A stretch of 64,000 nt of DNA, taken from the NCBI GenBank assembly GCA_024279135.1, contig JAJRRU010000032.1:186001-250000 (forward strand), in the 5' to 3' direction. Of this stretch, positions 1 through 64,000 are shown piece by piece (positions within the stretch are counted from its first letter, which is position 1; the number at the start of each line of letters is the position of its first letter). Under the pieces are notes generated by a model, which worked only from the letters and a program-made list of their open reading frames with translations, did not search any database and had not been told where the DNA came from. Source of the stretch: Alphaproteobacteria bacterium. Its GTDB lineage: Bacteria; Pseudomonadota; Alphaproteobacteria; Rhodospirillales; Casp-alpha2. The position numbers and the translations under genes are program-made.

Positions 1-1
1 G

Positions 2-349
2 GCGGTTTGTTACCAGACACATGATTTATTGCTGGCCATGCGTAATGACTGGGAACTCGCGCAGGAAACCGTTCTGCGGGTCGATGGTGGTATGGTAGCC
101 TCAAACTGGACGATGCAGCGGCTGGCCGATATTCTAGATGCCCCGGTTGACCGGCCCGGTGTGCTGGAAACCACGGCACTGGGCGCGGCCTATCTGGCAG
201 GAATGCATGTTGGATTTTATGCGCAACCGGAAGAATTTGCCAAGATCTGGCAACGCGAACGGCGGTTTATCCCGGCATTGCCGGATGATATTCGTCAGCG
301 GAAACTGGCGGGCTGGAAAGATGCGGTCAGACGCACACTGTCGTCTTAA
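2..349 (+). CDS. glpK: Glycerol kinase, C-terminal part (gene runs off the left edge)
   Basis: The frame is open from the first bases and ends at a TAA, so only about the last 115 residues are present. Glycerol kinase phosphorylates glycerol to sn-glycerol 3-phosphate with ATP. The fragment carries the typical FGGY-kinase C-terminal lobe: a CYQTHDLL-like helix, then [10 protein letters not shown] (nucleotide-binding lobe), then [14 protein letters not shown], which is very characteristic of GlpK. The N-terminal substrate-binding half lies outside the window. A glycerophosphodiester phosphodiesterase at 42.5 kb would feed the same pathway but is not linked to it. Assignment to GlpK rather than another FGGY kinase is confident from these motifs. 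Confidence 0.9.
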
Positions 350-378
350 GGGGTAAAGAAGGCCACAAGTGTACCGGT

Positions 379-792
379 TTAATCTTTATAGCGAATTTCC
401 TGAAGGTAGCTTTTAAAATCCATATCGGCAGTGATCATATCGTCAATAAAGATGTCTTTAATCATCTTTATAGTATGAACACATTTATTGCTGCAAATTT
501 TATGGGCGGCGTAATCCGATACTAATTTATTAAAATTCTGAGTATCATTATTGTGCTGTTTTTGGTGGTTCGCAAGATTTGGATAACCCAATTCGGCCAT
601 TATTTTTTCTTCATTATCATAATGCTGTATTACATATTGATATATTGCCTGGTATTTCTCGAGGCAATAACAGGCTTTGTCAACAACCAGCGTATTGGCA
701 CATTCACCGATCAGATCGGCAATCTGTTGATGTTCAGCATCAATGGCACTGTGTCCTATTAGTAAATTTTTATTTATTATCAGTGATTTCAT
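379..792 (-). CDS. Bacteriohemerythrin-like protein lacking one iron-ligand histidine
   Basis: A 137-residue single-domain hemerythrin. Such proteins bind O2 at a non-heme di-iron site in a four-helix bundle, for storage, delivery or sensing. Ligands visible by motif are H21, H57 and E61 (HxxxE), H76 and H80 (HxxxH) and D123. Aligned with the neighbour at 943-1374, which ends in WLIDHVIKED, the equivalent stretch here reads FIDDMITAD, so the last helix has Asp118 where the family has His. Iron loading may therefore be altered. The gene is AT-rich compared with the core genes. It lies on the same strand as the second hemerythrin, but about 150 bp separate them, so a shared transcript is uncertain. 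Confidence 0.8.
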   Translation of the reverse strand: MKSLIINKNLLIGHSAIDAEHQQIADLIGECANTLVVDKACYCLEKYQAIYQYVIQHYDNEEKIMAELGYPNLANHQKQHNNDTQNFNKLVSDYAAHKICSNKCVHTIKMIKDIFIDDMITADMDFKSYLQEIRYKD

Positions 793-942
793 AACGATTA
801 ATTTGGCTGCGCTTTCGTATCAGATATTAGTATGTATTTTGTGTTTTACGGCATATCAGGACATCACAGAGAGACTGAGCTTCACAAGATATTTGCAGTC
901 AAGCACGATCAGATAGCCTGAAATTTAAATAGCACCTAACCA

Positions 943-1374
943 TTAGTGATCGGTGTTCAGGAGCTCAGAAAGTTCATCATGCCTGCCGCCTTGAATATAG
1001 GGTTTTAATTGCAGGTCTTCTTTAATGACATGGTCGATGAGCCAATGTTTGAAAAAAGCTGATATCTCTGAGATTTTTACGTGCTTGCGCTGTTTAATCT
1101 GTTCATGGAAGTCGTGTAACGCCTGGATCAATTCCTGATGCTGGGATTTGTGGTGCATGAGATGAGGATAGTGGACAGCCGCCATGAGTAGCTCCTCTCT
1201 CTCAAAATGGTATTCGGTGTAGGCACGGAATTCCGTAAATACACGGTCTATAGCATTGAGGTCCTTATCAATTATTGCTTGTTCATAGGTGTTGATAAGG
1301 GTGATTAATTTTTTATGGTCGTCGTCGATAAACTCGCCGCCCACAGCCAGTTTCGGCTGCCATTCAATGGGCAT
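943..1374 (-). CDS. Bacteriohemerythrin
   Basis: A 143-residue hemerythrin-domain protein with the full set of di-iron ligands by motif: H20 in IDDDHKKL, H56 and E60 (HFERE), H75 and H79 (HKSQH), H115 and D120 (DHVIKED). Predicted to bind O2 reversibly in the cytoplasm. No fused signalling domain is present, so it is a stand-alone carrier or sensor. The start ATG follows a GGAGG-like stretch on the minus strand (about 1380-1386). It sits just upstream, in transcription order, of the ligand-deficient paralogue at 379-792; the two share only modest sequence, so they are not a recent duplication. Confidence 0.88.
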   Translation of the reverse strand: MPIEWQPKLAVGGEFIDDDHKKLITLINTYEQAIIDKDLNAIDRVFTEFRAYTEYHFEREELLMAAVHYPHLMHHKSQHQELIQALHDFHEQIKQRKHVKISEISAFFKHWLIDHVIKEDLQLKPYIQGGRHDELSELLNTDH

Positions 1375-1506
1375 CTTAACCTCCGGGATTGTAAAAAGTT
1401 ATTATCCAAGGATATGCTTGTTTAAACATGTTGGAAACAGAATTTTTGTTTTGTAGATTATATTTTCTGTTAAACACAAACATTAGAATTCATTCAAATA
1501 TCAAAC

Positions 1507-1539
1507 ACAAAAGCCAGCAGGGTGTTTCCTGCCAGCCTT
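1507..1539 (-). terminator. Intrinsic terminator left of the tRNA-Val remnant
   Basis: On the minus strand a 9-bp stem (1528-1537 with 1513-1521, two G-U pairs) with a 6-nt loop is followed by a short U run (1509-1512). It lies next to the 3'-end copy of tRNA-Val, as expected for the original terminator of that tRNA before the islet inserted. It would now also end the SHOCT-protein transcript. Confidence 0.55.
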
Positions 1540-1557
1540 TGTTTTAACTTGGAAAAA

Positions 1558-1593
1558 TGGTGGGAACGACCGGGATTGAACCAGCGATCCCTG
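1558..1593 (-). repeat. 36-bp remnant of the tRNA-Val 3' end (direct repeat, att-like)
   Basis: On the minus strand this stretch reproduces the variable-loop edge, T arm, acceptor 3' strand and CCA of the tRNA-Val at 3183-3257, with three mismatches in 36 bases. The substituted T stem can still pair. No D arm or anticodon arm precedes it, so it is not a functional tRNA. A displaced tRNA 3' end about 1.6 kb downstream of an intact copy in the same orientation is the usual footprint of tyrosine-recombinase integration into a tRNA gene. Integration is inference; the repeat itself is read directly. Confidence 0.7.
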
Positions 1594-1603
1594 AAACAAT
1601 GTT

Positions 1604-1954
1604 TCACGAGGAAAGAATATGTTTGCGCTCCATATACTCATCTTTTTCAATCTTTCCCTGTGCGAAACGCTCATTCAGAACATCCAGCGCCGATTTTTCA
1701 TTTTCATAAGTGGAACGACTGGTTGAACTGCCACCAAGCCATCGAACAACAAGGCTGATAACCAGGACAAGCCCGCCAATAAACAATATCATCATCAGAA
1801 AGCCGAATAGCATGTGTCCCCACCCTCCGCCAAATCCCCCACCATATGATCCCATCATGCCGTAACTATCAGCAAAGGCTTGCTGGCTAAAAAGCGAAAT
1901 CAATAACAGAGCACTGGTTGAAGCGGTTAAAATTCTGGAAAATAGTTTATTCAT
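1604..1954 (-). CDS. SHOCT-domain membrane protein with signal peptide
   Basis: 116 residues. The N-terminus is a Sec signal peptide (basic start, hydrophobic core, AFA-D cleavage site near residue 28). A Gly/Met-rich stretch follows, then one transmembrane helix (about 48-72, ending in VVRWLGG), and a C-terminal SHOCT motif (about 88-114, LDVLNERFAQGKIEKDEYMER). SHOCT is a short oligomerisation domain common at the C-terminus of small membrane proteins; no catalytic role is known. An AAGGAAAG ribosome-binding site precedes the ATG. The stop codon lies 11 bases from the tRNA remnant, placing the gene at the left end of the islet. Confidence 0.75.
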   Translation of the reverse strand: MNKLFSRILTASTSALLLISLFSQQAFADSYGMMGSYGGGFGGGWGHMLFGFLMMILFIGGLVLVISLVVRWLGGSSTSRSTYENEKSALDVLNERFAQGKIEKDEYMERKHILSS

Positions 1955-2350
1955 TTTCTTTCCTTACATTGTAAATTTCAGCTTCCATAAATATACAACT
2001 TCAATGTCTCCAAAGTTTGTCAATAAAATACAAAATTGTAAATTTTTGTATCAATCACGGAGTATCGAACGTTTAATATAGCCAACAAGATTAGCCAGAT
2101 ACTACTTTAGACCAACTCATGCTTTGTTCCAATTGCATGACGACGGACATTCTGACCGAAGTTTCTTAAGTCCTTAAAAGGGCAATCTTTAAGGTAGACC
2201 CTAGAGAATTCATCCTTTATTTAAATTTTTATATTTTTCACGCCCTCGCTTGAATAACCATACAGACCAAATGAATAGTAGCAATGACTACACTAATTTA
2301 TCCTTGATCCTTATTTCACCCGGCGTTTCGACCACAACAAAATAAACGCT
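1955..2350. other. Gene-free AT-rich stretch inside the islet
   Basis: About 400 bases with frequent stops in all frames. A 24-codon frame on the minus strand near 2220-2295 encodes a hydrophobic segment with a basic tail, but it has no ribosome-binding site and a stop immediately upstream, so I do not call it. I see no convincing RNA or terminator; promoter elements for the SHOCT gene presumably lie at its right end (about 1975-2050). Confidence 0.5.
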
Positions 2351-2497
2351 TTATATGCAAATCAGAAAGATGAAACTGCTAGCGATAAAAAAACCCATCA
2401 TTTTAATTTTATTGTTTTCTGCAGTCATCATGAAGCTCAGGCCGATTATCGGTGCTATTATCATGACGATAACCACAAACGGTATTAGCTCGTCCAC
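2351..2497 (-). CDS. Small membrane protein, 48 residues
   Basis: A short frame with a very strong signal for translation: GGGGAGG six bases before a GTG start, then 48 codons to TAA. The product starts MDELIPF and has two hydrophobic segments (about 5-24 and 34-48) separated by a short polar loop (TAENNKIK), so it is likely a two-helix or hairpin membrane peptide. It is downstream of the membrane protein gene 2547-2873 on the same strand (49-bp gap), suggesting co-transcription. The overlapping plus-strand frame at 2355-2606 lacks a ribosome-binding site and I consider it spurious. Family not recognised. Confidence 0.6.
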   Translation of the reverse strand: MDELIPFVVIVMIIAPIIGLSFMMTAENNKIKMMGFFIASSFIFLICI

Positions 2498-2546
2498 TGT
2501 ATACCTCCCCTTGCTTCTATCGATTAATCAGCTAAACGTTAGCTCA

Positions 2547-2873
2547 CTAAAAAAAATGCAAAAAATCTCTTATCGTCAAAACAACTACAGCAATAACGAT
2601 GATTAAGATTAACACGGCGATTGTTTTATTGAACAAGGGCGTTTCACTTGCCGTTACAATTTTTATCGCACAACGAACAATTCCTACACATGCCCAAACC
2701 GTCCAAGGTAGAAAAACGGCAAGTACAGAATAAACATTCAAACCTGTTGGCAAAATCATATCAATTAAAGACATCGCGGCTATAATCGCCACGTACAAAA
2801 GCAACCCATTGAATAAGGCAGATTTTGTTAATGAAAGCTCTCCACGCCAATGAGCTATAAGATACTTAGTCAA
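2547..2873 (-). CDS. Small integral membrane protein, unknown family
   Basis: 108 residues from a TTG start that follows a strong GGAGGGGG ribosome-binding site by about ten bases. An in-frame upstream ATG at 2915 has no such site and would put the purine box inside the coding region. Three hydrophobic segments are visible: about residues 22-43, 47-67 and 83-104 (the last being the very hydrophobic IAVLILIIVIAVVVL). A polar HWRGELSL stretch lies at the N-terminus. It heads a possible operon with the 48-residue gene at 2351-2497. I do not recognise the family; function unknown. Confidence 0.6.
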   Translation of the reverse strand: MTKYLIAHWRGELSLTKSALFNGLLLYVAIIAAMSLIDMILPTGLNVYSVLAVFLPWTVWACVGIVRCAIKIVTASETPLFNKTIAVLILIIVIAVVVLTIRDFLHFF

Positions 2874-3137
2874 GACAACGCCCCCTCCCATATAAGTTTT
2901 GTATATTCGCACCATAACAACTTATAGGATTCTACACTTGTTTTTCTATACTAAAATATCTAGAGCAAGATTTTCTGGGGGTCATTACGCGAGGAAAAGC
3001 ATAGTTTTGAGATCAATACGCACACGCAAGGGAATGCTAGAGTTCTCTACCACTATAAAAAAGGCTGTTTCCTGCCCTCGTGATTGCTAGGGCGTATTTC
3101 GCAAAAGATACGAATACCCAACCTCACAAAACCTTAC
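2874..3137. other. Non-coding right part of the islet
   Basis: AT-rich sequence between the small membrane-protein gene and the tRNA-Val terminator. A 63-codon plus-strand frame (2899-3090) has no ribosome-binding site, many Arg/Thr residues and no recognisable motif; I do not support it as a gene. Promoter elements for the leftward small genes probably lie here but are not clear. Confidence 0.45.
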
Positions 3138-3140
3138 CCC

Positions 3141-3180
3141 GAAAAAAGCAGAAGCCCCAAGGCTTTAGACCTTGAGGCTT
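3141..3180 (-). terminator. Intrinsic terminator of tRNA-Val
   Basis: On the minus strand an 11-bp stem (3170-3180 with 3152-3162, one mismatch) with a 7-nt loop is followed after four bases by six U residues (3142-3147). It begins three bases beyond the tRNA CCA end. Confidence 0.7.
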
Positions 3181-3182
3181 CA

Positions 3183-3257
3183 TGGTGGGAACGACTGGGA
3201 TTGAACCAGTGACCCCTGCAATGTCAATGCAGTGCTCTCCCGCTGAGCTACGCTCCC
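3183..3257 (-). tRNA. tRNA-Val (anticodon GAC)
   Basis: On the minus strand a complete cloverleaf: acceptor GGGAGCG/CGTTCCC (one G-U pair), D arm GCTC..GAGC, anticodon stem CTGCA/TGCAG with loop TTGACAT (anticodon GAC, valine), T arm ACTGG/CCAGT with TTCAATC loop, and encoded CCA. It is followed by an intrinsic terminator, and a second copy of its last 36 bases lies at 1558-1593, which marks it as a likely integration target. Confidence 0.95.
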
Positions 3258-3269
3258 TGTAAGGCCACG

Positions 3270-3297
3270 GTTATATTGATTTAGCGTAGAAATGCAA
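3270..3297 (-). promoter_or_regulatory. Sigma-70-type promoter of tRNA-Val
   Basis: On the minus strand TTGCAT (3292-3297), a 16-bp spacer and TATAAC (3270-3275) lie 12 bases before the first base of the tRNA. Both boxes are near consensus. Confidence 0.55.
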
Positions 3298-3363
3298 GTC
3301 TTTCCACGGCAACACTGGGGATTTATTCAAACCAGGCAGGCTGCACCGTCCGGTCTGGAGATG

Positions 3364-4437
3364 TTACCCGTTCGGTTCCATATTCGACAGACAAACCAGC
3401 TTGCGAATTTCGCCCATATCGACCTCGGATAACGCCTGTTGCGGGTCCGGGATGTGGCTGTCAAACCACTCTTTAACAGGCCGCAGGGCCGGGGTGTCCA
3501 GGGAGCGGGCTAGCAGGTTCATGACCCGGGGGATGTGACAGAGCATCCCGGGGTTATGATCGCGCAGACAAAATCGGGTGAACCGCCCGGCGACCTTGGC
3601 ATGGCGCTGAACACCAAGCACCCGGTACCAGGTATCAAAATCGGGCTCAGCCATAGAGGGCATTTGCACGGCGTAACGGTTCCGCATGGCGGCCGCCATA
3701 CCATCGTCCATATCCCTCCGGGCATCTTCCAGCAAGGAAACCAGATCATAGGCCGGATGACCGATCACCGCGTCCTGGAAATCGAGAATTCCGCAGCGCG
3801 CAAGACCCTCGCGATCCTCCAGGACCATCAGGTTGTCCACATGAAAATCGCGCAACGTCAGGGTTGTGTTGGGGTTTGGCATGGCCGCAAAAACCGATCG
3901 CCAGGCGTTTACATATTGACTGCGGGCGGTGGGATTTATGATCGCACCGGTCAGGGCCGGATAATACCAGTCGACCAGTTCGCTGGCCTCATTGATCAGT
4001 TTTTCCACCGTGTATACAGGGACATCCACATTACCGATCTGCGGATGGCGGTGCAGGGCCGCCAGAGTGTCGACTGCCAGCCCGTACAGGGCGTGATGAT
4101 CGGCGCCATTTTCGATCAGGGCGGTATAGGTGCTGGTGCCAAAATCTTCGATGATGGCAAACCCTTGCACGTCATCCAGGAATAGAATTTCCGGCGTGGA
4201 AAAATCCATTGAGCGCAGATGCAAGGCGAGCTTTATAAAAGGCCGGATATCTTCCTTGTTTGGTGGGCTATCCATGAGCAGGGCGGTACGCGCCCCATCA
4301 GTCAGGCGGAAATAACGCCGGAATGACATGTCGGCAGGCAACGCTTCAACCGCTGCTGCCGACCAGCCGTGCTCTTGCAAGAAAGACTTTCGTGCTGCAT
4401 CGCGTTCGGTTGTTCCGGCCTCATGTGCGCGGGACAT
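3364..4437 (-). CDS. amgK: APH-fold sugar kinase, AmgK-like (N-acetylmuramate/GlcNAc-1 kinase)
   Basis: 357 residues of the aminoglycoside-phosphotransferase fold. Kinase signature: catalytic-loop LRDFHVDNL (H199, D201, N202) and Mg-binding LDFQD (D219, D222). The N-terminus ADMSFRRYFRL matches the bacterial group that includes AmgK, which phosphorylates the anomeric position of MurNAc and GlcNAc in peptidoglycan recycling. In many Alphaproteobacteria it sits between tsaE and murU; here it follows acnA by seven bases, so the usual context is missing and the substrate is inferred from sequence type alone. Resistance to aminoglycosides is not implied. Confidence 0.65.
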   Translation of the reverse strand: MSRAHEAGTTERDAARKSFLQEHGWSAAAVEALPADMSFRRYFRLTDGARTALLMDSPPNKEDIRPFIKLALHLRSMDFSTPEILFLDDVQGFAIIEDFGTSTYTALIENGADHHALYGLAVDTLAALHRHPQIGNVDVPVYTVEKLINEASELVDWYYPALTGAIINPTARSQYVNAWRSVFAAMPNPNTTLTLRDFHVDNLMVLEDREGLARCGILDFQDAVIGHPAYDLVSLLEDARRDMDDGMAAAMRNRYAVQMPSMAEPDFDTWYRVLGVQRHAKVAGRFTRFCLRDHNPGMLCHIPRVMNLLARSLDTPALRPVKEWFDSHIPDPQQALSEVDMGEIRKLVCLSNMEPNG

Positions 4438-4444
4438 AGGTGAA

Positions 4445-7129
4445 CTACGATGCCATCAATTGACGCAACACATAATGCAGAATCCCGCCATGGCGATAAT
4501 AATCGACCTCGTCCAGGGTGTCGATGCGACATAAAACCTGGGTCTCGATGGTGGTGCCATCGCTACGGGTAATCCGTAAATCAAGATCCATGCGCGGCTT
4601 CAGTCCGGCGGCTTGCCCGGTGATGTCAAAGGTTTCTGAGCCATCCAGTTTCAGGGTTTTACGGTTTTCACCGTTTTTGAACTGCAAGGGCAAAACCCCC
4701 ATGCCGACCAGATTAGAGCGGTGGATGCGTTCGAAACTCTCAACGATGACGGCTTTCACACCGAGCAATACGGTGCCTTTGGCGGCCCAGTCACGTGATG
4801 ATCCCGTACCATATTCCTTGCCACCGATCACCACCAGCGGCGTGCCACTTTCCACATAATCCATGGCCGCGTCATAGACCGGCATTTGTTTTCCGGCGGG
4901 CATCAGCTTGGTCACCCCGCCTTCGGTGCCGGGCACCATTTCATTGCGAATGCGAATGTTGGCGAAGGTGCCACGCATCATGACTTCATGATTACCCCGT
5001 CGCGATCCATAGGAGTTAAAATCCTCGGGACGGATCTGATAGCCGAGCAGGTACTCTCCGGCCGGGCTTTCTTTGGTTATGGCTCCGGCGGGCGAGATGT
5101 GATCGGTGGTGATGCTGTCACCCAGCATCAGCAACATGTGGGCGCCGGTCACATCCGAAATCTCGCCGGGTTCGGCTGTCATGCCTTCGAAATATGGTGG
5201 GTGTTTGATATAGGTTGAAGCACTGTCCCAGCTGAATGTGCGTCCGGCGATACTGTTGACGGCCTGCCATTCTTTGGGGCCTTCATACACATTGCCATAG
5301 CGTTCAGCGAACATCTCACGGCTCAGGCAGTCCTGCACCGTCTGGGCAATTTCGGCATTGCTGGGCCAGATATCGCGCAAATAGACGGGCTGTCCATCGC
5401 TGCCTTTGCCCAGTGGCTCGTTGATGATATTGCGGGTCAGGGAGCCGGCCAGGGCGTAGGCGATGACCAGTGGCGGTGAGGCCAGATAGTTGGCCCGCAC
5501 ATGGGGGCTGATACGGCCCTCGAAATTCCGGTTGCCTGATAATACGGCCGTGGCGACCAGATCGCCGCTTTCGATGGCATCGCGGACCGGTTTGGCCAGC
5601 GGGCCGGAATTACCGATACAGGTGGTACATCCAAACCCGACAATCTGGAAGCCCAGAGCATCCAGGTGTTCCTGCAAACCGGCCTTTTCCAGATAATCGG
5701 CGACGACCTGTGAGCCTGGTGCCAGGGATGTCTTGACCCACGGTTTGGTTTGCAGACCCTTGGCTGCGGCATTTCGGGCCAGCAGCCCGGCGGCAACCAG
5801 CACTGATGGGTTCGACGTGTTGGTGCACGATGTAATGGCGGCGATGACCACATCACCATCACGCAAAGGATAATCCTCCCCATCGATGACTTGTTCGCGG
5901 GGTGCTGAAATATCGGCCATGTCCTTCAGGGAGGCAGCAAAACCTGCTTTGGCATCGCTCAGGTTGATGCGGTCCTGGGGGCGTTTGGGGCCGGAAATGC
6001 AGGGCTCCACAGTGGAGATATCCAGTGTCAGGGTATCGGTAAACAGGGGGTCTTCATCGTTTGCATCACGCCACAGACCCTGTTCGCGGGCATAGGCCTC
6101 AACCAGAGCGACGGTTTGATCATCGCGCGCCGTGGCGTTGAGATAATTAAGGGTTTCATCATCGACCGGAAAAAATCCACAGGTGGCACCATATTCCGGG
6201 GCCATGTTTGCGATGGTCGCCCGGTCGGCCAGGCTGAGGTTATCCAGACCGGGGCCATAAAATTCCACGAATTTGCCGACCACGCCTTTTTCGCGCAGCA
6301 TTTGTACCACGCACAAGACAAGATCGGTCGCCGTATTGCCTTCTTTCATGGTGCCGGTCAGCTTGAAGCCGATAACCTCAGGGATTATCATCGACACTGG
6401 CTGGCCGAGCATGGCGGCTTCGGCCTCGATACCGCCCACACCCCAACCCAGGACGGACAAACCGTTGACCATGGTGGTATGAGAGTCTGTTCCAACCAGG
6501 GTATCGGGCATGGCGATGGTCTTGCCGTCTTCATCCTGTGTCCATACCGTGTTCGACAGAAATTCCAGATTGACCTGGTGACAGATTCCGGTTCCCGGTG
6601 GCACCACCGTAAAATTGTCAAAGGCGCTCTGGCCCCATTTCAGGAAAGTATAGCGTTCATCATTGCGCTTGAATTCCATTTTGATATTGTGAGCCATGGC
6701 ACCGGCGCTGCCGCTTTCATCGACCATGACAGAATGATCAATAACCAGATTACAGGTCGACAGAGGATTGATTTTCTGGGGATCACCGCCGAGCGAGGTT
6801 ATGGCATCGCGCATGGCGGCCAGATCGACCACCGCCGGCACACCGGTAAAGTCCTGCATCAATACCCGGGCAGGCCGATAGGCGATTTCATGTGTCGAGG
6901 TCCTGGTCTCTAACCAACCGGCCATGGCCTTGATATCATCCACATCGACCGTTCGGCCATCTTCATAGCGCAACAGGTTTTCCAGTAGAACCTTGAGGGA
7001 TTTTGGCAAACGCGACAGATCGCTCAGGCCAGTCTCTTCGGCGGCCTGAAGGGAGAAATAATCGTAAGATTTACTGCCGACATTGAGTGAGCGGCGGGTG
7101 TTCAGGGTATCGCGACCGGTAATGGGCAC
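4445..7129 (-). CDS. acnA: Aconitate hydratase A
   Basis: 894 residues, the normal length for AcnA/IRP-type aconitase, which converts citrate to isocitrate in the TCA cycle using a [4Fe-4S] cluster. Cluster cysteines are visible as ITSCTNTS (about C435) and GFGCTTCIGNSG (about C500 and C503). The C-terminal swivel domain has GKEYGTGSSRDWAAKG, the active-site Ser/Arg motif. Translation starts at GTG after AAGGAG at good spacing. It is transcribed away from the symporter gene, with a 226-bp shared upstream region, and the AmgK-like gene follows it directly. Confidence 0.97.
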   Translation of the reverse strand: MPITGRDTLNTRRSLNVGSKSYDYFSLQAAEETGLSDLSRLPKSLKVLLENLLRYEDGRTVDVDDIKAMAGWLETRTSTHEIAYRPARVLMQDFTGVPAVVDLAAMRDAITSLGGDPQKINPLSTCNLVIDHSVMVDESGSAGAMAHNIKMEFKRNDERYTFLKWGQSAFDNFTVVPPGTGICHQVNLEFLSNTVWTQDEDGKTIAMPDTLVGTDSHTTMVNGLSVLGWGVGGIEAEAAMLGQPVSMIIPEVIGFKLTGTMKEGNTATDLVLCVVQMLREKGVVGKFVEFYGPGLDNLSLADRATIANMAPEYGATCGFFPVDDETLNYLNATARDDQTVALVEAYAREQGLWRDANDEDPLFTDTLTLDISTVEPCISGPKRPQDRINLSDAKAGFAASLKDMADISAPREQVIDGEDYPLRDGDVVIAAITSCTNTSNPSVLVAAGLLARNAAAKGLQTKPWVKTSLAPGSQVVADYLEKAGLQEHLDALGFQIVGFGCTTCIGNSGPLAKPVRDAIESGDLVATAVLSGNRNFEGRISPHVRANYLASPPLVIAYALAGSLTRNIINEPLGKGSDGQPVYLRDIWPSNAEIAQTVQDCLSREMFAERYGNVYEGPKEWQAVNSIAGRTFSWDSASTYIKHPPYFEGMTAEPGEISDVTGAHMLLMLGDSITTDHISPAGAITKESPAGEYLLGYQIRPEDFNSYGSRRGNHEVMMRGTFANIRIRNEMVPGTEGGVTKLMPAGKQMPVYDAAMDYVESGTPLVVIGGKEYGTGSSRDWAAKGTVLLGVKAVIVESFERIHRSNLVGMGVLPLQFKNGENRKTLKLDGSETFDITGQAAGLKPRMDLDLRITRSDGTTIETQVLCRIDTLDEVDYYRHGGILHYVLRQLMAS

Positions 7130-7355
7130 AGCGGCTCTCCTTGTGAGGGTTTGTCTATGGGTCTGTTATATACAAGGCGGGATTACTTGGCATGTCTTTT
7201 TTCGCAAGTTCATTGCATTGCACAGGCAGTCAAAGCATCACAGAGCATCACTGCCGATAACTTTACTGTGAAGGGACGTTATTTGAATATATCTGCCCCC
7301 GTCGCACATGATATAGCAATGTCATAGGGTTATCGATATTACGGAAAGAATTCAA

Positions 7356-8780
7356 ATGGATCTGATCTTTACCGGCCTGCTGATCGTCCTGGCGGGCGCA
7401 TCATTTGTCTTTGCCCCCCGGGCGATATATACAAACGGCTTTTTCAAGGGCATTGCCCCCAATGGTCGGGTGCCGGGCATCGTGGTACTGACACTCTCAC
7501 AAGTGACGACCTGGTTATTTGCCCGCTCGTTGCTGACCGCTGCGGTACTGGGGTTTTATTACGGCATTGCCGGTGGATTGGCTTATGCTGCCTATTATCT
7601 GTCCTTTATCAGTGGTGGTGCGATTATCCGTTCCATCAGGTTCCGCCATGGTGCGCGCAATATCCAGGATTTCCTGCGCGAGCGTTTCGGGCGCGGCGGG
7701 GTGGTGTGTTACAACATTGTCATTGCCGTACGTCTGTTATCGGAAGTTTTTGCCAATTTGCTGGTGATCGGCATTATATTTGGCGAAACGGGCAGCAACG
7801 GTTATTTGCTCGCTATCGTCTTGCTGGCGTTTGCCACGCTGGGATATTCCATGCTGGGCGGCCTGCAGGCATCCTTGCGCACCGACGTTTTCCAGATGGC
7901 CGCTTTCCTGGTGCTGTTTGTGGTGGTCCTGGCCATGCTGTTTACCATGGATGGTTGGTCCTGGCAGGCCGCATTGGGAAGCAGTTCCGGGGCAGAGTTT
8001 GCCACCAGGGGGGAGCCGGGCTGGATCTTGCTGGGCGTTGCGGCTTTGCAGTTCTGGAGCTACCCCTTGCATGATCCGGTTATGATGGACCGTGGTTTTA
8101 TTGCTGACAGGCGGACCACATTGGCCAGTTTTGGCCACGCGGCCTGGATCAGTATCATCTGTATTCTCGGATTTTCCATGCTCGGTGTGTTTGCCGGACT
8201 GAACGCCATGGAAGGCGAGGCCATGATGAGTGCTTTATCGCGGATGCTGGGCCCGCTTGCCCTGATGTTGATTAATCTGGCGCTGATTGTCTCGGCCGCC
8301 TCGACGCTCGACTCGACCCTCTCGAGTGCCGCCAAGTTATCGGTTGCCGATATGGGGCTGTTCCCGGTAACCGTGAAGAATGGCCGCATCGCCATGGTAT
8401 TGTTCATGCTGGGCGGATTGCTGTTCTTGTTCGGTGGTACCAAAGACCTCTATAGCGCTGTGGCGGTCAGTGGTACAGCGTCCATGTATCTGGCCCCGGT
8501 GATTTTCTTCTCGGTGTGGCTGGGCAAGACCAATATTCCGGGCTGGAGCTATTATCTGTCTTTCATTACCGCTCTGGCCGGTGCTGTTTTGTATTATACC
8601 GAAGCGGGCGGGATGAGTAATATTCTGGGACCATTGAGCGGGCTGGAACATAAATACGCCAAACTTCTGCTGATTTCGGGTTTTATCATGGTTCTGGGAA
8701 ATGGATATTTTTTATTGGGAATGCTGTTTAATCGGCGGCCTCACGACCTTGTGAACGAAAGCCGACAGGAAAATACATAA
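7356..8780 (+). CDS. Sodium:solute symporter family (SSS) transporter
   Basis: 474 residues with about 12-13 hydrophobic segments and the SSS-family fold: an N-terminal helix, then VLTLSQVTTWLFARSLL in TM1, a GGLAYAAYY stretch, and the conserved LGGLQASLRTDVFQ loop seen in SSS permeases, followed by WSYPLHDPVMMDRGF. Members couple Na+ entry to uptake of sugars, amino acids, carboxylates or urea; nothing here fixes the substrate. A GGAAAG ribosome-binding site precedes the ATG. It is divergent from acnA. A structured RNA with a terminator follows. Confidence 0.8.
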   Translation: MDLIFTGLLIVLAGASFVFAPRAIYTNGFFKGIAPNGRVPGIVVLTLSQVTTWLFARSLLTAAVLGFYYGIAGGLAYAAYYLSFISGGAIIRSIRFRHGARNIQDFLRERFGRGGVVCYNIVIAVRLLSEVFANLLVIGIIFGETGSNGYLLAIVLLAFATLGYSMLGGLQASLRTDVFQMAAFLVLFVVVLAMLFTMDGWSWQAALGSSSGAEFATRGEPGWILLGVAALQFWSYPLHDPVMMDRGFIADRRTTLASFGHAAWISIICILGFSMLGVFAGLNAMEGEAMMSALSRMLGPLALMLINLALIVSAASTLDSTLSSAAKLSVADMGLFPVTVKNGRIAMVLFMLGGLLFLFGGTKDLYSAVAVSGTASMYLAPVIFFSVWLGKTNIPGWSYYLSFITALAGAVLYYTEAGGMSNILGPLSGLEHKYAKLLLISGFIMVLGNGYFLLGMLFNRRPHDLVNESRQENT

Positions 8781-8839
8781 AAAATTGTGAAATACTACCT
8801 TAGGGACTTAATATCGCCATATTTAGTGCTTATATCTTA

Positions 8840-8958
8840 GATCATAGACCTCCTCGTCTATACCCCTGCCAAAGAGCCTCTCCCCCTCGCTCTTTGGCTC
8901 CCTATAGTGGCACCACGTGCCATAAACTTGCGGCCGGTAACTCCGGCCGCTTTTTTTT
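8840..8958 (+). ncRNA. Candidate small RNA with anti-Shine-Dalgarno loops and intrinsic terminator
   Basis: Four consecutive hairpins lie in the 222-bp gap after the symporter. Hairpin 1 pairs 8844-8849 with 8856-8861 and exposes CTCCTC, with CCTCCTC spanning the loop. Hairpin 2 is a perfect 10-bp stem (8868-8877 with 8889-8898) around the pyrimidine loop CTCTCCCCCTC. Hairpin 3 is a 6-bp stem (8908-8913 with 8917-8922). Hairpin 4 is a GC-rich 8-bp terminator stem followed by eight T. Loops with CUCCUCC motifs before a Rho-independent terminator are the hallmark of alphaproteobacterial sRNAs such as the cuckoo (CcsR) and ar14/ar15 families. Membership is inference; it could also be a 3'-UTR-derived RNA of the symporter mRNA. 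Confidence 0.5.
8930..8958 (+). terminator. Strong Rho-independent terminator
   Basis: A perfect 8-bp GC-rich stem (8930-8937 with 8943-8950), loop TAACT, followed directly by eight T (8951-8958). It ends the symporter transcript and/or the candidate small RNA. The MFS start upstream of it at 8907 is therefore unlikely. Confidence 0.9.
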
Positions 8959-9002
8959 CGTTTTTGTTGGACCTTATTATATCCCGTGTCATAGGTTCTG
9001 GT

Positions 9003-10235
9003 ATGAACATCTTTAAATTTATGGTGAGTTCACCTCGCTTCCTGGCTTTTGGGTTTTTGGCGGCATTTTTTTCGTCATTCGGGCAAACTTATTTTATCTC
9101 CCTGTCCGGGGCGGATATTCGCGAAGCCTTTGATTTGTCCCACGGCGACTTTGGCATGATCTATTCTGCCGCGACCTTGACCAGTGCCATGTTGCTGGTC
9201 TGGGCGGGTCGCAAAATCGATGATTTTGATCTGCGGCTTTATACGGTTTTGGTATGTGTCGGTTTGGCGTTGGCGTGTCTTGGCATGTCGATTGTGGCCA
9301 GTGCTTTCTGGCTGTATCCCATCCTTTTTGGATTACGGTTTTGTGGCCAGGGCCTGTTATCGCACATTTCGGCAACCACCATGGCGCGTTATTATGATGC
9401 CAATCGTGGCAAGGCAATCAGCATTGCAGCCATGGGATATCCGGTCGGTGAAGCCCTGCTCCCAATTATGGTTGTCACGGTTATTGCCGTTTTGGGCTGG
9501 CGTCAAATGTGGGGGGGGATCGGCATTTTCCTGGCACTCAGTATGGTGCCAACCTTGTTATGGTTGTTGAAAGGCCACGGCGAGCGACACCGAAAACTGG
9601 AAGAAAATACCCGCAATGCCGCTTCGCAAAGCAACGATATCCAGAGCTGGTCGCGTCGTCATGTGTTGCGTGATCCGCGATTTTATATCCTGTTGCCCAG
9701 CATTCTGGCCGCATCATTTCTGGTTACCGGGTTTTTCTTCCATCAGGTCCATCTGGTACATAGCAAAGGCTGGAGCATGACCATGTTTGCCGGCGCGTTT
9801 GTGGTTTATGCGGCGGCTCAGCTGACGACATCCCTGCTTGCGGGCGTTCTGGTCGACAAGTTCGGGGCGGTAAAATTAATCCGGGTTTACCTGTTTCCCA
9901 TGGCATTTGCGTTATTGCTGTTGGCGGGTTTCGATGAGGTCTGGACCATGATCGCTATCATGGCCTTTCTGGGGGCGACCGCTGGCATGGGTCAGGTTGT
10001 CAACAGTGCCGTGTGGGCGGAAATTTATGGTATAACCCATATCGGGGCCATCAAGGCGCTTGGTACGGCACTGGGTGTTTTGTCATCGGCCCTGTCGCCT
10101 CCCATTATGGGCTGGGCCATAGATCGCGGCGTGAGCATGGAAGCGATCGCCCTGTATGGGGTCGTCTATATTTTTGCTGCGGCTAGTCTCGCCGGTTTTG
10201 TATTCCCGCGGTTTGATCGTTTCAGGACTGCCTGA
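9003..10235 (+). CDS. Major facilitator superfamily transporter
   Basis: 410 residues from the ATG at 9003 (MNIFKFMVSSP), chosen because an in-frame GTG at 8907 would start inside the RNA and terminator. Twelve hydrophobic segments in two halves, with a polar central loop at about 195-220 (GHGERHRKLEENTRN). TM2-3 loop reads WAGRKIDDFDLRLY, a variant of the MFS signature; the C-terminal half has LAGVLVDKFGAVKLIR, the repeat of that motif. Substrate unknown; the sequence resembles anion or monocarboxylate-type MFS permeases in general layout only. A run of eight G at 9511-9518 sits in frame within the gene. The 3' end overlaps nudC (convergent) by 14 bp. Confidence 0.75.
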   Translation: MNIFKFMVSSPRFLAFGFLAAFFSSFGQTYFISLSGADIREAFDLSHGDFGMIYSAATLTSAMLLVWAGRKIDDFDLRLYTVLVCVGLALACLGMSIVASAFWLYPILFGLRFCGQGLLSHISATTMARYYDANRGKAISIAAMGYPVGEALLPIMVVTVIAVLGWRQMWGGIGIFLALSMVPTLLWLLKGHGERHRKLEENTRNAASQSNDIQSWSRRHVLRDPRFYILLPSILAASFLVTGFFFHQVHLVHSKGWSMTMFAGAFVVYAAAQLTTSLLAGVLVDKFGAVKLIRVYLFPMAFALLLLAGFDEVWTMIAIMAFLGATAGMGQVVNSAVWAEIYGITHIGAIKALGTALGVLSSALSPPIMGWAIDRGVSMEAIALYGVVYIFAAASLAGFVFPRFDRFRTA

Positions 10236-11178
10236 GCCAGTCATCGATCAGCCAACGGGCGATGGAATCACGACTTGATAGTTCCCGATCCTGATCGTTG
10301 TGTTGATCGATATCGATAATTTCCGCCCGGGAAAACCAGCGTGCGTCTTCCAGCTCATTGCTGCCCACATCGATCTCGTGGCTCAGGGCGCGGGCCGTAA
10401 AACCGAGCATGATTGAGGATGGAAATGGCCAGGGTTGGGATGCCAGATAACGGGGCTCGGCGGCCCGGATGCCGGATTCTTCCCAGACCTCGCGCAGCAC
10501 GGCGGTTTCCAGGCTCTCGCCCGGCTCAACAAAACCAGCCAGTGATGAATAGCGCCCGTCGGGCCAGCTTGCCTGTCTGCCGAGCAGACAGTGGGGTCGA
10601 TCGTTCAGGGTTGTGGTAACCAGCATGATCACCGCCGGGTCGGTGCGCGGAAAATGCTCGACCCGGCAATCTTTGTTGACGCACTGCCGTACATGGCCGC
10701 CCGAATGGGAGTTTGTCGGTGCCCCACATGCCCCGCAATACAGATGGCGATGGTGCCAGTATGCCATGGCGCGCGCCATAGCCAGCAGTGAGCCTGATTT
10801 TTGCGAAATCAAAGGCCCCACACTGCGCAGGCTGACGAATGTGGCATCTTCTGGCTGGTTGCTAACGACCTCGATGGCTTCGGCTTCTTCCAGATGGGAC
10901 AGATCGGCCATAAAGACTGCCACCTGGTTTTGTAAACCGAGGAAGATCGGTGGCAATTGCTTGCTGGTCATGTCGATTGCCCGGGTACTTTGCTCGCCCT
11001 GCAGGAATACAGGATGCGGATTATCGCCGGGAATGATCAGGTTGCAATCTCGCCATACCACAAGCAAAAGGCTTTGGCTGGACAGTCGTTGGCGGTCCAG
11101 CCAGTCTTGATCATTTCGAAAGTCGGCGGCCCGGTCAAGTGGGACACCTGCATAGGTCAGGCGATGTGGCATGGACAT
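10222..11178 (-). CDS. nudC: NAD+/NADH pyrophosphatase, Nudix hydrolase NudC
   Basis: 318 residues from the ATG at 11178 (a GTG seven codons upstream is also possible). It hydrolyses NAD(H) to NMN(H) and AMP and can remove NAD caps from RNA. Domains in order: an N-terminal NudC-type domain, a zinc ribbon (YCGACGAP...CVNKDCRVEHFPRTDPAVI), then the Nudix box GFVEPGESLETAVLREVWEESG with the catalytic REVWEES helix, followed by SQPWPFPSSIMLGF, the NudC-specific SQPWPFPxS signature. All four zinc cysteines are present. Convergent with the MFS gene. Confidence 0.93.
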   Translation of the reverse strand: MSMPHRLTYAGVPLDRAADFRNDQDWLDRQRLSSQSLLLVVWRDCNLIIPGDNPHPVFLQGEQSTRAIDMTSKQLPPIFLGLQNQVAVFMADLSHLEEAEAIEVVSNQPEDATFVSLRSVGPLISQKSGSLLAMARAMAYWHHRHLYCGACGAPTNSHSGGHVRQCVNKDCRVEHFPRTDPAVIMLVTTTLNDRPHCLLGRQASWPDGRYSSLAGFVEPGESLETAVLREVWEESGIRAAEPRYLASQPWPFPSSIMLGFTARALSHEIDVGSNELEDARWFSRAEIIDIDQHNDQDRELSSRDSIARWLIDDWLRQS

Positions 11179-11278
11179 AACCGTGACACAGGCGCGCACC
11201 TATGACAATGTCGGGGCTGGAAGAATTTGTGTGTTGTTGGTATCAATAGGTGTCGAAAATGCTCGCGGGACAGAAAAC

Positions 11279-11887
11279 ATGAACCATACCATCACTGGTT
11301 TGATATTGGTGGCCACGATTTTTATATCCGGGTGTTCGGTTATCGATGCTGTCGGCGACACACTGGTGGATGCCTATGACGGGGCTCGCGAAAAACTTTC
11401 TCCGCCACCTCCGGTAAATTATTCCGCCATAGACGCTAAAGAAAACCCCCAACGACCGAATAGGTTGAGCGACTGCGAGGTGCGCACGGACCAGCAGCTC
11501 AAGGCCGCCAGCTTTGTCAACGCCGCCCCCATCGAATTGGTGGTGCGTCACGGTGAATATTCCCCGATGATCATTCGTATGCACGTAGGCCAGACGTACG
11601 TTTTTCGGCTGCGCAATCGCGATCCGGTGTTGCGCTCATTTAATGCACCTGAATTTTTTGACAGTATCGCGGTTTCCGTGGCGGCCATTGATAATGATAT
11701 TCTGGCGACACGCTGTCTGGGGCCTGTTGTCAGTCTGAAGCCGGGACAGTCCTTTGAGATGAAATTTATTGCCGTGACCGATGGCCGCTACGAATACCGC
11801 GATAAGGGCCGGGACTTTTTTGATTATAACAGAATTTTAAATAATGTGCCGCCCGGTGGAATTATTCGTATCGAAGAACGCTACTAA
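11279..11887 (+). CDS. Lipoprotein with cupredoxin-like domain
   Basis: 202 residues from the ATG at 11279. The first residues, MNHTITGLILVATIFISGC, form a lipoprotein signal with lipobox ISGC; lipidation at that Cys would anchor it to an envelope membrane. The rest (about 80-200) has the beta-rich pattern of a cupredoxin-like fold: LVVRHGEYSPMIIRMHVGQTYVFRLRNRD followed by LKPGQSFEMKFIAVTDGRYEYRD. The Cys-His-Met copper ligands usual in cupredoxins are not evident, so metal binding is doubtful. It lies just upstream of the SRP RNA and divergent from nudC. Function unknown. Confidence 0.65.
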   Translation: MNHTITGLILVATIFISGCSVIDAVGDTLVDAYDGAREKLSPPPPVNYSAIDAKENPQRPNRLSDCEVRTDQQLKAASFVNAAPIELVVRHGEYSPMIIRMHVGQTYVFRLRNRDPVLRSFNAPEFFDSIAVSVAAIDNDILATRCLGPVVSLKPGQSFEMKFIAVTDGRYEYRDKGRDFFDYNRILNNVPPGGIIRIEERY

Positions 11888-11929
11888 TTGATGGTGCAAA
11901 GTTTATTTGCCAGAATCTCACTCTAGGGC

Positions 11930-11959
11930 TTGCCTATTGGTGTTTGGGATTTCTATATT
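11930..11959 (+). promoter_or_regulatory. Promoter of the SRP RNA gene
   Basis: TTGCCT (11930-11935), an 18-bp spacer and TATATT (11954-11959) lie five bases before the first paired base of the SRP RNA, a good match to a sigma-70 promoter at the expected distance. Confidence 0.6.
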
Positions 11960-11963
11960 GCAG

Positions 11964-12062
11964 CGGGTAGTCGGCGGTGGGCAGATCCCTCGTCAACTCG
12001 GTCAGGTCCGGAAGGAAGCAGCCGTCCCGAGATTCCGGTCTGGGTCATTGTCCGGCTACTCA
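11964..12062 (+). ncRNA. ffs: Signal recognition particle RNA, 4.5S type
   Basis: The universal domain IV core is present at 12000-12021 (GTCAGGTCC-GGAAGGAAGCAGC, with the GGAA tetraloop and the asymmetric loop that binds Ffh). The closing stem GGGTAG-TCGG (11965-11974) pairs with CCGG-CTACTC (12052-12061), giving a single hairpin of about 98 nt, the small bacterial form. It binds Ffh and targets ribosomes making membrane proteins to FtsY. The position just before dnaX is common in Alphaproteobacteria. Ends are inferred from the terminal stem. Confidence 0.92.
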
Positions 12063-12108
12063 TTTTTATCGCACTTTGTTGCGGCTCACTGGTTGGAAGG
12101 GGTGCCCG

Positions 12109-13953
12109 ATGACGGATAAAAAATCCCCTGATACTGCCGAAACGGCACAAACCACCGAGAATTCCACCCCGCAAGACCCCGGCCAGTACCGGGTACTGGC
12201 CCGCAAATACCGTCCCTCAATGTTTAGTGAACTGATCGGTCAGGGCGCCATGGTTCGAGTGCTCGACAATGCCATTCGCTCCGGCAGGCTGGCCCATGCC
12301 TTCATGTTGACCGGTGTGCGAGGCGTCGGTAAAACCACCACGGCGCGGATCATCGCCCGTGGACTGAATTGCATTGGCCCGCAGGATGACGCTGACTATG
12401 GCCCGACAACGCAGCCTTGCGGGAAGTGTATCCATTGTCGCAGCATCGCCGAAGATCGTCATGTGGACGTGCTGGAAATGGATGCGGCCAGCCGCACCGG
12501 CGTGGATGACATCCGTGAACTGATCGAAGGTGTGCGCTACCGTCCCACATCGGCACGTTACAAGGTTTATATCATCGATGAGGTGCACATGCTGTCCAAG
12601 AGCGCCTTTAACGCCTTGTTGAAGACCCTGGAAGAGCCACCGGCGCACGTCAAATTTATTTTTGCCACCACGGAAATTCGTAAAGTTCCGGTTACCGTGC
12701 TGTCGCGCTGTCAGCGGTTTGATTTGCGCCGGGTTGGTGTGGGTGAATTATCACAGCATTTTGCCAAAATTGCCAAACTGGAAGACGGCGATATCAGCGA
12801 AACCGCCATCCGGTTGATTGCCCATGCCGCCGATGGCAGTGTGCGTGACGGCCTGAGCCTGCTTGATCAGGCCATTTCGCAAACGGGTCATGCCATTGGC
12901 GAGGCTGAGGTCCGCGATATGCTGGGGCTGTCTGACCGCAGTCAGTCTTTTGATATTCTGGCCGCCGTGCTTGCGGGTGATGCCGCATCTGCCCTGGATA
13001 TTTTTGCCCGTCAGTATGAAGCCGGTGCTGATCCCACGCAGGTTATGGAAGATTTGCTGGAAATCACCCACTGGGTAACCCGTATTAAGGTTTCTCCAAA
13101 TATTGTCGACGATGTAACGGTGGCCGAGATTGAACGGGTGCGCGGCACCGAGCTGGCCGGTGGACTGGCTATGTCGGCAATTTCACGGGCCTGGCAGATG
13201 TTGCTTAAAGGCCTGGGTGAGGTTCGTGGCGCTCCTTCGGCGGTTCAGGCTGCTGAAATGGTGCTGGTTCGGCTGGCCCATGCAGCCAGTCTGCCGAGCC
13301 CGGAAGAGGCCCTTAAGTCGCTCTCCGGTACGTCCCCGGTACCCGGTGGTACGCCACCCTCTCCGGTGGGGCCTTCTGGAGGGCCAGCGGCCTCTGCCAT
13401 TGCCCAGGCAGTGCCCTCAGGTGGTCATGGTAGTGGCGGTGGTGGCGGTGAAACCCGTGCAGAATTGAAAGTGGTCAATGGTGGGTCGACGCCGACACCT
13501 GCTTCGCAGACGGCCGCCAAACCTGAACCTGATTGTGAACCGGTTAAACAAATCGTGTTTAACAGCCTGGCAGATATTGCCGCGCGTGCCGGGGAATGCC
13601 GGGAAATGAAATTGCAGGCATTTTTGTATAATAACCTCCGCCTTGTTGGCCTCGCTCCGTCGCGTATTGAAATCCAGGGCGGTGATTTTGTCGATGCGGC
13701 GATCGTTCAGAAGTTGCGTCATTTTCTCAAGCAGGAAACCCGCGAAGACTGGGTTGTCTCCCTGTCCAATGAAACAGGCCAGGCGACCCTGAAAGAACAG
13801 GCTGAGAATGCTCAAGGTGCGCTAAAGGATAAAATGCGCCAGCACCCGGTGGTCCGGTCGGTGCTCGAGGCCTTTCCCGGTTCTGATATTACCGATATTC
13901 TCGATCATCCGCCATCAGGTCATGACGGGCAAGATGAGCAAGACGGGTCTTAA
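12109..13953 (+). CDS. dnaX: DNA polymerase III subunits tau/gamma
   Basis: 614 residues from the ATG at 12109, preceded by GGAAGGGG; an in-frame start at 11977 would run through the SRP RNA. AAA+ clamp-loader ATPase: Walker A GVRGVGKTTTA (about 68-78), four-Cys zinc module including CGKCIHC, Walker B DEVHMLS, the arginine-finger SRC motif in VLSRCQRF, and sensor 2 region GSVRDGLSLLDQ. A low-complexity Pro/Gly/Ser linker (about 405-470) precedes the tau C-terminal domain that contacts the polymerase alpha subunit. I could not identify a convincing frameshift site for gamma. ybaB and recR, usually immediately downstream, are 4.9 kb away. Confidence 0.95.
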   Translation: MTDKKSPDTAETAQTTENSTPQDPGQYRVLARKYRPSMFSELIGQGAMVRVLDNAIRSGRLAHAFMLTGVRGVGKTTTARIIARGLNCIGPQDDADYGPTTQPCGKCIHCRSIAEDRHVDVLEMDAASRTGVDDIRELIEGVRYRPTSARYKVYIIDEVHMLSKSAFNALLKTLEEPPAHVKFIFATTEIRKVPVTVLSRCQRFDLRRVGVGELSQHFAKIAKLEDGDISETAIRLIAHAADGSVRDGLSLLDQAISQTGHAIGEAEVRDMLGLSDRSQSFDILAAVLAGDAASALDIFARQYEAGADPTQVMEDLLEITHWVTRIKVSPNIVDDVTVAEIERVRGTELAGGLAMSAISRAWQMLLKGLGEVRGAPSAVQAAEMVLVRLAHAASLPSPEEALKSLSGTSPVPGGTPPSPVGPSGGPAASAIAQAVPSGGHGSGGGGGETRAELKVVNGGSTPTPASQTAAKPEPDCEPVKQIVFNSLADIAARAGECREMKLQAFLYNNLRLVGLAPSRIEIQGGDFVDAAIVQKLRHFLKQETREDWVVSLSNETGQATLKEQAENAQGALKDKMRQHPVVRSVLEAFPGSDITDILDHPPSGHDGQDEQDGS

Positions 13954-13962
13954 ACGGGATAT

Positions 13963-14223
13963 TTAAACAAGGTGTGTGGTTATCCTGATGGGTGAGTGCA
14001 GGGTTTTGTGGACCGGGCATTTATCGGCAATTTCCAATAATCTGGCCCGTTGTTCATCATCCAGATCACCGGTAATGGCTATTTGCCGTTCAATATGGTC
14101 AAGTTTGGCGGTACCTGCTTCACAATCGGCACAGTCATTGGCATGGATTTTTGCATGGCGTAGTGAGACCTCAACGGACTCCAGGGGCCATTTTTTCCTG
14201 TTGGCATACATCCGGATGGTCAT
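13963..14223 (-). pseudogene. C-terminal half of an OsmC-family domain (truncated copy)
   Basis: 86 codons beginning [10 protein letters not shown] and matching the last 89 residues of the hydrolase-OsmC fusion at 15122-16360 at roughly 60% identity, including the [14 protein letters not shown] motif (C69). The first half of the OsmC fold, with the peroxidatic-type Cys (GACTS in the full copy), is absent, and stops occur in frame shortly upstream. An OsmC protein cannot fold normally from this half alone, so it is most likely the 3' remnant of a second OsmC gene. It might still be translated. The AT-rich gene at 14390-14968 separates it from the intact homologue. Confidence 0.6.
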
Positions 14224-14389
14224 AGCATATACATTTAAACATCAATGATTTCAATGTTCTACAATTATAAGCACAACGGAAAAACGGATTATCGGAGAAA
14301 AAAGTTTAAGTAACAACTGAACTACAGGCACAACAAGCATTTATGCAACAAGGAAAGATGCCATAATATACTAAAATATTAGAATACAT

Positions 14390-14968
14390 TTATCCCCATA
14401 GTTTTAGCATTACTTCACCAGCATGTTGTATTCTATGTCCGATTATAGGACCCGTAAACTGATTTATTTCAAGACTTGTTTTTTCTAATAGTCCAACAAG
14501 CTCAAGTATATCTTCTTTAGAAGAAGTGTATATTTCTTTCGTGAGTGTATCAAACATATTTGGCCTGTTGGTTACTCGTTTAACTTCAACTTTCCCAGTT
14601 TTTCCATCAGTGTGTGTTACCCACTTACCATGAATAAGACGATTTCGTTTTTCATTAAGTTTTTCTAATTTTTTAGCAAAATAGGTCACACTTTCTTTAG
14701 TCTTATTATTTGTAGGATAAAGTATAGACGGGGATGCAGTGGGGCTACTTAAATGTCTAATAATCTTTAGTGCCTTACTGTTGTCTAACTCTGCAACGAT
14801 CATTTGAGTAGAAAAATGGTCCATTCCAGATACCACTTGGAAAAGCGAATTTATATTATGCTCTGTTTGATCCCATGCAGATTGAAATAATGCCCACACT
14901 TTTACTAATTCTGGTTCATTAGCAAGAACATGATCGGCTGGAATTTCTATTGGCATACAAACTTCCAT
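14390..14968 (-). CDS. AT-rich hypothetical protein with a HEPN-like RNRLIH motif
   Basis: 192 residues, mostly helical in appearance, with marked AT-rich codon use unlike its neighbours, suggesting transfer. The stretch LNEKRNRLIHGKW (about 103-115) contains R-N-x3-H, the Rx4-6H motif of HEPN domains, many of which are RNases in toxin and defence systems. Such a motif also occurs in non-toxic HEPN-like proteins. The N-terminus (VKVWALFQSAWDQTEHNINSLFQVV) is amphipathic. No nucleotidyltransferase or antitoxin partner gene is adjacent. It lies between two OsmC-domain copies inside the block that splits dnaX from ybaB-recR. Family not firmly recognised. Confidence 0.6.
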   Translation of the reverse strand: MEVCMPIEIPADHVLANEPELVKVWALFQSAWDQTEHNINSLFQVVSGMDHFSTQMIVAELDNSKALKIIRHLSSPTASPSILYPTNNKTKESVTYFAKKLEKLNEKRNRLIHGKWVTHTDGKTGKVEVKRVTNRPNMFDTLTKEIYTSSKEDILELVGLLEKTSLEINQFTGPIIGHRIQHAGEVMLKLWG

Positions 14969-15121
14969 CTTTCTAAGTATGATACTTTTACTATCATCTA
15001 CATATAGTTTTTTAATAATTCCCCCAATGATTAACAGTGGGATATCATAGGTAGAAAAATATACTAGGGGATAGATAATAAATGATCCAAATTACAGACA
15101 GGGAAGGGATCATGCTGAATG

Positions 15122-16360
15122 CTATTTTTCTTCCATTAGGACAGTATTGATTCTGACCGGAGAATGCAGCGTTCGGTGGACAGGACACTTGTCAGCGATC
15201 TCCAGAAGCTTGTCGCGTTGTTCAGCCGATAGATCACCGCTTAACGTCAATGTACGGTCAATCACATCCAGTTTACTGTTCGAGGTCTCGCAGCTTTCGC
15301 AGTCACGGCTATGAATTTTTTTATGACTCAAATTTACCGAGACATTATCCAGAGGCCATCCCTTACGATCTGAATACATGCGCAGTGTCATGGACGTGCA
15401 CGCCCCCAGCCCGGCTAGCAATAAATCATAAGGCCCCGGTCCGGTGTCATCGCCGCCAATTGAAAGCGGCTCGTCGGCCCGCATGATATGGGTGTTTCCA
15501 ATGGAAATAATTTGCGAGAATGAGCCCTCTCCGGTTTCCTTGACAACGACCTCGCCTTCGCTTGAGAGGCTCCGGTTGTGTTTAATATCTTCAGAGCCGA
15601 TGTAATTTTTGAGCCACGCTGAAATCATATTGGCGACATATTCGGTATCTTCACGTCGTGATAACAGGTGATCGGCTTTATCGAGTGATATAAAGGACTT
15701 GGGATGTTTGGCAGCCTGGTAAATGCGGGACGCATTATCGATGCTGACGGTGGCGTCCAGAGGGGCATGGAATACCAGCAGGGCTTTTTGCATACGTGAT
15801 ATCTTTTCCTCCAGCGCCTGATAAGAAATATCATCAAGAAACTGCTTTGAGATAGTAAACGAGCGACCGGCCAGTTCAACCTGGGCGGACCCGGTGGCTT
15901 CAATTTGCTCTATGTGGGCCGAAAAATTATGTTTTACATGGTCCGGATCAGAGGGCGCACCAATGGTGCAAACCGCTTTAACATCTGGCAGGTCCACAGC
16001 GGCCGCCAACACCGCCGCGCCGCCCAGGCTGTGACCAATCAGGATTGTTGCCGGTTGGCGGGCTTCTGACAGCCAGTTAGCCGCAGCGACCAAATCGCTT
16101 ACGTTTGAGCTGAAGTTGGTATTGGCAAACTCTCCGTCACTATGGCCCAGGCCGGTAAAATCAAAGCGCAGGACAGCGATGCCGTTTTCAACCAGTTCGG
16201 CGGCAATGCGCTTGGCGGCGAAAATATCCTTCGAACAGGTAAAGCAGTGGGCAAACAGAGCGTAGGCTTTGGGTTTGCCGGGTGGCAGGTCAAGCCGGGC
16301 AGCCAGGTTCTCACCCATTGAACCTGGAAAGGTAATTCTCTCTGTTGTGCCCCAAGACAT
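15122..16360 (-). CDS. Alpha/beta hydrolase fused to an OsmC-like domain
   Basis: 412 residues in two domains. Residues 1-255 are an alpha/beta hydrolase with nucleophile elbow GHSLGG (S111), an RFDFTGLGHSDG loop, and a late Asp (PLDATV) and His (KADHLLS) completing a triad. Residues about 270-412 are an OsmC/Ohr-like domain with cysteines C321 (GACTSM) and C392 (DKCPVH), the thiol pair used for organic peroxide reduction in this family. This fusion is known in many Proteobacteria, but its natural substrate is unclear. AGGAAAATGCC precedes the ATG. A truncated copy of its C-terminus lies downstream at 13963. Confidence 0.85.
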   Translation of the reverse strand: MSWGTTERITFPGSMGENLAARLDLPPGKPKAYALFAHCFTCSKDIFAAKRIAAELVENGIAVLRFDFTGLGHSDGEFANTNFSSNVSDLVAAANWLSEARQPATILIGHSLGGAAVLAAAVDLPDVKAVCTIGAPSDPDHVKHNFSAHIEQIEATGSAQVELAGRSFTISKQFLDDISYQALEEKISRMQKALLVFHAPLDATVSIDNASRIYQAAKHPKSFISLDKADHLLSRREDTEYVANMISAWLKNYIGSEDIKHNRSLSSEGEVVVKETGEGSFSQIISIGNTHIMRADEPLSIGGDDTGPGPYDLLLAGLGACTSMTLRMYSDRKGWPLDNVSVNLSHKKIHSRDCESCETSNSKLDVIDRTLTLSGDLSAEQRDKLLEIADKCPVHRTLHSPVRINTVLMEEK

Positions 16361-16424
16361 GGCATTTTCCTATCGCTGATCGATTATTTCGGCCTTGCTT
16401 TCAGGTAGCCCGGTATTGTTATGG

Positions 16425-17750
16425 TTATTTAGCGATAAATTCTTCGAGAATGCGCACGACTTCCTTTGAATGCTCCGCTACGATGGTTATTTCATGCAAA
16501 GCCCCGTCCAGATCATTATTCTGGTACAATCGCGCCGCATTGATGCCGTGTTCGTGGACCATTTTGTGGGGGTCTTTCAGGGCAATAAATTTGGGATCGT
16601 TCTTGATGGCAGGGTCTGTGACACTATCATACCATTTACCCAGCCGGCACGAGTGATGGTCCGCCAGTTCATCCGGGTTAAGTCGGGCACGGCCAACCAT
16701 CATCTCGGCAAGCTTCTTTTTCCAGATGATATGATCTGACATGGCCCGGTATACGGTCATGCCTGGTATCTGTTGATCGAGGAAGGCGTCCATCCTGCTG
16801 CTCAAGATGACGTCGGTTGAGGCAAGCAGATCGACAATCGTTTCGATCTGGTTGACGTTATTGGCTGTTTTACCGGCGATATTGGCGATCCGGCTGGCGA
16901 TTTCGTTGCTGGCCTCGGTTTGCTGGCCGAGAATGTTGGCGATATCATCCATGCGATTGGAAATGCCGATTACCTGGGATGATACTTCCTCCATTTCGGT
17001 GCTGGTATTGGCGATGACTTCGCGCCCGCTTGCCACCGCTTCGGAGCCTTGTTCCATAGACGCAACGATTTTCTTCATTTCCGACTGTAACAGCTGAATC
17101 CTTGCCCGGATATCTTCCGTGGCACGGGTCGTCTGGTTAGAGAGGTTTTTAACCTCAGAAGCGACCACGGCAAATCCTTTGCCTGCTTCACCCGCCCGGG
17201 CGGCTTCGATGGTGGCATTGAGGGCCAGCAGGTTTGTTTGTTTAGCTATCGCATCGATTTGACTGACGATCTCGCCTATTTGTTCGGACGCTTCGGCCAT
17301 GGACTGGACCTGCTGGCTTGCCGTATCGACAGCCTGGGCGATATTTTCCATGGTATCGATCGCTTTTTCAGCCGAACGCACACCCTGGTCGGCGGCCTGG
17401 CGGACCTGTTTGGCCTCTTCTGCTGCATTTTCCGTGTTGCGATTAATCTCGTTGACAGAAGCCACCAATTCTTCCGCGGCCGAGGCAATAGTCTGGGTGC
17501 CGTTGTCGACTTCTTTTGTGTCACGGATCATGCTGGCCGATGCGGTTACGGCCTCATTGAGATTGATGGACATGGAGACCAATGCTTCAAGCGCCGCCCG
17601 GCCTTTTTGTTGCAAGGTATCCGCAATTTGTTTCACGATTGGCTGGGTTTTATTCGTCGCGTTCAGAATATCTTCGAATTGACCGTCGTTGATGCGTTCC
17701 AGGTCTGTCGCAAGACCTTCTGGCATGGCTTGATTTGACTCATCGTACAT
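16425..17750 (-). CDS. Soluble methyl-accepting chemotaxis protein with C-terminal CZB domain
   Basis: 441 residues without transmembrane segments. A long coiled-coil signalling domain (about 30-310) contains the near-invariant hairpin tip [24 protein letters not shown] (split here as [14 protein letters not shown] then [10 protein letters not shown]), which contacts CheA and CheW. The C-terminus is a chemoreceptor zinc-binding (CZB) domain: [19 protein letters not shown] and HKMVHEHG supply the 3-His/1-Cys site. CZB receptors respond to oxidants such as hypochlorous acid or to zinc and pH. It would act in the cytoplasm. AAAGGA precedes the ATG. No other chemotaxis genes are in the window. 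Confidence 0.9.
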
Positions 17751-17932
17751 TAGAATTCCTTTCGTATGTCCAGATGGCGGACACAGTTGAAAACTTGGGT
17801 ATTATATACAGAAAAACAATAAGGACTTGGAAATACCCTGGGAGGTAGCCAAAAATTGCAAAAACCATATGTGGTTTTTAGGATAATTAAAATAACTAAA
17901 GTTAAGCACTAACCTGCCGTTAAGTATATTTT

Positions 17933-18763
17933 TTATATAGTAAACGAATTTTGAGAAGCCATACTCCAGGCATAGAGAAATTCACGCAAGTGTGGCCTGG
18001 CCTCGCCTTCGGTCTCGATCAGGGCAATGATATCGCCGATTGCCAGGTTGTAACTCTCGGTGGTTATCTTGCCACGGTGGTGCATTAGCCGCAGGTACAC
18101 AAGGTACGTATTGAGCACATCGGTTTCGCAGTAATCACGCACAGCCTGTACCTGTCCATTTTCGACCATGCCGGTCACGTCGGCGCCATCGACACCGAAT
18201 TTGCCGGGGAAATCCATCACCGAACACACTTCATTGAGTTTTATCCGCGCTGAGCCGCCATAATCTGACAGCACTTCAAGCAGATCGCAGTGCCAGTCGT
18301 CTGCGTAACGAGAAGTATAGCTGTTCCATTTGTCGCCATCACTATAGAGAAACCGGGCAGAAATGCCGTGCACCATGGCGCGGTATTTTAAGACCGACAG
18401 ATCAAAACCGCGGCCATTGAAGCTAACCAGCCGAGGGCGCAGGCGTTCCAGATAGCTGAAGAAACCCTGAATAAGGGTTTGTTCCGTGGCATTGGCTTCT
18501 CCCCCGGAGCGCAGTTCGCGCAGATGATAGATTTCCGACAGACCGTCGCGTTCTATTTCGGCTTCAAGGAAACTGATCGCCACGACCTTGTGGAATGGCT
18601 GGCGCGGGAATGCATTGCGCCCATCGGTGATTTCCAGATGGTAGCGATCCAATTCCGCCCGGCAATCTTCGGCTTTGGTCCCGTCAAAACCGGTCAGATT
18701 ACGCACGGCTTGTGTATCGGGTACGGTTTCAATATCGAAGACGAACAAGTTTTTGTGCTGCAT
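17933..18763 (-). CDS. Predicted 3'-5' exonuclease related to the PolB proofreading domain
   Basis: 276 residues from the ATG at 18763, which follows AGAGG; an in-frame start 12 codons upstream is less likely. DEDD-type exonuclease: FVFDIETVPD (motif I with D and E), SFNGRGFDLSVLKYRA (motif II, N-x3-F-D) and VRDYCETDVLNTYLVY (motif III, YxxxD type). The family (PF10108-like) is widespread in Proteobacteria and presumed to degrade or proofread DNA; no physiological role is established. It is divergent from ybaB with 74 bp between. Confidence 0.85.
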   Translation of the reverse strand: MQHKNLFVFDIETVPDTQAVRNLTGFDGTKAEDCRAELDRYHLEITDGRNAFPRQPFHKVVAISFLEAEIERDGLSEIYHLRELRSGGEANATEQTLIQGFFSYLERLRPRLVSFNGRGFDLSVLKYRAMVHGISARFLYSDGDKWNSYTSRYADDWHCDLLEVLSDYGGSARIKLNEVCSVMDFPGKFGVDGADVTGMVENGQVQAVRDYCETDVLNTYLVYLRLMHHRGKITTESYNLAIGDIIALIETEGEARPHLREFLYAWSMASQNSFTI

Positions 18764-18837
18764 GACTCTGCCTCTCAGTCCTGTTATACACGGCTTCATC
18801 GCACTATAATACTGATTTGACCGATGGAGATCTGACC

Positions 18838-19161
18838 ATGTTAAATATGGGCAAAATGATGAAACAGGCTCAACAAATGCAGGAACGTATGCAGGAATTG
18901 CAGGGTGAGCTGGAAAAAATAGAAATAACCGGGGTTTCCGGCGGTGGCATGGTGAAGGTCACGCTGACCGGCAAGGGAATGGCCAAAAGCTGCGTTATCG
19001 ATCCGTCTCTGGTTGGTGAAGGCGATGCCGATATGCTGGAAGATCTGATTGTTGCCGCCATCAACGATGCACGAAGCAAGGTAGATACATTGTCCAGTGA
19101 GAAAATGTCTGAACTAACAGGCGGCCTGCAATTGCCACCCGGTATGCAGTTACCATTTTGA
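18838..19161 (+). CDS. ybaB: YbaB/EbfC nucleoid-associated protein
   Basis: 107 residues from the ATG at 18838 (GGAGATCTGACC just upstream). The N-terminal helix MLNMGKMMKQAQQMQERMQELQ is written here only in part; the core is VSGGGMVKVTLTGKG and the C-terminus ends ELTGGLQLPPGMQLPF. YbaB forms dimers that bind DNA and is usually encoded between dnaX and recR. It lies 13 bp before recR, so those two remain an operon, while dnaX has been separated by opposite-strand genes. Confidence 0.95.
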   Translation: MLNMGKMMKQAQQMQERMQELQGELEKIEITGVSGGGMVKVTLTGKGMAKSCVIDPSLVGEGDADMLEDLIVAAINDARSKVDTLSSEKMSELTGGLQLPPGMQLPF

Positions 19162-19174
19162 GTAATTTATAATT

Positions 19175-19768
19175 ATGCGTGACGCCGCTATTGAACGACT
19201 GGTGCAGAATTTATCCCGCCTGCCGGGGTTGGGCCCGCGTTCGGCCCGCCGTGTGGTGTTGCATCTGATCAAACGGCGCGAGGGTTTATTACAGCCGTTG
19301 ATCCGCTCTCTGGAAGATGTCCATGACAGCATCCGGACCTGTTCGCGGTGTGGTAACGTTGATACAAATGATCCGTGTGGTGTGTGCGTTGATCCCAAAC
19401 GTGACGGCTCACTGATCTGTGTTGTCGAGGACGTGGCTGATCTGTGGGCACTGGAACGCACGGCGGTCTTTCGCGGACTTTACCATGTCCTGGGTGGCAC
19501 GTTGTCGGCGTTGGACGGTGTCAGGCCTGAGGATTTGAACATACCAAGTTTGATCAGCCGGGTCCGTGATCTCAATTCAACCGAAGTGGTGCTCGCCCTG
19601 AGTGCAACGGTCGATGGGCAAACCACGGCGCATTATATTGCCGATCATCTGGCCAGGACCCCGGTGCGTGTTACAGCCCTTGCACACGGTGTCCCGGTGG
19701 GTGGTGAGCTGGACTATCTTGACGAAGGCACCCTGTCCATGGCCATGCGATCCCGCCGCCCTGTTTAA
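19175..19768 (+). CDS. recR: Recombination protein RecR
   Basis: 197 residues, normal length. RecR with RecO loads RecA at gaps during RecFOR repair. Visible parts are the helix-hairpin-helix [19 protein letters not shown] (about 10-28), the C4 zinc finger [16 protein letters not shown] (about 54-69), and the Toprim domain ([14 protein letters not shown] ... [19 protein letters not shown]). It follows ybaB by 13 bp and its stop overlaps the stop of the convergent rmuC gene by four bases. Confidence 0.97.
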
Positions 19769-20880
19769 CGATGGGTTGTCAGACGTTCGGAAGAAACCGC
19801 CGGTTCCAGATTTTCCTCATCAGCACCTTCATTGCCCAGTTGCATGGCTTCGATCTTGTCGCCATGGGAGGTAATCTTTTTGGCCGAGGTTTCGATGCCG
19901 GCGATGTCTTTTTCGGCCTGGGTGAAATGAGTTCTCAGGCTGCCGACACGCTTGTCGAGGCGCTCCATATCGAGCATCATTTTCAAGACTTGTTCTTGTA
20001 TTAAGCCGGCCTGTTCTTTCATGCGGGCATCTTTCAGGATGGCGCGTACCGTGTTCAGGGTTGCCATCAGGGTGGTTGGTGAAACAATCCAGACCCTGCG
20101 TTTGAAACTTTCCTCGACCACGTTGCGGAAATTGGCGTGCAGTTCGGCATAAACGGCCTCGGAGGGTAAAAACATCAGGGCCGATTCGGCGGTTTCCCCA
20201 GGAATAATATAACGATCGGCAATATCCATAATATGCTTTTTAAGATCGGTCGTGAAAGACCGTGTCGCTTGTAGTTTGGCGATGTCGTCTTTTGCAGCGC
20301 GCAGGGCCTCATAAGAGTCCAGCGGAAATTTTGCATCGATGGCTATGGAGCCCGGCGGTAGCGGTAACAACAACATGCAATCGGGCCGTTTGCCATTGGA
20401 TAATGTGGTCTGGAATTCATAGGCGCTGGGCGGCAGGATGCTGCTCACCAGATCGTTGAGCTGGATTTCCCCGAAGGCACCGCGAGCCTGTTTGTTGGAT
20501 AGGATATCCTGCAACCCGACCATTTGCTGGGATAAATCGGTAATGTTTTTCTGCGCGGCGTCGATAACCGCCAGCCGTTCGTGCAGGGATTTAAGCGATA
20601 AGCCGGTTTTCTCGGTTTGCTGTGTCAGGCTGCTGCCTAAGTGGGCTTGCAGGGTATCGAGACGCTGGTTTAATTGGTGCTGGCCCTGTTGCAGACGGTC
20701 CGCGATGATGGTCTGGCTGGCGCCGAGTTGCTGCGCATTCTGGTGCATGGTGTTCAAAATATTTGCCAGATTGTCTTCGTTGCTCTGACTGGTGCGATAA
20801 TGTTTTATTATCACGACGGCCAACAGGCACAACCCGGCCAGCACAATACCCACAATGATCATAGAATAATTGGATTCCAT
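19765..20880 (-). CDS. rmuC: DNA recombination protein RmuC
   Basis: 371 residues from the ATG at 20880 (AAAGAAG upstream); a start 14 codons earlier is possible. An N-terminal transmembrane helix (about 8-27) is followed by a coiled coil and the RmuC core: [29 protein letters not shown], a PD-(D/E)xK-like nuclease region with [11 protein letters not shown], and [34 protein letters not shown]. RmuC limits DNA inversions at short inverted repeats. Convergent with recR. Confidence 0.92.
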
Positions 20881-20948
20881 GACTTCTTTGTAGCACCCGG
20901 TGTTACGGATCGGTAGGGTCAATTTTGAAAAAGTTTTCCTGCCCTGCC

Positions 20949-20986
20949 TTGACGACAGTCAGACAAGGCAATATGTGAAGTCACAT
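20949..20986 (+). promoter_or_regulatory. Promoter and palindrome upstream of def-fmt
   Basis: TTGACG (20949-20954), a 17-bp spacer and TATGTG (20972-20977) form a plausible sigma-70 promoter. A perfect palindrome ATGTGA-AG-TCACAT (20973-20986) overlaps the -10 box and could be an operator. The spacing differs from a CRP or FNR site, so no regulator is proposed. Confidence 0.4.
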
Positions 20987-21035
20987 GATTTAGTATCTAT
21001 ATATAATTTTTATATTATCTTTGGAGAGTTCCGTT

Positions 21036-21560
21036 GTGGCCAGACTACCCATTATTGTGGCACCCGACCCCCGGTTGAAGAAAATTGCCCGGCCCGTAGA
21101 GGTCGTTGATCAAAAAATACGTCGACTGCTCGATGACATGCTGGAAACCATGTATGACGCCAGTGGCATCGGTCTGGCTGGCCCGCAAGTCGGATCGATG
21201 CTGCGTGTCATCGTGCTTGATGTGACAAAGCTCGATGACACTGCGGACCCGTTGAGGCTGGTTAATCCGGAAATTGTCTGGCAATCAGACGAATTATTGG
21301 TCAAGGAAGAAGGCTGTTTGTCCCTGCCCGAGTACTACGGCGAGGTCGAGCGGGCCGATACCATCAAAATACGCTATCTTGATCGTGACAATAAACAACA
21401 GGAGCTGCGCGCCGATGAAATGCTGGCGACCTGCATTCAACATGAAATAGATCATTTGGACGGCATTTTGTTCGTCGACCACATGTCATCATTAAAGCGA
21501 AATATGATCTTGCGTAAATTGAGTAAAGCCAAAAAGCAAGGATCGCTCACAACCGCCTAA
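21036..21560 (+). CDS. def: Peptide deformylase
   Basis: 174 residues from the GTG at 21036, eight bases after GGAGAG; the in-frame TTG at 21021 overlaps that ribosome-binding site. The enzyme removes the N-formyl group from nascent proteins using Fe2+ (or Zn2+). All three signatures are present: GIGLAGPQVG, EGCLSLP with the metal Cys, and QHEIDHLDG (about 134-142) with two metal His and the catalytic Glu. It precedes fmt by 25 bp, the classic def-fmt pair that removes and adds the formyl group. Confidence 0.97.
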   Translation: MARLPIIVAPDPRLKKIARPVEVVDQKIRRLLDDMLETMYDASGIGLAGPQVGSMLRVIVLDVTKLDDTADPLRLVNPEIVWQSDELLVKEEGCLSLPEYYGEVERADTIKIRYLDRDNKQQELRADEMLATCIQHEIDHLDGILFVDHMSSLKRNMILRKLSKAKKQGSLTTA

Positions 21561-21585
21561 AGTGATCGATGAAGGGTGTAAAAAC

Positions 21586-22539
21586 GTGCGTCTGATTTTT
21601 ATGGGGAGCCCCGACTTTTCCGTTGCCACCCTGCAAGGGTTGTACGGTGCAGGCCACGAAATCGTCTGTGTTTATAGCCAGCCACCCAGACCGGCCGGGC
21701 GGGGACAGAAGGAACGACCCTGTCCGGTTCATAGCGCAGCACAAACAATGGGTATCGCGGTTCGCAATCCTGAAAATTTTAAATCCAGGGCCGATTGCCA
21801 GGCCTTTACCGATTTACAGGCCGACATGGCCGTGGTCGTCGCCTATGGGTTGATCTTGCCTCAGGCCATCCTGTCGGCCCCCCGTCTGGGGTGTGTGAAT
21901 GTTCATGCCTCGCTGTTGCCGCGCTGGCGCGGAGCGGCCCCCATTCAGCGGGCTATTCTGGCCGGAGATAAACAAACCGGCGTTTGTATTATGGCCATGG
22001 AACGCGGTCTTGATACGGGTGCGGTTTATATGCGCCGATCACTTGCCATCACCGAGAACATGACGGGTGGCATGTTACACGATGAATTATCAGCTATCGG
22101 GGCCGAGCTTTGTCTGGCGGCAGTGTCGGCTATTTCTGATGGGACCATGACAGCTCAACCCCAGCCGCAGGACGGCGTGACGTATGCCACCAAGCTGAAC
22201 TCCGTTGAGTCCCGCCTTGACTGGAGCCAAAGCGCCAGCAGTCTGGCACGTGCCGTGCTGGCTTTTGATCCCTGGCCCGGCACCTGGTTTGAGCATAATG
22301 GTGAGCGCATCAAGGTGTTGGCCGCCAGGGCCGAACCCGATGCAAAGGGGTGGGCAGCCAGAGAAAAAGGCGTGTCGGGAAAAACAAATAGCGGTCAGGT
22401 TCTCGATCTCCGGCCAACTGTTGCCTGTGCTAACGGGGTGTTGGTTCTCGAACGTTTGCAACGAGCCGGGCGCAAACCGCAAGATGCTGCCGAGTTCATG
22501 CGCGGCTACCCGCTCGCTATCGGGGACGATTTAGTTTAA
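21586..22539 (+). CDS. fmt: Methionyl-tRNA formyltransferase
   Basis: 317 residues from the GTG at 21586 (GAAGGGTG just upstream), giving the standard N-terminus VRLIFMGSPDFSV. It transfers formyl from 10-formyl-THF to Met-tRNA(fMet). The catalytic motif SLLPRWRGAAPIQRA with upstream NVHAS and the MAMERGLDTGAVY stretch are diagnostic. The C-terminal OB-like domain is complete. Cotranscribed with def. The gene ends 17 bp from the convergent 22557 gene. Confidence 0.97.
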   Translation: MRLIFMGSPDFSVATLQGLYGAGHEIVCVYSQPPRPAGRGQKERPCPVHSAAQTMGIAVRNPENFKSRADCQAFTDLQADMAVVVAYGLILPQAILSAPRLGCVNVHASLLPRWRGAAPIQRAILAGDKQTGVCIMAMERGLDTGAVYMRRSLAITENMTGGMLHDELSAIGAELCLAAVSAISDGTMTAQPQPQDGVTYATKLNSVESRLDWSQSASSLARAVLAFDPWPGTWFEHNGERIKVLAARAEPDAKGWAAREKGVSGKTNSGQVLDLRPTVACANGVLVLERLQRAGRKPQDAAEFMRGYPLAIGDDLV

Positions 22540-22556
22540 CCCGGAAGCGCTCTAAC

Positions 22557-23612
22557 TCAGTTGATGTCAGATAATTTTGGTGCGGCTTCTTCCAGCTCAA
22601 GGATTTTATTGATGCCTTGGCGTATATCCGATTGCAGCAGTTCTACACGGCGGTTGGGACTGCCGGACTTTGACGTCGGAAAAGCTTTGGCCCAGATCGT
22701 CATTTTTAATGTCAGGGCGCACAACACGCCGCCGTTTGTAACGTGGTAACCTCTGATCAGGTTTTCCACCCGGCGAAACTTTTCGGCCGAAATATCCTGC
22801 CACATATTGCTCGATGACCGGTCAAAGGCTTCGAAGCGGCCGGTTAGTCCGGCCATGCCTTCGTTCAGGGTCGATTCGATGTTCATGGCAGTTTCCTGAA
22901 GGAAACGATCATCCTTCAGTTGATATGATTTTTTAAGTTCTTGCAAACCATCGAGGAAACTACTGATAGTGGGTTCAAGTTCATCAAGACATTGTCTGTA
23001 ATAACTCAGAGCCAGGAATATATCGCCATAATCCTCCAGGAATGTTGGCACCTGATCGGAGCGGATCGACAGCTTTTCGGCCATTTGTTTCAGGCGTGCC
23101 AAGGCATTTTTTTTGTCAGGCGAGCGGAATAATGCGATGATATCGGCAAAATCCGTTATATTTGCGGTTTCATCATCACCGAAAATTTGCAGGATTAACG
23201 GGCGCGTAAAGGTAGACATGTATGATGTCAGTTCATCTGTTTTGTCCTTTGACAGGCACAAGGCATCGATGTCGGCGATATCGATATTCATTTCGCGTAC
23301 CGCAAGACGCAAACTATACACATCGTAGCTTGATAAAGCGGCCAGCTTGTTCATCAAGAGCATATCAGGGTGATTGGTTTTCCAGCCAAATTGAACGGGC
23401 AGTTCAGAAACCGCCATCTGGCCACTGCCGGTGCTGCGATCTGAAAAAAACTCGACCATTGTTTCAAGCCGGGCATTTTTAATCAATCGGGAAGTTTTTA
23501 GCGCCGCCGTTTCCACCGGCATCATACTCAAGGGCATGGAAAACAGGGAGTTCCGATCATCATCGGAAATAGTAATTTCGGTTTGTTTGTCCGATTTTGT
23601 AGAATCGTTCAT
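22557..23612 (-). CDS. Unrecognised protein, member 1 of a tandem paralogue pair
   Basis: 351 residues, predicted cytoplasmic and largely helical, with no signal peptide or transmembrane segment. I do not recognise the family. It is clearly homologous along its whole length to the next gene (23750-24790); shared blocks include LIKNARLETMVE, SSYDVYSLRLA, TRPLILQIFGDDE, FLEDYGDIFLALSYYRQCLDE, LNEGMAGLTGRFEAFD, SSNMW and the C-terminal GSPNRRVELLQSD. The strongly conserved Tyr/Asp-rich middle and the C-terminal NRRVELLQSD segment are the likely functional sites. Each gene appears to have its own upstream region (137 bp between them). Function unknown. Confidence 0.75.
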   Translation of the reverse strand: MNDSTKSDKQTEITISDDDRNSLFSMPLSMMPVETAALKTSRLIKNARLETMVEFFSDRSTGSGQMAVSELPVQFGWKTNHPDMLLMNKLAALSSYDVYSLRLAVREMNIDIADIDALCLSKDKTDELTSYMSTFTRPLILQIFGDDETANITDFADIIALFRSPDKKNALARLKQMAEKLSIRSDQVPTFLEDYGDIFLALSYYRQCLDELEPTISSFLDGLQELKKSYQLKDDRFLQETAMNIESTLNEGMAGLTGRFEAFDRSSSNMWQDISAEKFRRVENLIRGYHVTNGGVLCALTLKMTIWAKAFPTSKSGSPNRRVELLQSDIRQGINKILELEEAAPKLSDIN

Positions 23613-23749
23613 CTGCGACTTTCGGTAGCGATGATTGAATTATTACACTTTACCCTCGTTCCTTGAGATTGACAAACGATGTAAGGGTGTTGCCGGCACG
23701 AATGCAGGCCTGTTGAGGTGCTGTTCATACTGCAGGATTGAGTGAGAAA

Positions 23750-24790
23750 TCAGTTGATAGCGGACAGTTTTGGCGCATTTCTTTCAAGGTCGCTGATCTT
23801 TTCAATGCCCTGCTTCATATCGGACTGGAGAAGCTCAACCCGCCGATTGGGGCTGCCGGCGTTGGCGTTGGGGAAGGAATTGGCCCAGATCGTCATTTTC
23901 ACCTTTAACGCGCACAACACACCGCCATTTGTTTCGTGGGATTGGTGAATTAATTTTTCTATTTTGCGAAAGCGGTCTGCGGAAATCTCTTTCCACATGT
24001 TGGATGATTCCTTGTCAAAAGCTTCGAAGCGACCGGTTAAGCCTGCCATACCCTCATTCAGAATTGACTCGATATCTTTTGTCATGGCAAGCAGGCCACG
24101 ATCGTCTTTGAACTGGTAGGTTTTGCGCAGCTCAATCAATCCGTCCAGAAAAGCGGTAATAATCGGCTCTATTTCATCAAGGCATTGTCGATAATAGCTG
24201 AGAGCCAGGAATATATCGCCGTAATCTTCCAGAAATTCCGGTACGCCGGTAACGGGTATACCCAGTTTATCAGCCATTTGTTTCAGCCGTTTCAAGGCGT
24301 CCCCTTTGTCAGGGTTACGAAACAGGGTGATAATGTCATCGAAAGATTTAATATTCTGCGCCTCGTCGTCACCGAATATTTGCAAAATGAGCGGGCGGGT
24401 GAACGAGGTCATATAGGATGCCAGCTCTTTGGTCTTGCTCTCGGATAATGTCAGGGCGGCAATATCTGAAATATCGATACCGAGCTCGCGCAGACTCAGT
24501 CGCAGGCTGTATACATCATAACTGTTCAGGTTGCCCAGTTTGGATATCATGACCATGTCTGGATGATTGGGGTTTTCCCATTTGAATTCCAGAGGTAGAT
24601 CGGCAATTGCCAGTTGGCCGCTGCCGGTTTCGTCATCGGCGAAAAGCTCAACCATGGTCTCCAGGCGAGCATTTTTGATAAGGCGAGCGGTTCTCAGTGC
24701 CTTTGTTTCCAGAGGTAACATGCCGAGGGGAAGGGAATACAGAGAGTCCCGATCCTCATCTGATATGAAAAATTCTTCGCCTTGTGACAT
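23750..24790 (-). CDS. Unrecognised protein, member 2 of a tandem paralogue pair
   Basis: 346 residues, homologous over its full length to the gene at 22557-23612 at roughly 60% identity, with the same blocks in the same order: ISDEDRDSLYSLPLGMLPLE near the N-terminus, LIKNARLETMVELF, TRPLILQIFGDDE, FLEDYGDIFLALSYYRQCLDE, LNEGMAGLTGRFEAFD and GSPNRRVELLQSD. The N-terminal region and the segment about 95-125 diverge most. Predicted soluble. The divergence implies an old duplication maintained by selection, perhaps as a heteromer. I cannot assign a function. Confidence 0.75.
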   Translation of the reverse strand: MSQGEEFFISDEDRDSLYSLPLGMLPLETKALRTARLIKNARLETMVELFADDETGSGQLAIADLPLEFKWENPNHPDMVMISKLGNLNSYDVYSLRLSLRELGIDISDIAALTLSESKTKELASYMTSFTRPLILQIFGDDEAQNIKSFDDIITLFRNPDKGDALKRLKQMADKLGIPVTGVPEFLEDYGDIFLALSYYRQCLDEIEPIITAFLDGLIELRKTYQFKDDRGLLAMTKDIESILNEGMAGLTGRFEAFDKESSNMWKEISADRFRKIEKLIHQSHETNGGVLCALKVKMTIWANSFPNANAGSPNRRVELLQSDMKQGIEKISDLERNAPKLSAIN

Positions 24791-24965
24791 TATTTTAGCT
24801 CATATCCCATTTCGTGTTTTCTGTTGTTTCGTTATACCATACGCCATAATTGTAAATATGCTGAATATTGATTATATCATCGTATCTGTATCGTATACTT
24901 TTTAATTATAGAGTGTACAGATAACGTATCTCCCATGAATGACAACCAAAACAACAGATAATAAT

Positions 24966-25706
24966 ATGCCACGCTATCGTATAACCATTGAATATAACGG
25001 ACAAGCATTTGTCGGATGGCAAGCGCAGGATAATGGTATTTCCGTGCAACAGGTTCTGGAACGGGCTATTACGGTTCTGTCCGGTGAGCAACCCCGGCTG
25101 TTTGCCGCCGGGCGGACAGATGCCGGGGTCCATGCCCTGGCCCAGGTGGTGCATTTCGATTTAGAGCAAGAAGTGCCCGAATACAGGATCATGGATGGCT
25201 TGAACGGTTTGGTCCGGCCCCATAAGGTATCCGTGCTTTCGGCGTGCCGTATTGATGATGAATTTCACGCCCGATTTTCCGCGACGGGGCGATCCTATAT
25301 ATACAAGATTGTCAATCGCCGGGCACCCTTGACCATGGGTCAGGGGCTGGCATGGTGGCTTCCTGTTCCTCTGGACAGTCAAGCCATGCACAATGCCGCA
25401 CAGGTGTTGATTGGAAAACATGATTTCAGCACCTTCCGAGCTGCCCATTGTCAGGCGAAATCAGCCCGCAAAACACTGGACAAGCTGACGATTCAGCGCG
25501 AAGGTGAGCATATCCGAATCGATGTTTCTGCACGGTCCTTTTTACACAATCAGGTTCGTATTATTGTCGGCACATTGCGTTTGGTGGGAGAAGGTAAATG
25601 GGATGCAGGCAACCTGAGCGCAGCCTTGCAGGCATGTGACAGGAAACGCGGCGGGGAAACCGCTCCGCCCCACGGCCTGTATTTAAGTGCCGTTCGTTAC
25701 GAATAA
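24966..25706 (+). CDS. truA: tRNA pseudouridine(38-40) synthase
   Basis: 246 residues from the ATG at 24966, which gives the family N-terminus MPRYRITIEYNG; an ATG nine codons upstream is possible, and neither has a strong ribosome-binding site. TruA isomerises U38-U40 in the anticodon arm of many tRNAs. The catalytic Asp is in AAGRTDAGVHAL, and the ARSFLHNQVRIIVGTL and PHGLYL motifs are at the C-terminus. It is divergent from the paralogue pair and is followed by a small membrane-protein gene. Confidence 0.95.
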   Translation: MPRYRITIEYNGQAFVGWQAQDNGISVQQVLERAITVLSGEQPRLFAAGRTDAGVHALAQVVHFDLEQEVPEYRIMDGLNGLVRPHKVSVLSACRIDDEFHARFSATGRSYIYKIVNRRAPLTMGQGLAWWLPVPLDSQAMHNAAQVLIGKHDFSTFRAAHCQAKSARKTLDKLTIQREGEHIRIDVSARSFLHNQVRIIVGTLRLVGEGKWDAGNLSAALQACDRKRGGETAPPHGLYLSAVRYE

Positions 25707-25719
25707 CAGGAAATTTTTT

Positions 25720-26052
25720 ATGGACCACGAACCTCAGAAACCCATAGACTTAAAACTTGATACACACGGTGGTGATATAATAAACCCCGGCCCGGTCCCA
25801 GATGGTCACGTCGTTCAAAAAAAATCGCCGATCATCGGCTGGTTCGCTGTCGGTTGCGGGATTTTGGGTTTGTTTACGGCCTCGATCCTGTTTGTGCCCC
25901 TGACCCTGATATTCTCTATCATTGCCCTGTTTATGGGTCAGTTTATCTGGGCGCTGGGCGGTGTTCTGCTGGCCATTATCGGCTTTCTCACGTCGCCCCA
26001 GTTACTGTTAATCGTTGGATTGGGTGCCCTTGCCAGCTATTTTGGCCTGTAA
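25720..26052 (+). CDS. Small membrane protein downstream of truA
   Basis: 110 residues from the ATG at 25720 (AGGAAA seven bases upstream). A polar N-terminal tail of about 38 residues (MDHEPQKPIDLKLDTHGGD...) precedes two to three glycine-rich hydrophobic segments (about 40-62, 64-87 and 89-108). The pattern resembles small DUF4190-type or lipid-associated membrane proteins, but I cannot assign a family. Thirteen bases after truA and on the same strand, so likely co-transcribed; convergent with the next gene. Confidence 0.65.
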   Translation: MDHEPQKPIDLKLDTHGGDIINPGPVPDGHVVQKKSPIIGWFAVGCGILGLFTASILFVPLTLIFSIIALFMGQFIWALGGVLLAIIGFLTSPQLLLIVGLGALASYFGL

Positions 26053-26059
26053 GTAAAAA

Positions 26060-26626
26060 TCAGCTGGAAAATAGCAGCATATCGACCCAGTTGCTGAGTA
26101 TCATACTGATCATAATATCGATGCCAACGACGACCCAGGCGGCAGAGGTTTTGATGTCGAGCGCCGTTTTTGTGACAAACCAGCTATAGCTGATAATTAA
26201 AATAAATACGATTAAAGTCAGTAATCCGGCACCGGTTGCACCGGTCAGGCTAATGATAGCGAGCGGCGTATAGGCCAGGTTTTGTATGACGGCCGTCCAG
26301 TTGTAGGCAATGATCGAGCGTTGATAGTTTGCCTGGCGGTCAAAGGCCCGTGCCACGTAGGGCAAAATAACCGGATATGCCGTCCAGGCTATGACATAGG
26401 CAATGATCTGGACCAGTAAAAAATACAGCACCGATATATCGCTGTCCATGCGATCCCAGCGGGCTAATACAGTTAAAAGATAAAGTGGGAAAACCCAGAT
26501 TGCGGCCTGAAATGAGTGCCAGAAGCCTGCCGGGGTATCTTCGAAATGTTTCATGCCGGCGGTGTCGAATCTAGCCAGCCGGTAAGTGCCGTACAAGGCG
26601 TAGAGCGTTTTTGAAAAGTTGCTCAT
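26060..26626 (-). CDS. Inner-membrane protein, unknown (Yip1-like topology)
   Basis: 188 residues from the ATG at 26626 (AGGACA five bases upstream). Five hydrophobic helices at about 37-57, 67-88, 110-135, 140-155 and 165-185, after a cytoplasmic N-terminus with DTAGMKHFEDTPAGFWHSFQAA. The repeat of membrane segments separated by short loops with a conserved WHSF stretch is like that of Yip1-domain bacterial proteins; the assignment is weak. It is encoded 13 bases after dapE on the same strand, so it is probably the last gene of the dapD-dapE operon. Confidence 0.6.
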   Translation of the reverse strand: MSNFSKTLYALYGTYRLARFDTAGMKHFEDTPAGFWHSFQAAIWVFPLYLLTVLARWDRMDSDISVLYFLLVQIIAYVIAWTAYPVILPYVARAFDRQANYQRSIIAYNWTAVIQNLAYTPLAIISLTGATGAGLLTLIVFILIISYSWFVTKTALDIKTSAAWVVVGIDIMISMILSNWVDMLLFSS

Positions 26627-26639
26627 GGGTGTCCTTTGA

Positions 26640-27773
26640 TTACGACAGGTATTGTTCAATAATAGCTTCATAAATATCGCTCAGGACGATGATGTCATCC
26701 ACCGCGACGTTTTCATCTGTTTTGTGGGCCATCTCACTGGTCAGGCCAAATTCGACAACCGGGCAGTAGTCCTTGATGAAACGGGCATCAGAGGTGCCGC
26801 CTGTGGTACTGGCTTCGGGTATGTGCCCGGTAATTTTTTCGACGCACTGCGCAACCACCTCTGTCAGCTTGCCGGGCTTGGAAATAAAGGATGTCCCCGA
26901 GACATTGACGTCAAGTTTATAGTCATATCCGCTGTCATCAAGCCGTTGGCGGATAAGCTGTTCCATGGACGCCGCACTGTGCAGGTCGTTAAAGCGGATA
27001 TTGAAAGCTGCCGTGATTTCGGAAGGGATGACGTTGCTTGCTACATTTCCCACATCAACAGTGGTGATGGTCAGGGTGGACGGCTGGAAATGATCACTGC
27101 CCTGATCCAGCGGCGGTTCGCTCATCATTGTCAGCATTTTAAGCATTCTCGGAACCGGGTTGCTGGCCAGATCGGGATAGGCTGAATGGCCTTGTGTGCC
27201 GGTTACGGTGAGCACCATGTTCATGCTGCCCCGGCGACCTATTTTCATCATGGTGCCGAGGGTTTCGGGGTTTGTCGGTTCGCCAACAATGCAGCCGTCC
27301 AGGGTCTCTCCCATGTCGCTGATCCAGGGTAACAGCTTGACCGTTCCGTTAATGGACGGCCCCTCCTCGTCACCGGTTATCAGCAGGCTGATGGAGCCGT
27401 TCAGGGTGTTCTCCGGTCGTTTAACAAAACGGGCCGCCGCTACGGCAAAGGCGGCGATGGCGCACTTCATATCGGTAGTCCCGCGGCCGAACAACCGGCC
27501 ATGGGCGATCTCCGCGGCGAACGGTGGATGAGACCACAATGTTTCATCGCCCGGTGGCACAACGTCGGTATGTCCGGCAAAACAAAGGTTTGGTGCGCTG
27601 GTCCCAATCTTTGCATAGAGGTTGTCAACGTCATGGAAAACCTTGCGTTGACAGATAAACCCGGCAGCTTTTAGAAAATCCTGCAAAACATCCAGCGCCC
27701 CGGCATCCTGTGGTGTCACACTGGGGCACGAAACAAGCCGCTGGCTCAGTTTCACGGCATCATGACAGGACAT
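26640..27773 (-). CDS. dapE: Succinyl-diaminopimelate desuccinylase
   Basis: 377 residues from the ATG at 27773, two bases after the dapD stop, whose end supplies the AGGGA ribosome-binding site. A di-zinc M20 peptidase-family enzyme that removes succinate from N-succinyl-LL-DAP in lysine and peptidoglycan synthesis. Motifs: FAGHTDVVPPGD (zinc His and Asp with general base region), GRGTTDMKCAIAAF (bridging Asp), TGDEEGPSINGT (catalytic Glu), and GGTSDARFIKD near the C-terminus. The dimerisation lid domain lies in between. Directly coupled to dapD. Confidence 0.97.
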   Translation of the reverse strand: MSCHDAVKLSQRLVSCPSVTPQDAGALDVLQDFLKAAGFICQRKVFHDVDNLYAKIGTSAPNLCFAGHTDVVPPGDETLWSHPPFAAEIAHGRLFGRGTTDMKCAIAAFAVAAARFVKRPENTLNGSISLLITGDEEGPSINGTVKLLPWISDMGETLDGCIVGEPTNPETLGTMMKIGRRGSMNMVLTVTGTQGHSAYPDLASNPVPRMLKMLTMMSEPPLDQGSDHFQPSTLTITTVDVGNVASNVIPSEITAAFNIRFNDLHSAASMEQLIRQRLDDSGYDYKLDVNVSGTSFISKPGKLTEVVAQCVEKITGHIPEASTTGGTSDARFIKDYCPVVEFGLTSEMAHKTDENVAVDDIIVLSDIYEAIIEQYLS

Positions 27774-27775
27774 AT

Positions 27776-28621
27776 TTAATCCCTGAGCAAGTCGTTTATG
27801 GATGTCTTCGAGCGTGTTTGTTCGTCTACCCGCTTGACAATAACGGCGCAATAGAGGCTCGGCCCCGGACTGCCATCGGGTAACGGTTTGCCCGGCATAT
27901 TGCCTGACACCACAACCGAATAGGCAGGCACCCGGCCATAAAAGATTTCGCCCGTTGAGCGGTCGATAATTTTTGTCGAGGCGCCAATATAAACCCCCAT
28001 GGACAACACCGAGCCTTCTTCAACGATAACACCCTCGACGACTTCCGAACGAGCGCCGATAAAACAGTTGTCCTCGATGATGACCGGGCCAGCCTGTAAC
28101 GGTTCAAGCACACCGCCAATGCCGACACCACCGGAAATGTGACAGTTTTTACCGATCTGGGCGCAACTGCCGATGGTCACCCAGGCATCGATCATGGTGC
28201 CATTATCTACATATGCCCCAAGATTGACAAAGCTCGGCATGAGCACAACGTTGGGTGCAATATAGGCCGAGCGGCGGACGATACAATTGGGCACGGCACG
28301 GAACCCGGCATCGCGAAAGTGGTCTGCGCTCCAGCCCTTGAATTTACTGGGTACCTTGTCCCACCAGGACGTCTTGCCCGGCCCGCCCGGGATCATCTTC
28401 ATGCCCGACAGGCGGAAAGATAATAATACGGCCTTTTTCAGCCATTGATTAACCTGCCAGCCATCCGCCGTTTTCTCGGCGACGCGAAGCTTTCCGTTAT
28501 CAAGCAACCTCAGCGCCTGTTTTACGGCTTCGCGCGCATCGCCCGAGGTGTTGGTATTGATGGCGTCACGGTCTTCCCAGACCGCATCGATGATAGTCTG
28601 TAATTGTGCTGGATCTTTCAT
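27776..28621 (-). CDS. dapD: Tetrahydrodipicolinate N-succinyltransferase
   Basis: 281 residues, normal length. It transfers succinate from succinyl-CoA to tetrahydrodipicolinate, the step before DapC/DapE in lysine and DAP synthesis. A helical N-terminal domain leads to the left-handed beta helix with hexapeptide repeats ([44 protein letters not shown], given here only as landmarks: [37 protein letters not shown]). GGGAAAG precedes the ATG. First gene of the dapD-dapE operon. Confidence 0.97.
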
Positions 28622-28695
28622 GGCTTTCCCAAATCATTTTTTATGGCGGCGTGGTAAGGGACCATGGGACAGTCGGTTCGACCTGTCAATTGATT

Positions 28696-29454
28696 TCATA
28701 TGGCGGCGGTGCCAGTTGCGAGTTGTGACAGCCAAACGGTCAGGTCATCGATCGTGTGGTGGATAAAACGACTGTTGAAATCTTCCACGGCCCAGTCGTT
28801 ATCGGTACGAATCCACACGGTGGTCATGCCCAGTTCTGCCGCGGGCAGCAGATTTTTTGCCATATCCTCGACCATGATGGCTTTGTGCGGGCAAATGCCA
28901 AATCGTTCGATCATGGATAGGTAGACGGCTGGCTCGGGTTTGGGAATAAACCGCGAGTCAACAATATCGAAGCAATCATCAAAATGCTTATGGATGCCCA
29001 GGTGCTCGGTCACCCGCCGCGCATGATCGGTTGAGCCATTGGTGAAAATCATTTTTTTCCCCGGTAGTTCGTTAAGTACATCATTTAAGACCGGGTTTTT
29101 TGGTACACCGGATAGGTCAATTTGATGCACGAAATTGAGATAATGATGTGGATCCATATCATGGTGTAGCATCAAGCCATTCATGGTCGTGCCATGGTTC
29201 TTGAAATATTTTTTTTGTATACCGTAGGCTTCACGATGATCGAGTTTGAGAAATTCCATGACAAAACGGGTCATGTTTTTTTCTATCTGGGTGAATAATT
29301 GGCAATGGGCGGGATAGAGCGTATTGTCCAGATCGAAAATCCAGAATTCAGCATTATGAAGATTTTCGTAAGGTATTGGCCCCTGTTGGCCGTCTGCGGG
29401 TGATTTATGATCATTTCGGGTTGCCGCTGTGCTGATTATCATACGCTGTACCAT
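28696..29454 (-). CDS. Pyrimidine 5'-nucleotidase, HAD superfamily
   Basis: 252 residues; the exact start is uncertain, since the first 30 residues are not conserved in the family. HAD motifs: FWIFDLDNTLYP (nucleophile and acid Asp, motif I), MIFTNGSTDHA (motif II), the Lys in RFIPKPEPAVY (motif III) and MVEDMAKNLLPA (motif IV). The DLDNTLY start and GMTTVWI ending are typical of the SDT1/PHM8-like pyrimidine 5'-nucleotidases. In Alphaproteobacteria this gene is commonly next to dapD-dapE, as here. Substrate is inferred from family. Confidence 0.88.
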   Translation of the reverse strand: MVQRMIISTAATRNDHKSPADGQQGPIPYENLHNAEFWIFDLDNTLYPAHCQLFTQIEKNMTRFVMEFLKLDHREAYGIQKKYFKNHGTTMNGLMLHHDMDPHHYLNFVHQIDLSGVPKNPVLNDVLNELPGKKMIFTNGSTDHARRVTEHLGIHKHFDDCFDIVDSRFIPKPEPAVYLSMIERFGICPHKAIMVEDMAKNLLPAAELGMTTVWIRTDNDWAVEDFNSRFIHHTIDDLTVWLSQLATGTAAI

Positions 29455-29572
29455 ATATTGTTGTTATAGTTTATGGAGAAATTGTGGATAGTTTGTGTAA
29501 AAATATCATAATTTAGATATCAAGACATTCAAATTTTTTGTAGTGTTACTCAACTATTTAGAATTGTTTGGA

Positions 29573-31255
29573 ATGGAGTGTACCATTTTTCAGCAAGAAA
29601 CTCTTCAGGGATATGCTGGCGCGGCTTTAATTATAAAACCCAATGGTAAAATTGGCGAAACAAACGCCAAGGGCGAAGCGTTTTCACTGCTGGTAGAACA
29701 AAACAAATTCAAAGCACTACAAGACAGTGCACAGGATGCCATTACATCCCAGACTATGTCCGTGCGCCAGATTCCTCTTGATTACGGTCAGGGTGAAATT
29801 TTACTCGAGGCCACGTTTATTCCCTTTATCAAACGTAATGAGACAAATAATGCCTATAGCTGTCTGGTGTTGCTGCGCGACTTGACCATGGAAAACAATC
29901 TGCGCAGTGCCTTGATCGAATCACGCCAAAGGTACAAGGACCTGATTGATATCAGCAGTGATTTTGCCTGGGAGGTCGATACCAAGGGTGTCTTCCAGTT
30001 TGTTTCCCCCAAAGGAGCGTTGGGCTTCAAGGCCGATGAAATTATCGGCAAAAACATCATCGACATGGTTATCGATCTTGAACATTATGACCCTGTGCCC
30101 TTCATCAGTGAGCAGGCCGTTGGCAATGTGGATTTGTGGCTGACGGCCCAAAACAATACGACCGCCTGTGTGTTGGTTTCATGCATGCCTTTGTATGACA
30201 GCCACGATAAATGGATCGGTGTTCGCGGTGTTTGTCGGGATGTGACCATCGAGCGGGAAAATGAGGCGGCTGTATTACGGGCACGCCACCGGGAATATTT
30301 ACTCAACCATATCGTGTTTGCCATGCGCGATGTCATTAATCCGCTGGATACCATAAACGTTGCAGCCGAAGCGACCATTGAAGCTATGATGGCCCTTGGC
30401 GCACGAATATACCGGATCGATGATAAAGGCTCCTTTTTCGAATTTACGAGTGTCGGTGAAACCCGAAGCCTCGGCGGATTGCAAACCTTGTTAGACGGCC
30501 TCGGAAACGAGCTGACAACCAGGGACGCCGTGTTGAATGGCAACCGAATACTTTACGCGCCATTGCTCTATCGCAATACTGTTAATGGTGCCTTTGCGAT
30601 CTGGCGACACAGCGATGATGCGCCGTGGGCTGATGACGACCGGTTATTATTGGGTGATATTGCCAATCAACTGGGTATCGCCAATGAGCAAATATCCAAT
30701 CACGAACGTATCGTGACCCTGTCACGGACCGATAGCATGACGGGGCTGTTGAATCGTCGGGCTTTTATCGATGAAGAATTGCCAAGACGTATTCTGCGCC
30801 TTGAACGAGAAGACAGTTCGGCCGCATTGTTTTATATTGATATGGATAACTTCAAACAGGTTAATGATGTGCATGGCCATCAAATGGGTGACGAGGCGAT
30901 TCTTATGCTGCGCCAGTTAATGATCGCGAACTCCCGACCCGGTGATGTTATGGCACGCTTGGGTGGTGACGAGTTTGCTCTCTGGCTGGATAACATTCCG
31001 GAAGAAATTGCCCTGAAAAGGGCCAAGGCATTTTTAAATGAAAGCCGGAAACTACGTCAGTTCTCCGGCCATGAAGACAGCCCGCTTGGTATTTCTGTGG
31101 GCGTTGCTATTTTCTACCCAAGTAATAACGAAAGCCTCGATAGCTTGATTGCGCGCGCCGATGAAGCCATGTATGAGGTCAAGCGAAATGGCAAGGGTGG
31201 TATCAGAGTCGCGCCGCTACCACGGCCTAAATCCAGGAAGAAGGGCAAAAAATAG
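29573..31255 (+). CDS. PAS-GAF-GGDEF diguanylate cyclase
   Basis: 560 residues from the ATG at 29573 (a GTG at 29543 is possible; neither has a clear ribosome-binding site). Order: a divergent N-terminal PAS-like region, a PAS domain (about 120-230, DLIDISSDFAWEVD ... FVSPKGALGFKADEIIGK), a GAF-like domain (about 245-375) and a GGDEF domain (about 385-545). The active-site loop reads GGDEF (about 464-468). RPGD sits exactly five residues before it, the RxxD inhibitory c-di-GMP site, so product feedback is likely. No EAL domain and no membrane segment. Its stop overlaps the start of the DUF2336 gene (TAGTG), so it is the head of an operon. Confidence 0.9.
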   Translation: MECTIFQQETLQGYAGAALIIKPNGKIGETNAKGEAFSLLVEQNKFKALQDSAQDAITSQTMSVRQIPLDYGQGEILLEATFIPFIKRNETNNAYSCLVLLRDLTMENNLRSALIESRQRYKDLIDISSDFAWEVDTKGVFQFVSPKGALGFKADEIIGKNIIDMVIDLEHYDPVPFISEQAVGNVDLWLTAQNNTTACVLVSCMPLYDSHDKWIGVRGVCRDVTIERENEAAVLRARHREYLLNHIVFAMRDVINPLDTINVAAEATIEAMMALGARIYRIDDKGSFFEFTSVGETRSLGGLQTLLDGLGNELTTRDAVLNGNRILYAPLLYRNTVNGAFAIWRHSDDAPWADDDRLLLGDIANQLGIANEQISNHERIVTLSRTDSMTGLLNRRAFIDEELPRRILRLEREDSSAALFYIDMDNFKQVNDVHGHQMGDEAILMLRQLMIANSRPGDVMARLGGDEFALWLDNIPEEIALKRAKAFLNESRKLRQFSGHEDSPLGISVGVAIFYPSNNESLDSLIARADEAMYEVKRNGKGGIRVAPLPRPKSRKKGKK

Positions 31256-32580
31256 TGGCCGACCCCAACGCTGAGGTTTTAACGCCCAAGGAAATCAGAG
31301 ACCTGGTGGCCAGCAATGATCCGGCCGTTCGTAAGGCTATTGCCGACCGTCAGGACGTACGCCCGGAAATTCTATATTACCTTGCCAATGATGATGTTTC
31401 CGAAATCAGAATATCTGTTGCTCTTAATCCCCAATCGCCGCCTCAGATTTTTATGTTGCTGGCCAATGACAAGAGTACGAATGTTAGAACGGGGCTGGCG
31501 TCACGGTTTTTGAATCTGGCACCGAACCTTAATGAAGAAAGCCTTAGTTGTCTCTGGAAAGTGACCCATAAGGCATTGCGCGTTCTGGCGCGTGATCAGG
31601 TGGTCAGGGTACGCCAGGCAATGGCCGAAGCCCTGAAAGGATATGTCTCGGCACCGCACGATATCATCAACGTTCTGGCCCATGATCTTGAAACTATTGT
31701 TTCGGCGCCTGTGCTGGAAATGTCACCGGTCCTGAGCAACGAGGACTTGCTGGAGATAATTTCCCAGGGAACGGCGGGCGATAATCTCATGGCAATTTCT
31801 CGCCGCAGTACGGTCAGCCCTTCGCTCAGTGATGCCATTGTTAAGACGGACAATGCCGAGGCTATTGCAGAGTTACTCTATAACCAGTCCGCCCAGATCA
31901 GGGAAGAGACCCTTGATGTTCTCATTGATAGGGCACCGGAATTTAAATTTTGGCATTCACCCCTGGTCTCGCGGCCTGTATTGCCAAGTGGTGCGCCACA
32001 GCGTCTGGCCCTTTTTATTGCCGATAGTCTGATCGAGAAGCTGAAAGACCGCAATGACATTGATTCCCAGGTTCTGGCCGAAATAACCGACATTATGCAG
32101 GAACGGTTTGGCGACAACAAATCTGAACCGGATAGAATTTTTGTCGGGGCCAATTTATTCGATTTTCTTCAAGCACCCCTGCCCATGTTCCGTGCCAACA
32201 GACTGGTCGCACAGGGAGTGCTCGACGAGGGTGAGATTATGCAATCCCTGCAGGCCGGGGACTTTCCCTCGGTACTCGCCGCGCTGGTTGCCCTGACTGG
32301 TATTGACGGTGCGGTTGTGAAACGGATTTTTAAGGAGCAGAACGCCAAAGCGATTGTCGCGTTGGTGTGGCGGGCCGGTTTGTCACCAGAGCTGATGATT
32401 GACCTGCAACGTCAAGTCGCCAGACTGTCACCCAATCATGTGATCAAACCACTGATCGGCCAAGGTCAACCGCACCACGATACGGTGTCGCCGGGGTTGG
32501 AATTCCCCATCTCTCATAAGGAGATGGATTGGAATATCCAGTTCTTCATAACCCTTGTCGACAGAGACGCAGAAACCTAA
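31255..32580 (+). CDS. DUF2336-family protein 1
   Basis: 441 residues from a GTG that overlaps the GGDEF stop; the ribosome-binding site AGGAAGAAGG is inside that gene's end. An all-helical protein with HEAT-like repeats: DPAVRKAIADRQDVRPEIL, DDVSEIRISVALNPQSPPQI, KSTNVRTGLASR, then a DUF2336 core with VLARDQVVRVRQAMAEALKG, DLETIVSAPVLEMSPVLSNEDLLEII and NQSAQIREETLDVLIDRA. DUF2336 is common in Alphaproteobacteria and has no established role. Translational coupling to a diguanylate cyclase suggests a place in c-di-GMP signalling; that is inference. Confidence 0.8.
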   Translation: MADPNAEVLTPKEIRDLVASNDPAVRKAIADRQDVRPEILYYLANDDVSEIRISVALNPQSPPQIFMLLANDKSTNVRTGLASRFLNLAPNLNEESLSCLWKVTHKALRVLARDQVVRVRQAMAEALKGYVSAPHDIINVLAHDLETIVSAPVLEMSPVLSNEDLLEIISQGTAGDNLMAISRRSTVSPSLSDAIVKTDNAEAIAELLYNQSAQIREETLDVLIDRAPEFKFWHSPLVSRPVLPSGAPQRLALFIADSLIEKLKDRNDIDSQVLAEITDIMQERFGDNKSEPDRIFVGANLFDFLQAPLPMFRANRLVAQGVLDEGEIMQSLQAGDFPSVLAALVALTGIDGAVVKRIFKEQNAKAIVALVWRAGLSPELMIDLQRQVARLSPNHVIKPLIGQGQPHHDTVSPGLEFPISHKEMDWNIQFFITLVDRDAET

Positions 32581-32600
32581 CAGACCCAGGATTTATTCAC

Positions 32601-33980
32601 TTGACCCAGAAAAAAATATCGCTCTCATATACTGAATCACGCGCTATTGCCTACACCGGAGATGATAACGCGCGCGCCCGGATCGCCGAACGTTCGGACA
32701 TTAAACCGGAAATTTTGTATTATTTGGTGGATGACGAATCCCATCAGGTCCGTTTGAACCTTGCCGCGAACCAAGCCACGCCCCGCCTGGCTGATGTGAA
32801 GCTGGCCAGGGATACGGAAGAAGAAATCAAACTGGAGCTGGCTGTTAAAATCGCCCGACTGGTGCCCGATCTGGAACCCGACGAACAGGACCGGGTTTAT
32901 CAGGCAACCGTTGAGACTCTGGAAATTCTGGCCCGCGATCAGGCCACCAGGGTTCGCCAGATACTGGCAGAAACATTGAAGGATGTGGCAAACGCTCCGC
33001 CCAGCGTGATCAAACATCTGGCCCGCGATACCGAGAGCATCGTCGCCGAACCGGTGTTGTTATGCTCTCCGGTCCTCAACGACGATGACCTGCTTGAGAT
33101 CATATCTGCCAGCCCGCTTGGCGGACAGCTTAGTGCTATATCCCGTCGTGATATGGTTTCTGAACTGGTTAGTGATGCCATTGTCGCCTCGAGCGATATC
33201 ACGGCCATTGCCCTGTTACTTGGCAATAATAATGCCCAGATCAGGGAGGAAACACTCGATGCGGTCATCGATCGGGCCCATGAATTTACTGACTGGCACC
33301 TGCCCCTGGTGGAGCGCCCGAAATTACCGGCCCGCGCGGCCGTGCGACTGGCAAAATTTGTTGCCGGCAGCCTGATCAATATGTTGCACAATCGGGGCGA
33401 TCTGGACGAGAAATTTATTGCCGAGATTATCAGCGTTGTCGAGCAACGTGTTGAAGAGGGCAGCATCGATGCAGGTTCCGTGGAAACGGAATTTCGAGAC
33501 CCGGACCGGCTCAGCCATCCCGTTCCACCAGAAAAAGAAGCCATCCAGGATGAGCCAGATGAGAACGGTAAGGATGATGAGCCCGAAGAGGTTGATGATT
33601 TGTGGCTCGATCAGAAAGTCAGAAAAAAACCCGTCATTAGCCCACTCGATGTTGCGCGCAGCAAGATGGAGGAAGGCAAGCTTGACGAAACATCTATTGT
33701 CGAAGCCCTGAACCGTGGTGATGTGGATCTGGTGATCGCCGAAATTTCGGTGCTTGCGGAACTGGATATGGCACAAGTGGAAAAGGCCGTCGATGCAAAG
33801 TCTGCCAAAGCGGTCATGGCGGTGTGCTGGAAAGCCGGTCTTCCAGCCAGGCTATCGCAGGATGTTCAGGGCAAGGTTGCGGGCCTTAAAGACGATCAGA
33901 TGTTACCGGCGACGGGTCATCAGTACCCCCTGGCCAACAATGAATTAAAGGCTGAATTGCTCGCCTTGTCTGTCGATTAG
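32601..33980 (+). CDS. DUF2336-family protein 2
   Basis: 459 residues from a TTG at 32601 (CCAGG about ten bases upstream); an in-frame ATG at 32529 lies inside the previous gene. Homologous in order and motif to the preceding protein: ARARIAERSDIKPEILYYLVDDE, ILARDQATRVRQILAETLKD, ESIVAEPVLLCSPVLNDDDLLEII, NNAQIREETLDAVIDRAHEF. It differs by an acidic linker (about 300-345, EKEAIQDEPDENGKDDEPEE) before the C-terminal helical region. Third gene of the GGDEF operon, convergent with purB 14 bp away. Confidence 0.8.
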   Translation: MTQKKISLSYTESRAIAYTGDDNARARIAERSDIKPEILYYLVDDESHQVRLNLAANQATPRLADVKLARDTEEEIKLELAVKIARLVPDLEPDEQDRVYQATVETLEILARDQATRVRQILAETLKDVANAPPSVIKHLARDTESIVAEPVLLCSPVLNDDDLLEIISASPLGGQLSAISRRDMVSELVSDAIVASSDITAIALLLGNNNAQIREETLDAVIDRAHEFTDWHLPLVERPKLPARAAVRLAKFVAGSLINMLHNRGDLDEKFIAEIISVVEQRVEEGSIDAGSVETEFRDPDRLSHPVPPEKEAIQDEPDENGKDDEPEEVDDLWLDQKVRKKPVISPLDVARSKMEEGKLDETSIVEALNRGDVDLVIAEISVLAELDMAQVEKAVDAKSAKAVMAVCWKAGLPARLSQDVQGKVAGLKDDQMLPATGHQYPLANNELKAELLALSVD

Positions 33981-33994
33981 CTGGCTGGTTGGTT

Positions 33995-35392
33995 TTACGG
34001 TCTGCCAAAAACCCGGTTAAATATCGTATCAACCTGTTTTGTGTGGTAACTCAGAGAGTCTTCATTGAGCAGCGCGCCCAGATCATCCAGGCTCAGGGTT
34101 TCTGCCAGTTTCTGGTCCTTCGACAGGAAGAAAAATAACCGGTTGTCATGTTGGGCGGCCTGTTTATCCATCTCGTCCAGTTCGGCTTCCTGGTCAGGAT
34201 TGTCCGGATCAATACCGAAACTTTTCCACACGAGCATGGCATTGCGCTGCACGATTTTGTAGGCGTCTTCGCGAGAAACACCGTTCTGGGTCAGGTGTAA
34301 GAGCACCCGCTGGGCATCGTGGATACCCCCGAAAGCGTTCAAATGATCGAGCATGTTGCGCGGATAAATCACCAGTTTGGCGACTAACCCGGCCAGCCGG
34401 TTCAGGGCAAAATTCAGGGTAATGGTGGTATCGGGTCCGATCATGCGTTCGACCGAAGAATGGGAAATGTCGCGCTCATGCCACAAGGTAACATTTTCCA
34501 TGGCCGGGATTACCGCCGCGCGGACCATGCGTGCCAGGCCGGTTATGTTTTCGCTCAGGATCGGGTTGCGCTTGTGCGGCATGGCGCTGGAACCCTTCTG
34601 ACCGGGGGCGAAATATTCCTGGGCTTCGCGGACCTCGGTGCGTTGCATGTGGCGGATTTCGGTGACCACGTTTTCCATGGAACTGGCGATCACCCCGAGC
34701 ACGGCAAAAAATTGTGCATGGCGGTCGCGTGGGATGATCTGGCTCGAGATCGGTTCGGCAACCAGGCCCATTTTTTCGGCTACGTATTGTTCGACCCGGG
34801 GGTCGATATTGGCAAATGTACCCACCGCCCCGGAAATGGCACAGGTGGCAACTTCTTTACGGGCCTGGATCAGGCGTTCCTTGCCGCGCTGGAATTCGGC
34901 GTAAAATCGCGCGAACTTTAAACCCATGGTGGTGGGTTCGGCGTGGATGCCGTGGCTGCGCCCCATTACCGGCATAAGCCGGGTCTCAAAGGCGCGGTCT
35001 TTCAGAGCGGCCAATACCTTGTTCATATCGGCCAGCAGGATATCACAGGCCTGGGTCAGCTGGGCATTGGAACAGGTATCGAGCACGTCGGATGAGGTCA
35101 TGCCCTGATGCACGAACCGGGCTTGTTCGGCGCCAATTTGTTCTGACAGCTCTGTGGTAAAGGCGATCATGTCGTGTTTGGTTTCCAACTCGATCTGATC
35201 GATCCGTGCGATCCGCTCCGCGCTATAGGGTTTGTCGCCTTTTTCCCAGATGGCCTTGGCAGCCTCACCGGGGATCACACCGATTTTGGCCAGGCCGTCA
35301 CAGGCGTGGGCCTCAATTTCGAACCACAGACGAAATTTGTTGGCGGGCTCCCAGATTTGGGTCATTTCGGGGCGGGAATAACGCGGGATCAT
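33995..35392 (-). CDS. purB: Adenylosuccinate lyase
   Basis: 465 residues. It acts twice in purine synthesis, cleaving SAICAR and adenylosuccinate with release of fumarate. Fumarase/aspartase fold with GMTSSDVLDTCSNAQ, GRSHGIHAEPTTMG (catalytic His) and the signature loop GSSAMPHKRNPILSENI (catalytic Ser). It is about 30 residues longer than the usual alphaproteobacterial PurB; the excess is an acidic stretch near residues 390-425 (FGIDPDNPDQEAELDEMDKQ) between two conserved helices. A 104-bp divergent region separates it from the GAPDH gene. Confidence 0.95.
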   Translation of the reverse strand: MIPRYSRPEMTQIWEPANKFRLWFEIEAHACDGLAKIGVIPGEAAKAIWEKGDKPYSAERIARIDQIELETKHDMIAFTTELSEQIGAEQARFVHQGMTSSDVLDTCSNAQLTQACDILLADMNKVLAALKDRAFETRLMPVMGRSHGIHAEPTTMGLKFARFYAEFQRGKERLIQARKEVATCAISGAVGTFANIDPRVEQYVAEKMGLVAEPISSQIIPRDRHAQFFAVLGVIASSMENVVTEIRHMQRTEVREAQEYFAPGQKGSSAMPHKRNPILSENITGLARMVRAAVIPAMENVTLWHERDISHSSVERMIGPDTTITLNFALNRLAGLVAKLVIYPRNMLDHLNAFGGIHDAQRVLLHLTQNGVSREDAYKIVQRNAMLVWKSFGIDPDNPDQEAELDEMDKQAAQHDNRLFFFLSKDQKLAETLSLDDLGALLNEDSLSYHTKQVDTIFNRVFGRP

Positions 35393-35496
35393 GTTTTATA
35401 CAACTCATTTGCTCAAAGGATGGATTGGGCGGATCATAGGCGCTTCACGGCGATTGGAAAAGGCTATATGTTGTTGATTTTCAGGAGCGATAATAA

Positions 35497-36510
35497 ATGA
35501 CCTTTCGGGTGGCAATAAATGGTTTCGGGCGTATGGGCAAGTTGATGTTGAGGGCCGCCTGGGACATGGCGGAGCTGGACATCGTGCATATCAACGAGCC
35601 TGTCGGGAACGCTGCCATGGTGGCGCATCTGTTACAGTTCGATACGGTCCACGGTCGTTGGCAACGCAACATTGTTTCAAGCGAAAATGGTATTGCCATT
35701 GATGGCGAGGAAATTACCGTAAGCCATCATGACTCACTATGCGATCTGCCCTGGTCTCGTGAAAATGTTGATCTGGTGCTGGAATGTAGCGGGTCCTATC
35801 GCACGGTAGCCGGTCTTCAACCCTATTTTCAGGCTGGCATTAAAAAAGTTCTGGTGGCCGCTCCGGTGCATGACGAACAGGCGATTAATATTGTCATGGG
35901 TATCAATGATGATTTGTACGATCCGGTACGTCATAACGTGATAACAGCCGCTTCGTGCACCACCAATTGTCTGGCTCCGGTGGTCAAGGTTATTCACGAA
36001 AATCTGGGCATCAAACATGGTTCCATGACGACTATTCATGACATCACCAATACCCAGACCATTGTCGATGCACCGCACAAGGATTTGCGCCGCGCCCGCT
36101 CGGCGCTTAACTCTCTGGTGCCCACTTCGACCGGTTCGGCCAGTGCTATCGGTCTGATATACCCGGAGCTGAAAGGTAAGCTCGATGGTCATGCCGTGCG
36201 GGTTCCCACGTTGAATGCATCGTTATGTGATTGTGTGTTTGAAGTCTTGCGCGAGACCAGTACCACGCAACTCAACGATATGTTTCGTGATGCGGCCAGC
36301 ACCACACTGGAGGGTATTTTAGGGTTTGAAGACCTGCCGCTGGTATCGGCCGATTATGTGAACGATCCGCGCTCGGTGATCATCGATGGACCGTCGACCA
36401 TGGTGGTCAATGGAACCCAGGTTAAAATTTTCGCCTGGTATGACAACGAATGGGGCTATGTCAACCGCATGGCGGAACTGGCCCGAAAAATTGCGACCCT
36501 GGCACCATGA
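35497..36510 (+). CDS. ArsJ-associated glyceraldehyde-3-phosphate dehydrogenase
   Basis: 337 residues. N-terminal NAD-binding [14 protein letters not shown], catalytic [10 protein letters not shown] (Cys nucleophile), and the C-terminal [12 protein letters not shown] typical of GAPDH. The HINEPVGN and QFDTVHGRW stretches and the direct coupling to arsJ identify the arsenate-specialised type, which uses arsenate in place of phosphate to make 1-arseno-3-phosphoglycerate. That unstable product is exported by ArsJ. The stop overlaps the arsJ ATG (ATGA). GGAG precedes the start. No arsR or arsC gene is adjacent. It is probably not the main glycolytic GAPDH. Confidence 0.9.
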
Positions 36511-37727
36511 CAGACGTGCGCAGTTACGTCGTCGTAACCGGGTGCTATTGGGGGTTAACCCTGAGCGATGGCGCCTTGCGCATGTTGGTCTTGCTGTATT
36601 TTCATGGTCTGGGGTTTGATCCCATTCAAATCGCCCTGCTGTTTTTACTCTACGAGGCCATGGGCATTGTAACCAATTTTGCCGGTGGCTGGCTGGCCGG
36701 CCTGACCGGGCTAAAATTTACGCTCTATCTGGGCCTGGCGACACAGGTGGTCGCCCTGGTGATGTTGTCATTCCTGCAAGACCGGTGGGCGATAGAGCTT
36801 TCAGTATTTTATGTTATGGCCTCTCAGGCATTGTCGGGCATCGCCAAGGATCTGACGAAGATGAGTTCCAAAAGTGCCGTCAAACTCGTGTTGCAGGAGG
36901 ACAACCACGGGCAGTTGTTCCGTTGGGTGGCTTTGCTGACCGGCTCAAAAAACACCCTGAAGGGTGTGGGGTTTTTCCTCGGTGGGGCCATGTTGTCGGG
37001 TTTGGGGTTCCAGTTTTCCCTGTGGCTGATGGCCGGTGGTTTGGCGGTTGTCCTGTTGTTGGCTATGGTTTTGCTGGGCAACACTATGGCTGGCATGGGC
37101 AGGGTTAATCAAAAAATACGGTTCCGTGACCTGTTTGCCAAGGCTCACAATATCAACATTTTATCGGCGGCGCGTATCTTCCTGTTTGCCTCGCGCGATG
37201 TGTGGTTTGTGGTTGGTCTGCCGGTTTTCTTAAGCACGACCCTGGGCTGGAGTTTTACCGCTATCGGCAGTTTTATGGCGAGCTGGATTATTGGCTATGG
37301 TATGGTTCAGGCCGCAGCCCCACGATTGATCGGGGGCGATAAGGGTTTGAATATTGCGCTACGTTCGGTCAAATTATGGGCCTTTGTGTTGGCGGGCATC
37401 CCCATAGGCATTGCCAGCGGATTGCCCTCAGTAACTGTTTTGCTGGTCGGGCTGGCGGTGTTTGCCGTGGTGTTTGCCATCAATTCTGCGTTGCACTCCT
37501 ATCTGATTGTGGCTTGTTCGGATACCGATAAAGTGACCTTGAATGTGGGGTTTTATTATATGGCCAATGCTGCGGGGCGGTTTGTGGGCACGTTTTTGTC
37601 CGGCGCGGTTTATCAGTATGGCGGGCTGACAGCCTGCTTGCTGGTATCATCGGTGCTGGTGTTGATCTGTGCCATAATATCACTGGGCCTGCGAGGGCAA
37701 GGCGGGGTGCAATATGGAGGCACGTGA
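36507..37727 (+). CDS. arsJ: ArsJ organoarsenical exporter (MFS)
   Basis: 406 residues from the ATG at 36507 that overlaps the GAPDH stop. An MFS protein with about 11-12 transmembrane segments. The N-terminus [27 protein letters not shown] and the motif [19 protein letters not shown] in the first half are characteristic of ArsJ, which extrudes 1-arseno-3-phosphoglycerate and so confers arsenate resistance together with the partner GAPDH. The following hydrolase gene starts 14 bases before its stop, so the three genes form one coupled operon. Confidence 0.9.
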
Positions 37728-38754
37728 CCGCAGCACACTGGCACCCCGTGTGCCCATTCCACTGGTGGAGATCGGCGGTCAGGGCGCGTTGGCGCTGGTC
37801 CGCGCAGAGCCCAGACGCATGGCCGATATATTGGAGAAAGCCGCCGACCATTATACCGGCCCGATCATGGCTATGGCCGACCGGTTGTCAGAATACTGGT
37901 TGGCACGTAACGATAATCCATACCTGGATGAAATTTTTGCCGTGGCAGATTATGTGAACTGCCCCGGGCCATGGATGCTTAATTTATCCTATGAATGGTC
38001 GTGCACGGCGGCCATCGGGCCGGATTTGCACCGCGGCGGCAACCGGTTGCTGCGCACCCTGGACTGGCCGTTGCAGGGTCTGGGGCGCAATGTGATTATC
38101 GCCCGCATGGAAGGCGAAGAAGGTTTGTATGATGCGGTGACCTGGCCTGGTTTTTCCGGCGTGTTGACGGCCATGGCACCGGGCCGGTTTTCCGCGGCCA
38201 TTAACCAGCCGCCCATGCGACGGTGGAGCGGTCTCTATGGGCTCGACTGGATCATAAACCGGGCCTTGATGTGGCGCGAGGATAGCCTGCCGCCGGTTCA
38301 TTTGTTGCGCCAGGTATTTGACCAGTGCCGTGATTTTGACGAAGCCTTTGAAGTTCTGACCAATACGCCTATTGCCATGCCGGCTTTTTTTACCCTGAGC
38401 GGTGTTGGCCTGCGGGAAAACGCCCTCATTGAGCGCACTGCGGTGGATGTGAGTTCCCAGATCGGGCCGAACGCCATATCCAATCATTGGAAAAACCTGA
38501 ACATTCCAGCCTATATACGCGGTGTTGACTCACCAGGTCGATTGGCCCAGATGGACAGTTTGCGTTATGATACGGCCAATAATTTTGGCTGGGTAACGCC
38601 ACCTATCCTCAATCCCATCACACGATTGTCGGTGATTGCCAATGCCGCAGCCGGTCATCTGGAAGTGCTCGGGTGGGAGCAAAAACCCGGCGCTGACCCT
38701 GATGACCTGCCGGTCCCGGTCACCCAGGTTTATGACGGCTATTGCCCCGTATGA
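37714..38754 (+). CDS. Acid-ceramidase/NAAA-like N-terminal-nucleophile hydrolase
   Basis: 346 residues starting at an ATG within the end of arsJ. The segment EWSCTAAIGPDLHRG...LLRTLDWPL matches the linear amide hydrolase family: candidate nucleophile C97, then R114 and D117, spaced 17 and 20 residues, close to the Cys-Arg-Asp spacing (16 and 19) of acid ceramidase and N-acylethanolamine amidase. In those enzymes the precursor is cut just before the Cys; here about 96 residues precede it. No signal peptide is visible, so it is likely cytoplasmic, unlike the eukaryotic lysosomal relatives. Substrate unknown; placement with arsJ is unusual. Confidence 0.65.
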   Translation: MEARDRSTLAPRVPIPLVEIGGQGALALVRAEPRRMADILEKAADHYTGPIMAMADRLSEYWLARNDNPYLDEIFAVADYVNCPGPWMLNLSYEWSCTAAIGPDLHRGGNRLLRTLDWPLQGLGRNVIIARMEGEEGLYDAVTWPGFSGVLTAMAPGRFSAAINQPPMRRWSGLYGLDWIINRALMWREDSLPPVHLLRQVFDQCRDFDEAFEVLTNTPIAMPAFFTLSGVGLRENALIERTAVDVSSQIGPNAISNHWKNLNIPAYIRGVDSPGRLAQMDSLRYDTANNFGWVTPPILNPITRLSVIANAAAGHLEVLGWEQKPGADPDDLPVPVTQVYDGYCPV

Positions 38755-38760
38755 AGGATA

Positions 38761-38782
38761 TCGTATGATACTGGTCATACGA
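38761..38782. promoter_or_regulatory. Perfect 8-bp inverted repeat before the thioesterase gene
   Basis: TCGTATGA and TCATACGA are separated by six bases (tactgg), between the hydrolase stop and the thioesterase start. Followed by A residues rather than T, it is not a terminator on either strand. A protein operator or an mRNA hairpin are both possible; I cannot tell which. Confidence 0.35.
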
Positions 38783-38807
38783 AAAAACTATAATGCGGAG
38801 TCAGTCC

Positions 38808-39215
38808 ATGCCCGAAGACAGTGTTGAAACATCCATGCCCGAAGACCGTATCCCCACCATTCGCACCGTTGCCATGCCGGCCGATACAAACCCGTCGGGC
38901 GATATCTTCGGCGGCTGGATCATGTCTCAAATGGACCTTGCTGCGGCCAGTGCGGCCTCACGTCATGCCAGAGGACGCTGTACGACCGTCGCCGTGGACG
39001 CCATGGTTTTTCATCACCCGGTCAAGGTCGGCGATGAAATAAGCATTTTTACGGAGATACTGAAGACCGGCAATACATCCATGCATATCAAGATTGAAAC
39101 CTGGCGGCGCAGTCGGGACGGAGACCACACCATTAAAGTTACTGAAGCTGTCTTTGTTTTTGTCGCTGTCGATAGAAGCGGGCGACCCCGCCCTGTCCAG
39201 AACATGTCGAGTTGA
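38808..39215 (+). CDS. Acyl-CoA thioesterase, YciA-like hotdog protein
   Basis: 135 residues from the ATG at 38808 (GCGGAG eight bases upstream); an ATG five codons earlier includes that site. A single hotdog domain with the acyl-CoA hydrolase signature NPSGDIFGGWIMSQMDLAAA (catalytic Asp in the helix) followed by VAVDAMVFHHPVKVGDEI and VTEAVFVFVAVD. Such enzymes hydrolyse short- to long-chain acyl-CoA to free acid and CoA. A palindrome lies upstream. It may be read from the ars operon, since only 53 bp separate it from the hydrolase. Confidence 0.88.
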   Translation: MPEDSVETSMPEDRIPTIRTVAMPADTNPSGDIFGGWIMSQMDLAAASAASRHARGRCTTVAVDAMVFHHPVKVGDEISIFTEILKTGNTSMHIKIETWRRSRDGDHTIKVTEAVFVFVAVDRSGRPRPVQNMSS

Positions 39216-39255
39216 TTATCGCGGGCATGTTCCAGACATTTACACAGGTCAGTTT

Positions 39256-40239
39256 CTAGGGGTTAACACCGATCAGAACCTTGCCAAAGGCCGCGGCTTC
39301 GACGGCTTCGTGTGCCAGTACGGTATCTTCCAGATCGAAGGTTTCGTTCATGTGGTGGACCAGGTGACCCGCGTCCAGCCACCGGGTTATATCGGCCATG
39401 GCCAGATCCTTGCCGTCTTCCGGCATGATAAAGACTAGCTCATGACGGACCTGAATGTTTTTATAGAGCAGGCGATAGAACGGGACAGTCGGATTTTTTT
39501 CCGCATCTGAAGCGTAGGTGGCAATCACCCCGTTATTTTTAATAATCGCCGTTGATGTGTTGATATTGCCGCCAAATTCGACCTCGACAATGCGGTCAAT
39601 ACCCGCACCGTCGGTCAGGGCCATGATGCGGTCTTTCACGTCTTCGCTGCGATAGTTGATGACGTAGTCGGCCCCGGCGCGATGGGCCAGATCGGCTTTT
39701 TCATCACTGCTTACGGTGGTGATCACTGTGGCACCGCCCAGTTTTGCAAACTGAACGGCGTAGTTGCCAACCGCACCTGCCCCACCGGTGACCAGAACGG
39801 TTTGTCCATCAACAGAGCCATCACCGTAAACACAGCGGTGCGCCGTCATGGCCGGAACGCCCAGACAGGCACCTTCATCCAGGCCGGTATTATCGGGCAA
39901 ACGGACGGCGCGATTTTGTACGATACAGGTATAATCGGCGGCCGCACCAAAAGGCTTGCCCCATTGGGCTTCGTATATCCAGACACGTTCTCCGACGCGG
40001 GCGGCATCGACGCCCTCGCCGACGGCCTCGATAATACCGGAACCGTCCTGATGGGGGATCACGAAAGAATCACGCATCCCGGCGCGTCCACCGACCCGGA
40101 CTTTTACGTCTACCGGGTTGATACCGTTGTAGGCGATTTTGACCAGGACTTCACCGGCGGCCGGTGTGGGGGTTTCTTTTTCGCCGAAATTCAAGACATC
40201 TTTGGCGGGGCCAAATTTTTCATACCATATAGCGCGCAT
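39256..40239 (-). CDS. NADPH:quinone oxidoreductase family (zinc-free MDR)
   Basis: 327 residues from the ATG at 40239 (GGAAC eight bases upstream). Medium-chain dehydrogenase fold: GroES-like N-terminus with NGINPVDVKVRVG, then the Rossmann motif VTGGAGAVGNYAVQFAKLGGA (about 143-163) binding NADPH. The Cys residues of the structural and catalytic zinc sites are missing, as in quinone oxidoreductase and zeta-crystallin relatives. Substrate uncertain. It is on the same strand as, and 95 bp after, the threonine synthase. Confidence 0.85.
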   Translation of the reverse strand: MRAIWYEKFGPAKDVLNFGEKETPTPAAGEVLVKIAYNGINPVDVKVRVGGRAGMRDSFVIPHQDGSGIIEAVGEGVDAARVGERVWIYEAQWGKPFGAAADYTCIVQNRAVRLPDNTGLDEGACLGVPAMTAHRCVYGDGSVDGQTVLVTGGAGAVGNYAVQFAKLGGATVITTVSSDEKADLAHRAGADYVINYRSEDVKDRIMALTDGAGIDRIVEVEFGGNINTSTAIIKNNGVIATYASDAEKNPTVPFYRLLYKNIQVRHELVFIMPEDGKDLAMADITRWLDAGHLVHHMNETFDLEDTVLAHEAVEAAAFGKVLIGVNP

Positions 40240-40334
40240 CGTCACGTTCCTTTTTTAAAATTCAATCACGTGGATCAATGAAAATTTTAAACCACCGTGA
40301 TGATATTGAATATGGGTACGATAAAAAAATACCG

Positions 40335-41561
40335 TTACGTAAATTGTGAATAATCGATGGGGTTGTCCTTATTCAGGCTGTTTTCAACCGCCGCCATGGG
40401 ATACTTCAGCCCGGTGGCGCAATTAAACAGGATTGCCGTATCGTCTTTGGAAACCAAACCATCGCGCAGGGCTTTTTTATAGGCCGCCGCCGTTGCCGCA
40501 CCTTCGGGGCACAACAGCAAACCGTCGATCTGGGCAATATGGTCGCGCACGGCAATAATTTCTTCGTCGGGCAGGGCCATGCAGAAACCATCGGATTGGC
40601 GAACGGCGCGAATAATCAGGAAATCTCCTACGGCGACAGGCACCCGGATACCGGCGGCAACTGTGTGGGCGTCGGGCCACAAAGGTGCGTGTTCCTCGCC
40701 CGCCGCCCAGGCTTTGACAATAGGCGCACAGCCTTCGGCCTGGACCGCGACCATGCGCGGCAAGGGGCCATCGATCCAGCCCATTTCCTTCAGCTCGTGG
40801 AACACCTTCCACATGCCTATCAGCCCGGTTCCGCCACCGGTCGGGTAGAATATGACATCGGGTAACTTCCAGCCCATTTGTTCGGCAAGCTCCAAGCCCA
40901 TGGTTTTTTTGCCTTCAATGCGGTAGGGCTCTTTCAGGGTCGATATGTCAAACCAGCCAGTGGCTTGTTTGCCATCGCCGACGATCTTGCCGCAATCGTT
41001 GATCAATCCGTTGACCGGCCATACGGCGGCCCCTTGCTGCTGGATTTCACGGATGTTGATGTCGGGCGTATCGGATGGGCAAAATACCGTTGCCCGCTGT
41101 CCGGCACGCCGGGCATAAGCCGCCAGTGCGGCCCCCGCATTGCCATTGGTCGGCATGGCCAGATGTTCGATGCCGAATTCCTTGGCCATGGAAACAGCCA
41201 AACATAGCCCGCGTGCCTTGAAAGAGCCCGTTGGCAGTCTGCCCTCGTCCTTGACGATGGCCTTGCCGGGCTTGGCGCCCAGACCATCAGCGGATCGTTC
41301 CAGTGGGATTAACGGGGTGATAACCTCGCCCAGAGATATCCTGTTTTCGGGTCTGGTGACCGGCAGCATGGCCGCGTATCGCCACATGCCCGGATCGGTG
41401 GCTTCGGCAATGGATTGTTTGGTAACATAACGGGCCATTTGTTCCAGATCATAGCGCACCAACAATGGTCGTCCGGCCTCGGAAAGTCCGTGAACCTGCC
41501 CCGCTTCATAGTGTTTGCCGGTTATGGAGCATTCCAGATGGGAAACGAATGTTTTTACCAT
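40335..41561 (-). CDS. thrC: Threonine synthase
   Basis: 408 residues from the ATG at 41561 (GAGGATA upstream). A PLP-dependent fold type II enzyme converting O-phosphohomoserine to threonine. The Lys that binds PLP is in RLPTGSFKARG (about 116-126), the phosphate-binding loop in PTNGNAGAALAAYA, and PTGGGTGLIGMW near residue 243 binds the cofactor phosphate. The N-terminal CSITGKHYEAGQVHGL resembles a zinc-ribbon-like leader often seen in this type. Fold-type relatives (threonine dehydratase, cysteate synthase) cannot be fully excluded, as no thrA or thrB is adjacent; the lysC at 53 kb supplies the pathway's entry step. Confidence 0.82.
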   Translation of the reverse strand: MVKTFVSHLECSITGKHYEAGQVHGLSEAGRPLLVRYDLEQMARYVTKQSIAEATDPGMWRYAAMLPVTRPENRISLGEVITPLIPLERSADGLGAKPGKAIVKDEGRLPTGSFKARGLCLAVSMAKEFGIEHLAMPTNGNAGAALAAYARRAGQRATVFCPSDTPDINIREIQQQGAAVWPVNGLINDCGKIVGDGKQATGWFDISTLKEPYRIEGKKTMGLELAEQMGWKLPDVIFYPTGGGTGLIGMWKVFHELKEMGWIDGPLPRMVAVQAEGCAPIVKAWAAGEEHAPLWPDAHTVAAGIRVPVAVGDFLIIRAVRQSDGFCMALPDEEIIAVRDHIAQIDGLLLCPEGAATAAAYKKALRDGLVSKDDTAILFNCATGLKYPMAAVENSLNKDNPIDYSQFT

Positions 41562-41622
41562 GGTGCTGGTATCCTCGTTTAAATTTTTCAAGGGTGTTGT
41601 TGTTCGCGATGTCGTTGCGGTT

Positions 41623-42459
41623 TCAGGGCGTTAAGTCCACGTCCTTGCCGTCTTTGGCGCAGACCCAGAGATCGTCGCTGTTGCGGATTATTTTTGTATC
41701 ATCCAGAAAATCATGAAGATGTACCAGCACTTTGTCATCGTCTATGAGAACGACCGCATAGCTTGGTGGCTCATAACTCCGCGGTACATAACCAGTCGTG
41801 GTGAAGTCCAGCGGTACACTGTGGTTCGTGCCGCGCAAGGTGGTAAAGCTGATGTTCTGCCAGCTACCGGCGATGGGCCGGTGGACGTGGCCAAAAAACA
41901 AGTGGCGGATATTATCAAAACCAGAGAGTAATTCAGCGAAGGCTTCTTTTTCATCCAGTCCCAGAGCGTCCAGACTGGGCAGTGCCACATCGAATGGCGG
42001 GTGATGCATGAATAAATAAACCGGGCGGCCTTGTGTCTGGTCCAGAGATCGGCGTAGCCAGTCACGCCGCGCCGAACAATAGAGCCCGCTATCGCGGCCC
42101 TGATCGAGGGTGTCGAGAAAAATAAAATCTCCCTCGTCGCGACGCAAGTGGTTCTGCACAAAACCGTTATGGTCTCTTTGCAGTTCAGGAAAGGCTTCAC
42201 ACAGATGTTCGCGGTGGTCATGGTTGCCGGGTAACAGGATGACCGGCGGGCTCAGGGGGGAGAGAATTTCAGACAGGACATTATAGGCTGCCGGTTTGCC
42301 CGCGTCGCTCAGATCGCCTGTAAACACACAGAACGCCGCATCGCTATGATTGGTCTCGATATCGGCAACACATGCCGTTAACCGCTCGATGGGGGAAAGT
42401 CCGCATATGCGTTCGTCAGGTGCGCCAATATGGGTATCGGTAATCTGGATGATTTTCAT
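41623..42459 (-). CDS. Metallophosphoesterase, CpdA-like cyclic-nucleotide phosphodiesterase
   Basis: 278 residues from the ATG at 42459, giving MKIIQITDTHIG. Calcineurin-like fold with all metal motifs in order: D-T-H (TDTHIG), GDLSD, GNHDH, HHPPF and FGHVHRP. The arrangement is that of class III cyclic nucleotide phosphodiesterases such as CpdA and of glycerophosphodiesterase GpdQ. It is encoded next to a GDPD family glycerophosphodiesterase on the same strand, so either cAMP or a glycerophosphodiester could be the substrate. The two starts/stops are 10 bases apart, suggesting co-transcription. Confidence 0.8.
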   Translation of the reverse strand: MKIIQITDTHIGAPDERICGLSPIERLTACVADIETNHSDAAFCVFTGDLSDAGKPAAYNVLSEILSPLSPPVILLPGNHDHREHLCEAFPELQRDHNGFVQNHLRRDEGDFIFLDTLDQGRDSGLYCSARRDWLRRSLDQTQGRPVYLFMHHPPFDVALPSLDALGLDEKEAFAELLSGFDNIRHLFFGHVHRPIAGSWQNISFTTLRGTNHSVPLDFTTTGYVPRSYEPPSYAVVLIDDDKVLVHLHDFLDDTKIIRNSDDLWVCAKDGKDVDLTP

Positions 42460-42469
42460 GGATATTCTT

Positions 42470-43414
42470 TCAGACTGAAACAGGTGTGGCCGGCGGGATC
42501 GCCATGCCACGGGTTTTCAAAATTCGGCGCAGACGGTCGGGATAATCGGTGATAATAGCATCTACATCCATTTCGATCAGGGCCTCCATTTGCTCAGGTT
42601 CGTTGACCGTCCAGACTTTTACTTTGAGGCCCAGATCATGGGCCTGCTGAATTTTTTCAGCCGACACCTCGCCGTGATAGGAAGACCATGTATGGCCACC
42701 GGCCGCCTTGACCATTTGTGGGATATTACCGTCAAACTGATCGATGGAATAACCGGCGGTCCAGGGTGAAGGCTCGTCTTGTCCGGCGTACATGTTATCG
42801 TACCAGCTCTGTTGTACCGTCAGATAGCCTGTGGGAATGCCAGGTGCCAGGCGTTGCAATATTTGCAAAGGACGCCAGTCGAAGGATTGAACAGCCGCCC
42901 GGTCGAGAAAATTATAATCCCTGAGGTCTTTTAACAGAGCCGCCACAAAGTCTTCCGGGCTCAGGGAAAGCCCTTGTTTGGTTGGCTGCAGCTTCATTTC
43001 TATATTGAGCTGGACGGTTTTGTTTGAGGAGCGCTGTATTAGTTCAAGCACATCGGTGAGTGTCGGGATGCGCGATCCGTCGACGGCTGTCTGGCTGGAA
43101 AAATCCTCCTCATAGCAGGTCCCCGGTTTAAGCCTGCCCACATCGAACTGTCGTAATTCTGCCAAGCTTAGAGAATGAACAGCCGGGCCTTCTTCATCCA
43201 GCCAGTTGCCGGTTTTATCGCGGGTGATATCGGGTTCAAGGGTGGGATTGTGTGTCACCACGATGATACCATCCCGGGTGGTCCCCACATCCAGTTCAAG
43301 ACAATGAACACCAATTGACAAGGCTTTGGCGAAGGCGGCAAGGGTGTTTTCCGGCATCAACCCGCGTGCTCCGCGATGACCGTGCAACTCAAAACTATGG
43401 GCGAAATTCATCAT
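42470..43414 (-). CDS. Glycerophosphodiester phosphodiesterase
   Basis: 314 residues from the ATG at 43414 (a GTG three codons upstream is possible). TIM-barrel GDPD: HGHRGARGLMPENTLAAF near the N-terminus carries the two catalytic His and a metal Glu region, followed by ELDVGTTRDGIIVVTHNPTL and IEMKLQP, and the C-terminal KVWTVNEPEQ plus ITDYPDRL. It releases sn-glycerol 3-phosphate and an alcohol from deacylated phospholipids. No signal peptide is seen, so it is likely cytoplasmic (UgpQ-like). It precedes the phosphodiesterase gene in transcription order. Confidence 0.9.
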   Translation of the reverse strand: MMNFAHSFELHGHRGARGLMPENTLAAFAKALSIGVHCLELDVGTTRDGIIVVTHNPTLEPDITRDKTGNWLDEEGPAVHSLSLAELRQFDVGRLKPGTCYEEDFSSQTAVDGSRIPTLTDVLELIQRSSNKTVQLNIEMKLQPTKQGLSLSPEDFVAALLKDLRDYNFLDRAAVQSFDWRPLQILQRLAPGIPTGYLTVQQSWYDNMYAGQDEPSPWTAGYSIDQFDGNIPQMVKAAGGHTWSSYHGEVSAEKIQQAHDLGLKVKVWTVNEPEQMEALIEMDVDAIITDYPDRLRRILKTRGMAIPPATPVSV

Positions 43415-43637
43415 GTCAGGCACACTCGATATGACAGTTTAGGCGTAAATGATTTCCGGCAGGCCAGCCGCCGATCGGTGGTTCAATTATCCTAACACCC
43501 TGTTAGTTGTCGGGCGGGGTTGTGTGACCTTCACCATCGCCATGCTAACGATAAATACAGCCAGAATCAGGTTGATCAGTTTTTAGCAATTATAGCTCCT
43601 AAGCTCAATCATTATTGAGCCGGAAATTTCTGTAAGG

Positions 43638-44342
43638 CTATAAAATCCCGAGATCTTTAAACGAGGTGCTACCGGATTTCGAGACGATGATGTGATCGTG
43701 CAGGACGATATCGAGTTTTTCGGCAATATCGCGGACTTCATTGGTCATTTCGATATCAGCCTTTGACGGTCGCGGATCGCCGCTCGGGTGATTGTGCACC
43801 ATAATTATGGCCGTGGCGTGAAGTTCCAGGGCTCGCTTGACTACCTGGCGGGGATAGACCGGGGTGTGATTGACGGTGCCACGTTGCTGTTCTTCATCGG
43901 CGATCAACTCGTTGCGCTGATTAAGGTAGAGCACGCGGAAACTTTCGATTTTGTTGCGGGCCATGTTGGCACGGCAGTATTTTATCAACTTGTCCCAGTT
44001 TGATAAAACCGGTTTGTTGATAATCTCGTCACGAGTCAGGTGCTGGGCGGCAAAGTGAATGGTTTTCAACGCCGCAATAACCGACTGTCCGGCCCCGTTA
44101 ACCTCGGCCAGCTCAACCGGGTCTGCGTTGATCACATCGGCAAAGCTGCCGAACCGTGCCAGCAGGGACTTGGCTAGTGGTTTCATATCGCGCCGCGTCT
44201 GGGCTTGAAACAGGATCATTTCAAGAATTTCATAATCAGCCAGTGCCCCGCCACCGGCCTTCAGAAAACGTTCGCGTAAACGCTTGCGATGCCCCGCATT
44301 GTCAGTTGTAGTCTTACTGGCAGTATCGGGCGTTCCGCTCAA
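43638..44342 (-). CDS. radC: RadC-family JAB-domain protein
   Basis: 234 residues from a TTG at 44342, two bases after the map stop and preceded by GAGAGAT. Helix-hairpin-helix-like N-terminus, then a JAB/MPN metalloprotease-like domain (about 110-234) with VHNHPSGDPRPSKADI, the H-x-H-P-S-G-D zinc site. RadC was once linked to DNA repair, but this role is not supported and the true function is unknown. Last gene of a map-radC pair. Confidence 0.92.
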   Translation of the reverse strand: MSGTPDTASKTTTDNAGHRKRLRERFLKAGGGALADYEILEMILFQAQTRRDMKPLAKSLLARFGSFADVINADPVELAEVNGAGQSVIAALKTIHFAAQHLTRDEIINKPVLSNWDKLIKYCRANMARNKIESFRVLYLNQRNELIADEEQQRGTVNHTPVYPRQVVKRALELHATAIIMVHNHPSGDPRPSKADIEMTNEVRDIAEKLDIVLHDHIIVSKSGSTSFKDLGIL

Positions 44343-44344
44343 GG

Positions 44345-45190
44345 CTATCTCTCTGCGTAGGGTGGCTTGTCGAAGCCTGCGGGTGACAGGGTAAAAATTT
44401 CATAACCATCAGCGGTGACACCCAGGGAGTGTTCAAACTGGGCAGACAGGGATTTGTCTTTGGTTACCGCTGTCCAGTTGTCGGCTAGAATCTTCACATG
44501 GAGCCGTCCGGCATTGATCATCGGCTCAATGGTAAAAAACATACCCTCGAGCAATGTAGGACCCTGTCCGGGTTTGCCATAATGGAGAATATTGGGCTTG
44601 TCATGAAACACCCGGCCCAGACCATGCCCGCAAAAATCTTCTACCACGGAATAACGCAGGCCTTCCGCGTAGGTTTGAATGGCGTGGCCGATATCACCGA
44701 CTGTTGCACCCGGCTTGACGACGCGGATGCCTTCCCACATGGCTGCATGGGTGGCTTCAACAAGCTTGGCGGCTTTAACGCCGACCTTGCCGATGGGGAA
44801 CATGCGGCTGGAATCGCCAAACCAGCCATCCACAATAACCGTCACATCGATATTCATAATATCGCCTTCTTTCAGGCGTTTGTCACCGGGAATACCGTGG
44901 CACACCACATGGTTGATGGATGTGCAGATGGACTTTGGAAACCCGCGATAGTTGAGCGGTGCGGGAATGGCATGGTGATCGATGATAAAGTTATGACACA
45001 AGGTGTCAATTTCCAGCGTTGTGACGCCGGGTTTGATAAAGGGCGTGATATAATCGAGTGTTTCGGCAGCCAGACGACCGGTTTTGCGCATTCCCGCAAA
45101 GTCAGCATGGGTATGAATTTTGATGCCGTTACGGGCCTTGCCCTCAGACTGGGCAGCCGGATCATTCATTGTGATTTCAAGGTCTTTCAT
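44345..45190 (-). CDS. map: Methionine aminopeptidase, type I
   Basis: 281 residues. It removes the initiator Met after deformylation, acting after the def product. The pita-bread fold has the five metal ligands: D in NIDVTVIVDGWFGDSS (two Asp), H in CGHGLGRVFHD, E in TIEPMI and E in EHSLG. The ATG at 45190 follows AGAGAAAC; an internal ATG at 45169 is less likely. Nine bases separate its start from the sfsA stop, so sfsA-map-radC are transcribed together. Confidence 0.96.
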   Translation of the reverse strand: MKDLEITMNDPAAQSEGKARNGIKIHTHADFAGMRKTGRLAAETLDYITPFIKPGVTTLEIDTLCHNFIIDHHAIPAPLNYRGFPKSICTSINHVVCHGIPGDKRLKEGDIMNIDVTVIVDGWFGDSSRMFPIGKVGVKAAKLVEATHAAMWEGIRVVKPGATVGDIGHAIQTYAEGLRYSVVEDFCGHGLGRVFHDKPNILHYGKPGQGPTLLEGMFFTIEPMINAGRLHVKILADNWTAVTKDKSLSAQFEHSLGVTADGYEIFTLSPAGFDKPPYAER

Positions 45191-45199
45191 GGTGTTTCT

Positions 45200-45910
45200 C
45201 TAAAATATAACCGTGATCTGATGTGATACATCTATGTCGAATGGGCTTAATTTGCAAGTATAGCACAATACTTCGACACCAGATTTGATAGCGTTATCCA
45301 ACGCTTTACCATAGACAGGATCGATATCACGGGCGATGGTGAAGGTCTCGGCATCTTCACGCTGGACCAGATATACCATGACGGCCCGGTGACCGTCAGC
45401 AACCATTTGGGATAACTCGGCCAGATGTTTGGTGCCGCGACTGGTGACGCTGTCGGGAAATTCAACGGGTGCTCCCGGGGTTAAATCGCGCCGCAGGGTG
45501 ACGTTTTTAACTTCCACGTAGCATGACGGTTTTTCGTCATCTTCGAGCAGAATATCAATCCGCGAGTTCAGGCCATATTTGACCTCGTTGCGCAAATGTG
45601 CATATCCCGACAATTCCGAAATGGTGCCGTTTTCGATAGCCCTTGAGACCAGCTTGTTGGGCAGGGCCGTATTGATGCCGACCAGGGTGTCGCCTATGCG
45701 GATCAGTTCCCAGGTAAATTTGAGTTTGCGGTCCGGGTTGCTGGCCCGGGAAATCCAGACCTCTGCGCCGGGCTGATTGACACTGAGCATAGAGCCGGAA
45801 TTTGCACAATGGGCGGTAACCATAGTGCCGTCGCCCAGTTCCACATCTGCCATGAAACGTTTATAGCGTTTAATCAGTGTGCCTTTTATCAGGTCAGATG
45901 GAAATATCAT
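45200..45910 (-). CDS. sfsA: Sugar fermentation stimulation protein homologue SfsA
   Basis: 236 residues, normal length. Hallmarks: IKGTLIKRYKRFMADVEL near the N-terminus, CANSGSML, the SRAIENGTI and YVEVKNVTLRR (nuclease-like PD-(D/E)xK region), and AVMVYLVQRED. SfsA was described in E. coli as affecting mal gene expression and has a DNA-binding, nuclease-like fold; its real role is unclear. First gene of sfsA-map-radC. Confidence 0.95.
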   Translation of the reverse strand: MIFPSDLIKGTLIKRYKRFMADVELGDGTMVTAHCANSGSMLSVNQPGAEVWISRASNPDRKLKFTWELIRIGDTLVGINTALPNKLVSRAIENGTISELSGYAHLRNEVKYGLNSRIDILLEDDEKPSCYVEVKNVTLRRDLTPGAPVEFPDSVTSRGTKHLAELSQMVADGHRAVMVYLVQREDAETFTIARDIDPVYGKALDNAIKSGVEVLCYTCKLSPFDIDVSHQITVIF

Positions 45911-45955
45911 ACATGGAATTTAGTTATCTGTGGGCTGTCTGGCAAGGCTGTGTGT

Positions 45956-46840
45956 TCAAAAAATTTCAGTCATGGATTGCTGTGCAGAGCCCGGGCGTAA
46001 AGGTTTTTGCTGGTCTGGTGCCGGTGCCCAGCCGCTCAGGTTGATGACCTGGAAGGTGGCTGGAACGGGGCTTTGCGGGTCGCCGGGCTCAGCATAATTT
46101 TCGCGGTAGAGCGCCATGGCATACATCAGGGTTTCGCGACGCATGACCGTTAACCGCCTGTTCAGCACGGCATTGCTTTCGCCCATACCGCGCAGATCAA
46201 ACAACAACTTCATGGGGTCACTGTAATGTACGGTTATGGTTTCGCTGTCCAGCACGGGCAGGTTAAATCCGGCCCGTTGCATGAGAGCCCCAATATCGCG
46301 AATATCGGCGAACGGCGAAACACGGGGGGAAAGCCCGCCTTCCAGGGCGATCTCCGCATCGCTCAGCACGGCGCGTAGTTCACACAGAGTATCACCACCA
46401 AACATGGTCGCCATAAAAAGCCCGTCCGGCTTTATGGTTCGCCGGATCTGGCTAAGTGTGCCGGGCAGGTCGTTTACCCAGTGCAGGCCCAGATTGCTCA
46501 ATACCAGATCAAAACAGGCCTCGGTGAAGGGCAGAACCTCTTCGTCACCGACACAGACGGAACCATCCGGGTGGTTGGGGTTGCGGGCCATGTGTTCCGA
46601 CAGCTCGCAGCGGAACATTTTATTTACACCACCACGGGCGGCGATCATGTTACCAAGCAAGCCCGTTCGCGCCCCGAGATCCAGCGCGACGGGAAATTTG
46701 CGCACCGTATCATCGAGCCGTTCTAGCAGGCGTTCGCCAATTTCGCGGAGCAAAAAGTCATGCTCATCAATCGTGCTCGCGGCTCGCTCACGGTGTTGGC
46801 GGAAAACAGAACGGTTGAATACGGTCATGGAGTCAGACAT
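45956..46840 (-). CDS. SAM-dependent methyltransferase, BioC/NDUFAF5-like
   Basis: 294 residues from the ATG at 46840 (ATG at 46828 also possible; no clear ribosome-binding site). Class I methyltransferase core with ALDLGARTGLLGNM as the SAM-binding motif I, VGDEEVLPFTEACFDLVLSNLGLHWVNDLP (landmarks VLPFTEACFDLV and LGLHWV) and a C-terminal DLRGMGESNAVLNRR segment typical of the NDUFAF5-like group. In mitochondria NDUFAF5 hydroxylates an arginine of complex I; bacterial members near comF are of unproven function. Divergent from comF across a short region with a 12-bp tandem repeat. Confidence 0.85.
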   Translation of the reverse strand: MSDSMTVFNRSVFRQHRERAASTIDEHDFLLREIGERLLERLDDTVRKFPVALDLGARTGLLGNMIAARGGVNKMFRCELSEHMARNPNHPDGSVCVGDEEVLPFTEACFDLVLSNLGLHWVNDLPGTLSQIRRTIKPDGLFMATMFGGDTLCELRAVLSDAEIALEGGLSPRVSPFADIRDIGALMQRAGFNLPVLDSETITVHYSDPMKLLFDLRGMGESNAVLNRRLTVMRRETLMYAMALYRENYAEPGDPQSPVPATFQVINLSGWAPAPDQQKPLRPGSAQQSMTEIF

Positions 46841-46903
46841 GGTATGGTTATGACACAAGGTCACGGGATGATAAAACCAAACAATCGGCGCCATAATGCC
46901 GTC

Positions 46904-46939
46904 GGGAATACAGCCGGGAATACAGCCGGGAATACGGCC
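46904..46939. repeat. Three tandem copies of a 12-bp unit
   Basis: GGGAATACAGCC twice and GGGAATACGGCC once, in direct succession between the methyltransferase and comF starts. If read with comF's frame upstream of its likely start it would encode GNTA repeats, but I place the comF start downstream. Copy number may vary between strains. Confidence 0.85.
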
Positions 46940-46978
46940 GGGCATTATTTGCCGTCCTCCGCCCGGACTGTCAGGGCT

Positions 46979-47710
46979 ATGGGGACCTTGCTAGGGCGGG
47001 TGCGCGATTTGGTCCTGCCGCCGTTGTGTCTGGGTTGTAGCTGTGTGGTGGAGACCGCCGATACGGTGTGCGTTTCATGCTGGTCCGATTTCACCATGAT
47101 AGGCCCGTCTGTCTGTGGGATTTGTGGGGCTCCTTTCCCTCATGACCAGGGGGCGCCGTTATGTGCCACGTGCGCGGGCCACACGCCTCCTTTTGCCAGG
47201 GCGCGCGGCGCGGTGATCTATAATGCTGGCTGTGCCTCGATGATCCTGGCTTTCAAGTATGGCGACAGGACGGAGGCAGCCGCCTTGTTTGCCCGCATGA
47301 TGATTGCTGCGGCTCAGGATCTGATCGAGCAGGCCGATGTGCTGGTACCTGTGCCGCTGGACCGTCGCCGGTTATTTCACCGGCGCTATAATCAGGCTGG
47401 CCTGATTGCCCAGGAAATCAGCAAACAACAGGGTACGCCGGTCTTGCTCGATGCGGTCGAGCGTATCAAACCAACACCAGGGCAGGGGGACAAAAAAACC
47501 AAGATCAGTGCCGCACAACGCCGCCGCGCCGTTCGCGGTGCGTTTCGGGTGCGCCCGGCGTTTGCCGAACAGCTCACCCAGCGCCGAATTTTGGTTGTTG
47601 ATGATGTCTATACCTCAGGTGCGACCGTCTGGTCGCTGGCGCGGGCACTGAACGGTGTTGGGGCGGGGGCCGTCGATGTGCTGACGTTTGCGCGGGTGGT
47701 ACGGGAATAA
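46979..47710 (+). CDS. comF: ComF family phosphoribosyltransferase-like protein
   Basis: 243 residues from the ATG at 46979; in-frame starts upstream (such as 46868) would add an unconserved tail containing the GNTA repeats. Double zinc-ribbon module LPPLCLGCSCVVE...CVSCW and CGICGAPF...CATCAG, then a type I PRTase fold with VPLDRRRLFHRRYNQAGLIA and the PRPP loop VDDVYTSGATVWS. ComF is needed for uptake of single-stranded DNA in competent bacteria, but homologues occur widely in non-competent species. Divergent from the methyltransferase. Confidence 0.9.
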   Translation: MGTLLGRVRDLVLPPLCLGCSCVVETADTVCVSCWSDFTMIGPSVCGICGAPFPHDQGAPLCATCAGHTPPFARARGAVIYNAGCASMILAFKYGDRTEAAALFARMMIAAAQDLIEQADVLVPVPLDRRRLFHRRYNQAGLIAQEISKQQGTPVLLDAVERIKPTPGQGDKKTKISAAQRRRAVRGAFRVRPAFAEQLTQRRILVVDDVYTSGATVWSLARALNGVGAGAVDVLTFARVVRE

Positions 47711-47809
47711 AACCAGCGGATAAACTATAACCAGCCTTGAATTGTACGCCCGAAACCCCGTTATGAGATTATCAAATTCGATTATGAAGAATATATGGAA
47801 GTTTGCCGG

Positions 47810-48172
47810 TTATGGGCTGGTGGTCAGAAAATCGCTGATTTGATCTTCAAATTTTTCGGTTATGGGTTTGATGATCACACCATCACAGCCGGCATTGAGG
47901 GCGTAATTTGATTCGGAGGTTAATGCCGATGCCGTGAGCGCAATAATGAGCCCGCCATAGGCATTGTCACGCAGGGCCTTAACGGCATCGTGACCACTCA
48001 TGACCGGCATGTGCATGTCCATGAGGATAAGGTCAGGAGGGCTTTGTGTGGCTTTTTCATATCCGATCTTGCCGTTTTCAGCGGTAATGACATCATAGCC
48101 TGCAATCTCCAGGCGCAGGCACACCAGTTCCTGAATAGGCCCATCATCTTCAACTAACAATATGGTTGCCAT
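47810..48172 (-). CDS. Single-domain response regulator
   Basis: 120 residues from the ATG at 48172 (GGAAGG upstream). A stand-alone CheY-like receiver: acidic pair VEDD (9-10), phosphorylation site D52 in LILMDMHMP, T80 in LTASAL and K102 in IIKPIT. No output domain, so it likely acts by protein contact or as a phosphate relay. It begins 26 bases after the histidine kinase stop on the same strand, which makes that kinase the obvious partner. Confidence 0.88.
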   Translation of the reverse strand: MATILLVEDDGPIQELVCLRLEIAGYDVITAENGKIGYEKATQSPPDLILMDMHMPVMSGHDAVKALRDNAYGGLIIALTASALTSESNYALNAGCDGVIIKPITEKFEDQISDFLTTSP

Positions 48173-48198
48173 CGGGCTGCCTTCCAAAATGAATTTCC

Positions 48199-49761
48199 CT
48201 AAATCGTGTATTGGGTTACCGGGGCCAGTGGGATAGTAAACATGAATGTGCTGCCATGACCGAGGGTGCTGGAAATGGTAATCTGGCCACCCTGCAACTC
48301 GATCAGGCGTTTCGTGATTGCAAGCCCCAGACCGGTTCCGCCAGCCTTGCGGGACGCCGTCTCATCGACTTGTTTAAAGCGTTCGAATACCGTCTGGTGA
48401 TCACATTCGGGGACGCCGCAACCGGTATCGGCAATGGAAAATTCGAGCAATTCGCCTTTGCGCATGGTCGATATGGATATACTGCCTTGGTCGGTATATT
48501 TCAGGGCATTGCTGATAAGATTTATCAGTATCTGCTTGAGCCTGATCTCATCAGCCAGAACAATCTCTTGGGTTTCCCTGAGGGATATTGTGATGTCTTT
48601 ATCCGTGGCGATTTGCCTGAATTGCTCGATAATCGAGCGAATGGTGGAATTGGCACAGACGTGCTGGAGGTGGATTTCCATTTGCCCGGCTTCGATCTTT
48701 GACAAATCAAGCATGTCGTTAATCAACATCAGCAGGTGGGACCCCGATGTCTCCATTTTTTTAATGTATTTGGAAATTTCCGTTAACACAGCCTCAATAT
48801 TTTCTGTCGTTTCCTGATGACTGCTATGTTTGTTTTCCAAAGCGGTCATCATGTGTTTTACCGAGGGTAGATTTTTGGGATTCGACAATATAGGCGTATA
48901 ACCCAGAATGACGGTCAGTGGTGTTCTGAGTTCGTGACTCATGATGTTGAGAAAATCAGACTTTGCCCGGTTTGCCTCTTCGGCTTTTGTATAGACGTGA
49001 AACATATTATACAGCAGGCCCGTCAGGACACATATGTAGCTGACTTTCTTCAAGGTGTGGGCAGCATCAAATTCAAAATCAAACAGGCTGCCAGAGAATG
49101 ACATGAAGACAGCCTGGCTGGTGAACCCGATAATCAGTGAAATAACCAACCAGTGTTCAAAGGCGTTGTGGCGCCAGTATCCTTTATGAAGGTAGCCGAT
49201 CAAAGCCAGACCGAAAAAAAGAGCGGGAAGTAATTCCTCAGGCCGGTGGAAAACAAATTCCGGGTAATAAGCCCGTGGCAACGGCACAAAGGTAAAAAAC
49301 AAAAAACTGGCCAGCGTGAAGATTATTGAAAATAGATAGACGTTTAATTCTGATATGGGCGCGCGATTGGCTTGCTGGGTTTCGCGCCGCCACACCAGGA
49401 AACTCAACAGCATAAAAATTGACAAGAACTCCCGGGATGCGACCCAGCTCCAGGGAATCAATGAGATATTATCTGATAGCATGAACGGTTTGAAATAGGC
49501 TGACGTGACAATGGCGTGATAGCCATCCAGGAAGGCCGTGCCGAGAAAACCCGTGCCAATAAATAAAAACATATTATTTTTTTTCGTGTAAAACCTGACC
49601 AGAGATAATGCGCCGACAACAAGTGCCAGCAGGGTTGCCAGGGCTTCCATCAGGGTGTGAAGCTGTTCATTTCCAACCCATGTGGTATCGCGCAGCAAAA
49701 CAAAGCCGATCGTTAATCCAACACCTATAATCAAATATGTTACAACGCGTAAATTTATCAT
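48199..49761 (-). CDS. Membrane histidine kinase with MASE3-type sensor
   Basis: 520 residues. N-terminal region (about 1-255) has seven or eight transmembrane segments with FIGTGFLGTAFLDGYHAIVTS, as in MASE3 sensor domains. A HisKA domain follows with SHELRTPL (phosphorylated His near 275), then a long interrupted dimerisation region, and a HATPase_c domain with N-box LISNALKYT, GxG motifs DTGCGVP and GTGLGLAI. AAGGTC precedes the ATG. Signal unknown. Encoded ahead of the single-domain response regulator, with a perfect palindrome upstream at 49816-49834. Confidence 0.88.
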   Translation of the reverse strand: MINLRVVTYLIIGVGLTIGFVLLRDTTWVGNEQLHTLMEALATLLALVVGALSLVRFYTKKNNMFLFIGTGFLGTAFLDGYHAIVTSAYFKPFMLSDNISLIPWSWVASREFLSIFMLLSFLVWRRETQQANRAPISELNVYLFSIIFTLASFLFFTFVPLPRAYYPEFVFHRPEELLPALFFGLALIGYLHKGYWRHNAFEHWLVISLIIGFTSQAVFMSFSGSLFDFEFDAAHTLKKVSYICVLTGLLYNMFHVYTKAEEANRAKSDFLNIMSHELRTPLTVILGYTPILSNPKNLPSVKHMMTALENKHSSHQETTENIEAVLTEISKYIKKMETSGSHLLMLINDMLDLSKIEAGQMEIHLQHVCANSTIRSIIEQFRQIATDKDITISLRETQEIVLADEIRLKQILINLISNALKYTDQGSISISTMRKGELLEFSIADTGCGVPECDHQTVFERFKQVDETASRKAGGTGLGLAITKRLIELQGGQITISSTLGHGSTFMFTIPLAPVTQYTI

Positions 49762-49815
49762 GACCTTATATATAGGTGGTCGATTTAATCATACCACCTG
49801 CAAGGGTGTTGGGTA

Positions 49816-49834
49816 GTATAATAAAATATTATAC
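49816..49834. promoter_or_regulatory. 19-bp palindrome in the kinase-glutaredoxin intergenic region
   Basis: GTATAATA-AAA-TATTATAC, perfect over 8+8 bases, about 55 bp upstream of the histidine kinase start and 170 bp from the glutaredoxin start. A likely operator or bidirectional promoter element; no regulator can be named. Confidence 0.4.
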
Positions 49835-50003
49835 ACGCTATAGTTGTTTATATAACACAATGCAATATGACAGATGAGTATTCTGTATTTGCTGAGATTA
49901 TGCTTCAGCAAAATGTGATGGCTGGCGGGTTAAAGAGAATTGCCTTTTCAGCAATATTTGCTTATGTAAATGAACAGGCATCATTTTAACGAAGTGAAAT
50001 ACA

Positions 50004-50294
50004 ATGAAATCATCTATTCCCGAAATCATGGCAAACGTCCGAGTTCAAATTTATACCTCACCGTTTTGTGGTTATTGCATACGCGCCAAGTCACTGCTTG
50101 ATGACAAGGGTGTGGATTATGAGGAATTTGGCGTCATGATGGATCGTGGCCTGCATAGCGAAATGTTGAACCGGTCAAATGGTAAAACATCGGTACCGCA
50201 GATATTCATCAATGACGAACACATTGGCGGTTGTGATGAACTGTATGCCCTCGACCGGGAACAGGCTCTGGATGCCAAGCTCGGACTGGTATAA
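50004..50294 (+). CDS. grxC: Glutaredoxin (GrxC type)
   Basis: 96 residues (88 if it starts at the ATG at 50028, whose MANVRVQIYTSPF is the more typical N-terminus). The first ATG has a GAAGTG-like site. Thioredoxin fold with active-site FCGYC (family usually CPYC), the cis-Pro loop TSVPQIFI and GGCDEL, which binds glutathione. It reduces disulfides with GSH. Encoded 11 bases before the nitrilase gene. This pair is common in Alphaproteobacteria. Confidence 0.92.
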   Translation: MKSSIPEIMANVRVQIYTSPFCGYCIRAKSLLDDKGVDYEEFGVMMDRGLHSEMLNRSNGKTSVPQIFINDEHIGGCDELYALDREQALDAKLGLV

Positions 50295-50305
50295 AACGGT
50301 GTTTA

Positions 50306-51127
50306 ATGTCTGAAAAATTCCGTGTTGCCCTGATCCAGACCACGACGGGGCGCCATATAGAAAAAAATATTACCCTCATTTCACCCTTGATTGCGCAGGC
50401 CGCAGCGCAAGGCGCAGATTTTGTCATGCTACCGGAAACCGCCGGGCTCATGGAACCAGACCCTGCCATGTTACACGAGAAGGTGTTTTCACAAACAGAC
50501 ACGCCGGACCTGAAGGCTTTTTGCCATGCTGCGGCTACGGCCGGTGTGTGGCTGTTGATCGGATCGCTGGTGGTGAAAACCTCGACTCCCGGAAAGTTGG
50601 CCAATCGTTCTTTTTTAATCGATAGCACCGGCTCCATTGTGGCGCATTATGATAAAATCCATCTGTTTGACGTTGAACTGGATGGGGGTGAGCATTACCG
50701 CGAGTCTGCCAACTATCGCCCCGGTGACAAGCTGGTCCATGCCCAAACACCGTGGGGTCGCCTGGGCATGAGTGTATGTTATGACATGCGCTTTCCCCAT
50801 CTCTACCGGTCCCTGGCTAAACGCGGGGTTTCGTTTTTAAGCGTGCCTGCGGCTTTTACCCGTCCCACGGGTCAGGCTCACTGGCATACTTTGTTACGCG
50901 CGCGGGCCATCGAAAATGCCTGTTATGTTTTCGCACCGGCCCAGTGTGGTGTGCACGAGGGGGGGCGTAAAACTTATGGCCATTCCCTGATTGTTGACCC
51001 GTGGGGTGAAATTCTCGGTGATGGCGATGAAGCCCCGGGCATGATCATGGCCGAGATTGACCCGCAGCGAGTGACAGCCGTTCGTAACCAGGTGCCATCC
51101 TTGCAACACGACCGGCCCTATAGCTGA
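50306..51127 (+). CDS. Carbon-nitrogen hydrolase (Nit1-like, deaminated glutathione amidase)
   Basis: 273 residues. Nitrilase-superfamily Glu-Lys-Cys triad: E44 (LPETAG), K117 (HYDKIHLF) and C158 (GMSVCYDMRFP). The HLFDVELDGG region and the pairing with glutaredoxin fit Nit1-type amidases, which repair deaminated glutathione; substrate is inferred from the family. The stop overlaps the end of the convergent methyltransferase gene by ten bases. Confidence 0.9.
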   Translation: MSEKFRVALIQTTTGRHIEKNITLISPLIAQAAAQGADFVMLPETAGLMEPDPAMLHEKVFSQTDTPDLKAFCHAAATAGVWLLIGSLVVKTSTPGKLANRSFLIDSTGSIVAHYDKIHLFDVELDGGEHYRESANYRPGDKLVHAQTPWGRLGMSVCYDMRFPHLYRSLAKRGVSFLSVPAAFTRPTGQAHWHTLLRARAIENACYVFAPAQCGVHEGGRKTYGHSLIVDPWGEILGDGDEAPGMIMAEIDPQRVTAVRNQVPSLQHDRPYS

Positions 51128-51720
51128 TTAATCGCACAAGGTTCAGGGCTATTGATGGCGGCAATGCGTTGTTTGACCCCCAACCCGCTGGCGGCATTGA
51201 CCAGGCCACCTTCGTAAGCAATGATTTGCAGGACGCCGGAGACCCGTTCGATCAATTCACCGGGGCGCAGAAGGTGATCGGGGTTACGCGGGCGGGTAAA
51301 TTTTTCATTGCCAACGGCAAAGGTTTCATAGAGCAGCACACCACCGGGTTTCAACGCCCCCAGTAAACCGGGAAACAATCCCCGGTGGAGATAATTAACC
51401 ACCACGATGGCGTCGAATTTATGGTCCGCCAGGACACCGTTTGAAGCAAATACATCTCCACCATCTTCCAGATCGGCAGTGATGATGGTTAGTTTTTCGT
51501 GGCCGCCCAGGCGCTCTTTTATGGCCTCTGTACTGCGATCCAGGGCAGTGACATGATGGCCCGCTTCCAATAGCAGCTTACTATGACGGCCACCGCCACA
51601 AGCAAGATCCAGGGTCTGAGCGTTGTCACCCAGCAGGGGTATGAAACGATCTATCCAGCGTTCCGGACTATTTATTTTCAGGTGGCGGTTTTGATATGCT
51701 AGGGTATCGTTGCTCGTCAT
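51118..51720 (-). CDS. SAM-dependent methyltransferase, TehB-like
   Basis: 200 residues. Class I methyltransferase with SAM motif LDLACGGGRHSKLLLEAGHHVTALD (about 38-62; key residues D38, G42-G44 and D62), then TADLEDGG, and FDAIVVVNYLHRGLFPGLLGALKPGG. The compact size and ending resemble TehB/thiopurine-type methyltransferases, which detoxify chalcogens, but the substrate is unknown. Convergent with the nitrilase gene. Confidence 0.8.
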   Translation of the reverse strand: MTSNDTLAYQNRHLKINSPERWIDRFIPLLGDNAQTLDLACGGGRHSKLLLEAGHHVTALDRSTEAIKERLGGHEKLTIITADLEDGGDVFASNGVLADHKFDAIVVVNYLHRGLFPGLLGALKPGGVLLYETFAVGNEKFTRPRNPDHLLRPGELIERVSGVLQIIAYEGGLVNAASGLGVKQRIAAINSPEPCAINQL

Positions 51721-51861
51721 CGGACTTTATTACCTTGGTAATCTTGTCGGTGGTAAATTACGTAATAATATATAGGGTAATCAGATACCGGGTTTGCCGG
51801 TTGATAACAATGATGATTTAAAAGCTGCGCTTGAACGAGCCCAGACATTGGAATGATAAAT

Positions 51862-52290
51862 ATGATCTGTTTTCAACTACGATGTTTTTCCGGACATGAA
51901 TTTGAGGCGTGGTTTCGCAGCAGCGACGGCTATGAAGAACAACGGGTCTCTGGCGATGTGATATGTCCGGTATGCGGCGATCAGGAAATTGACAAGGCTC
52001 TCATGGCACCGGCCGTTACGACGAAAAAAGGCCAGCCCTCCAAGGCGGAAGTCCGGGCCCGGGAAGTCGCCCGCGAGGTACTCGAGGCGCTCGGCAGTGT
52101 GCGCAACCAAATTGAGGAACAGTGCGATTATGTGGGCGATAAGTTTGCCGATGAAGCGAGGCGCATTCACTACGGCGAAACAAAAGAACGCGGCATATAC
52201 GGCGAAGCCACCGCCGAAGAATCCCGAGAGCTTGATGATGAAGGCATAGAAGTATTCCAGCTGCCCAAATCAACCAGGCGAAATAATTGA
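51862..52290 (+). CDS. DUF1178 family protein
   Basis: 142 residues from the ATG at 51862 (GGA nine bases upstream), giving MICFQLRC, the family start; an ATG three codons earlier is possible. A zinc-ribbon-like N-terminus with LRCFSGHEFEAWF, SSDGYEEQ and CPVCGDQEIDKALMAP, then a helical C-terminus with DYVGDKFADEARRIHYGETKERGIYGEA. DUF1178 is confined largely to Proteobacteria and has no known function; it is regularly next to the nitrilase/grx genes and ubiG as here. Confidence 0.92.
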   Translation: MICFQLRCFSGHEFEAWFRSSDGYEEQRVSGDVICPVCGDQEIDKALMAPAVTTKKGQPSKAEVRAREVAREVLEALGSVRNQIEEQCDYVGDKFADEARRIHYGETKERGIYGEATAEESRELDDEGIEVFQLPKSTRRNN

Positions 52291-52335
52291 TGCCCGATAT
52301 CCGCCCGCCATTAAGTGTATCTCGGCACTTAACCG

Positions 52336-53094
52336 TTAGTCCTTGGTAAAAGACGCCAGATAATTTACATCCAGCTTTTCAGACGCGAACCAGTTGTCGT
52401 GCAGCGGGTCAAAGCCGATGCCCTGCATGGAATGAAGGTGGACGCCTAAAGGTTCCAGGCCCTTGGTCAGTTCTGATGGCTTGACGAATTTTCGCCAGTC
52501 GTGGGTGCCTCGCGGCACCCAGCGCAAAATATATTCGGCCCCGATTTTTGCCAGGGCAAGCGACTTCAAGGTTCGATTAAGGGTCGCCAGTATGATGACG
52601 CCACCGGGTTTTGTCAGGCTGGCCAGGGCACCGAGGAAGGCATTTAAATCGGCCACGTGCTCGACGACTTCCAGAGATACCAGCACGTCAAATTGCAAGC
52701 CTTCGTCAGCCAGTGATTCGGGCGTATCATGACGGAAAGCGATATTCAGTCCGCTTTGTGCAGCATGGTTGGTGGCGACATCGATGGCTTCCTGACCGGC
52801 GTCAATGGCAGTGACATCAGCCCCCAGCCTGCACAGGGGCTCGCTGATCAGCCCGCCGCCACACCCCACGTCGAGCAGCGCCAGACCGTGCAGGGGAAGT
52901 GCCGCTGTGATATCACGGTCATAATGAGCGGCCAGCATATCACGGATGAAAGCGATGCGGACCGGGTTGAGTTTGTGCAGGGGTTTGAATTTGCCCGTAT
53001 CATCCCACCATTCATCGGCCATGGCAGCGAAGCGGGCAACCTCTTCGGGTGACGCCGTAGAAGCCCCATGAGGTGTCTTTTGCCGATTATTCAT
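52336..53094 (-). CDS. ubiG: Ubiquinone biosynthesis O-methyltransferase
   Basis: 252 residues. It methylates the two O positions of the ubiquinone ring. Motifs: ARFAAMADEWWDDTGKFKPLHKLNPVRIAFI (landmarks EWWDDTGKFKPLHKLNP), SAM motif LLDVGCGGGLISEPL, DVLVSLEVVEHVAD and GTHDWRKFVKPSEL with MQGIGFDPL near the end. Start at an ATG preceded by CAAGG. Divergent from lysC. Confidence 0.97.
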   Translation of the reverse strand: MNNRQKTPHGASTASPEEVARFAAMADEWWDDTGKFKPLHKLNPVRIAFIRDMLAAHYDRDITAALPLHGLALLDVGCGGGLISEPLCRLGADVTAIDAGQEAIDVATNHAAQSGLNIAFRHDTPESLADEGLQFDVLVSLEVVEHVADLNAFLGALASLTKPGGVIILATLNRTLKSLALAKIGAEYILRWVPRGTHDWRKFVKPSELTKGLEPLGVHLHSMQGIGFDPLHDNWFASEKLDVNYLASFTKD

Positions 53095-53225
53095 CCTTGA
53101 TCCATCAATACCGGGTTGTTTGAGTGATTATATCAGAGTATGTATTCGCCGCGAGATATACAACTCTATAAATCTGTTAGAGTGAATAAACACGTCGATT
53201 AAAAAAGTATGCGAGTTTGGTGAAA

Positions 53226-54446
53226 ATGGCACGAATTGTCCAAAAATTCGGTGGAACGTCCGTCGCAGACCCGGAACGGATCAGGGCCGTTGCTTTGCGT
53301 GTGAAACGTGAGATCGACGCGGGCAATGAGGTTGCCGTCGTGCTTTCGGCCATGTCAGGATCAACCAACGAACTGATCCGGCTTACCGAACAGACGGCTC
53401 CTATGCATGATGCCCGTGAATATGATGCGGTTGTTTCTTGCGGCGAACAGATCACAATTGGGCTGCTTGCTATGGCTTTGCAGAGCCTGGGCATATCGGC
53501 GCGCTCCTGGCTTGGCTGGCAGATCCCCATTCATACTGACGCGGTCCACGGCAAGGCCCGTATCGAGCGTATTGAAACGGCGGAACTGAACAAGCGCATG
53601 AAAATCGGCGAAGTCCCGGTTGTCGCGGGTTTTCAGGGCCTCGGCCTCGATAACCGGGTCACCACACTGGGGCGTGGTGGTTCCGATACCAGTGCAGTAG
53701 CTCTGGCGGCGGCTTTAAAGGCTGATCGATGTGATATTTATACCGATGTGGACGGTGTTTTTACTGCTGACCCGCGGATCGTTACCAAAGCCCACAAACT
53801 TGATAAAATCACCTATGAGGAAATGCTTGAAATGGCGTCTCTCGGGGCCAAGGTCCTGCAGACACGGTCTGTCCAGCTCGCCATGACAGAGGGCGTACGA
53901 CTTCAGGTGCTCTCAAGTTATTCAGAAGAACCCGGTACGTTGGTTGTAAATGAGGATGAAATCATGGAAAAATCCATTGTAAGCGGCATTGCCTATAGTC
54001 GTGATGAAGCAAAAATTACGCTGGTTGGCGTTATGGACCAACCCGGCGTGGCCGCTGGTATCTTCGGTCCGCTTGCCGATGGCAATATCAATGTGGATAT
54101 GATCGTCCAGAATATATCGTCGAAAGATAATACCACCGACATGACGTTTACCGTCGCCAGTGATGATCTGGCCGGGGCCGTTAAAATTCTTGAAAATAAC
54201 AAATCCGCCTTGCGTTACTCCGATCTGATTTCTGATGGCGACGTGGTAAAAATATCCATTATTGGTGTCGGTATGCGATCAAATGCAGGTATTGCCCAGC
54301 ACATGTTCCATGCCCTGGCTGAACATGGTATCAATATCCAGGTTATCTCAACCTCGGAAATCAAAGTGAGTGTGTTGATTGCCGAAGATTATACGGAACT
54401 TGCTCTGCGAGCCTTGCACACGGCTTATGGGCTCGACGCTGATTAA
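53226..54446 (+). CDS. lysC: Aspartokinase
   Basis: 406 residues from the ATG at 53226; a TTG three codons upstream also lies in frame. It phosphorylates aspartate, the first step to lysine, threonine and methionine. Kinase domain starts ARIVQKFGGTSVAD, with DVDGVFTADPR and LGAKVLQTRSV. Two ACT domains follow (about 265-406), ending with HALAEHGINIQVISTSEIKVS, the usual site of feedback inhibition by lysine or threonine. ptsP starts 47 bp downstream. Confidence 0.96.
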   Translation: MARIVQKFGGTSVADPERIRAVALRVKREIDAGNEVAVVLSAMSGSTNELIRLTEQTAPMHDAREYDAVVSCGEQITIGLLAMALQSLGISARSWLGWQIPIHTDAVHGKARIERIETAELNKRMKIGEVPVVAGFQGLGLDNRVTTLGRGGSDTSAVALAAALKADRCDIYTDVDGVFTADPRIVTKAHKLDKITYEEMLEMASLGAKVLQTRSVQLAMTEGVRLQVLSSYSEEPGTLVVNEDEIMEKSIVSGIAYSRDEAKITLVGVMDQPGVAAGIFGPLADGNINVDMIVQNISSKDNTTDMTFTVASDDLAGAVKILENNKSALRYSDLISDGDVVKISIIGVGMRSNAGIAQHMFHALAEHGINIQVISTSEIKVSVLIAEDYTELALRALHTAYGLDAD

Positions 54447-54493
54447 GGTGTTGCCTGGCAATACAATCGGTGTGAATTTAAAGGCTTGCAACA

Positions 54494-56785
54494 ATGCCTT
54501 CTGATACCACGCATTCGGACGGAGATCACAGGGCCCAGGCCCTGCGCCGGTTGCTAGCCCAAGTACGGGCTACCATGGCCGAATCCCAGAACGTTCAACA
54601 GCGGCTTGACCGGATCGTCGAGGTTATTGCCGTCGATATGGTCGCCGAGGTCTGTTCGCTTTACGTTCGCCGGGCCGGTGACCTGCTGGAGCTGTTTGCC
54701 TCTCAGGGGCTGCGTTCCGACGCGGTTCACAACACTCATTTGAGGATTGGTGAAGGCCTGGTCGGTGATATTGCCGCCCATGCCCGGCCGCTGGCCCTGT
54801 CCGATGCCCAAAGCCATCCGAATTTTGCCTACCGCCCGGAAACCGGTGAGGAACGGTTTCATTCGCTGATGGGGGTTCCCGCCATTCGCAATGGCCGGGT
54901 GGTGGGTGTGCTGGTCGTCCAGAACCAGACCCAGCGCCACTATACGGAAGAAGAAATCGAAATCATGGAAACCGTCGCCATGGTGCTGGCGGAAATGGTG
55001 GTGGGCGGTGAACTGGTGGATCGGGCCGAACTTTCTCCCGTTGACGGTCTGGGAACCCTGCCGTTACGCCTGGAAGGACTGCGCCTGCATGGTGGTCTGG
55101 GTATGGGCAAGGCCATTATTCACCAGGCGTTTTACCGGGTCGATGAGGTGGTCGCCGAAAACATAACCGAACAACACGAACTGCTCGACGCGGCCTATCT
55201 GGCCATGCACGGCGAGCTGGATACGATCATGTCGACCAGTGAACTGGCCGAGGCCGGGGAACATCGCGATATCATGGAAGCTTACCGCATGATTGCCAAC
55301 GATGCGGGCTGGTTTAAAAAACTGCATGGTGCCATTGATACCGGCTTGACCGCTCAGGCCGCTATTGAGCGGGTGCAAAACGATCTGAAATCCCGCATGA
55401 GCCAGATTGCCGATCCTTATTTGCGCGAGCGTGCCCATGATATCGAAGATCTTGGCATCCGCCTGATGCGCCATTTGCATGGTGATAAAAATGCCTCGGG
55501 CAATAACAGTCTGCCCGATCATATTGTGCTGGTTGCCCGCTCGTTGGGCCCCGCCCAGTTATTCGATTATGACGTTTCCCGGCTGCGTGCCGTTGTGTTG
55601 GAAGAAGGCACACCCAACAGCCACGCGGCGATTATCGCGCGAGCCCTGGATATTCCTGTTATCGCCCAGGTCAAAGGCATCATGGCACGCCTAGAACATC
55701 ATGATTTAATCGTGGTCGATGGCGACGCCGCCAGTATATTCCTGCGCCCGGGGGAAGACGTTCAGCAAACCTTCAAGGAAGCCATCGAAGAGCGCGGCAA
55801 ACAGGTTCGTGCCTATGACACTTTTCGTGACTGGCCATCGCGTACAAAAGACGACGTGGATGTTACCCTGTCGGTCAATGCCGGATTGCTGGTTGACGTT
55901 CGCCGGGCCCACGAAACGGGTGCTGCCGGGGTCGGCCTGTTTCGCACGGAAGTATCATTTATGGTTCGCCCGGAATTTCCCAATGTGGATGAACAGGAGT
56001 TCATCTACCGGAAAATTTTTGATACCGCCAAGGATCAGCCAGTTGTGTTTCGCACACTGGATGTGGGTGGCGATAAAATATTGCCATACTGGGAACCCGA
56101 GTTTGAGGAAAACCCGGCTATGGGCTGGCGATCAATCAGAATTTCCCTGGATCATCCGGCCATGCTGCGTGAGCAGTTGCGCGCCCTGGTTCGAGCCGCC
56201 GCGGGCCGTGAGCTGCGGGTCATGTTTCCGATGATTTCAAACGTCCATGAATTCAAGGCCGCCCGCGCTTTGCTCGAAATAGAGCTGGAACGTCATTGTT
56301 CTCGGTCCGGCAAACCACCGGCAAAACTCGTGGTCGGGGCCATGCTGGAAGTCCCCGCCCTGGGATTCCAGCTGGAACCATTGCTGGAATGTTGTGATTT
56401 TATTTCCATTGGCAGCAATGATCTTATGCAGTTCCTGTTTGCCAGAGACCGGGGCAACCCTCATTTGGTGGAACGCTATGATACCTTGTCGCCGTCTGTG
56501 TTATCGTATCTCAGGATGATCGTTCAGGGTTGTGAAAAAAAGGGTAAACCGTTGAGTTTGTGTGGAGAAATGGCGGGTTATCCCATTGAGGCCATGGCGT
56601 TGATCGGCATTGGTTTTCGTCATTTGTCCATGGTCTCGTCATCTATCGGGCCTGTTAAAGCCATGGTTCTGAGTCTGGATATCAACAGTCTTGAAAACTA
56701 TTTGCTGCCAATGTTGAGTGCTGGAGACCTGTCTTTGAGATCAAAATTGCGATGTTTTGCCCTTGATCACGGCTTCGCTATTTAA
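54494..56785 (+). CDS. ptsP: PTS-Ntr enzyme I, PtsP
   Basis: 763 residues. It autophosphorylates with PEP and passes phosphate to NPr (PtsO), regulating nitrogen, carbon and potassium physiology. Domains: GAF (about 25-180), PEP-utiliser N-domain, mobile phosphohistidine domain with EEGTPNSHAAIIARAL (H377), and a PEP-binding TIM barrel with GVGLFRTEVSFM, FRTLDVGGDK, the SNDLMQF loop and CGEMAG (active-site Cys). The usual GGxTSH signature is replaced by EGTPNSH, as in many PtsP. Same strand as lysC, the alphaproteobacterial arrangement. Confidence 0.96.
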   Translation: MPSDTTHSDGDHRAQALRRLLAQVRATMAESQNVQQRLDRIVEVIAVDMVAEVCSLYVRRAGDLLELFASQGLRSDAVHNTHLRIGEGLVGDIAAHARPLALSDAQSHPNFAYRPETGEERFHSLMGVPAIRNGRVVGVLVVQNQTQRHYTEEEIEIMETVAMVLAEMVVGGELVDRAELSPVDGLGTLPLRLEGLRLHGGLGMGKAIIHQAFYRVDEVVAENITEQHELLDAAYLAMHGELDTIMSTSELAEAGEHRDIMEAYRMIANDAGWFKKLHGAIDTGLTAQAAIERVQNDLKSRMSQIADPYLRERAHDIEDLGIRLMRHLHGDKNASGNNSLPDHIVLVARSLGPAQLFDYDVSRLRAVVLEEGTPNSHAAIIARALDIPVIAQVKGIMARLEHHDLIVVDGDAASIFLRPGEDVQQTFKEAIEERGKQVRAYDTFRDWPSRTKDDVDVTLSVNAGLLVDVRRAHETGAAGVGLFRTEVSFMVRPEFPNVDEQEFIYRKIFDTAKDQPVVFRTLDVGGDKILPYWEPEFEENPAMGWRSIRISLDHPAMLREQLRALVRAAAGRELRVMFPMISNVHEFKAARALLEIELERHCSRSGKPPAKLVVGAMLEVPALGFQLEPLLECCDFISIGSNDLMQFLFARDRGNPHLVERYDTLSPSVLSYLRMIVQGCEKKGKPLSLCGEMAGYPIEAMALIGIGFRHLSMVSSSIGPVKAMVLSLDINSLENYLLPMLSAGDLSLRSKLRCFALDHGFAI

Positions 56786-56939
56786 GGAATTCATAAGGTG
56801 TGGGATTTTTTAACCGTATTTTGATACTATAGCGGCAAGATAAGCACGTTAATGACTGGTTTGCACTGGTTTGTACGAGCTTTTGAGTATTTGCCTAACA
56901 CGAATATACCAATCGCGTTTGATTAAAATGTGGGTTCAG

Positions 56940-58769
56940 ATGGAACGGAAACAAAACTCGATGGATAAAACCACCTCAACCGAGGCGCCAACGAAAGGGC
57001 GTGCTGTGGGCGACACATTACGTCATGCGCGCGAGGAACGCGATGAGACAGTCCGCGATGTTGCCAAAATTCTGTGTATCAATGCGCGATATCTGCAAGC
57101 CCTGGAAGACGAGAATTTCGACGAGTTGCCGGGTGCGGCCTATATTACCGGATTTATCCGCGCCTATGCCGAACATCTTGGGGTTGATGGCGTGGAAATG
57201 GTTGCCCTTTACAAGCAGGCAAATGACGTTGATCAAAAGCGTATGAGACTTGATTTTCCGTCGCCGGTCCCTGAATCAGGTGTTCCGGGCGGGGCGATTT
57301 TATTTACCGGGTTGGTGCTGGCGGTGATTGCCTATGGCAGCTGGTATATGCTGACCCAGAAGGATAGTTTCCTGACAAAATTGGTTAGCCCGGTGCCCGA
57401 GGTTTCGAGCACATCGGAAACCACCCCGGACGAATTGTCGGAAAACATCAAAGAGTCTCCGGTTGAGCCCGATATTGTTGATACCGTAGATGCCACGGTT
57501 GCTGTGATCGAACCAACGCCTGAAATAGTGGCAGAAACAGCCGCGGCTGTCGAAGAACCGGCTGTCGAAGAACCGGCTGTCGAGAGCGGTCCGGTCATCG
57601 TTGAAACCGTTGCAGAACCCGAACCGGTTGTGGTTGAAAGTCTGGCCGAACCGGCACCCGAACCTACACCTGAAACCGTTGAAGATGTTGATGAAACTGT
57701 TGATGAGCACATTGATGAGCCTGTAGAGGAGGCTATGAGCAGCGCCGTACCGGCACCCGAAGTCATTGTTGAAACGCTCGCCGATGCAGCTCCTGAATCA
57801 ACCCCGGCTCCAACTGTGGAACCAACCCCCGAACCGGTAACTCAGCCAGGGCCTGAGGCCGACCCGACACCGGCGGTGACACCGGACGTGGTTGAAAATA
57901 CAATCGAACCAGTGCAGGAGATTGTATCTGAACCCGCCGTGAATGAACCCACCGTATCTGAGCCTACCGTATCTGAGCCCACCGTATCTGAACCTACCGC
58001 ATCCGATGATGTGGCATCGGGGATCGTTGAAACGGCTTCGGAACCGGCTGTAGAACCCGCTCCGGATGCCGATATATCCTTATCCAATGAGGATCAGGCT
58101 ACCGAACTGGCGACCGTAGAAGCCGTCGTCGATCCGGCCTCGGAAGCAACGCCCGAGGCGGAAGCGACACCCGAGGCGGTCTCAGTCGTTGAGCCAGTCC
58201 CGGAACGTGTACTTGAGCTTGAAACAGAACCTGAACCGGTTTCACAACCTGAGACCATAGCCAGTTCAGAAACCGAGCCTGTTTCCGAACCTGGAACTGA
58301 AATAGCCGACGCACCTGAAGCAACCCCGGAAGCCGAGACGGTTTCTGATAACGAACAAGACACTGTTGCAGAACCCCCGGTAGAACTCGCGGAAGAAACG
58401 ACAATAGAACCCACGACTGAACCCGTTATTGAAACCGCCGCCGTGCGGCCTGTCGATGCTGCCATCACGGGCCGGGTTTACGGCGAAACCGGTGATGTGC
58501 GTGTGATCGTGGTGGCCCGCCAGAATAGCTGGATTCAAGTCAAGAATAACAGCACCGGGGCATTGCTGCTGACCCGGATGTTGCGTAAAGGAGACGCTTA
58601 CCGCGTGCCCGCCCAGACCGGCTTGACCCTGTTGACGGGTAACGCCGGGGCGCTTGAAATTTTCGTCGATGGCAATTCGGTTCCACCGATTGGGAAAAGT
58701 GGCGATGTGCGGCGTAATGTTGCGCTCAATGCGGATTTATTGCTCAGCGGCCAGGCGACTTCCGAATAG
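56940..58769 (+). CDS. rodZ: RodZ-like protein: HTH, one TM helix, long Glu/Pro/Thr repeat linker, DUF4115
   Basis: 609 residues from the ATG at 56940 (ATG at 56961 also possible). An N-terminal helix-turn-helix (about 22-90, VGDTLRHAREERDETVRDVAKILCI ... GAAYITGFIRAYAEHLGVD) contacts MreB in RodZ. A transmembrane helix (about 117-138) follows, then about 370 residues of acidic low-complexity sequence rich in EPxP/EPT/VSEP, then a C-terminal DUF4115 domain (about 520-600, ITGRVYGETGDVRVIVVARQNSWIQV). RodZ usually has a much shorter linker. The linker contains two DNA tandem repeats (57546-57575 and 57945-58004). It precedes ispG. Confidence 0.8.
   Translation: MERKQNSMDKTTSTEAPTKGRAVGDTLRHAREERDETVRDVAKILCINARYLQALEDENFDELPGAAYITGFIRAYAEHLGVDGVEMVALYKQANDVDQKRMRLDFPSPVPESGVPGGAILFTGLVLAVIAYGSWYMLTQKDSFLTKLVSPVPEVSSTSETTPDELSENIKESPVEPDIVDTVDATVAVIEPTPEIVAETAAAVEEPAVEEPAVESGPVIVETVAEPEPVVVESLAEPAPEPTPETVEDVDETVDEHIDEPVEEAMSSAVPAPEVIVETLADAAPESTPAPTVEPTPEPVTQPGPEADPTPAVTPDVVENTIEPVQEIVSEPAVNEPTVSEPTVSEPTVSEPTASDDVASGIVETASEPAVEPAPDADISLSNEDQATELATVEAVVDPASEATPEAEATPEAVSVVEPVPERVLELETEPEPVSQPETIASSETEPVSEPGTEIADAPEATPEAETVSDNEQDTVAEPPVELAEETTIEPTTEPVIETAAVRPVDAAITGRVYGETGDVRVIVVARQNSWIQVKNNSTGALLLTRMLRKGDAYRVPAQTGLTLLTGNAGALEIFVDGNSVPPIGKSGDVRRNVALNADLLLSGQATSE
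57546..57575 (+). repeat. Two copies of a 15-bp unit within rodZ
   Basis: GCTGTCGAAGAACCG twice in direct succession, encoding AVEEP twice, then a third partial copy (AVES). Part of the acidic linker; copy number may vary. Confidence 0.85.
57945..58004 (+). repeat. Tandem 15-bp repeats encoding EPTVS within rodZ
   Basis: Units of GARCCYACCGTATCT occur three times in a row (57945-57959, 57960-57974, 57975-57989), with a fourth diverged copy (57990-58004) encoding EPTAS. Third-codon differences among copies show they are not simply sequencing duplications. Confidence 0.85.
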
Positions 58770-58873
58770 TATTCGGGTAAAATCTGCTAAAATGTATTAT
58801 TCTTGTGATATCGGCGTTGACCGGGGCGTTCGGGTGCGTCACATAAACGTTTAACCTGAGAGTGATTGAGGAT

Positions 58874-60142
58874 ATGGCAGAGACTATAACCAGTAACGAA
58901 GTCAGACTGCGTCGACACAGTACCACCGTCAGGATTGGCACGGTCAGGCTCGGCGGCGACGCGCCTATCGTTGTGCAGTCCATGACAAATACCGATACGG
59001 CCGATATTGCGGCCACGGTTGATCAGGTCGCTGCACTGGCAAATGCAGGCTCGGAGCTGGTCCGCATCACGGTTGATCGCGACGAAGCCGCCGCGGCCGT
59101 ACCCCATATTCGCGACAAACTTGCAGCCCGAGGGGTCTTTGTGCCGCTGATCGGTGATTTTCATTATATTGGTCATCAGTTACTGGAAAAATATCCCGGT
59201 TGTGCCCAGGCCCTGGCAAAATACCGCATCAACCCCGGCAATGTAGGTTTTCGGCAAAAACGCGACAGCCAGTTTTCCTCCATGATTGAGACCGCTATGC
59301 GCTACGCAAAGCCGGTTCGCATCGGGGTCAATTGGGGCAGTCTGGATCAGGATCTGATGGCAGAACTGATGGATAAAAATGCCGCCCTGAGCAACCCGGC
59401 AGGGTCCGATACGGTCATGGCACAAGCCCTAGTCGCCTCGGCGGTCAACAGCGCCGAACGTGCAGTGGAACTAGGCATGGCCAGTGATAAAATTGTCCTG
59501 TCGTGCAAGGTCAGCGATGTGCAGACCCTGATTACGGTCTACCGCACACTGGCGGCAAGCGGCCAATACGCCTTGCATCTTGGCCTGACCGAAGCCGGTA
59601 TGGGCTCAAAAGGTATCGTTGCCTCCAGTGCGGCCATGGCTATTTTGCTGCAGGAAGGCATTGGCGATACGATCCGGGTTTCGCTGACACCCGAACCGGG
59701 CGGTGACAGAACCCAGGAAGTCATCGTCGCCCAGGAATTATTGCAGACCATGGGTTTGCGATCTTTTACGCCGCTTGTGACGGCTTGTCCGGGGTGTGGG
59801 CGGACCACCAGCACGGTTTTTCAGGAACTGGCAGACAGCACGCAAACATTCTTGCGCCAGCGGATGCCGGTTTGGCGCGAACAATATCCCGGTGTTGAAG
59901 AAATGAACGTGGCGGTCATGGGATGTATCGTCAATGGCCCCGGCGAGAGCAAACAACACCATATTGGCATAAGCCTGCCCGGCACCGGAGAGCAGCCTGC
60001 CGCACCGGTTTATATGGATGGTGAAAAGGTCGTCACCCTGCGAGGGGCCAGCCTGGTGCAGGATTTTCATGCGTTGATCGAGAAATATGTGGTGGAACGT
60101 TTCGGAAAAACCAAGCATAACTCTTCTACTGCCGCTCAATAA
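58874..60142 (+). CDS. ispG: 4-hydroxy-3-methylbut-2-en-1-yl diphosphate synthase
   Basis: 422 residues from the ATG at 58874 (an in-frame GTG four codons earlier is also possible). A [4Fe-4S] enzyme of the MEP isoprenoid pathway, converting MEcPP to HMBPP. Cluster cysteines: C305 and C308 in CPGCGRTT and C351 in [10 protein letters not shown], and the TIM-barrel N-terminus with [12 protein letters not shown] and [11 protein letters not shown]. It lies between the RodZ-like gene and hisS, the common alphaproteobacterial order. Confidence 0.97.
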
Positions 60143-60155
60143 TCGGGAAACAGCC

Positions 60156-61406
60156 ATGTCTTCACTCAAGCCGGTTCGCGGCACACACGATTTGTTACCC
60201 GACGATATTGCCCGTCACCGCATGGTCACCGATACGGCGGAGCGTATTTCCGCACTATATGCTTACCGCGAAATTGCCACACCTATTTTTGAGTCCACCC
60301 AGGTGTTCTCGCGGACCCTGGGCGATACCTCCGATGTGGTGACCAAGGAAATGTACACCTTTGCGGACAAGGGCAAAGGCAGCGACACCTTGACCCTGCG
60401 CCCGGAAAATACCGCCAGTGTCATGCGGGCTTTCATGTCCAACGGTATGGCACGCGAGGTTCCTTGCCGGTTTTTTTATCGTGGTCCCATGTTCCGTTAC
60501 GAGCGCCCGCAAAAAGGCCGCCAACGGCAATTCCACCAGATCGGCATTGAATGTATCGGTATCGCAGATGCCCTGGGCGACGTAGAGGTTATTGCCACCG
60601 GTGCGCATATCCTGAAGGAACTGGGGGTGTTGGACCGTACTACCCTGGAGATTAATACCCTGGGTGACAACGAAAGCCGTGATACGTATCGTACCAGACT
60701 GGTTGAGTATTTCAGCCGCTATGAGCAAAGCCTGTCCCATGACAGCCGCCAGCGATTAACCCGAAACCCCATGCGAATTCTGGATTCCAAGGACGAGAGC
60801 GACCGGGAAATCGTCGCCGGTGCCCCGGAAATGGGCGATGCCATGAACCATACGTCACGGGTATTTTTTGACAAGGTTCTGGAACACCTGGATTTATTGG
60901 GCATCAATTATCGGAAAAATTCCCGGCTGGTGCGCGGGCTGGATTATTATTGCCACACGGCTTTTGAATTTGTCACCACCGAACTTGGCGCACAAGGCGC
61001 GGTCATGGCGGGTGGGCGTTATGATGGTCTGATCGCCCAGATGGGTGGTCCGGCCACCCCCGGGGTTGGCTGGGCGGCTGGTGTTGAACGGCTGGCCATG
61101 ATGATCGAGCAACCGGCCATCTCTAACCGGCCGATCAGCGTTGTACCGCTCGGCGAGGCGGCATTCAAGGTGGCCTGCAAACTGGTCGATCAATTGCGTC
61201 ATGGCAATTTCAGCATTGATTTCAGCGTTTCGGGAAATATGAAAAAACGAATGAAGCGGGCTAATGCCATCGGTGCGGTTGCGGCCCTGATTTTGGGTGA
61301 GGATGAACTGGACCGTGATGTTGTCACGGTTCGAAACATGCACAGTGGAGAGCAGACTGAGGTGGCTCTATCTTCGATTGAAGAGCACCTGACCTGCTAT
61401 AAATAG
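60156..61406 (+). CDS. hisS: Histidyl-tRNA synthetase
   Basis: 416 residues from the ATG at 60156 (GGGAAA upstream). A class II synthetase: LKPVRGTHDLLPDD at the N-terminus, motif 2 with FRYERPQKGRQRQFHQIGIE, LVRGLDYYCHTAFEF (the His A motif) and motif 3 GWAAGVERLAM. The C-terminal anticodon domain ends with VRNMHSGEQTEVALS. Thirteen bases after ispG, five before hemA. Confidence 0.97.
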   Translation: MSSLKPVRGTHDLLPDDIARHRMVTDTAERISALYAYREIATPIFESTQVFSRTLGDTSDVVTKEMYTFADKGKGSDTLTLRPENTASVMRAFMSNGMAREVPCRFFYRGPMFRYERPQKGRQRQFHQIGIECIGIADALGDVEVIATGAHILKELGVLDRTTLEINTLGDNESRDTYRTRLVEYFSRYEQSLSHDSRQRLTRNPMRILDSKDESDREIVAGAPEMGDAMNHTSRVFFDKVLEHLDLLGINYRKNSRLVRGLDYYCHTAFEFVTTELGAQGAVMAGGRYDGLIAQMGGPATPGVGWAAGVERLAMMIEQPAISNRPISVVPLGEAAFKVACKLVDQLRHGNFSIDFSVSGNMKKRMKRANAIGAVAALILGEDELDRDVVTVRNMHSGEQTEVALSSIEEHLTCYK

Positions 61407-61410
61407 CTAT

Positions 61411-62697
61411 ATGAACGGAACGACAGACAATTATCTGATTCCGTTTGTGGTGGGTGCCAATCACCGCTCGTGCGGGCTTTCCATGCGTGATCGGTTATTT
61501 ATTGAAGACCCCATGGTGCCCGAATTTCTACACCGGCTGCGAGACCAGGGACTAACTCAGGCGCTGGTGTTGTCGACCTGTGACCGGGTCGAGGTGCAGG
61601 GTGTGCACGAGGACCCGAACAGTATTATCCCCGTTATCCAGCAGGCCCTTGCCGATCATGGTGAGATGGACAGTGCGGCGTTTGGCGACCAGCTCTATGG
61701 CCTGACCGGCGGGGATGCATTACGCCATATTCTGCGGGTTGCCAGTTCACTGGACAGCCAGGTTATTGGCGAGCCTCAAGTGCTTGGTCAGGTCAAGGCT
61801 GCACACCGTATGGCTCGTGAGGCCGGTACGCTGGGCGGGGCGTTCGAAACAATTTTGCAGGACGCCTACAACACTGCCAAACGGGTGCGTAGTGAAACCG
61901 CCATTGGTGAGCGGGCGGTCTCTATTGCGGCGGCGGCCGTGCAACTGGCTCGCGATGTACAGGGCGACCTTGAAAAATGCCGTGCCTTACTGGTCGGCGA
62001 CGCCGAAATGGGTGAGATGGTTGCCGCCCAGTTGCTGAGCGCCGGTATCGATGTGCTGAGTGTCATGAATGATCGCACCCCCCAACGGGCCCGGGATGCG
62101 GCCCGCAGGCTCGACTGTCATGCCGCGCCCTGGGAAAATCTTTCGGGTGAACTTGAGAAGTCAGACATTCTCATCATGGCTCTGGGGCGCAGGCAATATA
62201 CCATTAATTCCGATATGATCCACAGTGCGCTGGCCGGTCACCGGCGCAAACTGATGTATATTATCGATCTGGCCCTGCCCGGTGATGTGGACCCGGCAGT
62301 CAACCGCATCGATGCTGCGTTTCTTTACGATCTGGGTGATCTGGAAAGGGTTGCCATGGAGGGTATGTCGCACCGTGAAGGCGAGGCCCGTCACGCCGAG
62401 GATATTATTGATCAGGCCCTGACCTCAATTGGCCGCGATACCGCCGAACGGGCCGCCGTACCGGTTCTGAGCAGGCTCCGCGCCCATGTGGAAGGCTTGC
62501 GCGATCTTGCGCTGAATGATGCCGGAGGCGACGCGGAAAAAGCCACTCGCTTGCTGGCCAATCGATTATTGCATGACCCCAGCGTGGTCTTGCGACACAT
62601 CGCGCTCAATCAGGACGACGGGGAACTCGAAGCCGCCGAACACATGATTGAGTACCTGTTCGGGCTGGATAATAAAACCCATAACGGAGATAAATAA
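61411..62697 (+). CDS. hemA: Glutamyl-tRNA reductase
   Basis: 428 residues. It reduces glutamyl-tRNA(Glu) to glutamate-1-semialdehyde with NADPH, the first step to heme by the C5 route. Most classic Alphaproteobacteria use ALA synthase instead, so this route is notable. Catalytic Cys is C57 in STCDRVE (the family usually has STCNRTE). [20 protein letters not shown], the NADPH region [17 protein letters not shown], and the dimerisation C-terminus are present. GATAAA spacing to prfA is one base. Within a hisS-hemA-prfA-prmC run. Confidence 0.94.
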
Positions 62698-62698
62698 G

Positions 62699-63778
62699 GT
62701 GAATTTAGAAGAGAGTCTGGACCGGGTCCTGGCCCGACATGAAGAACTTGCTGCCCTGTTGGCCGATCCGGTTCTGGCAGGCACAGAAACCTATGTGGAT
62801 TATTCGAAGGAATATGCCGCCTTGCAACCGGTTGTCGATGTGGTGACAGATTACCGTCAGGCCTTGAGCGTGCAGGACGATCTGGAAGACATGATTGCTG
62901 ATGCGGGGTCCGACAAGGACATGGCCGATCTGGCGGGCGAAGAATTACAGGAACTGAAAGAAAAGTTGCCCGGTCTGGAGCGTGAGGTTCAGTTAATGTT
63001 GCTGCCTGCCGATGAAGCCGATGCCAAGAACGCCATTCTTGAAATCAGGGCTGGTACGGGTGGCGATGAGGCCGCCCTGTTCGCGGCCGATTTATATCGC
63101 ATGTACCAGCGCTATGCCGAGGCCCACGGCTGGAAATTTGAGGTCATCGATGTGACGGAAAACGAAATTGGCGGATTTCGTGAGGCCATCGCTTCGATCC
63201 GGGGGAATAATGTGTTTGCCCGCCTGAAATTTGAATCCGGGGTGCACCGGGTTCAGCGCGTTCCGGTTACCGAGTCGGGTGGGCGCATTCATACCTCTGC
63301 GGCAACCGTCGCGGTTCTGCCCGAGGCCGAAGACGTTGATGTGGAAATTCATGATAAGGATCTGCGCATCGATACCTACCGTTCGCAGGGTGCCGGCGGC
63401 CAGCACGTCAATACCACCGACAGCGCCATCCGTATTACCCACCTGCCTACGGGTGTTGTGGTGACCTGTCAGGACCAAAGCTCGCAACACAAAAACAAGG
63501 CTCGCGCCATGCAGGTCCTGCGGACCCGGTTGTACGATGCCGAACGCCAGCGCCTGGAGCAGGAGCGCGCATCAAGCCGCAAAAGTCAGGTCGGTTCCGG
63601 GGACCGGTCCGAGCGTATCCGGACCTACAATTTCCCCCAGGGCCGGGTAACCGATCACCGTATTCAGATAACCTTGCATAAACTGGACCGTTATCTGGCT
63701 GGCGAAATGGACGAGATCATCGAAGCTCTGATTGCCGCTGACAGGGCTGAAAAACTGGCTGAGATTTCAACCTCGTGA
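62699..63778 (+). CDS. prfA: Peptide chain release factor 1
   Basis: 359 residues from the GTG at 62699, nine bases after GGAGA within the end of hemA; an earlier in-frame start would overlap hemA. RF1 reads UAA and UAG. GGQ loop at about 233-235 in [22 protein letters not shown] (split: [20 protein letters not shown]) and the [18 protein letters not shown] region of the recognition domain. The stop overlaps the prmC GTG by four bases, coupling RF1 to the enzyme that methylates its GGQ glutamine. Confidence 0.97.
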
Positions 63779-64000
63779 GACCTGGAGAACCCAATGGGCT
63801 TCCTGAAACACTTGATAAGACGCTTGGTGAGGCAAATGAGGATGTGGCAAAGATGCTCAAAGACGCTGGCATTGACAGCGCAAGGCTCGACGCCCGGCTG
63901 ATTGTGTCATTTGCGGCAGGTCTGGAGCCCTCGGCAGTTTTGATACGCGGTGGGTTGCGGCTGGATGACCAATGTTGTGATAAAATTCAGGCTATGACCA
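63775..64000 (+). CDS. prmC: Release factor glutamine methyltransferase, N-terminus (runs off the right edge)
   Basis: 75 codons from a GTG overlapping the prfA stop (GTGA). The visible part, [23 protein letters not shown], is the typical N-terminal helical domain of PrmC, which positions the GGQ loop of RF1/RF2 for methylation. The SAM-binding and NPPY motifs lie beyond the window. Position directly after prfA supports the assignment. Confidence 0.85.

Follow-up and report, generated by a model that had tools for sequence, protein, structure and literature searches.

CcsR (cuckoo) RNAs of Rhodobacter carry C/U-rich hairpin loops and derive from the ccaF1 transcript, as the downstream part of that operon. 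Rfam includes models for ar14, which is the same RNA as SmelA075, and for other alphaproteobacterial CUCCUCC RNAs. The anti-Shine-Dalgarno (anti-SD) RNAs SmelA075-SmelA099 of the Rhizobiales occur in several copies per genome and display CCUCCUCCC in the loops of three or four hairpins, and pairing with ribosome-binding sites has been proposed for the repeated C/U-rich loops of alphaproteobacterial RNAs (PMC3927594). Two Caulobacter reports describe the alpha-R8 RNAs SisA-D, in which a single-stranded 10-mer UUUCCUCCCU follows a weak hairpin (PMC12559287), and ChvR of Caulobacter crescentus, an 84-nt, ChvI-controlled RNA with two stem-loops that represses chvT without Hfq (PMC6237742). Searches of the open-licence literature yielded little on small RNAs of the Rhodospirillales; a Magnetospirillum gryphiswaldense transcriptome report mentions one Rfam-predicted small RNA (PMC9549626). 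None of the titles or abstracts listed by these searches concerns a small RNA at acnA/ccmA, which does not establish its absence in print. As far as could be seen, the kind of RNA described below, a small RNA with C-rich loops, is already known, and the family, its locus and its candidate regulator are new.

Here we show, from comparative sequence evidence, that positions 8842-8958 of the window (the whole 64,000-nt stretch of Rhodospirillales DNA analysed) are a conserved small-RNA gene under structural constraint, equipped with promoter elements and a terminator of its own (Table 1). A discrete gene of this kind, with CUCCUC and C-rich loops, had been proposed in a preliminary description of the window and is supported by the comparisons below.

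Table 1. Features of the small-RNA locus and its neighbours, in window coordinates
Feature	Position	Strand	Remarks
acnA (aconitase), ancestral divergent neighbour	4445..7129	-	PF00330, PF00694
Conserved promoter box, ACTTAATATCGCCATATTT here	8806..8824	+	11-bp direct repeat CATAA/CACAA, about -37 to -19; consensus GCATAAWNTCGCCACAWTT
-10 element TTATATC	8830..8836	+	nearly fixed spacing from box; without consensus -35
Small RNA, inferred transcript ~115 nt	8842..8958	+	start deduced from -10; fold, homologues, covariation
Hairpin 1	8844..8861	+	6-bp stem ATAGAC/GTCTAT (8844-8849/8856-8861); loop CTCCTC, anti-SD-like
Hairpin 2	8868..8898	+	perfect 10-bp stem (8868-8877/8889-8898); C-rich 11-nt loop CTCTCCCCCTC
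Linker, pyrimidine-rich, single-stranded, TCCCTATA	8899..8906	+	fold and relatives; TCCCC in many relatives
Hairpin 3	8907..8923	+	7-bp stem (8907-8913/8917-8923), 3-nt loop; single-sequence fold
Intrinsic terminator	8930..8958	+	all-GC 8-bp stem (8930-8937/8943-8950), then T8 at 8951-8958
MFS transporter gene	9003..10235	+	inserted between RNA and ccmABC in the window's lineage

RNA structure and described families

The region 8835-8965 folds with a minimum free energy of -49.6 kcal/mol, as against -24.25 ± 3.22 kcal/mol for 200 dinucleotide shuffles, none of which folded as well (0/200; z -7.87). This fold bears out the tandem hairpins, third hairpin and very strong terminator of the preliminary description, including a second stem that is perfect over 10 bp, and a terminator scan recovered the same single terminator (shuffle mean 0.3). 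The loops given there stand with one correction: the second is CTCTCCCCCTC exactly, and the first is CTCCTC, the leading C of the proposed CCTCCTC being the base that closes the stem. Against the view that the region has no coding explanation stands a GTG-started MFS ORF in the ORF list, which covers 8907-9002 and overlaps hairpin 3 and the terminator; on our reading, however, the start at GTG-8907 merely makes the MFS gene too long at its 5' side, and ATG 9003 is taken as its true start. Automatic annotation could hide the RNA beneath this overlap. The opposite strand of hairpin 1 (8843-8857, minus) reads ACGAGGAGGTCTATG, a plausible-looking ribosome-binding site and start that could mislead gene finders.

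At gathering score, Rfam 15 gave no match at the RNA stretch, at 20 related loci or at 10 divergent loci, the window's own matches being a tRNA and an SRP RNA, both elsewhere. The latter, a bacterial small SRP RNA (RF00169) at 11965-12064, overlaps the 5' end of a long ORF at 11977 that we take to be dnaX-like, and the real start of this ORF must lie further downstream than 11977. A permissive search of the stretch (E up to 5) listed 10 matches, all at chance level (snR77, sroD, mmgR and others), and the ar14, CcsR and ar15 families were absent among these 10. The comparison with Rfam covariance models that the preliminary description had put forward as a check thus returned no match to the families it named.

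The ar14/SmelA075-SmelA099 RNAs share with the present RNA tandem hairpins whose C/U-rich loops can pair with ribosome-binding sites, but here the loops are CUCCUC and CTCTCCCCCTC, CCUCCUCCC is missing, there is one copy and the order is a different one (PMC3927594). The setting differs from that of CcsR: here the RNA directly follows a 474-aa ORF (7356-8780), and elsewhere the neighbours are acnA, ccmABC and lineage-specific genes. The alpha-R8 RNAs SisA-D and mmgR/suhB likewise combine a C/U-rich seed with a terminator; UUUCCUCCCU of SisA-D is absent from 8835-8965, and mmgR/suhB (RF00519) reaches 16.1 bits against a gathering cut-off of 41. ChvR is also a short stand-alone RNA with stem-loops, for which loop pairing in trans has been shown, such pairing being predicted here, and it is under ChvI-ChvG control, while the box of the present RNA resembles that of the local chvI promoter; ChvR differs in lying between CCNA_00157 and recF, in having one known target, chvT, and in being Hfq-independent (PMC6237742). 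We read the present RNA as a separate, unnamed family.

Homologues, covariation and gene neighbourhood

Homologues were first collected by a DNA search of 100 relatives, and a covariance model was built from 23 sequences with three helices (hairpin 1, hairpin 2 and the terminator), hairpin 3 lying outside it. In the window's own family the model has exactly one match in each of 42 of 48 genomes (21 of 23 among the high-quality ones). Across the order, 83 of 297 genomes have matches at E<=1e-3, comprising these 42 and 41 from 15 other families; 35 of the 41 were inspected, G079, G391, G441, G470, G493 and G573 being unread, and one of the 15 families (f19) is represented by one weak unread match. 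Within the own family hairpin 1 (ATAGACCTCCTCGTCTAT) hardly varies, and the hairpin 2 core CCAGAGA-CCCCCC-TCTCTGG, mostly followed by TCCCC, is the most conserved module.

An alignment of 68 sequences (34 from the own family and 34 from others), fitted to the model and with related rows, has 96.7% of 1348 cells paired and double changes in 173 cells. None of 500 shuffles matched any of five covariation measures, and in slid controls, with partners shifted by 1-3 columns, 32-45% of cells were paired as against 96.7%. Changes on both sides affect 6/6 pairs of helix 1 (hairpin 1; 94.4% of cells paired), 5/6 pairs of helix 2 (hairpin 2; 99.0%) and 8/9 pairs of helix 3 (terminator; 96.5%), and from one family to another hairpin 1 exchanges its entire stem, as where ATAGAC/GTCTAT gives way to GATGTC/GACATC or ATCAGG/CCTGAT. 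The preliminary description had tied its proposal to stems that covary in relatives, and they do so, with 19 of 21 pairs changed on both sides. In an unfitted MAFFT alignment of 23 relatives double changes occur at 7 of 21 pairs; the MAFFT consensus fold lacks hairpin 3 because of misalignment. Hairpin 3 appears in single-sequence folds of many relatives, those folds being the whole of its support.

The CCTCC motif falls within the first 34 nt (the hairpin 1 zone) in 31/34 own-family sequences as against 17/34 others, whereas a CCCC run is present in the hairpin 2 zone of 67/68 sequences, and the constant feature is therefore C-rich single strands. The predicted anti-SD CUCCUC is typical of the own family and is not universal.

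For 28 genomes without a model match (24 from families of the order and 4 from the own family), the surroundings of acnA were covered by a regular-expression scan at L196-L214, L224 and L225; it gave isolated partial matches but nowhere the box, hairpin 2 and terminator together, and contig ends truncate some of the loci. L215-L223, which are distant paralogues, and sites away from acnA lay outside it. In a class-wide search of 289 genomes, the model matched 14 genomes at E<=0.01; one is the window's own, and the other 13 have 14 matches among them. Of these matches three belong to mmgR/suhB and five to another RNA without a name, and those at L032, L039, L040, L042 and L044 are chance or terminators on a single reading; a pattern match in a metagenome-assembled genome labelled Thermoproteota (L048) was also set aside as chance, hairpin 2 being absent downstream. 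The match at L036, outside the order, falls exactly within the divergent acnA/ccmA gap (about 1335-1830), where the candidate RNA has four hairpins and a C-rich loop (z -5.59) and its upstream box scores 14.5 (control 99th percentile 13.0). L036 is a probable distant relative of the RNA family, judging by this combination of features.

A second, different conserved small-RNA-like element is found in several alphaproteobacterial families (L033, L037, L041, L043 and L045, around 1500-1640). Its layout is a hairpin ACGTCTCCCAGACGT, then GAAGCCTCCC, then a terminator, and it has no Rfam match. In some loci it adjoins the gene of a Tat-exported-molybdoenzyme-like product, presumably MsrP-like.

Downstream of the RNA and on the same strand, ccmA is present in 39 of 41 neighbourhoods (those of 40 relatives and the window), the exceptions being L168 and the window itself. 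The ccmA match begins within 150 bp in 28/39 and further away in 11/39, and in at least five of these 11 another gene intervenes: an MFS gene (L136), a LysR-like gene (L137, L143 and L148) or another gene (L159). In eight neighbourhoods acnA lies directly upstream and divergent, within 350 bp, so that the RNA sits in the acnA/ccmA gap, its ancestral position. That a terminator lies within such a divergent pair in itself points to a short gene that is independent. The window genome has ccmB beside ccmA and ccmC on contig C18, and the RNA is on contig C2. The sibling L136 retains the order RNA, MFS, ccmABC (the MFS gene being supported by protein clustering), and the MFS insertion therefore probably preceded the loss of ccm linkage. 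The position 'after a symporter gene' in the preliminary description is incidental, the conserved position being upstream of ccmABC; for the 474-aa ORF so labelled Pfam gave nothing at E<=1e-5, which leaves the label unconfirmed, and relatives of this ORF (32-35% identity) are found upstream of the RNA in L157, L159 and L164.

The promoter box and chvI

A promoter scan found no sigma-70 consensus promoter upstream of the RNA, where the direct repeat of the conserved box occupies the place of the -35. A direct repeat in the -35 position is the usual layout of OmpR-family activators. Of the 68 aligned members, 66 have an upstream box that passes the cut-off; L175 and L191 do not. A logo of 44 non-redundant promoters has the consensus CATAAWNTCGCCACAWT, with C1, G10, A15 and T17 invariant in 44/44, and the -10 (T25..AAT30) follows the box at nearly fixed spacing. 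A pattern scan for the box in 10 genomes, allowing up to 2 mismatches, gave 38 matches as against 25 with the reversed control, and 6 of the 38 are promoters of the RNA. One further match (L229, in genome G020) is found 62 nt ahead of the gene for an OmpR-family regulator (PF00072 and PF00486), which we take from its sequence to be ChvI. A reading of the promoter as a Pho box was considered and set aside in favour of the chvI match.

A ChvI protein query gave 11-89 matches in each of 30 genomes and 29 loci with a close orthologue, of which 25 were parsed, L266, L272, L281 and L287 being left out. Most chvI upstream regions share, by eye, the box G(C/G)TATAATTT(C/T)GCCA(C/T)AAA. Scores were taken from a weight matrix for which promoters of the RNA were the sole input (of 66, the 37 that are non-redundant), with 413 control upstream regions. 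The chvI upstream regions have a median score of 13.4 as against -4.8 for controls (Mann-Whitney p 5e-14, from related genomes that are not independent); 22/25 lie above the control 95th percentile, 13/25 above the 99th (13.0) and 0/25 above the top control, and 21/25 exceed the 99th percentile of shuffles. The two half matrices separate less, with 0/25 chvI upstream regions above the 99th percentile for the first half and 5/25 for the second. The chvI upstream regions of L269, L283 and L285 have no good box, and that of the window genome's own chvI scores 8.3 only. The gene was chosen after the one match at L229, which is hence not independent, and among chvI upstream regions the box-pattern scan (10 genomes, up to 2 mismatches) caught that of G020 only. 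The chvI box, or its AT-rich half, overlaps a TATAAT that could be nothing more than a -10 element.

Among the six best control upstream regions, five precede ccmC, and the scores of some ccmC upstream regions equal or exceed those of chvI. Boxes resembling that of the RNA lie upstream of ccmC at L143:11056 (+), L137:2251 (-), L148:5232 (+), L147:5186 (-) and L167:9520 (+); four of the five contain TGACA, for example CATAAA..TGACACAATT, which suggests either that a regulator is shared or that the promoter is an ordinary TTGACA one. In one report, the Sinorhizobium ChvI site is given as N-GCC-N8-GCC and the motif proposed for Caulobacter ChvI as TTGC-N3-GCAA (PMC9731502). The box consensus here, GGC-N8-GCC with the first two bases weakly conserved, resembles the Sinorhizobium site and is unlike the Caulobacter motif.

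Mode of action and alternative explanations

Promoter, terminator and structure are conserved independently of the neighbouring genes, the pattern of a trans-acting small RNA. We consider it fairly probable that this is an autonomous, trans-acting RNA of ~115 nt whose C-rich loops would block ribosome-binding sites, and that an OmpR-type activator, with ChvI as the best candidate, would drive it. Unpaired C-rich sequence (the CUCCUC loop, the C5-C6 loop and the UCCCC linker) would pair with target mRNAs at their G-rich ribosome-binding sites, blocking translation, probably aided by Hfq (hfq is present in 7/7 genomes tested) or through a strong kissing-loop contact without it. Going by the shared box, an OmpR-family response regulator would activate transcription from the 11-bp direct repeat that replaces the -35; were this ChvI, the ChvG/ChvI envelope-stress system would count the RNA among its outputs, the job that ChvR has in Caulobacter. 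We infer a trans-acting translational repressor by analogy with ChvR (PMC6237742) and the anti-SD RNAs of the Rhizobiales (PMC3927594). A target scan in 12 genomes for exact ACGAGGAGG, the complement of loop 1, before ATG listed 35 sites, 12 of which come from the RNA loci, read on their opposite strand; among 19 translated of the other 23 candidates, no gene recurs beyond one genus. Since CCUCC is missing from half of the hairpin 1 zones outside the own family, an anti-SD role of loop 1 would not be universal.

The placement of the RNA upstream of ccmA on the same strand (39/41, with the ccmA match within 150 bp in 28) is what would be seen of a cis-acting leader or attenuator of ccmABC, its terminator gating read-through into the cytochrome c maturation genes. 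We regard this as quite improbable, however: the window genome has ccm on another contig and retains the one RNA copy found in it, with box and terminator, and this persistence after ccm left makes a leader role unlikely; other genes intervene in several lineages; and the single folds read have no obvious antiterminator, and the terminator helix persists, with 96.5% of its cells paired. A decoy, whose C-rich hairpins would be bound by an RNA-binding protein instead of pairing with mRNAs, fits the greater constancy of hairpin 2 and its C-rich loop relative to loop 1, as well as the lack of a recurrent mRNA target in the one seed scan, but is unlikely given that loop length and exact sequence vary between families and that repeated C/U-rich loops are known from alphaproteobacterial RNAs for which pairing with ribosome-binding sites is proposed (PMC3927594). 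Membership of the cuckoo/CcsR or ar14/ar15 families, as first suggested (ar14 being SmelA075), has in its favour a similar layout of tandem C/U-rich-loop hairpins followed by a terminator; it is highly improbable in view of the absence of an Rfam match on the stretch or its relatives, the absence of a CCUCCUCCC loop, the single copy and the different genomic place.

It is possible, if short of probable, that the RNA acts in trans under an activator other than ChvI, either another regulator, OmpR-type or unrelated, common to the RNA and chvI, or no regulator of this kind at all, the box being a specialised core promoter. OmpR-type regulators are plentiful, to judge from the numbers of ChvI-query matches in the 30 genomes, the strict box scan is barely above its control (38 vs 25), and there are ccmC upstream regions that equal or outscore chvI. 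Against this, chvI itself has a similar box ahead of it in most of the genomes read, as autoregulation predicts, and the 11-bp repeat resembles the Sinorhizobium ChvI site given in PMC9731502.

Keeping to a trans-acting RNA with ChvI as its candidate activator, we tentatively suggest, as a wider reading that is possible and still doubtful, that an ancient alphaproteobacterial riboregulator between aconitase and the ccm operon couples ChvG/ChvI to translation by means of Shine-Dalgarno-mimicking C-rich loops, is older than the families of the Rhodospirillales and, to judge from L036, extends into one other order or more. The RNA family, which has compensatory changes and whose locus is conserved and promoter box defined, is clean, of Rfam grade, and could be annotated at once. 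The window genome is a natural experiment in which the RNA survives separation from ccmABC. The family also raises the testable question of whether a small-RNA output, like ChvR in Caulobacter, may be a general arm of ChvG/ChvI across the Alphaproteobacteria.
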